Shown here: in pieces, positions 1-45,242 of the stretch
How positions within the stretch are numbered: the first letter of the stretch is position 1
How the letters are laid out: the number at the start of each line of letters is the position of its first letter
Assembly (NCBI RefSeq): GCF_903853455.1
Contig: NZ_CAINTR010000075.1
Coordinates: 1 to 45,242, forward strand
Origin: an uncultured Magnetospirillum sp.
GTDB lineage: Bacteria; Pseudomonadota; Alphaproteobacteria; Rhodospirillales; Magnetospirillaceae
Direction of reading: 5' to 3'
Length of the DNA: 45,242 nt
The notes under the pieces: model-generated
The model's database searches: none
What the model saw: the letters and a program-made list of their open reading frames with translations, nothing else
Told to the model about the DNA's origin: nothing
Made by a program: the position numbers and the translations under genes

Positions 1-242
1 CCTATGACGGCACCATCACCTTCAAGGATTCCCATGGGATCGCTGTGGCGTATGCCGGGGCACCGGATTTCATCGCCGCCATCATCCATGAACGAGGATG
101 GAAGGCATATGGCTCCCCATCTGCTGATGGATTTTTTCTGGCGTTGAAGCCGACCATGGTGCCCGAGGATTTGGAGATCGATCCTGGCGTCGATGGTTGG
201 ATGCGATTGACCATGGACGAGCTACTGGATTTTGCGTCGTAG
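1..242 (+). CDS. C-terminal part of an unknown protein (5' end outside window)
   Basis: An open frame runs in from the left edge (reading from base 3) to TAG at 240-242, giving about 79 residues. The internal GTG at 45 is only the first possible start inside the window, so the real start is probably upstream. The tail has a hydrophobic-acidic pattern (PDFIAAIIHERGW, then FFLALKP, ending MDELLDFAS) and no recognised motif. The DNA for its last residues recurs in degenerate form at 839-876, just behind the hemerythrin gene, which suggests a duplicated or eroded paralogue. I do not recognise the family. Confidence 0.5.
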   Translation, partial: YDGTITFKDSHGIAVAYAGAPDFIAAIIHERGWKAYGSPSADGFFLALKPTMVPEDLEIDPGVDGWMRLTMDELLDFAS

Positions 243-287
243 GTCGTCTGATGATGGTTGCCAAGATTCCCGGGAATCTTCGTGGCG
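203..287 (+). repeat. Island repeat copy 1 with 18-bp perfect palindrome
   Basis: The core AAGATTCCCGGGAATCTT at 263-280 is a perfect palindrome, followed by CGTGGCG. The preceding 60 bases (gene tail plus gap) resemble those before copy 2, including the shared ACTGGATTTTGCGTCGT at 224-240. The palindrome begins about 20 bases behind a stop codon. Confidence 0.75.
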
Positions 288-372
288 TGTTCTGAACCCG
301 ATAAAGGCATCGCCTGATCCCCGATACGAATACAGCCGTTACAATTCGCCATCATAAATCTCGGGGCGCTCG

Positions 373-401
373 TTTACATTCTGCTACTTTAGGGTTATAA
401 T
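373..401 (+). promoter_or_regulatory. Sigma-70-type promoter of the hemerythrin gene
   Basis: TTTACA (373-378), a 17-base spacer and a perfect TATAAT (396-401) form a near-consensus housekeeping promoter. Transcription would start near 408, about 25 bases before the hemerythrin ATG at 433. No strong Shine-Dalgarno sequence is seen between them. Confidence 0.6.
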
Positions 402-432
402 TCCCACTTTAGAAGTATGAACGGTATGTGAC

Positions 433-846
433 ATGCGAGTGCATTGGGCTGACAACATGGCACTCGGGCAGCCAGCTATTGATGCCGAGCATCGCGAAGT
501 CATCCGGCTTTTGGACGCTGTTTGCGTCTCAGTAGAGGCTCGGCTTCTTGAAGCTGCTCAACGTAGCGTTCGAGAATTTGCTGAATTTACGATAGAGCAC
601 TTTGCAAACGAAGAGCGACTCGCATTAACCGTGCCTCAGTATGACAACCACCGTCATCATGCCATACATGACATTGCTGGGCAGATGATAAATGCGCTTC
701 AGAATATCTTGTGCGATACTGGTGATTTTAGATCTGCCAGTGCTATATTGGACAACTTGGTTCCCGAAATTATCGTTCAGATATACCAAGATGACTCTGA
801 TCTGGCTCGTGAATTGTTCCGGGCACCGATGGTTAGCAGCAATTGA
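433..846 (+). CDS. Bacteriohemerythrin-like protein with an incomplete iron site
   Basis: This 137-residue protein has the size and pattern of a single-domain bacteriohemerythrin, a four-helix bundle that binds O2 at a di-iron centre. Visible are W5, the helix-1 ligand H20 (IDAEH), the helix-2 pair H56 and E60 (HFANEE), and the helix-3 pair H75 and H79. Their spacing matches the family. The helix-4 HxxxxD motif is not intact: V115 or E112 occupies the place of the last histidine, though D120 is in the expected aspartate position. Iron binding may be altered or lost. A good promoter lies at 373-401, and a sensor kinase lies convergent downstream. Family confident; activity uncertain. Confidence 0.85.
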   Translation: MRVHWADNMALGQPAIDAEHREVIRLLDAVCVSVEARLLEAAQRSVREFAEFTIEHFANEERLALTVPQYDNHRHHAIHDIAGQMINALQNILCDTGDFRSASAILDNLVPEIIVQIYQDDSDLARELFRAPMVSSN

Positions 847-925
847 CGATGGATGACCCACTGGATTTTGCGTCGTCGGTGGGTCATGGTCATGGTCACC
901 AAGATTCCCGGGAATCTTCGTGGCG
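839..925 (+). repeat. Island repeat copy 2 (gene-tail remnant plus palindrome)
   Basis: The palindrome AAGATTCCCGGGAATCTT lies at 901-918, again followed by CGTGGCG. ACTGGATTTTGCGTCGT at 860-876 is identical to 224-240. Read in the frame of the first gene, the segment gives LTMDDPLDFAS against LTMDELLDFAS but lacks the stop codon, so it looks like a decayed copy of that gene's end. Confidence 0.7.
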
Positions 926-964
926 GGTGCTTAAGAGTCCATTTTAAATGACCGCCCCAGTGAT

Positions 965-2386
965 CTATATGGACGGAACATGTTGATGCTGGTCAGCCAG
1001 ATGGAAAGCGCCCTTTTCCGAGGGCAGGGTGAATCTAAACACACTTCCCTGTGGAACTCCCTGTTCCACCCAAATGTTGCCGCCGTGACGACCGACAATC
1101 CGTCTGCAAATGGATAACCCGACGCCAGTTCCCTCATACCGATCCCGTGTATGAAGCCTGCGGAATGGATCAAAAATCGTGGTCAAATATTCCGGGGCAA
1201 TTCCGATCCCATTGTCGGAAACAGAAACCTCCCACAGGTCATCTTTGGCTCGTGCTTCAATCCGGATGATGGGTGTCTGCCCAGGGGGTTGATACTTGAT
1301 GGCGTTGCCGACGAGATTTTGGAACAGGCTCTCCAATTGACGCGAAGCGCCATAGACATTGGGTAAATTACCAGCTTCCACTTTTGCGCCAGACTCCGCG
1401 ATGCGGTCTTTGAGATTGATCATTGCTGCGGTGAGGGCGTCATTCAGATTGGTGACCTCGAACGCCTCGGATGTCCCATCAATTCGGGAATATTCGAGAA
1501 GATCTGTGATCATTTCTTTCATTCGATGAACACCACCGACAAGAAAGTCGATGAATTCGTCTGCGTTATCGTCCAAACGCCCCTTGTATCGTCTATGGAT
1601 CAGTTGGGCATAGCTGGCGACATTGCGAAGAGGCTCTTGAATATCGTGTGAAACTGCGTAGGAGAACTGCTCAAGCTCGCGGTTGGAATCTTTGAGAGTT
1701 CTGGCGTATTGGATTAATGCTTTTTCTGCCTGAAGTTTTTCATTATATATCCTCTCGTTTACCATCAATGTGAACGAAAAAGTCCACCCGAGATTAAACA
1801 CAAATTGATCAAGTAAAACTGCGGAATTTATGGCTGAGCCTTTTAGAACATCTCCTTCTGGAGATATTATTAGCGCCGAAATTGCACCAATGATTGAAAC
1901 GATGGACGAAAGCCCAACAAACATGGCTGCTGATTTATACGATTTCACACGCAAAACCCCGCGCCCTCTAATAATGATCAAGAACGCGAAAATCATTATG
2001 ACGCCATGGGTGGCTAGATAAAAGAATAGACGTATATTGTAGGCGTTTTCCACATAGAAAAAGTATGAGAACTCGGCAATATAAAGAACGAATGCCACCA
2101 TTATGTAACGGAGAATGTTTCTGAACCCATAAAATTGCCTGATGCAATGTAAGAAAAGTCCGTATCCAACGAAAATGCACGCGTTTGCAGCAACAAATGA
2201 TAAATGTGCCGAAATCCACGGGCGCAGAGTCACGAACCCAAATCCAACCAAAAACATTGTATTGGAAATTGCTATCGTCGATGTGCCTGGAGTGCTCTTC
2301 TGATTTAGATACAAAATCCATGCAAATACGCATGACAATGCCGATGCCACGCTGAGACCAAACGATATTGTTGCGACATCAAACAT
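965..2386 (-). CDS. Membrane sensor histidine kinase
   Basis: This protein of about 473 residues starts with a multi-helix membrane region (roughly residues 1-215, six to seven hydrophobic segments). A short coil (KALIQYARTLKDSNRELEQ) follows, then a HisKA dimerisation domain with the phospho-acceptor histidine in YAVSHDIQEPLRN. The HATPase domain shows an N box (LVGNAIKYQ), a G1 box (DNGIGI) and G2 motifs (EGTGVGLSICRRI). The type resembles the kinases often fused to PAS or phytochrome modules, but here the input is the membrane part itself. No receiver domain or response regulator is in the window, so its partner is unknown. GTG at 2389 immediately before the ATG is an alternative start. 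Confidence 0.88.
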   Translation of the reverse strand: MFDVATISFGLSVASALSCVFAWILYLNQKSTPGTSTIAISNTMFLVGFGFVTLRPWISAHLSFVAANACIFVGYGLFLHCIRQFYGFRNILRYIMVAFVLYIAEFSYFFYVENAYNIRLFFYLATHGVIMIFAFLIIIRGRGVLRVKSYKSAAMFVGLSSIVSIIGAISALIISPEGDVLKGSAINSAVLLDQFVFNLGWTFSFTLMVNERIYNEKLQAEKALIQYARTLKDSNRELEQFSYAVSHDIQEPLRNVASYAQLIHRRYKGRLDDNADEFIDFLVGGVHRMKEMITDLLEYSRIDGTSEAFEVTNLNDALTAAMINLKDRIAESGAKVEAGNLPNVYGASRQLESLFQNLVGNAIKYQPPGQTPIIRIEARAKDDLWEVSVSDNGIGIAPEYLTTIFDPFRRLHTRDRYEGTGVGLSICRRIVGRHGGNIWVEQGVPQGSVFRFTLPSEKGAFHLADQHQHVPSI

Positions 2387-2458
2387 CACTCTTCGCTCTC
2401 ATGCTTTTGAATGAACAAAGTTCGCAGAAAACGAAAGCCGCCGGGACCATGGTGTCCA

Positions 2459-2474
2459 ACACTCAACTGAGTGT
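2459..2474. promoter_or_regulatory. Inverted repeat upstream of the sensor kinase
   Basis: ACACTCA and TGAGTGT are 7-bp inverted arms separated by two bases. The site lies about 75-90 bp upstream of the kinase start, where a regulator could bind. The function is a guess. The wider gap 2390-2635 shows no convincing gene. Confidence 0.3.
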
Positions 2475-2596
2475 GGTATATTTTAATCCGGTCAGAGTGG
2501 TTTTGCCAGCGGGATTCCCACCCACGCCAGTCCGCGCAAGGAGGCAAACTCGCACCAATGAGATTCTGCAGAAAGACGTCAGCGCCATCACCATCC

Positions 2597-2621
2597 AAGA
2601 TTCCCGGGAATCTTCGTGGCG
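2597..2621 (+). repeat. Island repeat copy 3 (palindrome)
   Basis: The 18-bp palindrome (2597-2614) plus CGTGGCG is identical to copies 1 and 2, in the same orientation, but the sequence before it is unrelated. It lies 15 bases beyond the stop of the minus-strand gene at 2636-2896. Confidence 0.75.
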
Positions 2622-2635
2622 ATTGCTGGATGCCT

Positions 2636-2896
2636 TTAGATGACCGCTTCGTTAATCCGCTTGAACAGGATTTCCGTCGATAGATCATCGATGTTCACGG
2701 TGAGCCGTCCCGCGCCATCGACTTGAGACATCTCAGCCTGTGCTAGAAGGTTTTGACCGCTGAGCAATCTGCGGACAGTCCATACAGTGCGCCCCCGCCC
2801 CACCGTCTCGAACAGATCACCAATCAAGACGGGGCGCTGGAGCTTCTGTGGCTGAACGGGGGTATTAAATACGGATGGCGATTTCATTGGGGGCAA
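2636..2896 (-). CDS. Small hypothetical protein (86 residues)
   Basis: This soluble-looking protein is probably real. Its core has a GDLFETVGRG-x2-VWTVRRLL pattern, then alternating hydrophobic residues and DLSTEILFKRIN at the end. I recall small alphaproteobacterial proteins of unknown function with a similar V-W-T-V core, but no named domain can be assigned. No signal peptide or membrane segment is seen. It is divergent from the toxin-antitoxin genes, with about 140 bases between. Confidence 0.55.
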   Translation of the reverse strand: MPPMKSPSVFNTPVQPQKLQRPVLIGDLFETVGRGRTVWTVRRLLSGQNLLAQAEMSQVDGAGRLTVNIDDLSTEILFKRINEAVI

Positions 2897-2998
2897 TCTG
2901 CTTGAAAAACTGGGGCTGTATTTACTCTAAACGAGGCGATTTATCCAATGGAATCGGGGCACTGTGGCTATCATCTTGGAACCCAACCCCCACCGTGC

Positions 2999-3010
2999 TA
3001 TACAGGTATA
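2999..3010. promoter_or_regulatory. Possible operator of the toxin-antitoxin operon
   Basis: TATAC-AG-GTATA is an inverted repeat 24 bases upstream of the antitoxin ATG and overlaps the expected promoter region. Ribbon-helix-helix antitoxins usually repress their own operon through such short palindromes (established knowledge); binding here is inferred. Confidence 0.4.
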
Positions 3011-3034
3011 ACCTCTAAATATGGGGCAACAGTG

Positions 3035-3259
3035 ATGCTTGCAATCCGCCTCCCCGCCGACGTTGAAGCCCGCCTTGATGCCTTGGCAAAAGCCACGGGC
3101 AGGACCAAGACATTCTATGCCCGTGAAGCCATCTTGGAGCACCTCGACGATCTCGAGGACATCTATATGGCTGAACGTGAATTGGAAGATGTTCGTGCTG
3201 GCAGAAGCACCACTGTATCCCTCAAAGAAGTGATGAAGGCTCATGGGTTGGACGATTGA
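3035..3259 (+). CDS. RelB-type ribbon-helix-helix antitoxin
   Basis: This 74-residue protein starts MLAIRLPADVEARL, the beta strand and first helix of a ribbon-helix-helix DNA-binding domain, followed by GRTKTFYAREAI (second helix). An acidic C-terminal part (residues 40-74) would wrap the toxin. It closely matches the RelB-family antitoxins paired with RelE toxins. The ATG at 3035 is chosen because it places the RHH strand at the N-terminus; an upstream in-frame ATG at 2948 would add an unlikely tail. The gene overlaps the toxin by 17 bp. It probably represses its own promoter through the palindrome at 2999-3010. Confidence 0.85.
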   Translation: MLAIRLPADVEARLDALAKATGRTKTFYAREAILEHLDDLEDIYMAERELEDVRAGRSTTVSLKEVMKAHGLDD

Positions 3260-3512
3260 GCTTTCTGGGCTTGCCCGAAAAAACCTTGCCAAACTGGACC
3301 AGCAGACAGCCCAACGCATCCTCAGATTTTTGAATGATCGGGTGCAGCCTCTTGAAAACCCACGGAGTATCGGTGAGGCTCTTAAAGGGTCGGAACTCGG
3401 GGAATTCTGGAAATACCGTGTCGGTGATTACCGCATCATCGCCAGCATTGAAGATGACCGCCTTTGCGTTCTCGTCGTGCGAATTGGCAACAGGCGAGAG
3501 GTATATCGCTGA
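3243..3512 (+). CDS. RelE/ParE-superfamily toxin
   Basis: This 89-residue protein has the compact RelE fold pattern: N-terminal strand WTIELSGLARKNLAKLD, a helix containing QRILRFLNDRV, then GEFWKYRVGDYRIIASI and the C-terminal strand VVRIGNRREVYR. RelE-type toxins cleave mRNA on the ribosome and ParE-type toxins poison gyrase; these motifs and the RelB-type partner favour RelE. It starts inside the antitoxin gene (17-bp overlap), normal for such pairs. The fourth, degenerate copy of the island palindrome starts on its stop codon. The pair probably stabilises the island. Confidence 0.85.
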   Translation: MGWTIELSGLARKNLAKLDQQTAQRILRFLNDRVQPLENPRSIGEALKGSELGEFWKYRVGDYRIIASIEDDRLCVLVVRIGNRREVYR

Positions 3513-3529
3513 AGATTCTCGGGAATCTC
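3512..3529 (+). repeat. Island palindrome, degenerate fourth copy
   Basis: AAGATTCTCGGGAATCTC differs from the perfect copies at two positions and lacks the CGTGGCG tail. It begins on the toxin stop codon. The rest of 3530-3697 is AT-rich and shows no convincing gene. Confidence 0.55.
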
Positions 3530-3697
3530 CAGCCCATATTCGATGGCATCGGTAGCCATCGACCATTGATCTGGGTAGAACTGCATCACGAGAGTGGCGG
3601 GCATTGCCAACCACCACAGATTGCACAAATCATGCACACGCTGGATTCGCATTCACTAAGTTATTGATTTTATTATCTTATTCGCCCAGCCAGACCA

Positions 3698-3742
3698 TTG
3701 CCAAGGTTGGGGTCGAGGGTTCGAATCCCTTCGCCCGCTCCA
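3698..3742 (+). tRNA. 3' part of tRNA-Gly(GCC): attachment-site scar, not a complete gene
   Basis: These 45 bases read from inside the anticodon loop (TTGCCAA) through the 3' anticodon strand GGTTG, the T arm GAGGGTTCGAATCCCTT, the acceptor strand CGCCCGC, discriminator T and CCA. Together they match the 3' part of alphaproteobacterial tRNA-Gly(GCC). The bases upstream do not contain the 5' acceptor strand (expected GCGGGCG) or a D arm, so no functional tRNA can form here. Such fragments are the att copy left where an element integrates into a tRNA gene. A terminator follows at 3757. Confidence 0.82.
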
Positions 3743-3756
3743 ATCGGACCAGCCAG

Positions 3757-3781
3757 AAAGCCCCGGGAAACCGGGGCTTTT
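3757..3781. terminator. Bidirectional intrinsic terminator
   Basis: AAAGCCCCGG (3757-3766), loop GAAA, CCGGGGCTTT (3771-3780) and a further T form a perfect 10-bp stem with T tracts on both strands. On the plus strand it is probably the original terminator of tRNA-Gly; on the minus strand it lies just past the stop of the octad-repeat gene. Confidence 0.8.
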
Positions 3782-3802
3782 CGCGTTTCCGGGCCGCGTC
3801 GG

Positions 3803-6800
3803 CTACAGCGCCGCCAGCATGGCCGACAATTGGGCCGTCGACATGGCCGCCACCTGGGTCCGGGTGAACGCGGTGGCCTGGGCGGGGGTCAACGCCAGGA
3901 TCGTGGTCGCGGACAGGCCGCCGATTTGGGTTGGGGTCAGCGCCGCCACCTGGGTCGGGGTCACGCCGCCCAGCTGGGTGGTGGTGAGCGCCCCCAGCTC
4001 GGCGACGCTCAACCCCGTCACCGCGGTGGTGGTCAGCGCCGACAGTTGGGTGGCGGACAGGCCGCCCAGCTGGGTGGTAGACAGCGCCCCGACCTGGGCG
4101 GCGGTCAGCCCCCTAACCTGGGCGGCAGACAGCGTCGCCAATTGAGGGACGGTCAAGGCGCCGAGCTGGGTGGTGGACAGCGCCCCCACTCCGGTCGTGA
4201 CGAGTCCGGCGATTTGGGTGGTGGTCAGCGCCGCGAGGTCGGTGGCGGAAAGACCGCCAATCTGAGCCGTACTCAGCGTCCCCAGCTGAGCCGTCGTCAG
4301 CCCGCCCAGTTGAGTGGTGGTCAGCGCCGCCATTTCGGTGGTGGTCAGTCCCGGAAGCTGAGTGGCGGTCAACGTCGCCACTTGGGTCGCGGCCAGGGCG
4401 CCGAACTGGGGCGCGCTCAGCGCCCCCACTTGAGTCGGGGTCAGGCCCCGGATCTGCACGATGGTCAGCGCCGCGATACCCGTCGGGGCGAGGGCGGCAA
4501 GCTGGGTGAGGTTGAGAGCCGCCAGTTGGTTCGCCGCCACCCCGCCGAGCTGGGTGGTACTGAGCGCCGCGACTTCGGTAGCGGTCAACCCGGCGAGGGT
4601 GGTCGTACTCACCCCCCCGAGCTGGGTCGAGGTCAAGCCGCCGAGCTGGGAAACCGACAACGCCGCCAGTTGGCCGGCGGTCAACCCCGCCAGCCCCGTC
4701 GCGCTCAGGCCGCCCAGCTGGGTCGCCGCCAGGCTGCCAAGCTGGGTGGTGGTCAGGGCCGCCACGCCGGTCGCCCCCAGGCCCCCGAGCTGGGTGGTGG
4801 TCAGCCCCGCCAGCTGGGTCGCGGTCAGACCGGGGATGCCGGTGGCGGCCAGTCCGCCGAGCTGGGTTGCGCTCAGCCCGCCGAGCTGGGTGGTGGTCAG
4901 GCTGCCAAGCCCGGTCACGGTCAGCCCCTTGAGCTGGCCGGCGGTCAGCACCCCCAATTGAGGAGCCCCCAAACCGCCGAGCTGGGTGGTGGTCAGCCCC
5001 GCCAGTTCCACCGCGCTCAAGCCGCCCAGTTGGGTGGCGGTCAGGCCCGCCAGCTGCGTGACGGTGACGGCTCCCAGCTGGGATGCGGTCAAGGCGCCGA
5101 TTTGGCTGGCGGTCAGCCCTCCCACTTGAGTGGTGGTCAGGCCCGCCAGTTCCGTGGCGGTCAGGCCGCGCAGCTGGGTCAGGGCCACGGCGCCGAGCTG
5201 AGTGGCGGAAAGGCTGCCCAACTGAGTGGCGGTCAGCGCCCCCAGCTGGGCTGTGGTCAAGCCCTTGATCTGCGCCACCGACAGGGCCGCCATCTGGGTC
5301 GCCGTCACACCGCCAAGCTGGGAGATCGACAGCGCCGCCAGTTGGGTCGCCGCCACACCGCCAAGCTGGGGGATCGACACCGCCGCCAGTTGAGTGACGG
5401 TCAGGCCACTCATGGCGGCGACGGTGAGTCCGCCCAGTTGGGTCGCGCTCAGGCCGCCCAGCTGGGTGACCGACAGGCCGCCGGCTTGAGAGGCGGTCAA
5501 ACCGCCCAGGCCGGCCAGGCTCAGTCCCCCGAGCTGGGTACTGCTCAGGGTGCCGAGCTGGGTGACCGACAGCGCCGCCAGTCCGGTCGCTCCCAGACCG
5601 CCCAGTTGGGTGGTGGTCAGCGCCGCCAGTTCGACGGCGTTCAGCCCGCCAAGGCCGGTGGTGGTCAGCGAGGACATCTGGGGCGCGGTCAAGCCGCCGA
5701 GCTGGGGGATCGTCAGGCTGCCGAGCTGGGTGGCGGTCAGGCTCCCGATCTGGGTCGCCGCCAAGGCTCCGAGCTGGGTCGCCGCCAGGGCGCCAAGCTG
5801 GGTGGTGGACAGCGCCGCGACGCCGCCGGCGCGAAGGCTGCCGACCTGGGTGGTGGTCAAGGCCGCCAGTTCGGTCGTCGTCAGACCGGCGATGACGGTG
5901 GCGGTCACGCTTCCCAACTGGGTCGTCGTCAGGCCGCCGATCTGAGTGGTGGTCAGCGCGGCAAGCCCCGTCGCGCTCAGGCCGCCGATCCCGGTGGTGG
6001 TCAGGGCACCAACCTGGGTGGAGGTCAGGCCGCCGAGCTGGGGAACCGTCAGGGCCCCCAGCTGAGTCGCGGTCAGCGCCTTGGCCTGGGTGGTGGTCAG
6101 CGCCGCCACCTGAGTCGCGGCCAGGCCGCCGAGCTGCGAAGTCGTCAGAGCCGCCACGGCCGTGGCGGTGACTCCCGCCAGCTGGGTGGTCGACAGCCCG
6201 CCCAGCTCGGTGGTGGTCAGGCTGGTGATCTGAGTGGCGGTCAACGCCCCCAGCTGGGTCGCGGTGAAGGCGCCGAGTTGGGTCGTGCTCAGCGCGCCGA
6301 GCGCGGTGGTGCTCAGATTGCCGACCTGGGTCTGGGCCATGCCCACGATTTCGGCGATGGTCAACGCCGCTCCCATGGTCGCGGTCATCCCAGCCATTCC
6401 GGTGGTCGAGATCCCGCCGAACTGGCTGGCGGTCAGCACCCCCTCCTGGGCCACCGTCATCCCGGTCAGCTGGGTCACGGTCATCATCCCCAGTTGCCCT
6501 GGGGTCAGACCGCCGACCTGGGTGGTGGTCAGCGCGGCGATGCTGGTCGTGCTCAACCCTCGAATTTGATTGCCGCTCAGAGCCGCCACCTGGGTGACGG
6601 CAAGGCCGCCAATTTGGGTGGTCGTCAGCGCTCCGATCTGGGTCGCGGTCAAACCGCCGACCTGGGTGGTGCTCAAAAGCCCCAGCTGGGTGCTGCTCAA
6701 CCCGCCCAATTGGGCCGTGGTCAGCGCCCCGATCCCGGTCGCGGTCAAGGCGCCAAGCTGGGTCGCCGCCAACGCCGTCAGTTCGGTGGAGGTCAGGCCG

Positions 6801-8212
6801 ACGATTTGGACGGTGGTCAGCGCCGCCAGCTGGGTCGCCGCCAGACCGCCCAGTTGCGTGGTGGTAAGGCCGCCCAATTGAGTCGGGGTCAGCCCCTTGA
6901 TCGTCGCCGTGGACAGCGCCGCCAACTGGGTCGCCGCCAGGGTGCCGAGCTGGGTGGTCGTCAGCGCCGCCAGCCCGCTCGAGGCCAGCCCGCCGAGCTG
7001 GGTGGTGGTCAGCGCCGCCAGTTCGGCGGCGGTCAGGCCGCCGATCTCGGCGGTGGTCAAGACGGCCAATTGGGTGGACGTCAGGCCGCCAAGCTGGGAA
7101 ATGCTCAGGGCCGCCACGCTGGTGGCGGTCAGGGCGGTCACGCCGGTGGTGGCCAGCGCCGCGATCTGGGTCGCGGCCAGGGTGCCGAGCTGGGTGGTCG
7201 TCAGCGCCGCCACCGCCGTGGCGCCCAAGCCGGCCAGTTGGGTGGTGGAAAGGGCGGCGATCTCGGTGGTGGCCAGCTCGCCGATCTCGGTGGTGGTCAG
7301 CGCCGCCAGTTGGGTGGAGGTCAGGCCGCCCAACTGGGTGGTGCTCAGCGCCGTGACCTGGGTCGCCGTCAAGCCGGTCAGACCCGACGAACTCAGCCCT
7401 GCCATCTGCGTCGCGGCCAGTCCGCCCAGCTGGGTGGTGCTCAGCGCCGCCAATCCGGTGGCGGTCAGGCCGCCCAGCTGGGTGACGGTCAGGCTGCCGA
7501 GCTGGGTGACGGTCAGACCGCCGAGGCCGGTGACGGACAGGCTGCCGAGGCCGGCGGCGGTCAGGCCGCCCAATTGGGTGGTGGTGAGGTTGGCCATCCC
7601 GGTGGCGGTCAGGCCGCCCAACTGAGCGGTGGCGATCACCGCCAACTGAGTGGTGGTCAGGCCGCCCAGCTGAGTGGTGGTCAGCAAGCCGAGCTGGGTC
7701 GAGGTCACGCCCTTGATCTGGCTGGTGGTCAAAGCCCCGATCTGAAGCGGCGTCAAGGCGGCCAACTGGCTGGTGGTCAGCCCCGCCAGTTCCGTGGTCG
7801 TCAGTCCCTTGACCTGTTGGGTGGTCAGGGCCGAAATCTCGGCCACGCCGAACGCGTCGACCTGCGCCGCCGTCAGGACCGCCAGCTGGCCGGCGCTGAA
7901 TCCCATCTGGCCGGCGGTCAGCGCCCCGATCTGGGTCGTGGTCAGCCCACCCAGCTGGCTGGAGGACAGGGACGCCAGCTGGGTGGCGCTCAGGACGCCG
8001 ATCTCGGTAACGGTGAAGGCCGCCACCTGGGTGGCGTTAAGCCCGGCGATGGCGGTCGGGGACAGGGCCTGCACCGTGGTGGTGGGCAAGGCCGCGATAT
8101 TGGTGACACTGATGTAGGTTACCGGCGATACCACGGCAACGCGCCCCCCCGCCATTGCGTCCCGACTCGCCCCACCCGGAGACGGAGATCGCCTCATCCA
8201 ATAGCAGCGCAT
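3803..8212 (-). CDS. Giant octapeptide-repeat protein (1469 residues)
   Basis: After about 35 N-terminal residues the whole protein is a tandem array of octads of the form [ILV]-[GA]-x-L-[TS]-x-x-[QE], for example LGGLTTTQ, running to the last residues before the stop; by length this is about 180 units. Charged residues are rare, and the only cysteine I see is residue 3. A Met-rich, more divergent zone lies near residues 565-640, and one unit (MGFSAGQ) is a heptad. No signal peptide or membrane anchor is evident. Two hydrophobic positions per octad suggest a regular solenoid or fibre (inference). AGGAG abuts the ATG at 8212 with no spacing; ATG at 8197 is an alternative. Similar T/Q/L-rich repeats are known in large proteobacterial proteins, without a function I can name. 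Confidence 0.8.
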   Translation of the reverse strand: MRCYWMRRSPSPGGASRDAMAGGRVAVVSPVTYISVTNIAALPTTTVQALSPTAIAGLNATQVAAFTVTEIGVLSATQLASLSSSQLGGLTTTQIGALTAGQMGFSAGQLAVLTAAQVDAFGVAEISALTTQQVKGLTTTELAGLTTSQLAALTPLQIGALTTSQIKGVTSTQLGLLTTTQLGGLTTTQLAVIATAQLGGLTATGMANLTTTQLGGLTAAGLGSLSVTGLGGLTVTQLGSLTVTQLGGLTATGLAALSTTQLGGLAATQMAGLSSSGLTGLTATQVTALSTTQLGGLTSTQLAALTTTEIGELATTEIAALSTTQLAGLGATAVAALTTTQLGTLAATQIAALATTGVTALTATSVAALSISQLGGLTSTQLAVLTTAEIGGLTAAELAALTTTQLGGLASSGLAALTTTQLGTLAATQLAALSTATIKGLTPTQLGGLTTTQLGGLAATQLAALTTVQIVGLTSTELTALAATQLGALTATGIGALTTAQLGGLSSTQLGLLSTTQVGGLTATQIGALTTTQIGGLAVTQVAALSGNQIRGLSTTSIAALTTTQVGGLTPGQLGMMTVTQLTGMTVAQEGVLTASQFGGISTTGMAGMTATMGAALTIAEIVGMAQTQVGNLSTTALGALSTTQLGAFTATQLGALTATQITSLTTTELGGLSTTQLAGVTATAVAALTTSQLGGLAATQVAALTTTQAKALTATQLGALTVPQLGGLTSTQVGALTTTGIGGLSATGLAALTTTQIGGLTTTQLGSVTATVIAGLTTTELAALTTTQVGSLRAGGVAALSTTQLGALAATQLGALAATQIGSLTATQLGSLTIPQLGGLTAPQMSSLTTTGLGGLNAVELAALTTTQLGGLGATGLAALSVTQLGTLSSTQLGGLSLAGLGGLTASQAGGLSVTQLGGLSATQLGGLTVAAMSGLTVTQLAAVSIPQLGGVAATQLAALSISQLGGVTATQMAALSVAQIKGLTTAQLGALTATQLGSLSATQLGAVALTQLRGLTATELAGLTTTQVGGLTASQIGALTASQLGAVTVTQLAGLTATQLGGLSAVELAGLTTTQLGGLGAPQLGVLTAGQLKGLTVTGLGSLTTTQLGGLSATQLGGLAATGIPGLTATQLAGLTTTQLGGLGATGVAALTTTQLGSLAATQLGGLSATGLAGLTAGQLAALSVSQLGGLTSTQLGGVSTTTLAGLTATEVAALSTTQLGGVAANQLAALNLTQLAALAPTGIAALTIVQIRGLTPTQVGALSAPQFGALAATQVATLTATQLPGLTTTEMAALTTTQLGGLTTAQLGTLSTAQIGGLSATDLAALTTTQIAGLVTTGVGALSTTQLGALTVPQLATLSAAQVRGLTAAQVGALSTTQLGGLSATQLSALTTTAVTGLSVAELGALTTTQLGGVTPTQVAALTPTQIGGLSATTILALTPAQATAFTRTQVAAMSTAQLSAMLAAL
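3830..8110 (-). repeat. Tandem 24-bp coding repeats
   Basis: The octad array is encoded by 24-bp units with near-identical stretches (for example GGTGGTCAGCGCCGCCAG on the plus strand). Such arrays expand and contract by slippage or recombination, so copy number may differ between strains and short-read assemblies may collapse it. Confidence 0.85.
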
Positions 8213-8462
8213 CTCCTAAAGGGACGTTAAGAGGGTAGCGAATACGCGACCCTCAGGGAGATGGTCGGGGCATCGGCTGTCACACCAAAAATCCGAACAA
8301 TTTTATACAATTTTGAATAATGCTCGACATCCATGTCGTTCGATGAATGCCGCCCTGTGTATTTCTCGGTACGTGAAGTACTTCATACAAAATAGAAGCA
8401 TTTAAAAGTACCATTTGTCTTGGATGGGTACTTTGTATTGTTCATGGAGTTGGGTGAGCGCC
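8213..8462. promoter_or_regulatory. Divergent promoter region with palindrome and direct repeats
   Basis: This 250-bp AT-rich gap separates the octad-repeat gene (leftward) from the gene at 8463 (rightward). It contains a perfect 12-bp palindrome TGAAGTACTTCA (8374-8385) and two ACAATTTT direct repeats 10 bp apart (8297-8304 and 8307-8314), about one helical turn. No clear -35/-10 pair could be chosen. The palindrome could be an operator shared by both genes. Confidence 0.4.
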
Positions 8463-9587
8463 ATGTTTGCCGACCAAGCCGCATTGTCGACCCCTGCCGA
8501 TGTCGCCCGGCGCCGGATCAATGCCACCCTGCGTGGACCGGTGCTGCACATCCTGGCGGAGTTGCTGCCGGAGGTCGCGATGCTGCCGCGCGAGAGGGCC
8601 TACGACATCATCCTGGGCGACTGCGCCATGCTGGAGCGATGCTTCCGGACCTTCCGCGCCGCCCGCAAACAGTTCCGGCAGGTCCTGGTGGACCGCCGCG
8701 ACCGCCCGGTCCACGGCGACAATCAGACGCTGTCCTGCGGCCGCAGCCTCAATCAGATCGTCGCCATGGTGGTGCGCTCGGCGGCCAAGCGGCATTTCCG
8801 CCTGCGGCTGGACCCCTGGCGGCAGAGCCGCGCCACCTGGCCGAGCCCCAACCGGCCGAACATGGTCGAACGGATGATGACCTCGTTCAGGCCCGCCCCG
8901 CCGCGCCCGGCGCCTCCCCCCTCGGCGGCCAACCAGCTCTATGACGCCATCAAGAACTACCTGCTGCATGACTGGCAGGTGCCGATCATCCCGCAATATG
9001 CCCGCATGACGCCGGCTGAGGTCCGCGACCTGGGCTCGCGCATCCTCGACTTCCGCGACGCCGAGGCTCTGGCGGCCTATCTCGACGGCGGCGAGGAGGC
9101 CGGCCTGCCGGCGGCCCCCACCCTCGCCCTCCCTCCCGTCCAGCCGGCGGAAACGGTGGAAGCGGCCCCGGTCGACCATCGCGCCCGCCTCAGCGAACTT
9201 CTGACCGACGACGGCGCCCGCTTGCGCATGAAGACGGTGGTGCCGATCCTGCTGAAGCCCGAGATCAACGCGGTGATCCGGCCGGCCAATTCCGAAGCTT
9301 TGCGCGTCCTGTGCCGGACCATCAGCGGCACCGGCGCCGCCACCTTGCGTCAGTTGGCGGTGGAGTTCGGCCTGCCGAGCGAAAACGTCTCGGTGTTCCT
9401 GGCGGTGGCGGCGCAGACTCTGCCAGCCGAGGTTTATCCCCGGCTGTTCGGTGTCGCCGGCGATCCATCGCTGGTCCGTCTGGTGATCAAGCGGGCCAGG
9501 GCCTCGGGGCTTCGCCCCGACAGCCCCCCCGCCGCCTTCGCCGCCTTCATGCGACGGCTGTTCGCGCCGTTCGCACCGAATGCCTAG
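8463..9587 (+). CDS. Hypothetical protein (374 residues), unrecognised
   Basis: This is a soluble, largely helical protein without signal peptide or membrane segments. Two helical parts (about residues 1-125 and 235-374) flank a Pro/Ala-rich linker (RPAPPRPAPPPS near residue 153), a short middle part (NQLYDAIKNYLLHDWQVPIIPQYARM) and another Pro-rich stretch. The first part is rich in Arg, so nucleic-acid or membrane-surface contact is possible, but I know no matching domain. ATG at 8463 is chosen over 8415 because codon use looks normal only from there. It is divergent from the octad-repeat gene and may share its regulation. Confidence 0.65.
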   Translation: MFADQAALSTPADVARRRINATLRGPVLHILAELLPEVAMLPRERAYDIILGDCAMLERCFRTFRAARKQFRQVLVDRRDRPVHGDNQTLSCGRSLNQIVAMVVRSAAKRHFRLRLDPWRQSRATWPSPNRPNMVERMMTSFRPAPPRPAPPPSAANQLYDAIKNYLLHDWQVPIIPQYARMTPAEVRDLGSRILDFRDAEALAAYLDGGEEAGLPAAPTLALPPVQPAETVEAAPVDHRARLSELLTDDGARLRMKTVVPILLKPEINAVIRPANSEALRVLCRTISGTGAATLRQLAVEFGLPSENVSVFLAVAAQTLPAEVYPRLFGVAGDPSLVRLVIKRARASGLRPDSPPAAFAAFMRRLFAPFAPNA

Positions 9588-9596
9588 ACTGACCGG

Positions 9597-10108
9597 TCAG
9601 GCACCACAGCACTTCTTGTACTTCTTGCCCGAGCCGCAGGGACAGGGATCGTTGCGGCCGGCCTTGACGGCGACGCGGCGCTGTTCTTGCTTGGGGCCGC
9701 CGATCTGGCCTTCCACGTAGAACCAGCGTTCGCCGTCCTTGCGAAACAGCGCGATCTCGCGATGGGCTTCATTGCGGCCGTCCAGCTTGAAACGAGCGGT
9801 GAAATCCACCGTGCCCTCGCTGTCCTCCGCCCCACCGCCCCACCGCCGGTGGTGCCCAGGATTTCCAGACCCTTCCACTGGGAGTTCCGCGCCCATTTCT
9901 CGGCGTCGTCACGGCTGAAATCGTGGCGCTGGTCGGCGGCCAGGGTGTCGTGCAGGTAGTCGATGTCGACCACGGTGAAGGCGGAATAGCGCGACCGCAT
10001 CAGCGCTTCCGGCGTGGGGGCGATGGCGGCGCCGGTGATGAAGGGTTCGCAGCAGGCGCTATAGCTCAGCCCGGAGCCGCAGGGACAGTCGGTCGTCGTG
10101 GCAGTCAT
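9597..10108 (-). pseudogene. ychJ: YchJ-family (UPF0225) SecC-motif protein, broken by an 8-bp duplication
   Basis: The N-terminal frame has a zinc-binding SecC motif (CPCGSGLSYSACC) and the family signature LMRSRYSAF. After EILGTTGGG the frame is lost, and a second frame continues with [25 protein letters not shown] and a C-terminal SecC motif [14 protein letters not shown]. The break is exactly a tandem copy of GCCCCACC (9829-9836 and 9837-9844, plus strand). Removing one copy leaves 504 bases, 167 residues in one frame with normal family architecture. It is thus a recent slippage mutation, a phase switch or a sequencing error. It lies 6 bases behind the small membrane protein gene. Confidence 0.88.
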
Positions 10109-10114
10109 GATGAT

Positions 10115-10471
10115 TTAAAACTCGATCAGGTTGGAAAAGACGAACATGCCGATCACGGCGGCGAGATAGAAGGCGCCGCCGACCCCCAGCATGAACAGGA
10201 CGTTGCCGGCGGTCCTGAGCGGATGCATCTTGCGGTCCCGCACGATGCGGTCCAGCGCCCGGCGCTCGAAGCCACCGACGATGGTGACGAAATAGCGGCC
10301 GCCGACGAAAGGAAAGGTGATGCGGATATTGATGGGGTGCTTGCGCCAGCTGACCGGCTTGGCGGCATTCCACAAGGCGGCGCGCTGATCGGGGGTGAAG
10401 GACTCGATCACCGCTTCCGGTATGTTCGCCAGCAACTCGTCAAGCGGTCCGCTTCCTTCCGACGACGACAT
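10115..10471 (-). CDS. Small C-terminally anchored membrane protein, hypothetical
   Basis: This 118-residue protein has an N-terminal cytosolic-looking domain (LDELLANIPEAVIESF, then a basic core WRKHPINIRITFPF) and one hydrophobic segment near the end (NVLFMLGVGGAFYLAAVIGMF). Only about a dozen residues remain behind the membrane part. ATG at 10471 is preferred because GGGAGGG lies a suitable distance upstream; a longer reading to 10522 has no such signal. It probably shares a transcript with the broken ychJ gene. No family recognised. Confidence 0.65.
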   Translation of the reverse strand: MSSSEGSGPLDELLANIPEAVIESFTPDQRAALWNAAKPVSWRKHPINIRITFPFVGGRYFVTIVGGFERRALDRIVRDRKMHPLRTAGNVLFMLGVGGAFYLAAVIGMFVFSNLIEF

Positions 10472-10520
10472 CGTATCCCTCCCCCTGCATCCCGGCCAGG
10501 CCATCCCTTGCGCATTGTAC

Positions 10521-10538
10521 AAAGGCGAGCCTCGCCTT
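10521..10538 (-). terminator. Likely terminator of the parAB operon
   Basis: On the minus strand AAGGCGAG-G-CTCGCCTTT forms a stem with a short T run, about 30 bases behind the parB stop. The tail is weak, so confidence is moderate. Confidence 0.45.
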
Positions 10539-10569
10539 CATAGCCCACAAATTCAAGGGAATCCGAGGG

Positions 10570-11517
10570 TTAAACCTCGTCCAGGTCGTCGTCCCGGCGA
10601 ACCGGCGCCCGCGACAGCCGTGACAGCACGTCGTCGAGCTGTTCCAGGGAGCCGTAGGAGATGGTCAGCTCGCCGCCCTTGCCCAGCGACCGGATGGCCA
10701 CCTTGCAGCCCAGCGTCATGGCGAGGTCGCGTTCCAAAGCGGCGATGTCGGCATCCTTGCCGGCGGCATTGGCGGGACGGCCGCCCAGGCTCGGCTTGGC
10801 CTTGCCCTCATCGTTCACCAGCTTTTCGGTCTGGCGGACGTTGAGCGCACGGGCGACCACATCCTTGGCCAGCCGCTGGGGATCGGCCGCGGTCAGCAGG
10901 GCGCGGGCATGGCCCGCCGTCAGCTCGCCCTTCTCCAGCATGGTCTTGACCGGTTCGGGCAGGGCCAGCAGGCGAATCATGTTGGCCACATGCGAGCGGC
11001 TTTTTCCCACCGCCTTGGCCAACTCCTCCTGGGTGTGGGAGAAGTCGTCCATCAGGCGGCGATAGCCGTCGGCTTCCTCCAGCGGCGACAGGTCCTGACG
11101 CTGGAGGTTTTCCACCAAGGCCACTTCCAGCGCTTCGCGGTCCGACAGGTCACGGACGATGACCGGCACTTCGTGCAGCTTGGCGCCTTGGGCCGCCCGC
11201 CACCGCCGCTCGCCGGCGATGATCTCGAAGCGGTCGGGATGGCCGGGCAGCGGCCGCACCAGCAGCGGCTGCAAGATGCCTTTCTCGCGGACCGATTCCA
11301 CCAGGTCGGCGATGCGGTCCTCGTCGAAGCTGCGGCGCGGCTGATACTTGCCCGGCTGCAACTGACCCACCGGCATGGAGCGCAGGCCCTTGATCGCCGC
11401 CGCGCCTTCCGGCCCGGCCGCCGCCGCGCTGCTGACCGCAGCGATGGCCGAGGCCGCATGATCGCCCAGCAGAGCGGACAAGCCGCGCCCCAGACCCTTC
11501 TTCTTTTCGTCTGCCAC
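10570..11517 (-). CDS. parB: Chromosome-partitioning protein ParB
   Basis: This 315-residue CTP-dependent clamp protein loads at parS and spreads along DNA to organise origin segregation. It starts with the typical KKKGLGRGLSALLG. The N-terminal CTPase domain holds the C box IIAGERRWRAA and the ENLQRQDL motif; a helix-turn-helix region follows (TQEELAKAVGKSRSHVANMIRLL), then a basic C-terminal dimerisation domain. The GTG at 11517 is chosen because the family sequence begins there. GAGGG inside the end of parA provides the ribosome site, and only 5 bases separate the genes. Its target sites lie about 1.4-3.3 kb upstream. Confidence 0.95.
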   Translation of the reverse strand: MADEKKKGLGRGLSALLGDHAASAIAAVSSAAAAGPEGAAAIKGLRSMPVGQLQPGKYQPRRSFDEDRIADLVESVREKGILQPLLVRPLPGHPDRFEIIAGERRWRAAQGAKLHEVPVIVRDLSDREALEVALVENLQRQDLSPLEEADGYRRLMDDFSHTQEELAKAVGKSRSHVANMIRLLALPEPVKTMLEKGELTAGHARALLTAADPQRLAKDVVARALNVRQTEKLVNDEGKAKPSLGGRPANAAGKDADIAALERDLAMTLGCKVAIRSLGKGGELTISYGSLEQLDDVLSRLSRAPVRRDDDLDEV

Positions 11518-11522
11518 TGTCT

Positions 11523-12335
11523 TTACGCCCTCAGTTCGCGCTCGCGCTTCAACACTTCGGAGGCCAGATGGATATAGGCCTCGGCTCCGCTGCACTTCAT
11601 GTCGTAGAGCAGCACCGGCTTGCCGTGGCTTGGCGCCTCCGACACCCGCACATTGCGCGGGATCACCGTCTTGTAAACCTTGTCGCCGAAGAAGTCGCGC
11701 ACATCGGCCGCCACCTGATCCGACAGGTTGTTGCGCTTGTCGAACATGGTCAGGACGATGCCCTGCAGCTCCAGCTTCGGATTGAAGGCCTGTTTGACCC
11801 GCTCGATGGTCTTGACCAGATGGCTGATGCCTTCCAGGGCGAAGAACTCGCATTGCAGCGGCACCATCACCGAATCCGCCGCCACCAGGGCGTTGAGCGT
11901 CAGCAGGTTGAGCGAGGGCGGGCAGTCGATCAGGACGTAGTCATAGGCCGACAGCGAGCCGGCCAGGGCTTCGCGCAGGCGGTGTTCGCGGCGCTCGAAA
12001 TCCACCAGCTCGATCTCGGCGCCCGACAGGTCCACCCCCGACGGCACCAGATGCAGCCCCGGAATGGTGGTGGCGATCACCGCCTCGGCAAGGCCAGCCT
12101 CGGCGATCAGCACATGATAGGAGTTGACCTCGCGCGACGCCCGGTCGATGCCTAAGCCCGTGCTGGCATTGCCCTGGGGATCGAGGTCGATGATCAGCAC
12201 GGTCTTCTTGGTCGCGGCCATGGCGGTGGCCAGATTGATGGCGGTGGTGGTCTTGCCCACACCGCCCTTTTGGTTGGCGACCGCGATGACGCGGGCCGCC
12301 TTGGCGGGCGCGTCGTTAACGCTGTGCTCGGCCAC
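11523..12335 (-). CDS. parA: Chromosome-partitioning ATPase ParA
   Basis: This Walker-type ATPase works with ParB to move the origin. Visible are the deviant Walker A motif QKGGVGKTTTAINLATA, the Walker A' region LIIDLDPQGNASTG and Walker B (YVLIDCPPSLNLLT). The length, about 270 residues, is normal. The GTG at 12335 with GAGAGG six bases upstream is preferred; ATG at 12362 would add nine residues. Either way the start overlaps the end of rsmG, so the two are probably translationally coupled. The order mnmG-rsmG-parA-parB is conserved near bacterial origins. Confidence 0.95.
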   Translation of the reverse strand: MAEHSVNDAPAKAARVIAVANQKGGVGKTTTAINLATAMAATKKTVLIIDLDPQGNASTGLGIDRASREVNSYHVLIAEAGLAEAVIATTIPGLHLVPSGVDLSGAEIELVDFERREHRLREALAGSLSAYDYVLIDCPPSLNLLTLNALVAADSVMVPLQCEFFALEGISHLVKTIERVKQAFNPKLELQGIVLTMFDKRNNLSDQVAADVRDFFGDKVYKTVIPRNVRVSEAPSHGKPVLLYDMKCSGAEAYIHLASEVLKRERELRA

Positions 12336-12948
12336 GGCATACCTCTCGAAGCTGAAGGACAAAACCGGCCGGATCGGTCAGCGACGGAGTCCGGTCGACC
12401 GCGATATTCCATTCTTTCGCAGTTGCGGTCAATTCGTCTTCCGCTCCCCTGCCCTTCAGAAACAAACATTGGCCCCCGATTGCCAGATGAGGGGCCGCCC
12501 AATCCAGCAGCTTGACCAGCGGCGCCAAGGCACGGGCCGTCACCACGTCGGCCGCCAGCGGCGCCACCTGCTCGATGCGCTTGTTGATCACCGTCACCGG
12601 AGTGCCGGTCACCCGCGCCGCTTCGCGCAGGAAAGCGCATTTGCGGGAATCGCTTTCGATCAAATAAATTTCGGGCAGATGCACGTCCGGCGCCCTCATG
12701 ATGGCCAGCACCAGACCGGGGAAGCCGGCACCGCTGCCCAGATCGGCCAAGCGCTTGGCCGTGGGCGGGATCAGGGAAAACAGCTGGGCCGAGTCGAGAA
12801 AATGCCGCGACCACAGATCGGCCAGGGTATCGGCCCCCACCAGGTTGATGCGGGCCTGCCACTTGACCAGCAGATCGGCATAGACGGCGAGGCGGTCGAG
12901 TGTTTCACGTGAAACACCGGATTTAGCCTGAAACTCGTTCGGACCCAC
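12316..12948 (-). CDS. rsmG: 16S rRNA (guanine527-N7)-methyltransferase RsmG
   Basis: RsmG (GidB) methylates G527 of 16S rRNA with S-adenosylmethionine. The SAM-binding motif is LADLGSGAGFPGLVLAI, preceded by the family segment KWQARINLVG and HFLDSAQL. The start is uncertain: GTG at 12948 has GGGG a few bases upstream, while TTG at 12960 would give 214 residues. Codons in the N-terminal GVSRETL coincide with a perfect parS site (12901-12916), so that stretch is constrained by two functions. The 3' end overlaps the parA start. Confidence 0.93.
   Translation of the reverse strand: MGPNEFQAKSGVSRETLDRLAVYADLLVKWQARINLVGADTLADLWSRHFLDSAQLFSLIPPTAKRLADLGSGAGFPGLVLAIMRAPDVHLPEIYLIESDSRKCAFLREAARVTGTPVTVINKRIEQVAPLAADVVTARALAPLVKLLDWAAPHLAIGGQCLFLKGRGAEDELTATAKEWNIAVDRTPSLTDPAGFVLQLREVCRGRAQR
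12901..12916. promoter_or_regulatory. parS site 1 (inside rsmG)
   Basis: TGTTTCACGTGAAACA is the perfect 16-bp bacterial parS palindrome bound by ParB. It lies inside the 5' coding part of rsmG, where it encodes VSRET. Confidence 0.95.
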
Positions 12949-12972
12949 AAGCGCCCCCAAACCCTTGAATTC

Positions 12973-12988
12973 TGTTTCACGTGAAACA
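12973..12988. promoter_or_regulatory. parS site 2 (mnmG-rsmG gap)
   Basis: A second perfect TGTTTCACGTGAAACA, 72 bp from site 1, lies just behind the mnmG stop. ParB nucleation here could also influence rsmG-parA transcription. Confidence 0.95.
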
Positions 12989-12994
12989 CCAGAT

Positions 12995-14851
12995 TTAGGT
13001 GCTTCGCTTCACATGTCCCAACAAAGCCGTCACCGCCGCCGGGGTCACCCCGGGAATGCGGGCCGCCGCCGCCAGGGTCTCGGGCCGCGCCGCCTTCAGC
13101 TTCTGGCGCACCTCGGTGGACAACGAGCCGATGGAGTCATAGTCCAGATCGTCGGGGATCGCCATCCCCTCCTCCCGGCGATAGGCCCTAATGTCGGACT
13201 CCTGACGTTCGAGATAGCCGGCATACTTGCCCTCGATCGCCAATTGCTCGGCCACCACCGGGTCCAGCCCCGCCAGCTCCGGCCACACCTTGCTCAGGCG
13301 GGCGAGATCGAGATTGGGATAGGCCAGCAGATCCCACACCGAACGCACCACCCCGTCCTGGTTGATCTCCAAGCCGTGGCGGCGCAGCTCGTTAGGCGAG
13401 GCCCTCAAGGAGCCGGCCAGCTCCCGCGCCGCGGTGACGGCGTCGAGCTTGACGGCAAACCGGTCCGCCCGCTCGGCCCCGACACAGCCCGCCGCAACGC
13501 CCTTGGCGGTCAGGCGCAGATCGGCGTTGTCGGAGCGCAAGCCAAGCCGGTACTCGGCCCGCGAGGTGAACATGCGATAGGGCTCGGAGGTGCCCAGCGC
13601 CACCAGATCGTCGATCATCACCCCCATATAGGCGTCGGCCCGGTCGAGGATCAGCGGGGCCGACCCACCACAGCGCCGCGCCGCGTTGACCCCCGCCACC
13701 AGCCCCTGGGCCGCCGCTTCCTCGTAACCGGTGGTGCCGTTGATCTGGCCGGCCAGATAAAGACCCCCCACCGCCCGGGTCTCCAGCGACCGATGCAGGG
13801 CGCGGGGATCGACAAAATCGTATTCGATAGCGTAGCCGGGCCGGATCATGACGCAGCGTTCCAGGCCGGGAATGGTGGCGATCATCGCCTTTTGCACCTC
13901 TTCCGGCAGCGAGGTGGAGATGCCGTTAGGATAGACGGTGGGATCGTCCAGCCCCTCCGGCTCCAGGAAGATCTGGTGGCGGTCGCGCTCGGCGAAGCGC
14001 ACCACCTTATCCTCGATGCTGGGGCAGTAGCGCGGACCGGTACTTTGGATCTGGCCGGAATACATGGGTGCCCGGGCCAGGTTGGCGCGGATGATGGCAT
14101 GGGTCGCCGGCGTGGTGGCGGTGATGCCGCAGGCCACCTGGGGGGTGGTGATGCGTTGGTTAAGGAAGGAAAACGGCACCGGCGGATCGTCGCCCGCCTG
14201 CATGTCCAGCGATTCCCAGTCGATGGTGCGGCCATCCAGCCGGGCGGGAGTGCCGGTCTTCAGCCGCCCCAGCGGCAGGCCCAGCCGCTCCAGCGCCAAC
14301 GACAAACCGACCGAGGGCGCGTCCCCCACCCGCCCCGCGGCCCAGGTCTTTTCCCCCAGATGGATCAGCCCGCGCAGGAAGGTGCCGGTGGTGATCACCA
14401 CCGCGCCGCAAGCGATGGTGCTTCCGTCGCCCAGCACCACGCCGGTGATTTGGCCCGCCTCCACCACCAGATCCTCCACCGAGGCCTCCCGCAGATCGAG
14501 ACCCGGCGTCTCATCCAGGGCGGCGCGCATGGCCCGGCGGTAAAGCTTGCGGTCGGCCTGAGCGCGCGGCCCCTGCACCGCCGGTCCCTTGCTGCGGTTG
14601 AGAATACGGAACTGGATGCCGGCCTGATCGATCACCCGGCCCATGACCCCGTCGAGGGCGTCGATCTCGCGCACCAGCTGACCCTTGGCCAGCCCGCCGA
14701 TAGCCGGATTGCACGACATCTCGCCGATAGTGTCCAGGCGCTGGGTGATCAACAGGGTGCGGGCGCCGACCCGCGCCGCCGCCGCCGCCGCCTCGCAGCC
14801 GGCATGCCCCGCCCCGACCACCACCACATCACAACAGCTTGTTTGTTTCAC
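12995..14851 (-). CDS. mnmG: tRNA uridine-5-carboxymethylaminomethyl modification enzyme MnmG
   Basis: MnmG (GidA, 618 residues) is the FAD enzyme that works with MnmE to modify the wobble uridine of tRNAs. The N-terminal FAD-binding motif is [15 protein letters not shown], followed by the family signature [25 protein letters not shown] and later [11 protein letters not shown] and [21 protein letters not shown]. The length is typical. The start is GTG at 14851, inside parS site 3, because the frame upstream contains no better start; that fixes the leader sequence by ParB as well. The gene lies between mnmE and rsmG, all on the minus strand. Confidence 0.95.
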
Positions 14852-14859
14852 GTGAAACA
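14844..14859. promoter_or_regulatory. parS site 3 (over the mnmG start codon)
   Basis: The third perfect TGTTTCACGTGAAACA lies 1.9 kb from the other two. The central GTG on the minus strand is the likely mnmG initiation codon, so bound ParB would cover the start region. Confidence 0.95.
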
Positions 14860-14892
14860 GACCCTATCTATTGGTATCGTCCCATCATCAAC

Positions 14893-15003
14893 GGGGCTCC
14901 CGCCCCGATCCCCGGTTGGAGGCTTTGGCCTCCAACCCTCCCCTGATTTATAAGATCAAATGGGGTTTGGGGCATCGCCCCAAATGGGCTTGGGCGATAG
15001 CCC
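14893..15003. repeat. Multi-hairpin intergenic element, family 2 copy A
   Basis: Four hairpins follow each other: GGGGC/GCCCC (14893-14906), GGTTGGAGGC/GCCTCCAACC (14914-14937), TTTGGGGC/GCCCCAAA (14966-14984) and GGGCT/AGCCC (14986-15003). An AT-rich spacer (TGATTTATAAGATC) separates the second and third. The layout equals copies B and C although the stems differ. It lies between mnmE and mnmG. Confidence 0.7.
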
Positions 15004-15017
15004 GATCAAGGCCTCTC

Positions 15018-16349
15018 TCACTTCCCGATACAGAATTCGTGAAAGATCACGTCCAGCACCTCGTCCACCTCGACCCGGCCGCCGATGCGGCCCAGGGCCC
15101 GGGCCGCCAACCGCAGATCCTCCGCCGCCAGCTCGACCGCGCCGCCCGGATTGAACCGGCGCAGCGCCGCCACGCCCTCCTCCACCGCCCGGCGATGGCG
15201 AGCCCGGGTCAGCACCGGCGCGCCGCCGACCGCGAAGCGCGCCGCCACCGCCGCGCCGAGTGCATCCACCAACTGGTCCAGTCCCGCGCCGCTGCGGGCC
15301 GAGATCAACACGGCCGGCCGGCCGGCAATGGTCTCGGGCAGCGGAGCCTCGGCCACATCCAGCTTGTTGACCACCACCAGGGTGGCGTCGTCTATCACTG
15401 CAAGGGTCGCCGCGTCCACCATCGCGCCCTCGGACCCGGCATCGAATACCGCCAGCTTGAGGTCGGCGGCCTCGGCGCGGGCCAGGGCGCGGCGCACCCC
15501 TTCCGCCTCGACGGCGCAGGCCGCCTGGCGCAGACCGGCGGTATCGGCCAGCACCACCGGCCAGCCCAGAAGATCGAGATGCACCTCGATAACGTCGCGG
15601 GTGGTTCCGGCGGTGCTTGAGACGATGGCGGCCTCACGCCCGGCCAGACGGTTGAGCAGGCTGGACTTGCCGGCATTGGGGGCGCCGATGATGGCGATGT
15701 GGATGCCGTCGCGCAGTCGCTCGCCGCGATGATTGTCGGCGAGATGGGAGTCCAGGACGTCCGCCAGGGCCGCGACCTCGCCCTCCACCCGCTCCAGCAA
15801 TCCGTCGGGAATGCCGTCATCGGCGAAGTCGATCACCGCTTCCAGATGGGCCAGGGCGCTCACCAGCCGCGACCGCCACTCCTCCACCAGCCGGGCCAGC
15901 CCGCCCTCCATCTGCCGCAACGCCTGGCGCCGCTGGGCCGCGGTCTCGGCTTCCACCAGATCGGCCATGGCCTCGGCCTGGGTCAGGTCCAGCTTGCCGT
16001 TGAGGAAGGCGCGGCGGCTGAACTCGCCCGGCTCGGCCGGACGCAAGCCCAGCCGCCCCAGCGCCTCGGCCAGGGCCAGGGCCACCGCCCGGCCGCCATG
16101 GAGATGCAGCTCGACCACATCCTCGCCGGTGAAACTGGCCGGGGCCGGAAACCACAGCACCAAGCCATCATCAATAAGCTCGTCGGAAGAATCCCACAGC
16201 CGGGCACGGACCGCCTTGCGGGATTCGGGCAACGGCCGGCGGGTCAGTTGAACCAGCGCCGCGCCTGCATCCGCGCCCGACAGGCGATAGACCGCCACCC
16301 CGGCCCGGCCGGACCCGCTGGCGAGGGCATAGATGGTGTCGGACGACAT
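15018..16349 (-). CDS. mnmE: tRNA modification GTPase MnmE
   Basis: MnmE (TrmE, 443 residues) is the GTPase partner of MnmG. The N-terminal tetrahydrofolate-binding domain starts DTIYALASGSGRAGVAVYR and contains FTGEDVVELHLHGG. The helical domain encloses a G domain with G1 GAPNAGKSSLLNRL, the G2 region STAGTTRDV, G3 DTAGLR and G4 NKLD. The C-terminus ends FCIGK, with the catalytic cysteine of the family. The ATG at 16349 overlaps the stop of the ferredoxin gene by one base (TGATG). The gap to mnmG holds a multi-hairpin element. Confidence 0.96.
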   Translation of the reverse strand: MSSDTIYALASGSGRAGVAVYRLSGADAGAALVQLTRRPLPESRKAVRARLWDSSDELIDDGLVLWFPAPASFTGEDVVELHLHGGRAVALALAEALGRLGLRPAEPGEFSRRAFLNGKLDLTQAEAMADLVEAETAAQRRQALRQMEGGLARLVEEWRSRLVSALAHLEAVIDFADDGIPDGLLERVEGEVAALADVLDSHLADNHRGERLRDGIHIAIIGAPNAGKSSLLNRLAGREAAIVSSTAGTTRDVIEVHLDLLGWPVVLADTAGLRQAACAVEAEGVRRALARAEAADLKLAVFDAGSEGAMVDAATLAVIDDATLVVVNKLDVAEAPLPETIAGRPAVLISARSGAGLDQLVDALGAAVAARFAVGGAPVLTRARHRRAVEEGVAALRRFNPGGAVELAAEDLRLAARALGRIGGRVEVDEVLDVIFHEFCIGK

Positions 16350-16705
16350 CAGACGGTGACGACGGGCTGCTCGTCGCGGCCCAGCATCAGGCGGGCGACG
16401 CGGCCGCCCTGGACGATATGGGTCTGGAGAATCTCGTCGATGTCGTCGGTGGAGTGGAAGGCGTACCACACGCCCTCGGGATAGATCACCATCACCGGCC
16501 CCAGCTCGCAGCGGTCGAGGCAGCCGGCCGCGTTGACGCGCACATCCTTGATCCCCATCGCCTTGGTGGCGTCCTTGAGATGCTCGCGCAGCAGCTCCGA
16601 CCCCCGGCCGGCGCACGAGCCGCGCCGATTGTCGTCGGGCCGGCGGTTGGTACAGATGAAGACGTGCAGACGGTAATAGAGCGGCGGATCGGACACGGGG
16701 CGCAA
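16349..16705 (-). CDS. Thioredoxin-like [2Fe-2S] ferredoxin
   Basis: This protein of about 118 residues matches the thioredoxin-fold 2Fe-2S ferredoxins. Cysteines lie in FICTNRRPDD, RGSCAG and GCLDRCE, with the spacing of the family (C-x12-C, then C-x3-C). GPVMVIYPEGVWY is also typical. The start is probably TTG at 16705, with AAGGAG eight bases upstream; GTG at 16696 is an alternative. It follows the DUF6489 gene by two bases and overlaps mnmE by one, so the three form an operon. The electron partner is unknown. Confidence 0.88.
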   Translation of the reverse strand: MRPVSDPPLYYRLHVFICTNRRPDDNRRGSCAGRGSELLREHLKDATKAMGIKDVRVNAAGCLDRCELGPVMVIYPEGVWYAFHSTDDIDEILQTHIVQGGRVARLMLGRDEQPVVTV

Positions 16706-16707
16706 GG

Positions 16708-16956
16708 CTACTTCTCCTTGGGGCGGCTACCGGAGGTGAACTGGGACCACAGCATCTTTTGCATCTGCTCCATCCCCTGGATGCCGGCCGGCATCCACAC
16801 CTTGAACATGGCCTCGGGCTCCATGGCGTGCAAGTTGGCCGCCATCTGATCCTGGATCTGCTTCATCAGCGCGTCTTGCATGGGCCTGACATCGGGCAGG
16901 CCGAAGAAGGTCCGCAATTCTTCCGGCGTACAATCCACGTCCACGGTGATCTTCAT
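16708..16956 (-). CDS. DUF6489 family protein
   Basis: This small protein (82 residues) begins MKITVDVDCTPEELRTFFGLPDV, which I recognise as typical of an alphaproteobacterial family of unknown function (DUF6489). A helix with KQIQDQMAANL follows, then MFKVWMPAGIQGMEQMQKMLW and a basic tail. There is no membrane segment; the amphipathic Met-rich C-terminal half could bind a membrane or partner. It is the first gene of the minus-strand operon with the ferredoxin and mnmE, divergent from the DUF255 gene 86 bases away. The family call is from memory. Confidence 0.75.
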   Translation of the reverse strand: MKITVDVDCTPEELRTFFGLPDVRPMQDALMKQIQDQMAANLHAMEPEAMFKVWMPAGIQGMEQMQKMLWSQFTSGSRPKEK

Positions 16957-17042
16957 GACGACCTCGCCTTGTGCTCAGAGCCCACGCACCCAAACTAAGC
17001 CTTGAGAGAATGCCGCGCAACGCCCCTGGGGAGCCCTCCTCC

Positions 17043-19007
<1,965 letters not shown>

Positions 19008-19023
19008 GGTTTGGGTTGGATAA

Positions 19024-19131
19024 GCCCTCAATCGCCGGGCGCCCACATCCGTGGGCTTGGCTTTCGCGCCACGAGGCGCGCCGGGCCTTGCCCGCAACTC
19101 CTCGCCAATGAACATGTTCGTTGGCTCGTCG
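19024..19131 (-). repeat. Variable-hairpin element, family 1 copy 1
   Basis: Read on the minus strand: CGACGAG, hairpin GCCAA...TTGGC, linker GAGTTGCGGGCAAGG, hairpin GCGCC-TCGT-GGCGC, linker GCGAAAGCCAAG, hairpin CCCAC-GGAT-GTGGG, then CGCCCGGCGATTGAGGG. Copies 2 (29326) and 3 (30863) keep the linkers but have different stems. It lies in the gap behind the DUF255 gene. Confidence 0.75.
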
Positions 19132-19157
19132 ATACCAATGAACGGGTAAACGCTCCC

Positions 19158-19607
19158 ATGCCACAGCTCTCGTTCACCAGCCCCATCGGCCCCCTGGCCC
19201 TGTTCGAGGCCGACGACGCCATCGTCGCGCTCGACTGGGGCTGGCTGCCCGAAAGCGACGACACTCCCCTGCTGCGCCGCGCCCGCGACCAGTTGGAAGA
19301 GTATTTCGACGGCAAACGCCGGGTCTTCGACCTGACGCTGGCGCCCCAGGGAACCGTCTTCCAGCGCAAGGTCTGGGCCGCGCTGGAACAGATCCCGTTC
19401 GGTTCCACCCTCAGCTATGGCCAACTGGCCGAAAAGCTGGGCACCGCGCCGCGCCCCCTGGGCGGCGCCTGTGGCCGCAATCCCATTCCGGTGATCATCC
19501 CCTGCCATCGGGTGCTGGCGGCCGATGGCGGTCTCGGCGGCTATTCCGGCATCGACGGCATCGAGACCAAGGAATTCCTGCTTCGTCTGGAGGGAGTCAA
19601 ACCATGA
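19158..19607 (+). CDS. ogt: Methylated-DNA-[protein]-cysteine S-methyltransferase
   Basis: The protein (149 residues) removes alkyl groups from O6-alkylguanine in DNA by transfer to its own cysteine. The acceptor motif is IPCHRVL near the C-terminal third; the DNA-binding helix-turn-helix region includes TVFQRKVWAALEQIPFGSTLSYGQLA, and CGRNPIPVI supplies the arginine-asparagine region. It is slightly short in the N-terminal domain compared with E. coli Ogt. ATG at 19158 is preferred to upstream frames, which run into the hairpin element. The stop overlaps the qor start (ATGA). Confidence 0.92.
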   Translation: MPQLSFTSPIGPLALFEADDAIVALDWGWLPESDDTPLLRRARDQLEEYFDGKRRVFDLTLAPQGTVFQRKVWAALEQIPFGSTLSYGQLAEKLGTAPRPLGGACGRNPIPVIIPCHRVLAADGGLGGYSGIDGIETKEFLLRLEGVKP

Positions 19608-20578
19608 CCCATGCCATCCGCATTCATTCGGTCGGCGGACCCGAGGTGCTGCACTGGGAAGAGGTGACGGTGCCGGCGCCGGCCCAGGGCGAGATCCTGC
19701 TGCGCCAGACCGCCATCGGCCTCAACTTCATCGACGTCTATCACCGCACCGGGCTTTATCCGGCGCCGCTGCCCTTCACCCCCGGCCTCGAAGGCGCCGG
19801 ATTGGTCGAGGCGGTGGGCGACGGTGTCGTCGGAATCGAGATCGGCGACCGTGTCGCCTATGCCAGTCCGCCGCTGGGGGCCTATGCGGAAGCGCGGGTG
19901 ATCCCGGCCGACCGGGTGGTGGCCATTCCCGACGCCATCACCGACCGCCAGGCCGCCGCCATGATGCTGCAAGGCATGACGGCCCATTACCTGCTACGCC
20001 GGACCTACCGGGTCCAGCCCGGCGACACCATCCTGATCCACGCCGCCGCCGGTGGCGTCGGCCTGCTGGTCTGCCAGTGGGCCAAGCATCTGGGCGCCAC
20101 CGTCATCGGCACGGTAGGGTCCGAGGACAAGGCGGCGCTGGCCCGCGCCCATGGCTGCGACCATACCATCTTGTACAAGACCGAGAATTTCGTCACCCGG
20201 GTGCGTGAAATCACCAACGGCGCCGGCGTGCCGGTGGTCTACGATTCGGTGGGCAAGGACACCTTCCTGTCCTCGCTCGACTGCCTGCGGCCGCTGGGCA
20301 TGATGGTCCTGTTCGGCCAAAGCTCGGGCATGGTCGATCCGCTCGACACCGGATTGCTGGCGGCCAAGGGCTCGCTGTTCCTGACCCGGCCGTCGCTGAT
20401 GGCCTACACCGCCCGGCGCGAGGATCTGGTGGTCGCCGCCGCCGAACTGTTCGACGTGGTGGCCAAGGGCGCGGTCAAGATCGAGGTCAACCAGACCTAC
20501 GCCTTGAAGGACGCCACCCAGGCCCATCGCGACCTGGAAGGCCGCAAGACCACCGGTTCGACGGTGCTGTTGCCCTAA
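19604..20578 (+). CDS. qor: NADPH:quinone oxidoreductase (zeta-crystallin type)
   Basis: This 324-residue medium-chain dehydrogenase/reductase lacks the zinc ligands of alcohol dehydrogenases, as quinone reductases do. The substrate domain has GLNFIDVYHRTGLYP and TPGLEGAGLVEAVG; the Rossmann fold has the nucleotide motif HAAAGGVGLLVCQWAKHLGA. It would reduce quinones with NADPH in the cytosol. It is translationally coupled to the methyltransferase gene by a 4-base overlap. Exact substrate unknown. Confidence 0.9.
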   Translation: MTHAIRIHSVGGPEVLHWEEVTVPAPAQGEILLRQTAIGLNFIDVYHRTGLYPAPLPFTPGLEGAGLVEAVGDGVVGIEIGDRVAYASPPLGAYAEARVIPADRVVAIPDAITDRQAAAMMLQGMTAHYLLRRTYRVQPGDTILIHAAAGGVGLLVCQWAKHLGATVIGTVGSEDKAALARAHGCDHTILYKTENFVTRVREITNGAGVPVVYDSVGKDTFLSSLDCLRPLGMMVLFGQSSGMVDPLDTGLLAAKGSLFLTRPSLMAYTARREDLVVAAAELFDVVAKGAVKIEVNQTYALKDATQAHRDLEGRKTTGSTVLLP

Positions 20579-20652
20579 TTGGGTTTGGCCTTGGGGCAAA
20601 ACGTATTAAGCTGCCGGGAGTGTTGGGGAAAACTACCCCGCAGGAGGACGTC

Positions 20653-21039
20653 GTGAGTGGGTCCAAGTTGGGCAAATGGGTGGTGACGGGAGTCAGTCTG
20701 CTCTGGGTGGCCTGGGCCGGATGGGATCAGTTCGGCAATCTTTCCGAGGACGACATCGAAAACCACTCCTCCAGCGCCGTGCAGGAACGGATGCGTGATT
20801 GCTCGGGCACCTTCAAGCAGCGCTACGAGTGCAAGGAAAACATCGTCATCCAAAGCGGCCGCAGCACCTTCAACGCCATGCTGGGGCGCATGTCCATCGT
20901 CGTGGTGCCGCCCATCCTGCTGATCGCCGGCCTGCATATGTTGAACCGGCGCCGCCCCGACGACGACGGTCCCAGCGACGACCTGCTGCAAGAGCATCAC
21001 CGGCGCCACCATCGCCGCCGCACCTCCGGCCATTCCTGA
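20653..21039 (+). CDS. Small two-helix membrane protein, hypothetical
   Basis: This 128-residue protein starts at GTG with a strong GCAGGAGG five bases upstream. An N-terminal membrane segment (VVTGVSLLWVAWAGW) is followed by an acidic loop with two cysteines (DCSGTFKQRYECKEN), a second membrane segment (MSIVVVPPILLIAGLHML) and a basic, His/Arg-rich tail. The two cysteines would be in the periplasm if both ends are cytoplasmic, so a disulfide is possible. No family recognised. It lies 74 bases after qor and 20 before the decarboxylase-like gene. Confidence 0.65.
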   Translation: MSGSKLGKWVVTGVSLLWVAWAGWDQFGNLSEDDIENHSSSAVQERMRDCSGTFKQRYECKENIVIQSGRSTFNAMLGRMSIVVVPPILLIAGLHMLNRRRPDDDGPSDDLLQEHHRRHHRRRTSGHS

Positions 21040-21059
21040 CCGCGAAAAGAGTCCCCTTC

Positions 21060-21839
21060 ATGTCCCTGGTCCGCGTCGATATCGATGGCCTTCTGGCCAC
21101 CCTTACCATGACCAATCAGCCCAAGCGCAATGCCCTGTCCGAAGCCATGATCAACGAGGTCCTGGCCGGACTGGACGAAGCCCTGGCCGCCAAGGTCCGC
21201 TGCGTCATCCTGCGGGCGGAGCCGGGGGTCAAGATCTGGTCGTCCGGCCACGATATTCAGGAGTTGCCCAAGTCCCATCGTGATCCGCTGGGCTGGAGCG
21301 ACCCGCTGCGGGTGGTAATCCGCGCCATCGAGGAATTCCCCGCTCCCATCATCGCCCTGATCGAGGGCGGCGTCTGGGGCGGTGCCTGCGAAGTGGCCCT
21401 GGCCTGCGACATCATCGTCGCCACGCCCGATTCCACCTTCGCCATCACGCCGGCCAAGCTGGGCGTTCCCTATAACGTCACCGGCCTGCTGACCTTCATG
21501 AACGCCGCCAGCCTGCATACGGTCAAGGAAATGGCTTTCACCGCCCGGCCGATCGATGCCGAGCGCGCCCTGCTGGTCGGCCTGATCAACCATCTGCGGC
21601 AAGCGGACGAGATCACCGCCTTCTGCGTCGAGATGGCGCGCGGCATCGAAAAACTGGCGCCCTTGGCCATCGCGGTGATGAAGGAAGAGTTGCGGGTTCT
21701 GGCCTCGGCCCATTCCATCACCCCCCGCATGTTCGAGCGGGTCCAGGGCATGCGCCGCAAGGTCTATGACAGCACCGACTACGAGGAAGGCGTCAAGGCC
21801 TTCAAGGAAAAGCGGCCGCCGGTTTTCCTCGGGGAGTAG
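21060..21839 (+). CDS. scpB: Methylmalonyl-CoA decarboxylase-like enoyl-CoA hydratase family protein
   Basis: This 259-residue crotonase-fold protein resembles E. coli ScpB (YgfG) more than ordinary hydratases. Shared stretches include SGHDIQELP, the WGGACEVALACDIIVA oxyanion-hole region, TPAKLGVPYN, APLAIAVMKEELRVL and RVQGMRRKVYDS. ScpB decarboxylates methylmalonyl-CoA to propionyl-CoA. The symbol rests on remembered similarity; another crotonase activity is possible, since no mutase or CoA transferase genes are adjacent. The gene is convergent with rho, and the gap holds a multi-hairpin element. Confidence 0.8.
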   Translation: MSLVRVDIDGLLATLTMTNQPKRNALSEAMINEVLAGLDEALAAKVRCVILRAEPGVKIWSSGHDIQELPKSHRDPLGWSDPLRVVIRAIEEFPAPIIALIEGGVWGGACEVALACDIIVATPDSTFAITPAKLGVPYNVTGLLTFMNAASLHTVKEMAFTARPIDAERALLVGLINHLRQADEITAFCVEMARGIEKLAPLAIAVMKEELRVLASAHSITPRMFERVQGMRRKVYDSTDYEEGVKAFKEKRPPVFLGE

Positions 21840-21846
21840 AGGAATT

Positions 21847-21956
21847 GCAGGGCTCTGCCCTGCACCCGCCAGGGACCTGGTCCCTGGACCCCATTTCTGA
21901 TTAAACCAGCGGGATCAAAGGGCCTTAGGCCCTTTGCGGGCGTGGGCAGAGCCCAC
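21847..21956. repeat. Multi-hairpin intergenic element, family 2 copy B
   Basis: Hairpins GCAGGGC/GCCCTGC (21847-21863), CCAGGGACC/GGTCCCTGG (21869-21887), CAAAGGGCC/GGCCCTTTG (21916-21936) and GTGGGC/GCCCAC (21942-21956), with ACCCGC between the first two and ACCCC plus an AT-rich spacer after the second. It lies between convergent genes and may also end both transcripts. Confidence 0.72.
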
Positions 21957-21977
21957 AATGATCACGTCACATTAAGC

Positions 21978-23234
21978 TCAGGAATTCATCGCCTCGAAGA
22001 AGTCCGAGTTGTTCTTCGAGTGCTTGAGCTTGTCCACCAGGAATTCCATGGCGTCGACCACGCCCATGGGCATCAGGATACGGCGCAGCACCCACATCTT
22101 GGACAGCACGCCCTTGTCGACCAGCAGCTCTTCCTTGCGGGTGCCCGACTTGGTGATGTCGATGGCCGGGAAGGTCCGCTTGTCCGACAGCTTGCGGTCG
22201 AGGATGATTTCGGAATTGCCGGTGCCCTTGAACTCCTCGAAGATCACCTCGTCCATGCGCGAGCCGGTGTCGATCAGGGCGGTGGCGATGATGGAGAGCG
22301 AGCCGCCCTCCTCGATATTGCGGGCGGCACCAAAGAACCGCTTGGGCCGCTGCAACGCGTTGGCATCGACGCCACCGGTCAGCACCTTACCCGAGCTGGG
22401 CACCACGGTGTTGTAGGCCCGCGCCAGACGGGTGATGGAATCCAGCAGGATCACCACGTCGCGCTTATGCTCGACCAGCCGCTTGGCCTTTTCCAGCACC
22501 ATCTCGGTGACCTGGACGTGGCGCGACGCCGGCTCGTCGAAGGTAGAGCTGATGACTTCGCCGCGCACCGAGCGGGCCATGTCGGTCACTTCCTCCGGCC
22601 GCTCGTCGATCAGCAGCACGATCAGGTAGACGTCGGGATGATTGGCGGAGATGGCATGGGCCATGTTCTGCAACATCACGGTCTTGCCGGTACGCGGCGG
22701 GGCGACGATCAGGGCGCGCTGGCCCTTGCCGATGGGCGCCACCAGATCGATCACCCTGGTGGTGAGATCCTTCTTGGTGGGGTCGTCCAGTTCCAGCCGC
22801 AGCTTTTCGTCCGGGTAAAGCGGGGTCAGGTTGTCGAAGTTGATGCGATGCCGCACATTGTCCGGCGGCTCGAAATTGATGGTGTTGACCTTGAGCAGGG
22901 CGAAATAGCGCTCGCCGTCCTTGGGGCTGCGGATCTGGCCTTCGACGGTGTCTCCGGTGCGCAGGCTGAAGCGGCGAACCTGGCTGGGGCTGACATAGAT
23001 ATCGTCGGGACCCGGCAGATAATTGGCTTCCGGGCTGCGCAGGAAGCCGAACCCGTCCTGCAGGATCTCCAGCACGCCGTCGCCATAGATGGCCACGTCG
23101 TTGTCGGCCAGCTGCTTGAGGATCGCGAACATCATGTCCTGCTTGCGCAGGGTGCTGGCGTTCTCGACCTCGAGCTCCTCGGCGAAAGCCAACAGCTCGG
23201 CCGGCGTCTTCTTCTTCAGTTCCTGGAGATGCAT
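21978..23234 (-). CDS. rho: Transcription termination factor Rho
   Basis: This 418-residue hexameric RNA helicase ends untranslated transcripts. It starts [21 protein letters not shown] (Rho N-terminal domain), followed by the cold-shock-like RNA-binding domain ([32 protein letters not shown]). The ATPase domain has Walker [14 protein letters not shown], Walker [16 protein letters not shown] and the Q/R-loop regions near the C-terminus. Length and motifs are normal. A good promoter lies at 23398-23426, leaving an unusually long leader of about 150 bases, where autogenous control is often found in other bacteria. Confidence 0.97.
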
Positions 23235-23397
23235 GAAGTGGTTCCGTTAGAAAGCCCCGGCGCGGGGGAAATCGGCCTGAAATGCGCGGGTCCGACCAAG
23301 CGGACCGGGTGCCGATCAAGGAGACGGATGCGAGTGATCCGGCGCGGGTGGGTGAATCTGGGGATGGGCCTGTTTCGGCCCTCAAGGATTTTGCCCA

Positions 23398-23426
23398 GCT
23401 TTAGCCAAAGCATCGCCCGCTGTCAA
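23398..23426 (-). promoter_or_regulatory. Promoter of rho
   Basis: On the minus strand TTGACA (23426-23421), a 17-base spacer and TAAAGC (23403-23398) form a sigma-70-type promoter with a perfect -35. Transcription would start near 23390 and read a leader of about 155 bases before rho. The leader is GC-rich and contains GGGCCGAAACAGGCCC, a possible hairpin. Confidence 0.5.
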
Positions 23427-23441
23427 ACAGGATTGTTCAAA

Positions 23442-23879
23442 TCAAAACGGCTTAACGATCACCAGGATGACGATGACGATCATCAGCAGGGTCGGAACCT
23501 CGTTTATGACGCGATAGAATTTTGCACTGCGATGATTGGCGTTTTCGGAGAATTGAACCCGGCAGTGGTTCAAGAACAGATGCGCGGCAGTCATGGCCAC
23601 CACCGCCAGCAACTTGGCGTGGAACCAGTGATGGCTGAACAGACCGCCCTCCACCGCCAGGACCAGACCCAGGACCCAGGCCAGGACCATGGCCGGAGTC
23701 ATGATCGCCTTGATCAGCCGGCGCTCCATGATCTTGAAGGTGGCGGAGGCCTCCGACCGGGGATCAACGCCGCAATGGTAGACGAACAGCCGGGGCAGAT
23801 AGAGCATTCCCGCCATCCACGAGATCACCGCGATGACATGGACCGCCTTGATCCACAGATAGGTTTCACCGCTCAGCAT
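23442..23879 (-). CDS. hemJ: Protoporphyrinogen IX oxidase HemJ
   Basis: HemJ (145 residues) is the membrane enzyme oxidising protoporphyrinogen IX in many alphaproteobacteria. Visible are the N-terminal YLWIKAVHVIAVISWMAGMLYLPRLFVYH with its conserved histidines, four hydrophobic segments, the MERRL region and GLFSHHWFHAKLLAVVAMT. The next step, ferrochelatase, is encoded directly upstream and overlaps it by seven bases. The order hemE-hemH-hemJ gives three late steps of haem synthesis in one operon. Confidence 0.92.
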   Translation of the reverse strand: MLSGETYLWIKAVHVIAVISWMAGMLYLPRLFVYHCGVDPRSEASATFKIMERRLIKAIMTPAMVLAWVLGLVLAVEGGLFSHHWFHAKLLAVVAMTAAHLFLNHCRVQFSENANHRSAKFYRVINEVPTLLMIVIVILVIVKPF

Positions 23880-24871
23880 GCGCAACTCCGTCCCAACTGC
23901 CGACAGGCCACGCCCTTGACCGTGGCGGGATCGCCGACCAGTTCGGCCAGACCCTGGATGAACGACGGATGGCAACTCAGCGCCGGCACCCGCACATAGG
24001 CCGGTATCCCCAATTCGTCGGCGCGATGGCGGTATTCCATGTCCAACTCCACCAGGGTTTCGGAATGCTCCGACACGAAGGCGACCGGCACCACCACCAC
24101 CGGCACCTTGTCGCGGCCGGCGCGCTCCAACTCGGCTTCGATGCTGGGGCCGATCCATTCCATGGGGCCGACTCGGCTTTGATAGCAGACCACCCAGTCG
24201 AGGCCATCAAGACCGGTGACCTGGGCTACGGCGGCGGCGGTCAGTTCCACCTGGGCCTGATAGGGATCGCCCCGCTCGATCACTTTTTTCGGCAGGCCAT
24301 GGGCGGAGAACAACACCCGCGGCCGGCCCTGGAGCGAAGCTTCGCCGTGGCCGTGGCGAACCCGGTCGGCCATGGCCTCCACCAACCCGCCTTGGGTCGG
24401 ATAGCAACACACCGTGCGGGTCGGCAGATCGAGACCCTGCCGTGCCGCCTCGGCCGCCCATTGCCTGAGCGACGACCCGGTGGTGGTGGTGGAGAACTGC
24501 GGATAGAGCGGCAGCAGAACGACCTGGTCGGCGCCCCATTGTTTGACCGCCGTCACCGTCTCGTCGGCGAAGGGGTGCCAATAGCGCATGGCGACAAAGC
24601 AGCGACAGGTCTTGCCCAGCACCTGCTCCAATGCCCGCGCCTGGGCCTCGGTCTCGGGCAACAGCGGCGAGCTTCCGCCGATCTTGGCGTAGATCTCCCG
24701 CGCGATGGGAGCCCGTTTGCCGGAAATATACTTGGCCAGCAGCCAGCGAATCGGACCCGGCGCCCCGATGATGGCCTTGTCGTTGAACAGGTTGAACAGA
24801 AACGGCTTCACCGCCTCGGGGCTGTCGGGACCACCGAGGTTGAACAGAATTACGGCGGTTTTGACGCTCAC
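23873..24871 (-). CDS. hemH: Ferrochelatase
   Basis: Ferrochelatase (332 residues) inserts Fe2+ into protoporphyrin IX. The family start [44 protein letters not shown], the catalytic-histidine segment [32 protein letters not shown] and [17 protein letters not shown] are all present. The GTG at 24871 overlaps the hemE stop (GTGA), which decides the start. The C-terminus has cysteines ([12 protein letters not shown]); some ferrochelatases carry an iron-sulfur cluster there, but the spacing here is not diagnostic. Confidence 0.95.
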
Positions 24872-25908
24872 CCTTTCCAGCCCTTCACCCGCGCCGCCAG
24901 CCGCGCCACATTCTCCGGCGGGGTGGGCGGCACGATGCCATGGCCGAGATTGAAGATGAACGGTCCCTTGCCCAGCGCCTTGAGCACCCGGTCGATGCCG
25001 GCGTCCATGGCCTCGCCGCCCGCCACCACCAGCAGCGGATCGAGGTTGCCCTGCACCGTGCACCGGGTCTGCAATTCGGCGGCGGCCCACTCCAGCGGTA
25101 CCGATGGGTCCAGCGAAACGCCGTTGACCTTGGTCTCGGCGACATAGCGCTTGTAGAGATATCCGGCCTGACGGGGAAAGCCGATCACCGGCACGCCCGG
25201 CCGCTCGGCGTGAATGCGTTCCACCAGCGTGCGGGTGGGTCCGATCACCCAGCGCTCGAACTGGTCCTCCGGCAGCGCCCCGGCCCAGGTGTCGAAAATC
25301 TGGATCGCCTCGGCGCCGTTATCGATCTGACGGATCAGATAATCACCGGTGGTCTGGATCAGCAGCGCCATCAGCCGGGCGAACAATTCGGGTTGGCCGA
25401 ACATCATGCCCTTGGCCTTGGCGAAATCCTTGGAGCCGCTGCCCTCGATCATGTAGGTGGCCACCGTCCACGGCGCTCCGGCAAAGCCGATCAGCGCGGT
25501 GGTGGCGGGAATTGCCTTCGAGAGATTGGCCATGGTCTGGTAGACCGGAGCGAGATGGTCGTGCAGGCCCGAGGCGTCGAGACCATCCAGATCCATTGCC
25601 GAGCGAATCGGTGTCAACACCGGACCTTCGCCCTCCTTGAAGGCAACCTGTTGCCCCAAGGCGTCGGGAATCACCAGGATGTCGCTGAACAGGATCGCCG
25701 CGTCGAAACCGTAGCGGCGAAGCGGTTGCAGTGTCACTTCGGTGGCGAAACCGGGATTGTAGCACAGGTCGAGGAAGCTGCCGGCTTCGGCGCGGGTGGC
25801 GCGGTATTCGGGCAGGTAGCGCCCAGCTTGGCGCATCAGCCAGAAGGGGGGGGGCGTTAGGGTTTCCCCGGCGAGGGCGCGCAGGAACGGCTTTTGGGAT
25901 TTGGGCAC
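24868..25908 (-). CDS. hemE: Uroporphyrinogen decarboxylase
   Basis: HemE (346 residues) converts uroporphyrinogen III to coproporphyrinogen III. The N-terminal signature [17 protein letters not shown] is intact, as are [12 protein letters not shown] with its substrate aspartate, [29 protein letters not shown] and [16 protein letters not shown]. The GTG at 25908 has AAGG about nine bases upstream. In Caulobacter and other alphaproteobacteria hemE borders the origin; here the same side carries a 411-bp gap. Confidence 0.96.
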
Positions 25909-26319
25909 GGGCGGTGACCTTGAAATCGGGGATCTGGAGCTTTGGCGTTCGTCTCTCTTACAGGCTTTAGAGTTTAGAGAAAAGGTGGCTGTGGTAAGAG
26001 GGTGGCTGTGAATGATGGGGATTAGCGTTGCCACGCCGCTTGTCCCCAGATCTATCCCGGATGGCCGTCATAAGTCGGAAATTTGTGGATGATTCAGTGA
26101 TCCGCTTGATTCGGCAGGTGAAAATCAGGCGACCAAACCGGGGGTAAGTCGGGGAAATCGGATGTGGAAGCGGGGAATTCACGCTATCTTGGCCCACGTC
26201 ACGAATTGTTTTGGACAGCCGGGCAAGTCCGGGTGCGGAATCGGGGTCAGTGGGGAGCGTTTGGCGCCCTCGGCGCCGACCCCCCCGGTTATCCCCGGAG
26301 TTAAGGCTTATCCACAGGC
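25909..26319. other. Candidate chromosomal origin of replication (oriC)
   Basis: This gap lies between hemE and the ppsR-maf-aroE-coaE-dnaQ-secB block, the position of the Caulobacter origin (established knowledge). It contains one perfect DnaA box TTATCCACA (26308-26316), a one-mismatch box TGTGGATGA (26084-26092), a two-mismatch box TTATCCCCG (26289-26297), and three GANTC sites (26091, 26108, 26238), the target of CcrM-type methylases. A nested inverted repeat runs from GGGGTC (26243) to GACCCC (26283) around GGCGCC-CTC-GGCGCC. No CtrA-type TTAA-N7-TTAA site and no strongly AT-rich tract is seen, so proof is lacking. Confidence 0.6.
26308..26316 (+). promoter_or_regulatory. Perfect DnaA box before ppsR
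   Basis: TTATCCACA is the consensus DnaA box, only three bases before the ATG of ppsR. DnaA bound here could act in replication initiation and on ppsR expression. Confidence 0.75.
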
Positions 26320-27180
26320 ATGAAGAGCTTCCATCTGCATCTCGTGTCCGACGCCACCGGTGAGACCGTCACCTCGATCATGCGCGCCTGCCTGGTTCAA
26401 TTCGAGGGCGTGCAGCCGGTTCAGCATAATTGGTGGCTGGTCCGCACCCAGGGTCAGGTCGAGCGGGCCATCGCCGGCATCGAGGACCATCCCGGGCTGG
26501 TGCTGTTCACCCTGGTCGACAGCGCGGTGCGGACCTTGTTGGAAGAGGCCTGCCGCCATCGCAAGATCCCCTGCATTTCGGTGCTCGACCCGGTGATGGC
26601 GGGGCTGTCGGCCTATCTCGGGGTCGAGGTCAAGGCCCTGCCCGGCCGGCAATATCAATTGGATGCCGAGTATTTCCGTCGTATCGACGCCATGCAGTTC
26701 ACCCTGGCCCATGACGACGGCCAGCTGATGGAGCTGGTGGAGGACGCCGATATCGTGCTGGTGGGGGTGTCGCGCACCTCCAAGACGCCGACTTGCATGT
26801 ATCTGGCCAATCGCGGCCTCAAATGCACCAATTACCCGCTGGTTCCCGGCGTGCCGCTACCGCCCGAGCTGGAGCGCATCAAGAATCCGCTGGTGGTGGG
26901 CCTGACCAAGGACCCCAAGAGCCTGTCCGACATTCGCCGCGCCCGCCTGCGCCTGTTGAACCAGGAGGAGGAGGCCGACTACGCCCAGTTCGAGAAGGTC
27001 AAGGAGGAGGTCCAGCAGGCGCGGCGCCTGTTCTCCCGCCATGGCTGGCCGGTGGTGGACGTGACCCGGCGCTCCATTGAGGAGGCCTCGGCCACCATCA
27101 TGCAGCTCTATGACCGGCACATGGAGCGCCGCGAGGGCGACAAGCCCAAGGACTCCGAGGCGGCGGACACAACACCGTGA
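26320..27180 (+). CDS. ppsR: Pyruvate, phosphate dikinase / PEP synthase regulatory protein (DUF299)
   Basis: This bifunctional kinase/pyrophosphorylase (286 residues) switches pyruvate-phosphate dikinase or PEP synthase by ADP-dependent phosphorylation and phosphate-dependent reversal. The opening HLHLVSDATGETV, the central ISVLDPVMAGLSAYLG and the P-loop-like GVSRTSKTPTCMYLANRG are characteristic. Which of the two target enzymes is present cannot be told from this window. It is the first gene right of the putative origin; its stop overlaps the maf start (GTGA). Confidence 0.92.
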   Translation: MKSFHLHLVSDATGETVTSIMRACLVQFEGVQPVQHNWWLVRTQGQVERAIAGIEDHPGLVLFTLVDSAVRTLLEEACRHRKIPCISVLDPVMAGLSAYLGVEVKALPGRQYQLDAEYFRRIDAMQFTLAHDDGQLMELVEDADIVLVGVSRTSKTPTCMYLANRGLKCTNYPLVPGVPLPPELERIKNPLVVGLTKDPKSLSDIRRARLRLLNQEEEADYAQFEKVKEEVQQARRLFSRHGWPVVDVTRRSIEEASATIMQLYDRHMERREGDKPKDSEAADTTP

Positions 27181-27767
27181 TTGTCCTCGCCTCCGCCAGT
27201 GCCGCCCGGCGCTCCATGCTGGACGCGGCCGGCATCGCCTTCACCGTGGATGTGGCGGCCATCGACGAGGAGGCGGTCAAGCAGGGTCTGCGGCGGGAAA
27301 CCGCCAATCCGGCGCGGGCCGCCGAGACCCTGGCCGAGTTGAAGGCGGTGCGGGTTTCGGCTCGCCATCCCGGCGCCCTGGTCATCGGCGCCGATCAGAT
27401 GCTCGATTATGGCGGGGTCTGGTTCGACAAGCCGCGGACTCTGGCGGAAGCCCGCCAGCAATTGCTGACGCTGCGCCACCACACCCACCGCCTGACCAGC
27501 GCGGTGGTGGCGGTGCGCGACGGACGGCGCATCTGGGTTCACGCCGACCACGCCCTGCTCACCATGCGCAATTTCACCGACGCCTTTCTCGACACCTATC
27601 TCGCCCGCGTCGGCGAGGCGGCGCTGGCATCGGTGGGGGCCTATCAACTGGAGGGGTTGGGGGCGCAGTTGTTCCTGACCGTGGAGGGCGATTTCTTCAC
27701 CGTCCTCGGCCTGCCGCTGCTGCCGCTGTTGGATTTCCTGCGCGACAACGGAGAACTGACTCCATGA
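27177..27767 (+). CDS. maf: Maf-family nucleotide pyrophosphatase
   Basis: This Maf protein (196 residues) would hydrolyse non-canonical or modified nucleoside triphosphates. The N-terminal motif LASASAARRSMLDAAG is the substrate loop; VIGADQMLDYGG carries the catalytic aspartate region, and FDKPRTLAEARQQL is typical. The start is GTG at 27177 overlapping the ppsR stop; the stop overlaps aroE (ATGA), so the four-base overlaps link ppsR-maf-aroE. It belongs to the DQ(M/V) group rather than canonical DTVV proteins, so subfamily activity is uncertain. Confidence 0.92.
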   Translation: MIVLASASAARRSMLDAAGIAFTVDVAAIDEEAVKQGLRRETANPARAAETLAELKAVRVSARHPGALVIGADQMLDYGGVWFDKPRTLAEARQQLLTLRHHTHRLTSAVVAVRDGRRIWVHADHALLTMRNFTDAFLDTYLARVGEAALASVGAYQLEGLGAQLFLTVEGDFFTVLGLPLLPLLDFLRDNGELTP

Positions 27768-28603
27768 TTCTGTCCGGCAAAGCCCGATTGGCCGGGGTGA
27801 TCGGCTGGCCGGTCTCTCATTCGCGCTCGCCGCGCCTGCACGGCTTCTGGTTGGACCATCTGGGCATCGACGGCGCTTATCTGCCGCTGGCGGTGACGCC
27901 GGCCAATCTGGAGGCGGTGGTCCGGGCCCTGCCGAAGATGGGCTTTCGCGGCTGCAACCTCACCGTTCCCCATAAGGAGGCGGCGCTGGCCCTGGTGGAC
28001 GAGCTGGAGCCGTTGGCGGCGCGCATCGGGGCGGTCAACACCCTGGTGGTGCGCGACGACGGCAGCCTGCTCGGCCGTAACACCGATGCCTTCGGCTTTC
28101 TCGAGAACCTGCGGCGCGGCTGCCCCGCCTGGACTCCGGCGGCGGGACCGGCGGTGGTGATCGGTGCCGGCGGCGCCGCCCGTGCCGTGGTGGCGGCCCT
28201 GATCGAGGCCGGCCTCGCCGAAATTCGTCTGGTCAATCGTGGCCGCGACCGGGCCGAGCAACTGGCCGCCGATCTGGGTGGGCCGGTCACCGTAGTGGAC
28301 TGGGCCGACCGGTCGGTCGCCCTTGCGGACGCCGCTCTGCTGGTCAACACCACGACGCTGGGGATGACCGGTCAGTCCAATTTGGATCTCGACCTCGCCG
28401 CCCTGCCGCCGACCGCCCTGGTCAACGACATCGTCTATGTGCCGCTGGAGACCGATCTGCTGGCCCGCGCCCGCATGCGGGGCAATCCCGTGGTGGACGG
28501 GCTGGGCATGCTGCTGTGGCAGGCGGCGCCCGGCTTCGAGGCCTGGTTCGGAGTGCGGCCCGAGGTCACGGCCGTGCTGCGGGACTTCGTGCTGGCGGGC
28601 TAA
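27764..28603 (+). CDS. aroE: Shikimate dehydrogenase
   Basis: AroE (279 residues) reduces 3-dehydroshikimate with NADPH. The shikimate-binding SHSRSPRLHGFWL, the catalytic lysine in NLTVPHKEAAL, RNTDAFGF and the nucleotide-binding VIGAGGAARAVVAAL followed by NRGRDRAEQL are visible, as is the C-terminal DGLGMLLWQAAPGFEAWFG. The gene starts inside the end of maf. After the stop, a 100-bp inverted-repeat element separates it from coaE. Confidence 0.96.
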   Translation: MILSGKARLAGVIGWPVSHSRSPRLHGFWLDHLGIDGAYLPLAVTPANLEAVVRALPKMGFRGCNLTVPHKEAALALVDELEPLAARIGAVNTLVVRDDGSLLGRNTDAFGFLENLRRGCPAWTPAAGPAVVIGAGGAARAVVAALIEAGLAEIRLVNRGRDRAEQLAADLGGPVTVVDWADRSVALADAALLVNTTTLGMTGQSNLDLDLAALPPTALVNDIVYVPLETDLLARARMRGNPVVDGLGMLLWQAAPGFEAWFGVRPEVTAVLRDFVLAG

Positions 28604-28612
28604 AGAGTTTCG

Positions 28613-28708
28613 ACACGAATGAACACGAATAAATCGAATAGGCTTGGAGCGCGCGGTGGCGACAGGTGCCGTCCTGCCCCATTCGTGTTCATTCGTGTTC
28701 ATTCGTGT
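28613..28708. repeat. ACACGAATGA inverted-repeat element, copy 1
   Basis: The left arm ACACGAATGAACACGAAT (28613-28630) is complementary to a longer right arm of ATTCGTGTTC units (28681-28708) around a unique GC-rich centre. Spurious reading frames across such elements yield the widespread NTNEHEW and FIRVHSC peptides. It lies inside an operon, between aroE and coaE. Confidence 0.82.
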
Positions 28709-28728
28709 CTGAATCGGGTCTTTTCATC

Positions 28729-29322
28729 ATGAAGATCCTGGGTCTCACCGGCTCCATCGGCATGGGCAAGACCACGGCGGCGGCCATGCTGCGGCGGCTG
28801 AGGGTGCCGGTGCACGATGCCGACGCCACCGTCCATGGCCTGTTCGCGCCCGGCGGGGCGGCGGTGGCGGCGGTGGATGCCGCCTTCCCCGGCGTGGTGG
28901 TGGACGGTGCGGTGGATCGCGGCCGGCTGGGGGCGGTGGTGTTCGGCGATCCGCTGGCGCTGAAGCGGCTGGAGGCCATCGTCCATCCCCTGGTGCGCGC
29001 CGCCGAGCGGGATTTTCTCGCCCGGCAAAGGCGGCGGCACACCAAGCTGGTGGTGCTGGACGTGCCGCTGCTGTTCGAAACCAACGGGGGCCGGCGGTGC
29101 GACAGGGTGGCGGTGGTCAGCTGCGCCGCCTTCCTCCAGGCTCAGCGGGTGCTGGCGCGGCCGGGCATGACCGAGGAGCGCTTGGCCGCCATCCGCGCCA
29201 AGCAGATGCCCGACGCCGCCAAGCGTCGCCGCGCCGATTTCGTCATCCCCACCGGCATGGGCAAGCCCTTGGCCTTGCGCCGCCTGAAGGCGGCGGTCAG
29301 AGTGATGAAAAGCGGGGCATAG
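28729..29322 (+). CDS. coaE: Dephospho-CoA kinase
   Basis: CoaE (197 residues) performs the last step of coenzyme A synthesis. The P-loop GLTGSIGMGKTTAA, DADATVHGLF, IVHPLVRAAE, LDVPLLFETN and the lid region RPGMTEERLAAI-x-AKQMP are present. ATG at 28729 begins directly at the conserved strand MKILGLTG; upstream in-frame codons lie in the inverted-repeat element and are discarded. A variable-hairpin element starts four bases after its stop. Confidence 0.95.
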   Translation: MKILGLTGSIGMGKTTAAAMLRRLRVPVHDADATVHGLFAPGGAAVAAVDAAFPGVVVDGAVDRGRLGAVVFGDPLALKRLEAIVHPLVRAAERDFLARQRRRHTKLVVLDVPLLFETNGGRRCDRVAVVSCAAFLQAQRVLARPGMTEERLAAIRAKQMPDAAKRRRADFVIPTGMGKPLALRRLKAAVRVMKSGA

Positions 29323-29325
29323 ATT

Positions 29326-29417
29326 CGACGAGCTTTGCTCGGAGTTGCGGCCAAGGGCCGGCGCCGCTCATGCGGCGAAAGCCAAGCCACCGGTGGCGGC
29401 GCCCGGCATTTGAGGGA
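29326..29417 (+). repeat. Variable-hairpin element, family 1 copy 2 (leader of dnaQ)
   Basis: CGACGAGC-TTT-GCTCG, linker GAGTTGCGGCCAAGG, hairpin GCCGC-TCAT-GCGGC, linker GCGAAAGCCAAG, hairpin CCACC-GGTGG, then CGCCCGGCATTTGAGGG. It fills the coaE-dnaQ gap, and its final GAGGG lies eight bases before the dnaQ ATG, so it may supply the ribosome-binding site. Confidence 0.78.
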
Positions 29418-29424
29418 CAACACA

Positions 29425-30111
29425 ATGCGCGAGATTGTACTGGATACCGAAACCACCGGCTTCGACCCCCTGTCGGGCCATCGCATGGTGGAAATGGGCT
29501 GTGTCGAGCTGTTCAACCACCTGCCCACCGGCGAGGTGTTCCACCGCTATCTCAACCCCGAGCGCGACATGCCGGAGGAGGCCTTCAAGGTCCACGGCCT
29601 GTCGGCGGATTTTCTGGCGGACAAGCCGCTGTTCGCCGAGGTGGCGGCGGATTTCCTGGCCTTTATTGGCGATTCGCCGCTGGTGATTCACAACGCCGAA
29701 TTCGACATGCGTTTCATCAATGCCGAGTTGGCCCGGCTGGGACAGGCGACCCTGCCCATGAGCCGCTCCATCGACACGGTGGCCATGGCGCGCAAGCGCT
29801 TTCCCGGTGCCCAGGCCAATCTGGACGCGCTGTGCCGTCGCTTCGAGATCGACAATGGCCACCGTACCAAGCACGGGGCGCTGCTGGACGCCGAATTGCT
29901 GGCCGAGGTCTACCTCCAGCTGATCGGCGGCCGTCAGCCGGGCCTGGAGCTGGGGGGCGTGAACAAGACCACCGGCCAGGCTTCCGGCACCGCCCGCGTG
30001 GACCGGGTGGCGCGGCCGGCACGGCCGCACGCCCCCACCGAGGCGGAGGCGGCGGCGCACGCCGCGTTTGTCGCCAAGCTGAAAAACCCGGCCTGGCTGC
30101 GGGAAGAGTAG
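29425..30111 (+). CDS. dnaQ: DNA polymerase III epsilon subunit (proofreading exonuclease)
   Basis: DnaQ (228 residues) is the 3'-5' exonuclease of the replicase. Exo I is VLDTETTGFDP, Exo II HNAEFDMRFINAEL, and Exo III-epsilon KHGALLDAELLAEVY with its catalytic His and Asp. A Gly/Ala/Pro-rich linker (from about residue 175) leads to a C-terminal segment with FVAKLKNPAWL, as expected for binding the polymerase subunit. ATG at 29425 is preferred because the conserved strand starts there and GAGGG precedes it. Confidence 0.95.
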   Translation: MREIVLDTETTGFDPLSGHRMVEMGCVELFNHLPTGEVFHRYLNPERDMPEEAFKVHGLSADFLADKPLFAEVAADFLAFIGDSPLVIHNAEFDMRFINAELARLGQATLPMSRSIDTVAMARKRFPGAQANLDALCRRFEIDNGHRTKHGALLDAELLAEVYLQLIGGRQPGLELGGVNKTTGQASGTARVDRVARPARPHAPTEAEAAAHAAFVAKLKNPAWLREE

Positions 30112-30138
30112 GGAGTTAGCCGCGCTCCCTTCCTCCTC

Positions 30139-30265
30139 GTCACCCCCGCGAAAGCGGGGGTCCATGTTGGGGCGGGCTCCGATGCAAACTGCTCGATATC
30201 GTGCCGCTTGACCCATGGATTGTCCGCTTCGCGTTCCCTTCGGTCCCCGCTTTCGCGGGAATGAC
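30139..30265. repeat. Pair of inverted REP-like repeats
   Basis: GTCACCCCCGCGAAAGCGGG (from 30139) and its near reverse complement ending GCGGGAATGAC (30243-30265) flank about 80 bases. Each half is itself a hairpin around GCGAAAGC. This is a common bacterial REP/BIME form, placed between the convergent dnaQ and secB, where it may protect both mRNA ends. Confidence 0.75.
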
Positions 30266-30283
30266 GATAAGAGAGCCTATTTC

Positions 30284-30760
30284 CTAGGCGTTGCCGGCCG
30301 GCTGCTGGGCCGCCATTTCTTCCAGGCGGGCGCGGTACAGCGCCACGAAGTCCAGCGGCTGGATCATCAGCGGCGGGAAGCCGCCGTCGCGGGTGAGGTC
30401 GGCGACGATGTTGCGGGCGAACGGGAACAACAGACGCGGGCACTCGATCATCAGCACCGGATGGACCTGCTCTTCCGGGACGTTGACGGTGAACAGGCCG
30501 GCATAATCCAGCTCGACGATGAACAGCGGCTTGGTCGGCAGCTTGGCCTCGATGCGCAGATGCAGCACCACCTCGAACAGATTGGGGGCGATGCTGGTGG
30601 CGTTGACGTCCACATGGATCGGAATCTCGGGATTCTGGCCCTGCGGCTCCATGAACACCTGCGGCGCGGACGGGATCTCGAAGGACAGGTCCTTGATATA
30701 CTGGCCGTTGACCTGCAAGGCCGGCTGCTGCTCCGCCTGCGGCGTCGGGGTGTCGGTCAT
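30284..30760 (-). CDS. secB: Protein-export chaperone SecB
   Basis: SecB (158 residues) is the tetrameric cytosolic chaperone that hands preproteins to SecA. Family stretches include VNGQYIKDLSFEIPSAP, VNATSIAPNLFEVVLHLRIEAK, FIVELDYAGLFTV and the C-terminal LFPFARNIVADLTRDGGFPPLMIQPLDFVALY. The N-terminal 15 residues are Gln/Pro-rich. A good AGGAG lies upstream of the ATG. It is monocistronic and convergent with dnaQ; this order is conserved in alphaproteobacteria. Confidence 0.96.
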   Translation of the reverse strand: MTDTPTPQAEQQPALQVNGQYIKDLSFEIPSAPQVFMEPQGQNPEIPIHVDVNATSIAPNLFEVVLHLRIEAKLPTKPLFIVELDYAGLFTVNVPEEQVHPVLMIECPRLLFPFARNIVADLTRDGGFPPLMIQPLDFVALYRARLEEMAAQQPAGNA

Positions 30761-30862
30761 ATGATCCTCCTGGTTCGGTCGGCACGCGCGGGCGGGCGAA
30801 TCATGGGGTTGCCGGCGAGGCCGGCCCGCGCGGGCGGTGTCAATGATGCCGGGGTATCATAC

Positions 30863-31017
30863 CGACGAGCGAATGGAAACCTCCATTCGCTCGGAGGCAA
30901 GGCCAAGGGCCGCCGCCGCCCGCCGGCTTTGCCGACGACGATATGATAGCACGCCTACGCGTGCGTGGCGCGAAAGCCAAGGGATGCGGAACGCATCCCG
31001 CCCGGCGATTGAGGGGC
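30863..31017 (+). repeat. Variable-hairpin element, family 1 copy 3 (with insertion)
   Basis: CGACGAG, hairpin GAGCGAATGGA...TCCATTCGCTC, linker GGAGGCAAGGCCAAGG, then about 50 extra bases with their own hairpin, hairpin GCACGC-CTAC-GCGTGC, linker GCGCGAAAGCCAAG, hairpin GGGATGCG-GAA-CGCATCCC, then CGCCCGGCGATTGAGGG. Outside the core, TATCATA (from 30854) can pair with TATGATA (from about 30951). It lies between fxsA and secB. Confidence 0.75.
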
Positions 31018-31035
31018 AACCCTGCAAAGGCACAA

Positions 31036-31500
31036 CTACGGCTCCAGCCGCTTGTGGTCGGGGCGCTTGGCCTCCGGCTCGATGATCTCGTAATCGGCCT
31101 CGATGATGACGGGGCCGGCGGCGGCTCCCGGCGGCCGGCCCTGCGTCACCACCAGCCGGGTTCCGACCCACAGCCGCAAACCGGTCCGCACCCAGGGCAA
31201 CAGCAGCAGCAGCGCCAGGATGTCGGTCAGGAACCCCGGAATGATCAACAGCACGCCCGCCATGGTCAGGCACAGACCGTCGAAGGCGGATTGCAGCGGC
31301 AGCTCTCCCCGTTCCATGCGGGTACGGGCGTCCAGCAGCATGGCCAGACCTTGGCGGCGTAAAATCGCCATGCCGGCCAGGAAGGAGAGGATGGACAGCA
31401 AAATGGTGGGGCCGGCGCCGATCAGCTCGGCCGTCTTGATCCACACCATGATTTCCATCACGGGCAGCGAGATCACCCCGGCAACGATCAACCAACCCAT
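31036..31500 (-). CDS. fxsA: FxsA family membrane protein
   Basis: This 154-residue inner-membrane protein matches FxsA, known in E. coli for easing exclusion of phage T7 by the F plasmid; its ordinary function is unknown. It has hydrophobic segments at WLIVAGVISLPVMEIMVWI, GAGPTILLSILSFLAGMAI and MAGVLLIIPGFLTDILALLLLLP, the last with the family's LIIPGFLTD motif. A soluble acidic tail follows. ATG at 31500 begins at the first membrane segment; an upstream start at 31521 lacks support. It is divergent from the Tim44-domain gene. Confidence 0.9.
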   Translation of the reverse strand: MGWLIVAGVISLPVMEIMVWIKTAELIGAGPTILLSILSFLAGMAILRRQGLAMLLDARTRMERGELPLQSAFDGLCLTMAGVLLIIPGFLTDILALLLLLPWVRTGLRLWVGTRLVVTQGRPPGAAAGPVIIEADYEIIEPEAKRPDHKRLEP

Positions 31501-31608
31501 GCTTGCTCTTTCCCCGATCACGCCTTATCTCTTGGACACAGCCGGCATCCATGGTGCCGCGACTTTCGATTTATCGCGGTTCCCGCCAGCCTATCCCGGA
31601 CTTAACCG

Positions 31609-32271
31609 ATGAACGACGGTTTTCACTTCCTTGATATCATTTTTTTCGCCATGGTCGCCGCCTTCTTGGTGTTGCGTCTGCGGAGCGTGCTGGGCAAGCG
31701 CACCGGCACCGAGCCGCCGCCGGAGAAGTGGCGGGCGCCGGAGAACGATGCCGGCGCCGCGGTGATCGATCTGGCGGCCCGGCGGCGCTCGGCCTCCGAA
31801 CCGCCGGCGGAATCTCCGGTCGGCCTGGGATTGGCGGCCATCCGGGCGGCTGATCGTGGCTTCGACCTGGACGGCTTTCTCGGCGGCGCCCGCGCCGCCT
31901 TCGAGATGATCGTCGCCGCCTTCGCCGCCGGCGACAAGGCGGTGTTGCAGCCGCTGCTGGCGCCCGAGGTGTTCCGCCATTTCGCCGAGGCCATCGACAC
32001 CCGCGCCCATAACGGCGAGACCCTGGCTACCGATCTGGTCGGCATCCGGTCGGTGGAGCCGGTGGAGGCGCGCATGGAGGGCAGCTTCGCCAGCCTGACG
32101 CTCCGCATCGTCAGCGAGCAGGTCAACGCGCTGCGCGACCACGAAGGCCATGTGGTCGAAGGCAGCACCGAGCGGGTGGTCGACGTGATCGACGAATGGA
32201 CCTTCCGTCGCGACACCCGCGCCGGCGATCCCAATTGGGCGCTGGCCGCCACCCGTACCCCCGAGGATTGA
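31609..32271 (+). CDS. Tim44/TimA-family protein
   Basis: This 220-residue protein has one N-terminal membrane helix (FHFLDIIFFAMVAAFLVLRLRSVLG), a Pro/Arg-rich linker and a C-terminal Tim44-like domain from about residue 75 (FDLDGFLGGARAAFEMIVAAFAAGDK, then LAPEVFRHFAEAI and RVVDVIDEWTFRRD). Mitochondrial Tim44 tethers Hsp70 to the import channel; the bacterial homologues are membrane-bound and their role is less clear. Its stop overlaps the mltA start by one base (TGATG), so the two are coupled. Confidence 0.88.
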   Translation: MNDGFHFLDIIFFAMVAAFLVLRLRSVLGKRTGTEPPPEKWRAPENDAGAAVIDLAARRRSASEPPAESPVGLGLAAIRAADRGFDLDGFLGGARAAFEMIVAAFAAGDKAVLQPLLAPEVFRHFAEAIDTRAHNGETLATDLVGIRSVEPVEARMEGSFASLTLRIVSEQVNALRDHEGHVVEGSTERVVDVIDEWTFRRDTRAGDPNWALAATRTPED

Positions 32272-33452
32272 TGCGGCGCCTTGCGTGCTTGACGGCGGCG
32301 CTGATCCTGGCGGGGTCATGCACGCCGGTGGAACGCCCAAGTCCGGCGGCGCCCGCCGCCGACCGCATGGTGTTGGCCCCCATCGGCTTCGACCAGCTGG
32401 CCGGCTGGAGCCAGGACAGCGCCGCCGCCGTCCTGCCGGCCTTGCAGCGATCCTGCGACCGTATCACCAAACTGCCGGTGGATCGTTCCATCGGCTTCGA
32501 CGGCATCGGCGGCGTCGCCGCCGACTGGTATGGGCCGTGTTCGGCGGCGGCCAAGGTGGCGGCCGGCGACCATGCTGCGGCACGGGCGGTGTTCGAAGGC
32601 TGGTTCACTCCCTGGCAGGTCAGCAATGACGGCAAGCCCGACGGCCTGTTCACGGGGTATTTCGAACCTGAAATCAAGGGCTCGCGCCAGCGCCAAGGCA
32701 AGTATGTCGTGCCGATCCATGGCAAGCCCAGTGATCTGGTGACCGCCGATCTGGGCAAGTTCCGTCCCGAACTGGCCGGCGAGCAACTGGTCGGGCGTCT
32801 CGACGGGGCCCGGCTGGTGCCCTATCCCACCCGTGCCGAGATCGAGGCCGGTGCCATCGATGCCAAGGCGCCGGTGGTGGCCTGGACCGACGACGCGGTC
32901 GATCTGGCCATCATGCAGATCCAGGGCTCGGGGCGGGTGCGGCTTGACGACGGCAGCCAGATCCGCCTCGGCGTCGCCGGCAACAACGGCCATAAATTCG
33001 TCGGCATCGGCAAGCTGCTGAAGGATGCCGGCAAGCTGGACGGCGATACCACCATGCCGGCCATCCGCGCCTGGCTGAAGGCCCATCCCGCCGAGGGCCG
33101 CGAATTGCTGGCCAAGAATCCCCGCTATATCTTCTATGGCGTCAATCTGGGCGACGGGCCGCTGGGAACTGAAGGGGTGGCGCTGACGCCGGAACGCTCG
33201 CTGGCGGTGGATCCGCGCTTCATTCCCCTGGGCGCTCCCGTCTGGCTCGACACCGTCGATCCCCAGGGCAAGCCGCTGCGCCGGCTGATGATGGCCCAGG
33301 ATACCGGCGCCGCCATCAAGGGTGTGGTGCGCGGCGACGTGTTCTGGGGCGCTGGCGAGGCGGCATTCGAGCAGGCCGGCCGCATGAAAAGCCCTGGCCG
33401 GCTGGTCCTGCTGCTGCCCAAGGCCCGCTCGCCCCGCATGGCGGCGCGGTAG
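32271..33452 (+). CDS. mltA: Membrane-bound lytic murein transglycosylase A
   Basis: MltA (393 residues) cleaves peptidoglycan glycan strands with formation of 1,6-anhydromuramic acid. The N-terminus MRRLACLTAALILAGSC looks like a lipoprotein signal with C17 as lipidation site, though AGSC is not an ideal lipobox. The MltA domain includes GLFTGYFEPEIKGSRQR and LAIMQIQGSGRVRLDDG; the C-terminal 3D domain has DPRFIPLGAPVWLDT and AQDTGAAIKGVVRGDVFWG, whose aspartates are catalytic in the family. It would act at the outer membrane's inner face. Confidence 0.94.
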   Translation: MRRLACLTAALILAGSCTPVERPSPAAPAADRMVLAPIGFDQLAGWSQDSAAAVLPALQRSCDRITKLPVDRSIGFDGIGGVAADWYGPCSAAAKVAAGDHAAARAVFEGWFTPWQVSNDGKPDGLFTGYFEPEIKGSRQRQGKYVVPIHGKPSDLVTADLGKFRPELAGEQLVGRLDGARLVPYPTRAEIEAGAIDAKAPVVAWTDDAVDLAIMQIQGSGRVRLDDGSQIRLGVAGNNGHKFVGIGKLLKDAGKLDGDTTMPAIRAWLKAHPAEGRELLAKNPRYIFYGVNLGDGPLGTEGVALTPERSLAVDPRFIPLGAPVWLDTVDPQGKPLRRLMMAQDTGAAIKGVVRGDVFWGAGEAAFEQAGRMKSPGRLVLLLPKARSPRMAAR

Positions 33453-33537
33453 CCCGCTTTCGAGCTAAGGCTTGCCAAGCCGGCCCCGCTTGTCCATCCT
33501 TCGGCTAAGTTGCGGATTCAAGGGGCGATTTGGGCGC

Positions 33538-34263
33538 ATGAGCCGGTTGTTGAACGAGTGGCGGGATCGCAAGAACCGCGAGGACGAGCAGCTGCACGAG
33601 CAGCTGCGCGGTGCCGTCACGGCCGGTCGGGTCCAGGTCTTCACCGATCCCCGCCTGCTCGACTTTCAAGGCTCGCCGGTGCATCAGCATTGGGATCACC
33701 TGCTGCCGCTGACCGGGCTGATGACCCTGGCGCTGATCATTCTGCTGGCGGCCGGGGTCGCGGTGGGCATCGTGGTGATGACGCTGTGCGTGCTGGCGCA
33801 TCTGTTCGGCAACAAATACTACGTGGCGTGGCGGCTCAAGACCCGCGCCCAGGCCTATATGCTGGCCGATGTCATCCAGTTCCAGACCCTGTGGCAGATG
33901 GGCGGCGTCGCCATGGTGACCAAGGGCGGCAACGAACCGCCTTGTCTGGCGCCCAAGGGCGACTGGCGCAAATTCATCCGCCGCAATCTCGGCGAGGGCG
34001 AGGCCCAACGCGCCGCGCCGTTGGCCAACGCTCCGGTTCCGATCCGGCCGGTGGTGGAAACACCCCCGCCGCCACCGCCTCCCCCGATTCTGGAGGCCGA
34101 GCCCTCGCCGCTGGCCGACGCGGTCATTCCGCCGGAGCCGCTTCCGCCCGAGCCCTTTTCGCCGGAGCCCCCGCCTCCGCCCTCTCCGCCCCGCACCCAT
34201 TGGGAATCCATCGAGGACACCCCGCCCCGGGACGAGGTGGTGCCGCCCCCCCCGGAATCATGA
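33538..34263 (+). CDS. Membrane protein with proline-rich tail, hypothetical
   Basis: This 241-residue protein starts with a charged N-terminal region (LLNEWRDRKNREDEQLHEQL) and has one long or hairpin-like hydrophobic part (LLPLTGLMTLALIILLAAGVA... VVMTLCVLAHLF, about residues 60-98). Next come KYYVAWRLKTRAQAYMLADVIQFQTLWQ and a tail from about residue 180 very rich in proline and glutamate (runs of up to eight prolines). Such tails often span the periplasm or bind partners. The gene overlaps the Smr gene (ATGA), whose N-terminus is also proline-rich. I do not recognise it. Confidence 0.65.
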   Translation: MSRLLNEWRDRKNREDEQLHEQLRGAVTAGRVQVFTDPRLLDFQGSPVHQHWDHLLPLTGLMTLALIILLAAGVAVGIVVMTLCVLAHLFGNKYYVAWRLKTRAQAYMLADVIQFQTLWQMGGVAMVTKGGNEPPCLAPKGDWRKFIRRNLGEGEAQRAAPLANAPVPIRPVVETPPPPPPPPILEAEPSPLADAVIPPEPLPPEPFSPEPPPPPSPPRTHWESIEDTPPRDEVVPPPPES

Positions 34264-34844
34264 GCCGGGCGCGTCTGGTCGAACCGCGCCAGCCGCGCCG
34301 CCGGGCGGTCACCCCCGACGAGGTGCGCATCTGGCGGGCGGTGGTGCAGGACGCCAAACCCCTGCCCGGCCACATCCTGCCCGACGATCCCGAAACCGTA
34401 CCGCCGGAAGCGGTGCCCTCGCCACCGCCACCGCCCGGCACGCCGCCGGTGCGGCCCTCGGCCCATCCGCCGGTGCCGCGTCTGCGCGCCGGTCCGCCCG
34501 AGTTGGGGCACGGCCAGACTCCCGGCCTCGACCGCCGCTCGGCCGAGCGTATGAAGCGGGGCGAGATGGAGATCGAGGCCACCCTGGATCTGCACGGCCA
34601 CAGCCAGGATATTGCCCATGACGAGCTGGCCGCCTTCATCCAGCGGGCCTGGGTGGCGGGCCGGCGCTGCGTCCTGGTGGTGACCGGCAAGGGCATGAAG
34701 GGCAGCGGCGTGCTGAAAAACCAGGTGCCGCGCTGGCTCAACCAGAGCCCGCTGCGTGAGCGCATCCTCGGCTTTTCCTATGCCCGGCCCCAGCATGGCG
34801 GCGACGGCGCCCTGTACGTGCTGGTGCGGAGGCAGCGGGGATGA
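34260..34844 (+). CDS. Smr domain-containing protein
   Basis: This 194-residue protein has a long Pro-rich N-terminal region (with PSPPPPPGTPP) and a C-terminal Smr domain from about residue 100. The domain shows the LDLHGHSQDIAHDEL motif and VTGKGMKGSGVLKNQVPRWL, the two signatures of the family. Smr domains act as nucleases on nicked DNA or, in SmrB-type proteins, on mRNA at collided ribosomes; this short form is common in alphaproteobacteria and its substrate is not known to me. Start and stop overlap the neighbouring genes by four bases. Confidence 0.9.
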   Translation: MSRARLVEPRQPRRRAVTPDEVRIWRAVVQDAKPLPGHILPDDPETVPPEAVPSPPPPPGTPPVRPSAHPPVPRLRAGPPELGHGQTPGLDRRSAERMKRGEMEIEATLDLHGHSQDIAHDELAAFIQRAWVAGRRCVLVVTGKGMKGSGVLKNQVPRWLNQSPLRERILGFSYARPQHGGDGALYVLVRRQRG

Positions 34845-35197
34845 CCCCGTTCGGCGCCAAGCTGCGGCAATTGCGGGCCGCCAAGGGGCTGCAGCTGACC
34901 CAGATGGCCGCCGAGCTGAACATTTCCGCCGCCTATCTCTCGGCCCTGGAACACGGCAAGCGCGGCAAGCCGGCTCCCGGCCTGGTGATGCAGATCTGCG
35001 GCACCCTCGGCTGCATCTGGGACGAAGCCGAGGAGCTCAAGACCCTGGCCGAGCTGTCCCACCCCAAGGTGACGCTGGACACGTCGGGCCTGACTCCCGC
35101 CAAGACCGAGCTGGCCAACCGCCTGGGCGCGACCTTGCGCAAACTGCCCGATGCGACGGTGGAACGGTTGCTGGCGGTCTTAAAGCAGCCGGAATAG
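34841..35197 (+). CDS. XRE-family transcriptional regulator
   Basis: This 118-residue protein has an N-terminal helix-turn-helix (FGAKLRQLRAAKGLQLTQMAAELNISAAYLSALEHGKRGKP, residues 4-43) and a C-terminal helical part with an LPDATVERLLAVL segment. The recognition helix is AAYLSALEHG. No catalytic or ligand domain is seen. It ends the coupled trio after the membrane protein and the Smr protein, and its 3' end overlaps the convergent Crp/Fnr gene by 18 bp. Target genes are unknown. Confidence 0.88.
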   Translation: MTPFGAKLRQLRAAKGLQLTQMAAELNISAAYLSALEHGKRGKPAPGLVMQICGTLGCIWDEAEELKTLAELSHPKVTLDTSGLTPAKTELANRLGATLRKLPDATVERLLAVLKQPE

Positions 35198-35770
35198 CCC
35201 GCGTCCCGGCCGGATCAAGCGGTTATCCCGCTGCAACCGGGCCAGAGCGCGGTACAGCGCCTCATGGGTCAGGCCGATCTCCTCGGCCACCGCGACCAGC
35301 GGCCGGTCCAGCCGGATGGTGTCCTTGTCGGCACCCAACTGGGTCAGATAGGCCACCACCCGGTCAGGCGCGCGGTTCAGGCGCATCAAGTCCAGCCGGC
35401 CGCGCAAGGCCCGGACCTGGCCGGCCAGATAAGCCGAGAACGCCATATTGATCTGGGGATGGGCCGACAGGTGCAGCAGCACCGCCGCCTTGGGGAAGAT
35501 TTCGATCCGGCTGGGGCTGAGGGCGACGGCGTCGCAGGGATAGGCCGGCAGGAACAGGGCGTCCTCGGCGACCAGCTCCCCCGCTTGCGCCCGCTGGAAT
35601 GAACCCAGCCGCAATACGCCCCGTTCCAGGTGAAAGATGGCCCGGGCCTCGTCACCGGCGCGAAACAGCGCCTCGCCGCTGTCCAGCTTTTGGGACCGGG
35701 TGCGGATACCGCCCAGAAACCGCCGCCCCTCCTCCGCCAATCGCCCCTCCCCGATTATGATCGCGATCAT
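35180..35770 (-). CDS. Crp/Fnr-family transcriptional regulator
   Basis: This 196-residue regulator has an N-terminal cyclic-nucleotide-binding-type beta barrel (LDSGEALFRAGDEARAIFHLERGVLRL), the long dimerisation helix (INMAFSAYLAGQVRALRGRLDLMRL) and a winged HTH (LVAVAEEIGLTHEALYRALARLQRDNRLI). It lacks the N-terminal cysteines of Fnr, so it is not an oxygen-sensing iron-sulfur type; the ligand is unknown. The start codon lies inside a perfect 20-bp palindrome (35754-35773), suggesting autoregulation by occlusion. It is somewhat short; an alternative later start cannot be excluded. Confidence 0.88.
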   Translation of the reverse strand: MIAIIIGEGRLAEEGRRFLGGIRTRSQKLDSGEALFRAGDEARAIFHLERGVLRLGSFQRAQAGELVAEDALFLPAYPCDAVALSPSRIEIFPKAAVLLHLSAHPQINMAFSAYLAGQVRALRGRLDLMRLNRAPDRVVAYLTQLGADKDTIRLDRPLVAVAEEIGLTHEALYRALARLQRDNRLIRPGRGLFRLL

Positions 35771-35773
35771 AAT
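35754..35773. promoter_or_regulatory. 20-bp palindrome over the regulator start codon
   Basis: ATTATGATCGCGATCATAAT is perfectly self-complementary and contains the ATG and the first codons of the Crp/Fnr gene. Crp/Fnr dimers bind palindromes of similar size. Its position fits repression of its own gene and possibly control of the DUF2442 gene side; binding is inferred. Confidence 0.5.
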
Positions 35774-35809
35774 TCATTGGCAGTGGGTGTCGAGGCAAGT
35801 TGCGGAGGT

Positions 35810-36073
35810 TCAGGACAACATCCACTCGCCGGACGCCTTGATCGCCCGATACATGGCATCGGGGGCCAAGTCGATTTCACCCGGCCAAGTGACGGCGCCA
35901 TGGTCTACGAACGCCTGGGCGAACCGGACCGGATCGGCCAAGGCGGCAAAGACGCCGGCCAAGTCAGAGCGAACTAGGCGGCTCATATCGACGGTCCCTT
36001 CGGTGCCGTCCAGGAACCGGACCTTTAACCGGAAATTCGCCAGCGCTTCGACACTCGCGACCCGCCACGGCAT
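35810..36073 (-). CDS. DUF2442 domain-containing protein
   Basis: This 87-residue protein has the DUF2442 pattern: VASVEALANFRLKVRFLDGTEGTVDMSRLV, then FAALADPVRFAQAFVDHGAVTWPGEIDLAPDAMY. Family members often sit beside DUF4160 proteins and are suspected antitoxins; no such partner is present here. It lies between hslU (16 bases away, same strand) and the Crp/Fnr gene, so it may simply ride on the hslVU transcript. Confidence 0.88.
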   Translation of the reverse strand: MPWRVASVEALANFRLKVRFLDGTEGTVDMSRLVRSDLAGVFAALADPVRFAQAFVDHGAVTWPGEIDLAPDAMYRAIKASGEWMLS

Positions 36074-36089
36074 ACGCTCACCTACGATT

Positions 36090-37412
36090 CTACAGAATGA
36101 ACTTCGCCAGATCCGCCGTCTTGGCCAGTTCGCCGACTCGTTCGCGCACCATGGCGGCGGTGATGACCACGCTGGTGCCGGAGGGTTGGTCGGGAGCGGT
36201 GAAGCTGATGTCTTCCAACAGCCGTTCCATCACCGTATGCAGGCGGCGGGCGCCGATATTCTCGACGCTGGCGTTGATCTCGGCAGCCAGATCGGCGATG
36301 GCGTCGATGGAGTCGGGCTCGAACGACAGATCCACCGCCTCGGTGGCGAGCAGGGCCTCGTACTGCTTGATCAGGCTGGCCTCGGGCTCGGTCAGGATGC
36401 GCACCAGGTCGTCGCGCGACAGCGGCTTAAGCTCGACCCGGATGGGCAGGCGGCCCTGCAATTCGGGCAGCAGATCCGACGGCTTGGCCAGATGGAAGGC
36501 GCCCGAGGCGATGAACAGGATGTGGTCGGTCTTGACCTGGCCGTATTTGGTGGCGACGGTGGTGCCCTCGATCAGCGGCAGCAGGTCGCGCTGGACGCCC
36601 TCGCGGCTGACATCGCCGCCCATATGGGTCTCGGACGAGCGGGCGCAGATCTTGTCGATCTCGTCGATGAAGACGATGCCGTTGTTTTCCACCGCCCAGA
36701 TGGCGTCCTTCACCACCTTGTCCTGATCCAGCAGCTTGTCGGATTCCTCGGCGGTCAGCAGCGCCAGGGCCTCCTGGACCGTCAGCTTGCGGGGCCTGGT
36801 GCGGCCGCCGCCCAGCTTGCCCAGGATGTCGTTGAGATTGATCATGCCCATCTGCGAGCCGGGCATGCCGGGAATGTCGAAGGTCGGCATGGCGGCCCCG
36901 CCGGCATCGGCGACCTGAAGCTCGATCTCCTTGTCGTCGAGGGAGCCTTCGCGCAGCATCTTGCGGAACTTCTGGCGGGTGTCGGCCCCGGCGGTGTCGC
37001 CCACCAGGGTGTCGAGCAGGCGTTCCTCGGCGGCGGTCTCGGCCTTGGCGGTGACCTGCCGGCGCAGCCGGTCGCGGGTCATGGTGATGGCGATCTCGAC
37101 GATGTCGCGCACGATCTGCTCGACGTCGCGGCCGACATAACCGACCTCGGTGAACTTGGTGGCCTCGACCTTGAGGAAGGGCGCCTGGGCGAGCCGCGCC
37201 AGCCGGCGGGCGATCTCGGTCTTGCCGACGCCGGTGGGCCCGATCATCAGGATGTTCTTGGGCAGCACCTCTTCCCGCAACGCTTCGCTCAACTGCTGGC
37301 GGCGCCAGCGGTTGCGCAAGGCGATGGCGACGGCGCGCTTGGCATCGTTTTGGCCGACGATGTAGCGGTCCAGCTCGGAGACGATCTCGCGGGGGGAAAA
37401 GGCGGGGGTCAT
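36090..37412 (-). CDS. hslU: ATP-dependent protease ATPase subunit HslU
   Basis: HslU (440 residues) is the AAA+ unfoldase of the HslUV protease. It begins [33 protein letters not shown] with the family's conserved start. Walker A is [14 protein letters not shown], the pore loop GYVGRDVEQ, and Walker [12 protein letters not shown]; the I domain lies between, and the sensor-2 region is [14 protein letters not shown]. The C-terminus LAKFIL is the tail that docks into HslV. The ATG overlaps the hslV stop by four bases. Confidence 0.97.
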
Positions 37413-37954
37413 AGGGTTTCCACGATGATGTTGCCGTTGGTGTAGACGCAGATGTCGCCTGCGATCTTCATGGCCTTGCGGGCGATGGCCTCGGCGTCGA
37501 GGGTGTCGAGGTCGATCAGGGCGCGGGCGGCGGCCAGGGCGTAGTTGCCGCCCGAGCCGATGCCGATCAGCCCGTCTTCCGGCTCCAGCACGTCGCCCTG
37601 GCCGGTCAGCACCAGCGACACCTCCTGGTCGGCCACCGCCATCATGGCTTCCAGCTTGCGGAGATAGCGGTCGGTGCGCCAGTCCTTGGCCAGCTCGACG
37701 CAGGCGCGGGTCAGTTGGCCGGGATGCTTCTCCAGCTTGGCCTCGAGGCGCTCCAGCAGGGTGAAGGCGTCGGCGGTGGCGCCGGCGAAACCCACCAGGA
37801 TGCTGTCGCCGCCGATCTTGCGGACCTTGCGGGCATTGGCCTTGATCACGGTGGAGCCCAGGCTGACCTGGCCGTCGCCGGCGATGACCACGCGGCCGGC
37901 CTTGCGCACGCAAAGAATGGTGGTGCCGTGCCAGGAAGGATTCTGATCGGACAT
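37409..37954 (-). CDS. hslV: ATP-dependent protease peptidase subunit HslV
   Basis: HslV (181 residues) is the proteasome-related peptidase partner. The catalytic threonine is in [11 protein letters not shown], exposed after removal of the short N-terminal peptide. Further family stretches are [74 protein letters not shown] and the C-terminal ICVYTNGNI. HslV precedes HslU, as usual. The upstream gap of 66 bases should hold the promoter; a clear heat-shock sigma site was not picked out. Confidence 0.97.
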
Positions 37955-38020
37955 GACCGCCCCGCTGTTGAATCGTCGCCGAACAGATAGGACGTTTGCG
38001 CCGCTTAGGGAAGAGCGCGC

Positions 38021-38773
38021 CTAAAGGAAACTGCTGAGCGAGCGGATCTGGCGCTCGCGGATCTCGGCGGCGATCTCCTTCTGGCCGACGGAACGGCCGC
38101 CGCCGTAATTGGCGATGCGAACCGTCTGGACCTTGCGGAAGGCGTCGTAGCCCCGTTCCTCCCATTCCTCGATACGGGGGCTGCCCTCGAAGGTGACGAC
38201 CCGGCGCGGCCTGGTGCTGTCGCGCCGAACCCCGAAGGTGGCCTCGGTCACCACCACATAGGTGTTGTCGACGGTAAAATAGCCGGCGATGGCGCCCAGC
38301 GCCGCGCCCGCCGCCAGGCCGGTGAGGGCGCCGACCCCGGAGGAGCCGCCGCTGAGGCCGCCGCCCAGCGACCCGGCCAGGGCGCCCACATTGCCGCCCA
38401 GGAAGGAGTATTCCGCCAGCATGGAGGCGTCGTATTGCTGCGAGCGCAGGACGTTGAGGTCGACCTTGAGGCCGAAATCCTCGCCATCGGAGCGCTGATA
38501 GCCCTTGTCGAGAAAAACCTGATAGAGGTGGTCGCGGGTGGAATCCAGATCCCACACCGCGTCGCCCGACATGTTGCGCAGGCTCAGCTTCAGGCGCCGG
38601 TTGGGATACAGCGAGGCGTCGGTGAAGACGGGCACGCCGTCGCTGCGCATGCCGAACATGCGGTTGGTCTGGGAATCGACCACCATGTCGCCGCGATTGT
38701 CCCGCTGGCAGGCCGAGGCCAGGGCGGCCATCGCGGTGGTGACGAACAGGCGCCGCGGCATGGGCATGGTCAT
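38021..38773 (-). CDS. TraT-like complement-resistance lipoprotein
   Basis: This 250-residue lipoprotein has a signal peptide ending in the lipobox LASAC. The body follows the TraT plan: [16 protein letters not shown], then [14 protein letters not shown] and [15 protein letters not shown], then a glycine-rich hydrophobic middle ([24 protein letters not shown] split over residues about 125-165), then YTVDN-like [15 protein letters not shown]. Plasmid TraT is an outer-membrane lipoprotein for surface exclusion and serum resistance; in a chromosome its role is open. It overlaps the upstream protease gene by four bases (ATGA), so the two are coupled. Confidence 0.78.
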
Positions 38774-40362
38774 TCTCCCTTCAAGGCGTCGTTGAGAAAG
38801 CGGACGGCCTCGGAATAGTGGATGGCGAAGTTGAGGCCGGGGACTTGGGTGATGGCGGTGCCGTCCTCAGACCTCTGCGCCTCGCCCCAGGCGCTGATTC
38901 CCACCACCTTGTCGCCTATGAACATGGGGCCGCCGGAATTACCGTGATTGATGGCGGCGTCGGTCTGGAGATAGAGGACGCCGTCCTTGTGATGGGGGGT
39001 GGTGTAGTTGGGGGTCGCGCGAAAGGATTCCCGGGAATCGGTGCCTTCGAGCTGCACCGGCCTCAGTCGCCGGATGCCGCTGACCACGCCCCGGGTGATG
39101 GAAAAGGCATAGCCGACGGGATGGCCGATCACCTCGGTCATGTCGCCCGGCTTGACGTCCTTACCCGACATGAACTCCACCGGCCGGCCGCGATCCTGGA
39201 CCTTGACCAAAGCGAGGTCGAGACGGGTGTCGCGGCCGATCACCTGACCGAACATCTCGCGGCCGTCATAGCGCTTGAGTTCGATGATGTCGTTGCCTTC
39301 GACCATGTGCCAGTTGGTCATGACGATGTTGGAGCGCACATAGAAGCCGCTGCCCATGGCCTTGGGATTGAAGATGGCGACCACGCTGTCGAAGCGGGGA
39401 TCGTTGAGCGGGCGGGCGTCGAACCGCTCCGATTCCACCCGGGCGGCGGCGGCGCTGCGGTCACGCGACAGCTCGGCCAGCAGCGGCTGGACCGAGGTGA
39501 CGTCGTGCACTTCGCCCGGATGGTCCACCGCATGGCTCAACAACTGCGACAGCGGAACGATCACCGCCGCCCGCTCCCAATCGCGCACATCCTTCTCCAG
39601 GGCGTGATCGGCGTGGATGCGTTGCAGGTCGGGATCGGTGTTGTCCAGATTATAGGCCATGACGAAGTGCTGGGCCTCCATCACGTCGAAGGTGGATCGG
39701 CTATAGCGCTTCGCCAGCTTGTCGATGACGTAGTAATTAACCGTCAGGATCTTTTGCGCATCCGTATCGGCGGCTTTGTACTTGTAAGGACCGTAGATCG
39801 GCCGTTCCAGATAGGGTCGGGTCGCCGCCACCGTGCCCTGGGCGGCGGTCAGGCGGTTCATCACCTTTTCGTTGGGGGTGCGATTCTTGGCGTTGGAGCG
39901 CTCCAGGACCTGGGACGCGCGGTCCATCTGGTCCAGGGCGCGCTGATAGGCGGGGTTATCGATGCGGAGGATCTCCACCACCTTGCGCGACTCCACCTCC
40001 TTCACATCGCGGACCTTGCGCGACGCCTTGGCCAGGGCGACGTCGAACACGATGGCGAAGCGCCCGGTCTCCGCCGCCGGGGCGGTGACGGCGGTGGACA
40101 GGGTCTTGGGCTGGAGATCGATGGGCAGGTCGATGCCGACGGCGAACTTGAAGTCGATGTCGCCCTGGCGCAGCAATTGCGGGCTGGTGGCCGGCGCGAT
40201 GGCCATCTTGGCCAGATCGGGCGCGTCGGGTCCGGCGGCGCGGGCGGCCTCGACCAGGGCGCGCAGATCGGACGGCTCGGCGGCGGCGGGGAAGCCGGCC
40301 AGCAGGGCGGCGGCCGCGATGCAGCCGAAGACCCACAGACGCCCGAGCGTGCTGCCCCCCAT
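38770..40362 (-). CDS. Secreted trypsin-like serine protease with a large novel N-terminal region
   Basis: This 530-residue protein has a signal peptide ([22 protein letters not shown]). About 300 residues without recognised domains follow, rich in helices ([38 protein letters not shown]). The C-terminal third is a trypsin-like domain with all three catalytic residues: His in MTNWHMVEG, Asp in [11 protein letters not shown] and Ser in [12 protein letters not shown]. Unlike DegP/HtrA proteins no PDZ domain follows. It should act in the periplasm and is coupled to the TraT-like lipoprotein gene, which suggests a shared envelope role (inference). Confidence 0.87.
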
Positions 40363-40549
40363 CTCGCCCCCAGCCCCGACCCAAAGGTTGTGTTACGACA
40401 CGACCATACAAAAATTCGGCAGGGCATGCAAAGCCTGTGGTTCCCCCTACCTTGGCCATCCTTACGAACGGAGCTGCGGTGAGGCCCAGACGCTTCCCCT
40501 GCGGCCCCATTGCTGCTACTAGAGAAATCCTTGCGATCAGGAGGTTTCC

Positions 40550-41149
40550 ATGCGCCAGGGCAGTATCGCGCGCAACACCACCGAGACCAGCATCGCGGTC
40601 ACGGTGGATCTGGACGGCAGCGGCCGCTATTCGGTCAGCACGGGGGTCGGTTTTCTCGACCACATGCTGGAGCAGTTGTCGCGCCACTCGTTGATGGACC
40701 TGACCGTCGAGGCCAAGGGCGACCTGCATATCGACGCCCACCACACCACCGAGGATGTGGGCATCGCCATCGGTCAGGCGGTCAGCCAGGCGCTGGGCGA
40801 GCGCAAGGGCATCCGCCGCTACGGCTCGGCCTATGTGCCCATGGACGAGGCGTTGACCCGCGTCGCCCTGGACCTGTCCAACCGCCCCTATCTGATCTGG
40901 AAGGTCGCGTTCGGCCGCGACAAGCTCGGCACCATGGACACCGAGCTGTTCAAGGAGTGGTTCCAGGCCTTCGCCCAGGCGGCCGGCGCCACCCTGCACG
41001 TGGAAAGCCTGTACGGCGACAACGACCACCACATCGTCGAAAGCTGCTTCAAGGCCCTGGCCCGCAGTTTGCGCGAAGCGGTCGAGATCGACCCGCGCAA
41101 GGCCGACGCGGTGCCCTCGACTAAGGGGACCTTGGGGGGAACCCTGTGA
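40550..41149 (+). CDS. hisB: Imidazoleglycerol-phosphate dehydratase
   Basis: HisB (199 residues) catalyses the sixth step toward histidine; here it is the monofunctional enzyme without the phosphatase domain. Metal-binding histidines are in [29 protein letters not shown] and [21 protein letters not shown] lies five bases before the ATG. The upstream gap (40363-40549, divergent from the protease) must hold the promoter of the his genes; no attenuator-like His-codon leader was noticed. The stop overlaps hisH (GTGA). Confidence 0.97.
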
Positions 41150-41796
41150 GCGGCCTTGTCGCCATCGTCGATTACGGTTCGGGCAATCTGCGCTCGGCCG
41201 CCAAGGCGTTCGAGCGGGTGGTGGACGAGCAGGGCCTCGCCCTGACGGTCGCGGTCACCGCCGATGCCGCCATGGTGGCGAAGGCCGACCGCATCGTGCT
41301 GCCCGGAGTGGGCGCTTTCGCTGATTGCAAAGCCGGGCTGGCCGCCCTGCCGGGGATGATCGAGACCCTGACCGAGCAGGTCCTGGTCCAGGCCCGGCCG
41401 TTCTTCGGCATCTGCGTCGGCATGCAACTGCTGGCCACCACCGGCCGCGAGCATGGCGACCATGCTGGCCTCGGCTGGATCAAGGGCGAGGTGGTGCCGC
41501 TGGCGGTGGAATCCCTGGGGCTCAAAGTGCCGCATATGGGCTGGAACGAGCTGGTGGCCGATCAGCCCGGCCATCCGCTGCTGGCCGGGCTGCCGCCGGA
41601 AGCCCATGCCTATTTCGTCCATTCCTATCGTTTCGTCTGCGCCGAGCCGGCCCATCGCCTCGCCCATGTGGACTATGGCGGTCCCGTCACCGCCATGATC
41701 GGCCGCGACAACATCGTCGGAACCCAGTTCCACCCCGAAAAGTCCCAGGCCACCGGGCTTCAGGTGATCGCCAATTTCCTGCGGTGGAAGCCGTAA
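41146..41796 (+). CDS. hisH: Imidazole glycerol phosphate synthase glutaminase subunit HisH
   Basis: HisH (216 residues) supplies ammonia from glutamine to HisF. The class I amidotransferase triad is visible: Cys in [11 protein letters not shown], and His and Glu in [13 protein letters not shown]. The N-terminal [17 protein letters not shown] is the family start. The GTG at 41146 overlaps the hisB stop. The last codons and stop form part of an intrinsic terminator, so transcription may drop before hisA. Confidence 0.96.
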
Positions 41797-41810
41797 GGGA
41801 CGGCTTTTTT
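41788..41810 (+). terminator. Intrinsic terminator inside the his cluster
   Basis: AAGCCGT (41788-41794), loop AAGGG, ACGGCTT (41800-41806) and four further T residues form a 7-bp stem with a T run. The stem includes the hisH stop codon. It divides hisBH from hisAFE. Confidence 0.65.
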
Positions 41811-41812
41811 AG

Positions 41813-41911
41813 ACACGAATGAACACGAATGAACACGAATAAGACAAAAGGGCGTCTGTCGCAGGTCGTCCGGCAATGATTCCATTCAATCGTATTTGTG
41901 TTTATTCGTGT
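41813..41911. repeat. ACACGAATGA inverted-repeat element, copy 2
   Basis: Three ACACGAATGA-type units (from 41813) face an imperfect inverted arm (TCGTATTTGTGTTTATTCGTGT split around 41889-41911). The centre is unrelated to copy 1, and the right arm is more degenerate. It fills the hisH-hisA gap directly after the terminator. Confidence 0.8.
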
Positions 41912-41945
41912 CTTCTTACTTTTCCATGATACCGGAACCCGCTTC

Positions 41946-42665
41946 ATGATCCTTTTCCCCGCCATCGACCTCAAGGACGGCGCCTGTGTCCGGCTCAAGC
42001 TGGGCCTGATGGACGACGCCACCGTGTTCAACACCGATCCCGGCGCCCAAGCCCGCGACTTCGCCGCCGCCGGGGCCGAGTGGATTCATGTGGTCGATCT
42101 CAACGGCGCCTTCGCCGGCAAGCCGGTCAACGCGGCGGCGGTGGAGGCCATCCTCAAATCCGTTTCGGTGCCGGTTCAATTGGGTGGCGGCATCCGCGAC
42201 ATGGCCACCATCGAGGCCTGGCTGGGGCGCGGCGTGCGCCGGGTGATCCTCGGCACCGTGGCGCTGAAGGATCCCCAGCTGGTCAAGGACGCCTGCAAGC
42301 GCTTTCCCGGCCGGGTGGCGGTGGGCATCGACGCCAAGGGCGGCAAGGTGGCGGTGGAGGGCTGGGCCGAGACCTCCGACCTCTCCGTGCTGGAGCTGGC
42401 CCGCAAGTTCGAGGATTGCGGCGTCGCCGCCCTGATCTACACCGACATTGACCGCGACGGCGTCCTGGCCGGTCCCAATGTGGCGGCGACGGCGGCCCTG
42501 GCCGATGCCATCTCCATTCCGGTGATCGCCTCAGGCGGGGTGTCGTCGCTGGACGATCTGCGGGCGCTGAAGACATTTCCCAAGCTGGAGGGGGTGATTT
42601 CCGGCCGCGCCATCTATGACGGCCGCATCGACGTCAAGGCCGCCATCGCCCTGCTGCGGGAGTAG
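41946..42665 (+). CDS. hisA: Phosphoribosylformimino-5-aminoimidazole carboxamide ribotide isomerase HisA
   Basis: HisA (239 residues) is a TIM-barrel isomerase. The first catalytic aspartate lies in [15 protein letters not shown], the second in [14 protein letters not shown]; phosphate-binding glycines are in [19 protein letters not shown] and [13 protein letters not shown] at 41946 is fixed by the conserved first strand; in-frame codons upstream lie in the inverted-repeat element. Because a terminator and repeat precede it, it may need its own promoter, which was not identified. HisF follows after four bases. Confidence 0.96.
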
Positions 42666-42669
42666 ACCG

Positions 42670-43428
42670 ATGCTGAAGATGCGCATCATCCCCTGTCTCG
42701 ACGTCAAGGACGGCAGGGTGGTCAAGGGGGTCAACTTCGTCGACCTGGTGGATGCCGGCGATCCGGTGGAGCAGGCCAAGCTGTACGACAAGGCCGGCGC
42801 CGACGAGCTGACCTTCCTCGACATCACCGCCAGCGTCGATAACCGTGACACCATCTACGACGTGGTGCGTCGCACCGCCGAGGCCTGCTTCATGCCGCTG
42901 ACCGTCGGCGGCGGGGTGCGGGTCAACGACGACATTCGCAAGCTGCTGCTGGCCGGCGCCGACAAGGTGTCCATCAACACCGCCGCCGTCCACCGTCCCG
43001 AATTCGTCCGGGAAGCCGCCGAGAAATTCGGCAGCCAGTGCATCGTCGTTGCCATCGACGCCAAGCAGGTCGCCCCGGGCAAGTTCGAGATCTTCACCCA
43101 TGGCGGCCGCAACGCCACCGGCATCGACGCGGTGGAGTGGGCCCGGCGCATGGTGGAATACGGCGCCGGCGAGATCCTGCTGACCTCCATGGACCGCGAC
43201 GGCACCAAGCAGGGCTTCAACATTCCGCTGACCCGCGCCGTGGCCGACGCGGTGACGGTGCCGGTGATCGCCTCGGGCGGGGTGGGCAATCTCGACCATC
43301 TGGTCGATGGCATCCGCGACGGCCACGCCACCGCCGTCCTGGCCGCCTCCATCTTTCATTTCGGAACCTATACCATCGCCGAGGCCAAGGCTCATATGCG
43401 CGCCGCCGGCATTCCGGTGCGGCCGTAG
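42670..43428 (+). CDS. hisF: Imidazole glycerol phosphate synthase cyclase subunit HisF
   Basis: HisF (252 residues) forms the imidazole ring together with HisH. The catalytic aspartates lie in [18 protein letters not shown] and [14 protein letters not shown]; the phosphate-binding motifs are [12 protein letters not shown] and [12 protein letters not shown]. The barrel is of normal length. It follows hisA by four bases. Behind it, a 112-base gap leads to hisE. Confidence 0.97.
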
Positions 43429-43509
43429 CCGACAATTCATCGATCCAAGCGTGACAGCGCCGCCGGCATCTGCTACGGAAACTCCCTGGGAATAATGACA
43501 ATTTAGATA

Positions 43510-43528
43510 CGGTCCAAAAAGTGGACCG
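43510..43528 (+). other. Hairpin before hisE
   Basis: CGGTCCA-AAAAG-TGGACCG is a perfect 7-bp stem ending 12 bases before the hisE ATG, next to the G-rich ribosome-binding region. No T run follows, so it is more likely an mRNA-processing or translation element than a terminator. Confidence 0.4.
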
Positions 43529-43540
43529 GGGGGCAGTGCC

Positions 43541-43870
43541 ATGACAAGCGACAGCAGCATTCTCGACGAGCTCTATGGCGTGATCGCCAGCCGTCGGGGC
43601 ACCGATCCCGACAAATCCTACACCGCCAAGCTGTTCGCCCGCGGCCGGGGCAAGATCGCCCAGAAATTCGGCGAGGAGGCGGTGGAAACCGTGGTGGCGG
43701 CCCTGTCCGAGGGCAAGGACGAGCTGGTGGGCGAAAGCGCCGACACCCTCTATCATCTGCTGGTTCTGTGGGCCGATTGCGGCGTCGAGCCGGCCAAGGT
43801 GTGGGCCGAGCTGAGCCGCCGCGCCGGAACCTCGGGCATCGACGAGAAGAAGTCGCGCGCGAAGAAGTGA
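43541..43870 (+). CDS. hisE: Phosphoribosyl-ATP pyrophosphatase
   Basis: HisE (109 residues) hydrolyses phosphoribosyl-ATP, the second step of the pathway. The MazG-like alpha-helical core is visible with SYTAKLFARGRGKIAQKFGEEAVETVVAAL, where the acidic EEAVE residues bind metal, and SADTLYHLLVLWA. The C-terminus is lysine-rich. HisI, HisG and HisD are not in this window. The HIT gene begins eight bases after its stop. Confidence 0.96.
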   Translation: MTSDSSILDELYGVIASRRGTDPDKSYTAKLFARGRGKIAQKFGEEAVETVVAALSEGKDELVGESADTLYHLLVLWADCGVEPAKVWAELSRRAGTSGIDEKKSRAKK

Positions 43871-43878
43871 GGCTCCCC

Positions 43879-44244
43879 ATGACCTACGATCCCAACAACG
43901 TGTTCGCCAAGATTCTCCGGGGCGAGATCCCCTGCGGCAAGGTTTATGAAGACGAGCACACCCTGGCCTTCAACGACATCCATCCGCAGGCGCCGGTCCA
44001 CATCCTGGTGATTCCCAAGGGGGCCTACGTCTCCTTCGACGATTTCGCCGCCAAGGCGTCCGAGGCCGAGATCGTCGCCCTGGTCCGCGCCGTCGGCAAG
44101 GTCGCCGCCATGGCCGGCGTGACCGCGGACGGCTGGCGTCTGCTCAGCAATGTCGGGCTGAACGGCCATCAGGAGGTGCCCCACCTCCATGTCCATGTCT
44201 TCGGCGGCCGCAAGTTGGGCGCCATGATCGGCAAGGGCGGCTGA
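43879..44244 (+). CDS. HIT family protein (HINT-type nucleotide phosphoramidase)
   Basis: This 121-residue protein is of the HINT branch of the histidine-triad superfamily, which hydrolyses adenosine phosphoramidates. It starts NVFAKILRGEIPCGKVYEDEHTLAF; the triad HLHVHVFGGRKLG lies near the C-terminus after GLNGHQEVP. The ATG at 43879 follows hisE by eight bases, and hisE-HIT is a frequent alphaproteobacterial pairing. A multi-hairpin element follows. Confidence 0.94.
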   Translation: MTYDPNNVFAKILRGEIPCGKVYEDEHTLAFNDIHPQAPVHILVIPKGAYVSFDDFAAKASEAEIVALVRAVGKVAAMAGVTADGWRLLSNVGLNGHQEVPHLHVHVFGGRKLGAMIGKGG

Positions 44245-44261
44245 GGATTCTCGCTTTGCGA

Positions 44262-44354
44262 ATGGGCTGCCGCCCATACCCGCTCGGAGGTGAGACCTCC
44301 GAACCTCTCTTCTTTTATTCTCAATAAGATGGAGGGTCCGGGGCGGAAGCCCCG
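44262..44354. repeat. Multi-hairpin intergenic element, family 2 copy C
   Basis: Hairpins ATGGGC/GCCCAT (44262-44277), TCGGAGGT/ACCTCCGA (44284-44302) and CGGGGC/GCCCCG (44339-44354), with ACCCGC between the first two as in copy B and an AT-rich spacer before the third. The fourth hairpin of copies A and B is absent. It lies between convergent genes. Confidence 0.7.
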
Positions 44355-44356
44355 TA

Positions 44357-45028
44357 TTATTCCGCCGCCGCCAGTCCGCGCGCGGTTTCCAGCAGGGCGA
44401 GACGGATCTGGTCGATCTGGCCGATGGAGGGTTGCGGCATCTCCGGGGTCGGACGGATCAGGCAGGCATGCCAGACCCGCTGGCCTTCGTGGCCGGCCAG
44501 ATAGGCGCCGAGCAGTTTCAGGGCGCCGCCCAGGGTCTTGATGGTGCGGGGGTCGGCGTAGAACTGGTCCCAGGTCAGGTTGTTGCCGTGAACCACCATC
44601 AAGGCCTGGATGATGGAGCGGCAATGGCGTTCAAACGGCTCCAGCCGCTTTTCGAAGGCGTGTTCCAGGAACTCGAAGTAGTTGTTGAGATAGCCGCGCT
44701 GGAACACCGCGCTTTCGCCGGCCAGCAGATGCTCGAACGGCCGCACCATCAGACGCTGGAACGGATTGGACCGCGCGCCGATATTGCCCTTAGGCTGGGA
44801 ATGGTCCTTGCGGCAGGCCTCTTCCTGGCGGACATAGGCGGTGTCGAGAAGCATGGTGCCGCCGCTGACCAGGCCGGCGATCCGCCCGACATCGTCCAGC
44901 GAGATGACGCCGTCGCGCGCCCGTTCGCGGGCCAGGGTCATGATCACGTCCGTAACGATCATCGCCATTTCATGGCAGCGTCGTTTACCCGCCGCAGCGC
45001 AAGCATTCGGTGGGGCGCAGGCGTTCAT
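44357..45028 (-). CDS. Hypothetical protein (223 residues), unrecognised
   Basis: This is a soluble, mainly helical protein. After a short Ala/Cys-containing start (MNACAPPNACAAAGKRRCHE), which may not be translated, come MIVTDVIMTLARERARDG, then NPFQRLMVRPFEHLLAGE, YLNNYFEFLEHAFEKRLEPFERHCRSIIQALM and HGNNLTWDQFYADPRTIKTLGGALKLLGAYL. The body from about residue 21 (Met at 44968) has normal coding character, so a later start is possible. No known domain, signal peptide or membrane helix. It is convergent with the HIT gene. Confidence 0.65.
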   Translation of the reverse strand: MNACAPPNACAAAGKRRCHEMAMIVTDVIMTLARERARDGVISLDDVGRIAGLVSGGTMLLDTAYVRQEEACRKDHSQPKGNIGARSNPFQRLMVRPFEHLLAGESAVFQRGYLNNYFEFLEHAFEKRLEPFERHCRSIIQALMVVHGNNLTWDQFYADPRTIKTLGGALKLLGAYLAGHEGQRVWHACLIRPTPEMPQPSIGQIDQIRLALLETARGLAAAE

Positions 45029-45242
45029 CGGGTGAATCCCCTATTTCTCCCAGGCTGATCAAAGCATTGAGCTAGACGCGCAATAACTGCAATGCACCTA
45101 ATTCTACTGTGTCATAACTGTGCGAAATTGGGCTGTTGGCCTTTGACAGCAGGGACAGCGTGGTAGTCGTCGAGCAAGCGCCCGTGTCAATCGGAGACGT
45201 ATGGTGGTGATTGATGTCTCGACATGTCGCTCAGGCCGAACG
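45029..45242. other. Right-edge stretch without a visible gene
   Basis: These 214 bases upstream of the minus-strand gene show no convincing reading frame. They are more AT-rich than the surroundings and presumably hold its promoter and that of a gene right of the window; no motif was clear enough to name. Confidence 0.4.

Follow-up and report, generated by a model that had tools for sequence, protein, structure and literature searches.

A dispersed four-hairpin intergenic repeat with covarying stems in an uncultured Magnetospirillum sp. and other Alphaproteobacteria

Described intergenic repeats and the copies in the window

In the survey that describes them (PMC3733652), the CGTC-tagged REPs are high-copy intergenic palindromes with heterogeneous stems and loops, found mainly in Alphaproteobacteria, and each is a single hairpin of 20-40 bp which carries a CCA-like tail, A.T pairs at the base of its stem and a CGTC tag left unpaired. 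Head-to-head dimers prevail, mostly heterodimers in two of the four families, and the survey found neither a dedicated transposase nor any copies in Acetobacteraceae. The repeat analyzed here shares with them the copy number, the intergenic site, the variable stems, the heterotypic head-to-head pairs and the lack of a dedicated transposase, but it has four hairpins, other linkers and another tail, and it occurs in relatives of Roseomonas. Since the CGTC/GTAG REP class calls for one tagged palindrome of 20-40 bp and four hairpins over ~90-155 nt were found here, assignment to that class was rejected.

GTAG REPs and REPINs with RAYT form a likewise non-autonomous, high-copy population of palindromic repeats (PMC3116915, PMC2817692); in contrast to these, the present genome has no Y1_Tnp protein and the repeat no GTAG-tagged single hairpin. 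A search for Y1_Tnp (PF01797) gave 0 matches in the genome and was positive in 5 of 14 control genomes, and a RAYT-mobilised REP was therefore rejected. IS630-related MITEs (RUP) and Correia/NEMIS elements (PMC2229807) resemble the repeat in their many intergenic copies of ~100-150 bp, and TA-flanked inverted termini like those of the IS630-related MITEs occur in some copies; most copies, however, lack the 3' terminus, and the class-wide part is the multi-hairpin core. The Caulobacter CIR (PMC2229807) is similar as an alphaproteobacterial intergenic repeat of ~110 bp whose folded arms are conserved and which contains a linker; it has conserved GANTC methylation sites in a loop. Here GANTC was present anywhere in H1 plus core in just 26 of the 150 copies among the matches listed, which sets the repeat apart from CIR as there described.

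Three copies lie in the window, the whole 45,242-nucleotide stretch of DNA that was analyzed (Table 1). Their positions and strands agree with the original prediction to within 1-2 bases at the ends, the shared words follow in the predicted order, and by reading the stems are indeed paired perfectly or nearly so, with one mismatch each in two of them. The three stems that had been proposed between the linkers exist, but the count is four, as the AAG-loop hairpin H2 also covaries. The extended H3 of copy 3 contains two extra small hairpins (GCCGGC..GCCGAC and GCACGC..GCGTGC), an extension common to several genomic copies. Comparison with Rfam, which had been suggested, gave no match at the gathering threshold over the window and no overlapping match up to E 10 in the region of copies 2 and 3 (28900-31300), and literature searches found no description of the repeat.

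Table 1. Repeat copies, their parts and neighbouring genes in the window
Feature	Position	Strand	Detail
DUF255 gene	16971-19007	+	copy 1 antisense to it
Copy 1	19025..19131	-	covariance model E 1.1e-20
Copy 1 H1	19131-19102	-	one C.A mismatch
Copy 1 GGAG	19101-19098	-	
Copy 1 H2		-	GGGC-AAG-GCCC
Copy 1 H3		-	CGCGCC-TCGT-GGCGCG, then AAAGCCAA
Copy 1 linker GCGAAAGCCAAG	19056-19067	-	
Copy 1 H4		-	GCCCAC-GGAT-GTGGGC, then GCCCGGC, GATTGAGGG
ogt	~19161-19607	+	copy 1 antisense to it
coaE stop	29322		
Copy 2	29326..29416	+	covariance model E 2.4e-18; occupies gap from coaE stop to dnaQ start
Copy 2 H1		+	CGAGC-TTT-GCTCG
Copy 2 GGAG	29341-29344	+	
Copy 2 H2		+	GGCC-AAG-GGCC
Copy 2 H3		+	CGCCGC-TCAT-GCGGCG
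Copy 2 linker GCGAAAGCCAAG	29375-29386	+	
Copy 2 H4		+	GCCACC-GGT-GGCGGC, one A.C mismatch; tail ATTTGAGGG
dnaQ	29425-30111		start 29425
secB	30284-30760	-	copy 3 antisense to it
Copy 3	30863..31015	+	covariance model E 3.3e-17
Copy 3 H1		+	CGAGCGAATGGA..TCCATTCGCTCG, ATACCGACGAG just before
Copy 3 H2		+	GGCC-AAG-GGCC
Copy 3 extended H3	30915..30969 (approximate)	+	~45 nt beyond usual length
Copy 3 linker GCGAAAGCCAAG	30970..30981	+	
Copy 3 H4		+	GGGATGCG-GAA-CGCATCCC; tail GATTGAGGG
fxsA	31036-31521	-	copy 3 antisense to it

Family size and architecture

A covariance model was built and searched against the genome and relatives, as had been proposed, and gave at least 150 copies in the uncultured Magnetospirillum sp. 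at E <= 1e-6; hundreds of further copies were found in relatives. In the 5.18 Mb genome the linker pattern gave 55 matches, against 0 for the reversed pattern, which together with the covariance-model matches indicates that the repeat is not a product of chance. Its distribution is patchy: 24 of 289 Alphaproteobacteria genomes carried it, each with 1 to at least 17 matches. Groups that carry it include Magnetospirillum relatives, sphingomonads, Erythrobacter and Roseomonas (Acetobacteraceae) relatives. The repeat was present in 11 stretches of viral contigs; blastn against plasmids and phages with copy 3 as the sole query gave no match.

Four hairpins, H1-H4, make up the core, with linkers between them that hardly vary, and together they measure ~90-155 nt. 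H2 covaries between the two forms seen in the window, GGCC-AAG-GGCC and GGGC-AAG-GCCC. Around H4 lies a short outer stem, GCC...GGC, which is reversed to GGC...GCC in 5 of 132 parsed copies. At least 11 copies are of a long form, which has one more hairpin, the fifth, and inverted ends flanked by TA. Single folds pointed to a three-way junction in which GTTGCGGGC/GCCCGGCGATT would be the closing stem; this was rejected as the 3' letter is independent of the 5' variant (GA/GC 37/18 with TTGC and 19/17 with GCAA), and so was an intrinsic terminator, the tail being A-rich and not T-rich.

No identical cores were present among the at least 150 genome copies listed. Pairwise alignment covered the 400 k-mer-closest pairs, among which pairs inside two long-form subfamilies were 90-96% alike and near-identical non-tandem short copies were absent. 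Tandem arrays occur as well, and parsed copies in pairs showed a BIME-like arrangement, with 16 head-to-head and 0 tail-to-tail; all 16 head-to-head pairs were heterotypic, and all 16 came from other organisms or viral contigs, with 0 in this genome. In two sphingomonad head-to-head pairs (L112/L152 and L104/L156) the middle is inverted, and this inversion accounts for the exchange of arm types in them.

Stem covariation

Stem covariation exceeded the controls in alignments of the repeat family, the control for H1 being a plain shuffle. In copies picked by their linkers only, 351 of 356 H4 pairs were formed, as compared to 60% with the arms re-dealt, and G.T made up 3 of the 356. No pairing filter was applied to this set or to H4 in the 81-row alignment A4; A4 and A3 were prefiltered on H2/H3 pairing, which inflates the pairing of these two stems. 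Within the genome the stems assort nearly independently of one another.

Where the same site is occupied in two organisms, the stems differ on both sides. In 24 between-genome pairs of matched copies, drawn from 24 loci with several reused and hence not independent, 39 H4 base pairs had changed on both sides and 1 on one side, 15 were non-standard in at least one copy (tandem G.A forms, CGAGC/GCGAG, being scored as such) and 94 were unchanged, H4 not being filtered on pairing in this comparison. Over H2-H4 the ratio of both-sided to one-sided changes was 100:9, a value inflated by the H2/H3 pairing required in parsing. Loop letters were identical in 144 of 195 cases and linker letters in 661 of 720, the latter inflated by a parsing that allowed at most one mismatch per linker; linker conservation is in part built in, since the linkers served to find the copies.

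The rarity of G.T pairs and of one-sided changes is more readily explained by pairing at the DNA level, or by both arms changing at once, than by stepwise compensation in RNA. The original prediction is partly supported: the arms covary, and the predicted selection for RNA or single-stranded DNA structure agrees with the covariation beyond controls, to which templated copying of arms may also contribute. The structure is likely to be under selection, with templated or recombinational arm change as an alternative source of the covariation.

Gain of copies and competing explanations

In long stretches of the sister species G046, whose contigs were picked as known to bear copies and then used in long runs, 16 of 23 matched sites were empty, without trace of the element. 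Many copies therefore came after the species split, and the repeat appears to be foremost a mobile one rather than a group of small RNAs resident at their sites. Flanks of matched sites were mostly 80-94% identical between G000 and G046, so that a recent arrival is meant in a relative sense and the exact element ends are uncertain. By reading, and with a gene order that differs in some, none of 16 congeners has the core upstream of dnaQ, and 14 of the 15 listed lack it behind fxsA. Neither a fixed target duplication nor an excess of flanking direct repeats was found in a test that a 2-bp TA duplication would escape; a 16-nt direct repeat at copy C183:40250 is a single case. In transposons of the IS200/IS605 type, which move as single strands, orientation is biased relative to replication and the target is not duplicated. 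In two congeners, with the origin set at dnaQ, no replication-strand bias was observed (48:47), and other origin placements for G043 gave p values of 0.06 to 1.0.

Our best reading, with a probability of roughly 0.55, is that of a non-autonomous, structure-dependent mobile DNA repeat of the REP/BIME/MITE kind. An enzyme encoded elsewhere would recognise the linkers once the hairpins have folded out of the duplex, in single-stranded DNA or as a cruciform, and would insert a copy without regular target duplication; the proposed recognition by shape and linkers would leave the stem letters free to drift. The arms may stay complementary because copies that lose the shape are selected against, because one arm is copied from the other, or through exchange and inversion between copies. 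Insertions would survive chiefly between genes, often right after stop codons, where the hairpins would join 3' or intercistronic mRNA. The absence of a Y1_Tnp mover and of a strand bias speaks against this reading, and simple copying sits awkwardly with an arrival after the split that left no near-identical non-tandem short copies.

With genes called by our own codon-model finder, trained on 10 reading frames of the window, 142 of the 150 copies among the matches listed were intergenic, and they often adjoin a stop or start codon, the commonest distances being 33 nt from the stop codon to the core start and 9 nt from the core end to the start codon. Between tandem genes, 59 copies lay in sense and 24 in antisense orientation (p = 0.00015). 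This bias could signal a role in RNA, and together with the preferred spacing and the linker identity of matched copies, the linkers being search criteria, it favors a cis-acting RNA element selected site by site, whose hairpins, lying in 3' ends and between cistrons of the mRNA, would protect or process transcripts and whose tail GAGG would serve as the ribosome-binding site of the next gene. We nevertheless regard such an element as unlikely, given the 24 antisense copies, the empty sites in the sister species, window sites that are not conserved across the genus, and a share of G.T pairs below that usual in folded RNAs.

Somewhat more doubtful is an IS630-type MITE, in which the long TA-flanked form would be the true element, moved by IS630 transposases, and the short forms its 3' truncated remains. 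In agreement with it, 13 of the 150 copies listed have GGTAT 3' behind a hairpin, 11 of them with both ends on reading, the two long subfamilies contain closely similar pairs, and the genome has five IS630-type DDE_3 matches, one of which has inverted repeats (ATACCAAG..CTTGGTAT) whose outer 7 bases are common to one long subfamily. However, this resemblance concerns 7 bases at one of five loci, the 3' terminus is absent from most copies, including some with an empty G046 site, and no excess of flanking repeats was seen, a 2-base TA duplication being invisible to that test. Least probable is that the paired stems are mainly a mutational product, of quasipalindrome correction in replication or of recombination and inversion that exchange arms from copy to copy, the shape being under little selection: the H4 and H2-H4 change ratios (the latter prefiltered on pairing for H2/H3), the near-independent stems and the inverted middles of the two sphingomonad pairs suit it, but copying of arms leaves the conservation of loops and linkers unexplained.

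Going beyond the mobile-repeat reading, we tentatively propose, at less than even odds, that the stems are rewritten as units, with both arms changed per event and each stem nearly independent of the others, at or soon after dispersal, while the joints stay fixed; a putative linker-reading enzyme acting on folded DNA would drive the process. If true, the repeat would represent a bacterial mobile element whose recognition depends on shape and joints, with self-templated diversification of its stems. The repeat is abundant in several alphaproteobacterial groups; nothing in Rfam matched it within the window, and the literature searches gave no description of it. As its matched copies show almost no one-sided intermediates, selection and templated mutation in palindromic repeats become directly testable against each other, and through its position at stop and start codons between genes the repeat may affect where transcripts end in a wide range of genomes.

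Anatomy, copy number and placement of the repeat

Inspection of the sequence confirmed the three copies in the window where the original prediction had placed them, with the linkers CGAC, GGAG, TTGC or GCAA, GCGAAAGCCAAG, GCCCGGC and TTGAGGG common to all three in the same order. The linkers join four hairpins. H1 is hypervariable and lies 3' of CGAC; H2 is a 4-bp hairpin with a loop that is mostly AAG or AAA, in sphingomonads GACC or GAAC; H3 has a 5-6 bp stem and a short loop and is followed by AAAGCCAA; H4 is variable, enclosed by an outer GCC/GGC stem, and followed by G(A/C)TTGAGGG and an A-rich stretch. In one sphingomonad variant of H3, CGAGC/GCGAG, G.A/A.G replaces two Watson-Crick pairs and was scored as unpaired.

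A second 5' module, GGAGCGAAGCGACTAGCCCGTTGAGGG, which can be read as a hairpin containing tandem G.A pairs, substitutes for H1-H2 in some copies (L205:2000-2200, L011:1440-1500, L273:1440-1500), and a form of this module alone was seen at the coaE-dnaQ gap of the sister species (G046). In four copies of the host genome of the window, G000 (C77:6967, C77:14259, C160:724 and C169:51542; loci L201, L202, L220 and L229), the usual tail is replaced by another hairpin repeat, CCGCCCC..GGGGCAAACGACGCCC..GGGCGGCCCCG, joined behind GCCCGGCGG in three and behind AAAGCC in one.

To count copies, G000 (5.18 Mb, 223 contigs) was searched with the linker pattern GCGAAAGCCAAG-N4..34-GCCCGGC-N1..3-TTGAGG, which gave 55 matches, while the reversed pattern used as a control gave none. 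A covariance model of the core built from 12 copies (R1), a search that the original prediction had proposed, returned at least 150 matches in G000, all at E <= 1e-6; since 150 is also the number of candidates scored, the true copy number may be higher. Comparison of the window with Rfam gave no family at its threshold.

According to our own codon-model gene calls, 142 of the 150 copies in G000 are intergenic. Those between tandem genes are mostly in sense orientation (59 sense, 24 antisense, p = 0.00015); convergent genes flank 41 copies and divergent genes 11, and for 7 a neighbour is missing on the stretch. The core most commonly starts 33 nt 3' of a stop codon, so that H1 begins close behind the stop. 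Its 3' end most commonly falls 9 nt 5' of a start codon or, where the neighbouring gene is on the opposite strand, about 12 nt short of that gene's stop.

Copies of the repeat in the window
Copy	Position	Strand	Location	Orientation to genes
1	19025-19131	minus	between DUF255 gene and ogt	antisense
2	29326-29416	plus	fills coaE-dnaQ gap	
3	30863-31015	plus	secB-fxsA gap	antisense

Pairing and turnover of the stems

In the 55 copies chosen only for their linkers, 351 of the 356 H4 pairs are formed and 50 copies have a perfect H4, compared with a mean of 60% of pairs and a maximum of 68% when the 3' arms were re-dealt (1000 trials). H3 is paired at 305 of 324 positions across 54 copies (re-dealt arms 80%, maximum 86%). 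Of 96 GGAG copies, 60 have an H1 stem of 6 bp or longer (plain shuffle: mean 4.5 copies, maximum 9), and the arms of 5 bp or longer come in 55 distinct sequences. Covariation of the arms, as noted originally, was seen in an alignment of 81 G000 copies prefiltered on H2/H3 pairing, with 143 both-sided cells versus 48 in shuffles, 6 one-sided changes and 4 of 1296 cells unpaired; every shifted register was only 33-48% paired. The same covariation behaviour was observed in 39 copies from several organisms.

The H4 pairs of the linker-only set (n = 356) comprise 348 Watson-Crick pairs, 3 G.T pairs and 5 mismatches. Wobble pairs are usually commoner in ordinary folded RNAs. The scarcity of G.T pairs and of one-sided changes therefore favours pairing of the stems at the DNA level, or simultaneous change of both arms.

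Copies at the same site were compared in 24 pairs from different genomes, with loci shared between pairs, and 22 show both-sided base-pair change. Across H2-H4, 100 changes were both-sided and 9 one-sided, 43 positions were non-standard in at least one copy and 213 were unchanged; linker letters were identical at 661 of 720 positions and loop letters at 144 of 195. Linker identity and the H2/H3 counts are inflated because linkers and H2/H3 pairing served to parse the copies. H4, to which no pairing filter was applied, has 39 base pairs changed in both arms and 1 in a single arm, 15 that are non-standard and 94 without change; 16 of the 24 copy pairs show both-sided change there. The clearest case is G000 C112:15845 versus G046 C55, where the flanks are 91-94% identical and H2, H3 and H4 are all different and all paired. 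The middle is reversed relative to the flanks (inversions) in the sphingomonad pairs L112/L152 and L104/L156, and not reversed in L133/L305.

Within G000, a shared H4 did not raise the chance of a shared H2 (0.333 vs 0.346) or H1 arm (0/89 vs 0.013), and raised that of a shared H3 slightly (0.428 vs 0.345). No identical cores were found among the 150 copies; two pairs, one tandem and one long-form, reach 95% identity over H1 and core.

Long form, arrays and spread

A long form, in which a fifth hairpin and the ends ATACCG..CGGTAT or ATACCAA..TTGGTAT are added to the short form, was found in 13 of 150 copies by a search using the 3' end, and both ends were confirmed on reading in 11. Eight of the 14 tandem arrays inspected (G046, G038, G035, G000) open with a 3' fragment starting in or just past H4; the full units behind it have nearly identical stems. 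Among parsed copies, 16 pairs are head-to-head and none tail-to-tail; all 16 come from other organisms' loci and viral contigs, the partners always differ in type, and 12 combine exactly GCGC/CGAGC with GGCC/GCGCC. On viral contigs, 11 stretches (L304-L314) match the linker pattern, and L305 holds two head-to-head pairs.

The linker pattern matched at least 106 stretches in named genomes. Among the matches listed are sphingomonads, Erythrobacteraceae, Roseomonas and relatives, Magnetospirillum, Paramagnetospirillum and other Rhodospirillales, with single matches in Nitratireductor, Sneathiella, Terasakiella and others. R1 matches 44 of 55 genomes of the family. A broader model (R2) was positive in 24 of the 289 genomes searched in the class, at 1 to at least 17 matches per genome. 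In a draw of 299 genomes from the phylum it was positive in 12, each of them from the same class or nearer. Such patchy spread is as for mobile elements.

Empty sites and probable mobility

On reading, all 16 congeners lack the core upstream of dnaQ, and 14 of the 15 shown lack it 3' of fxsA, with gene order varying in some. The sister species carries a copy 3' of fxsA with stems unlike those of G000, and a different module upstream of dnaQ. Three other congeners have a CCACAGAT repeat there, so the coaE-dnaQ gap takes different repeats. In L269, L271 and L278 this repeat reads CCACAGAT-AACACAG..ATCTGTG.., with inverted halves.

The sister species (sample of ~1.2 Mb) was the closest relative compared, judged by genes of the dnaQ/fxsA region. 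Both flanks of 26 of the 150 copies were located in it, 23 within long stretches. An automatic test scored the element as missing at 21 of the 26 sites; five of these (19, 37, 72, 90, 140) proved on reading to be a copy of other type or orientation, a relic, or a second match to an occupied site. The remaining 16 empty sites all belong to the 23 in long stretches, which means that most matched copies arrived after the species split, barring clean loss in the sister species.

No regular target duplication was seen, the longest flanking direct repeats equalling the control save in tandem arrays and one 16-nt case. Outside arrays, this is the sole copy flanked by a long perfect repeat, GGGGCATGACCAATGA; it lies at G000:C183:40250 (L240), where the repeat spares the stop and start codons of the two neighbours. 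Nor was a replication-strand bias seen in two congeners with the origin set at dnaQ (48 vs 47). G000 holds no Y1_Tnp protein and five DDE_3 matches; one of five IS630-like loci has the ends ATACCAAG..CTTGGTAT.

No prior description was found in the literature searched, which covered a minority of subscription papers, so one may exist elsewhere. Nearest in that literature are CGTC REPs (PMC3733652), a REP survey (PMC12306157) and a review (PMC2229807). The upstream flanks of L258 and L046 hold a CGTC-REP-like palindrome (CCCCGC..GCGGGGGTGACGAGG) directly before the copies.

We consider it somewhat probable (roughly 0.55) that the repeat is a non-autonomous, structure-dependent mobile DNA element. 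The analysis establishes the copies, their structure and covariation, the empty sites and the distribution among genomes. An enzyme would recognise the linkers in the folded DNA, and the cause to which the paired change of the arms may be assigned is likewise one that we infer.
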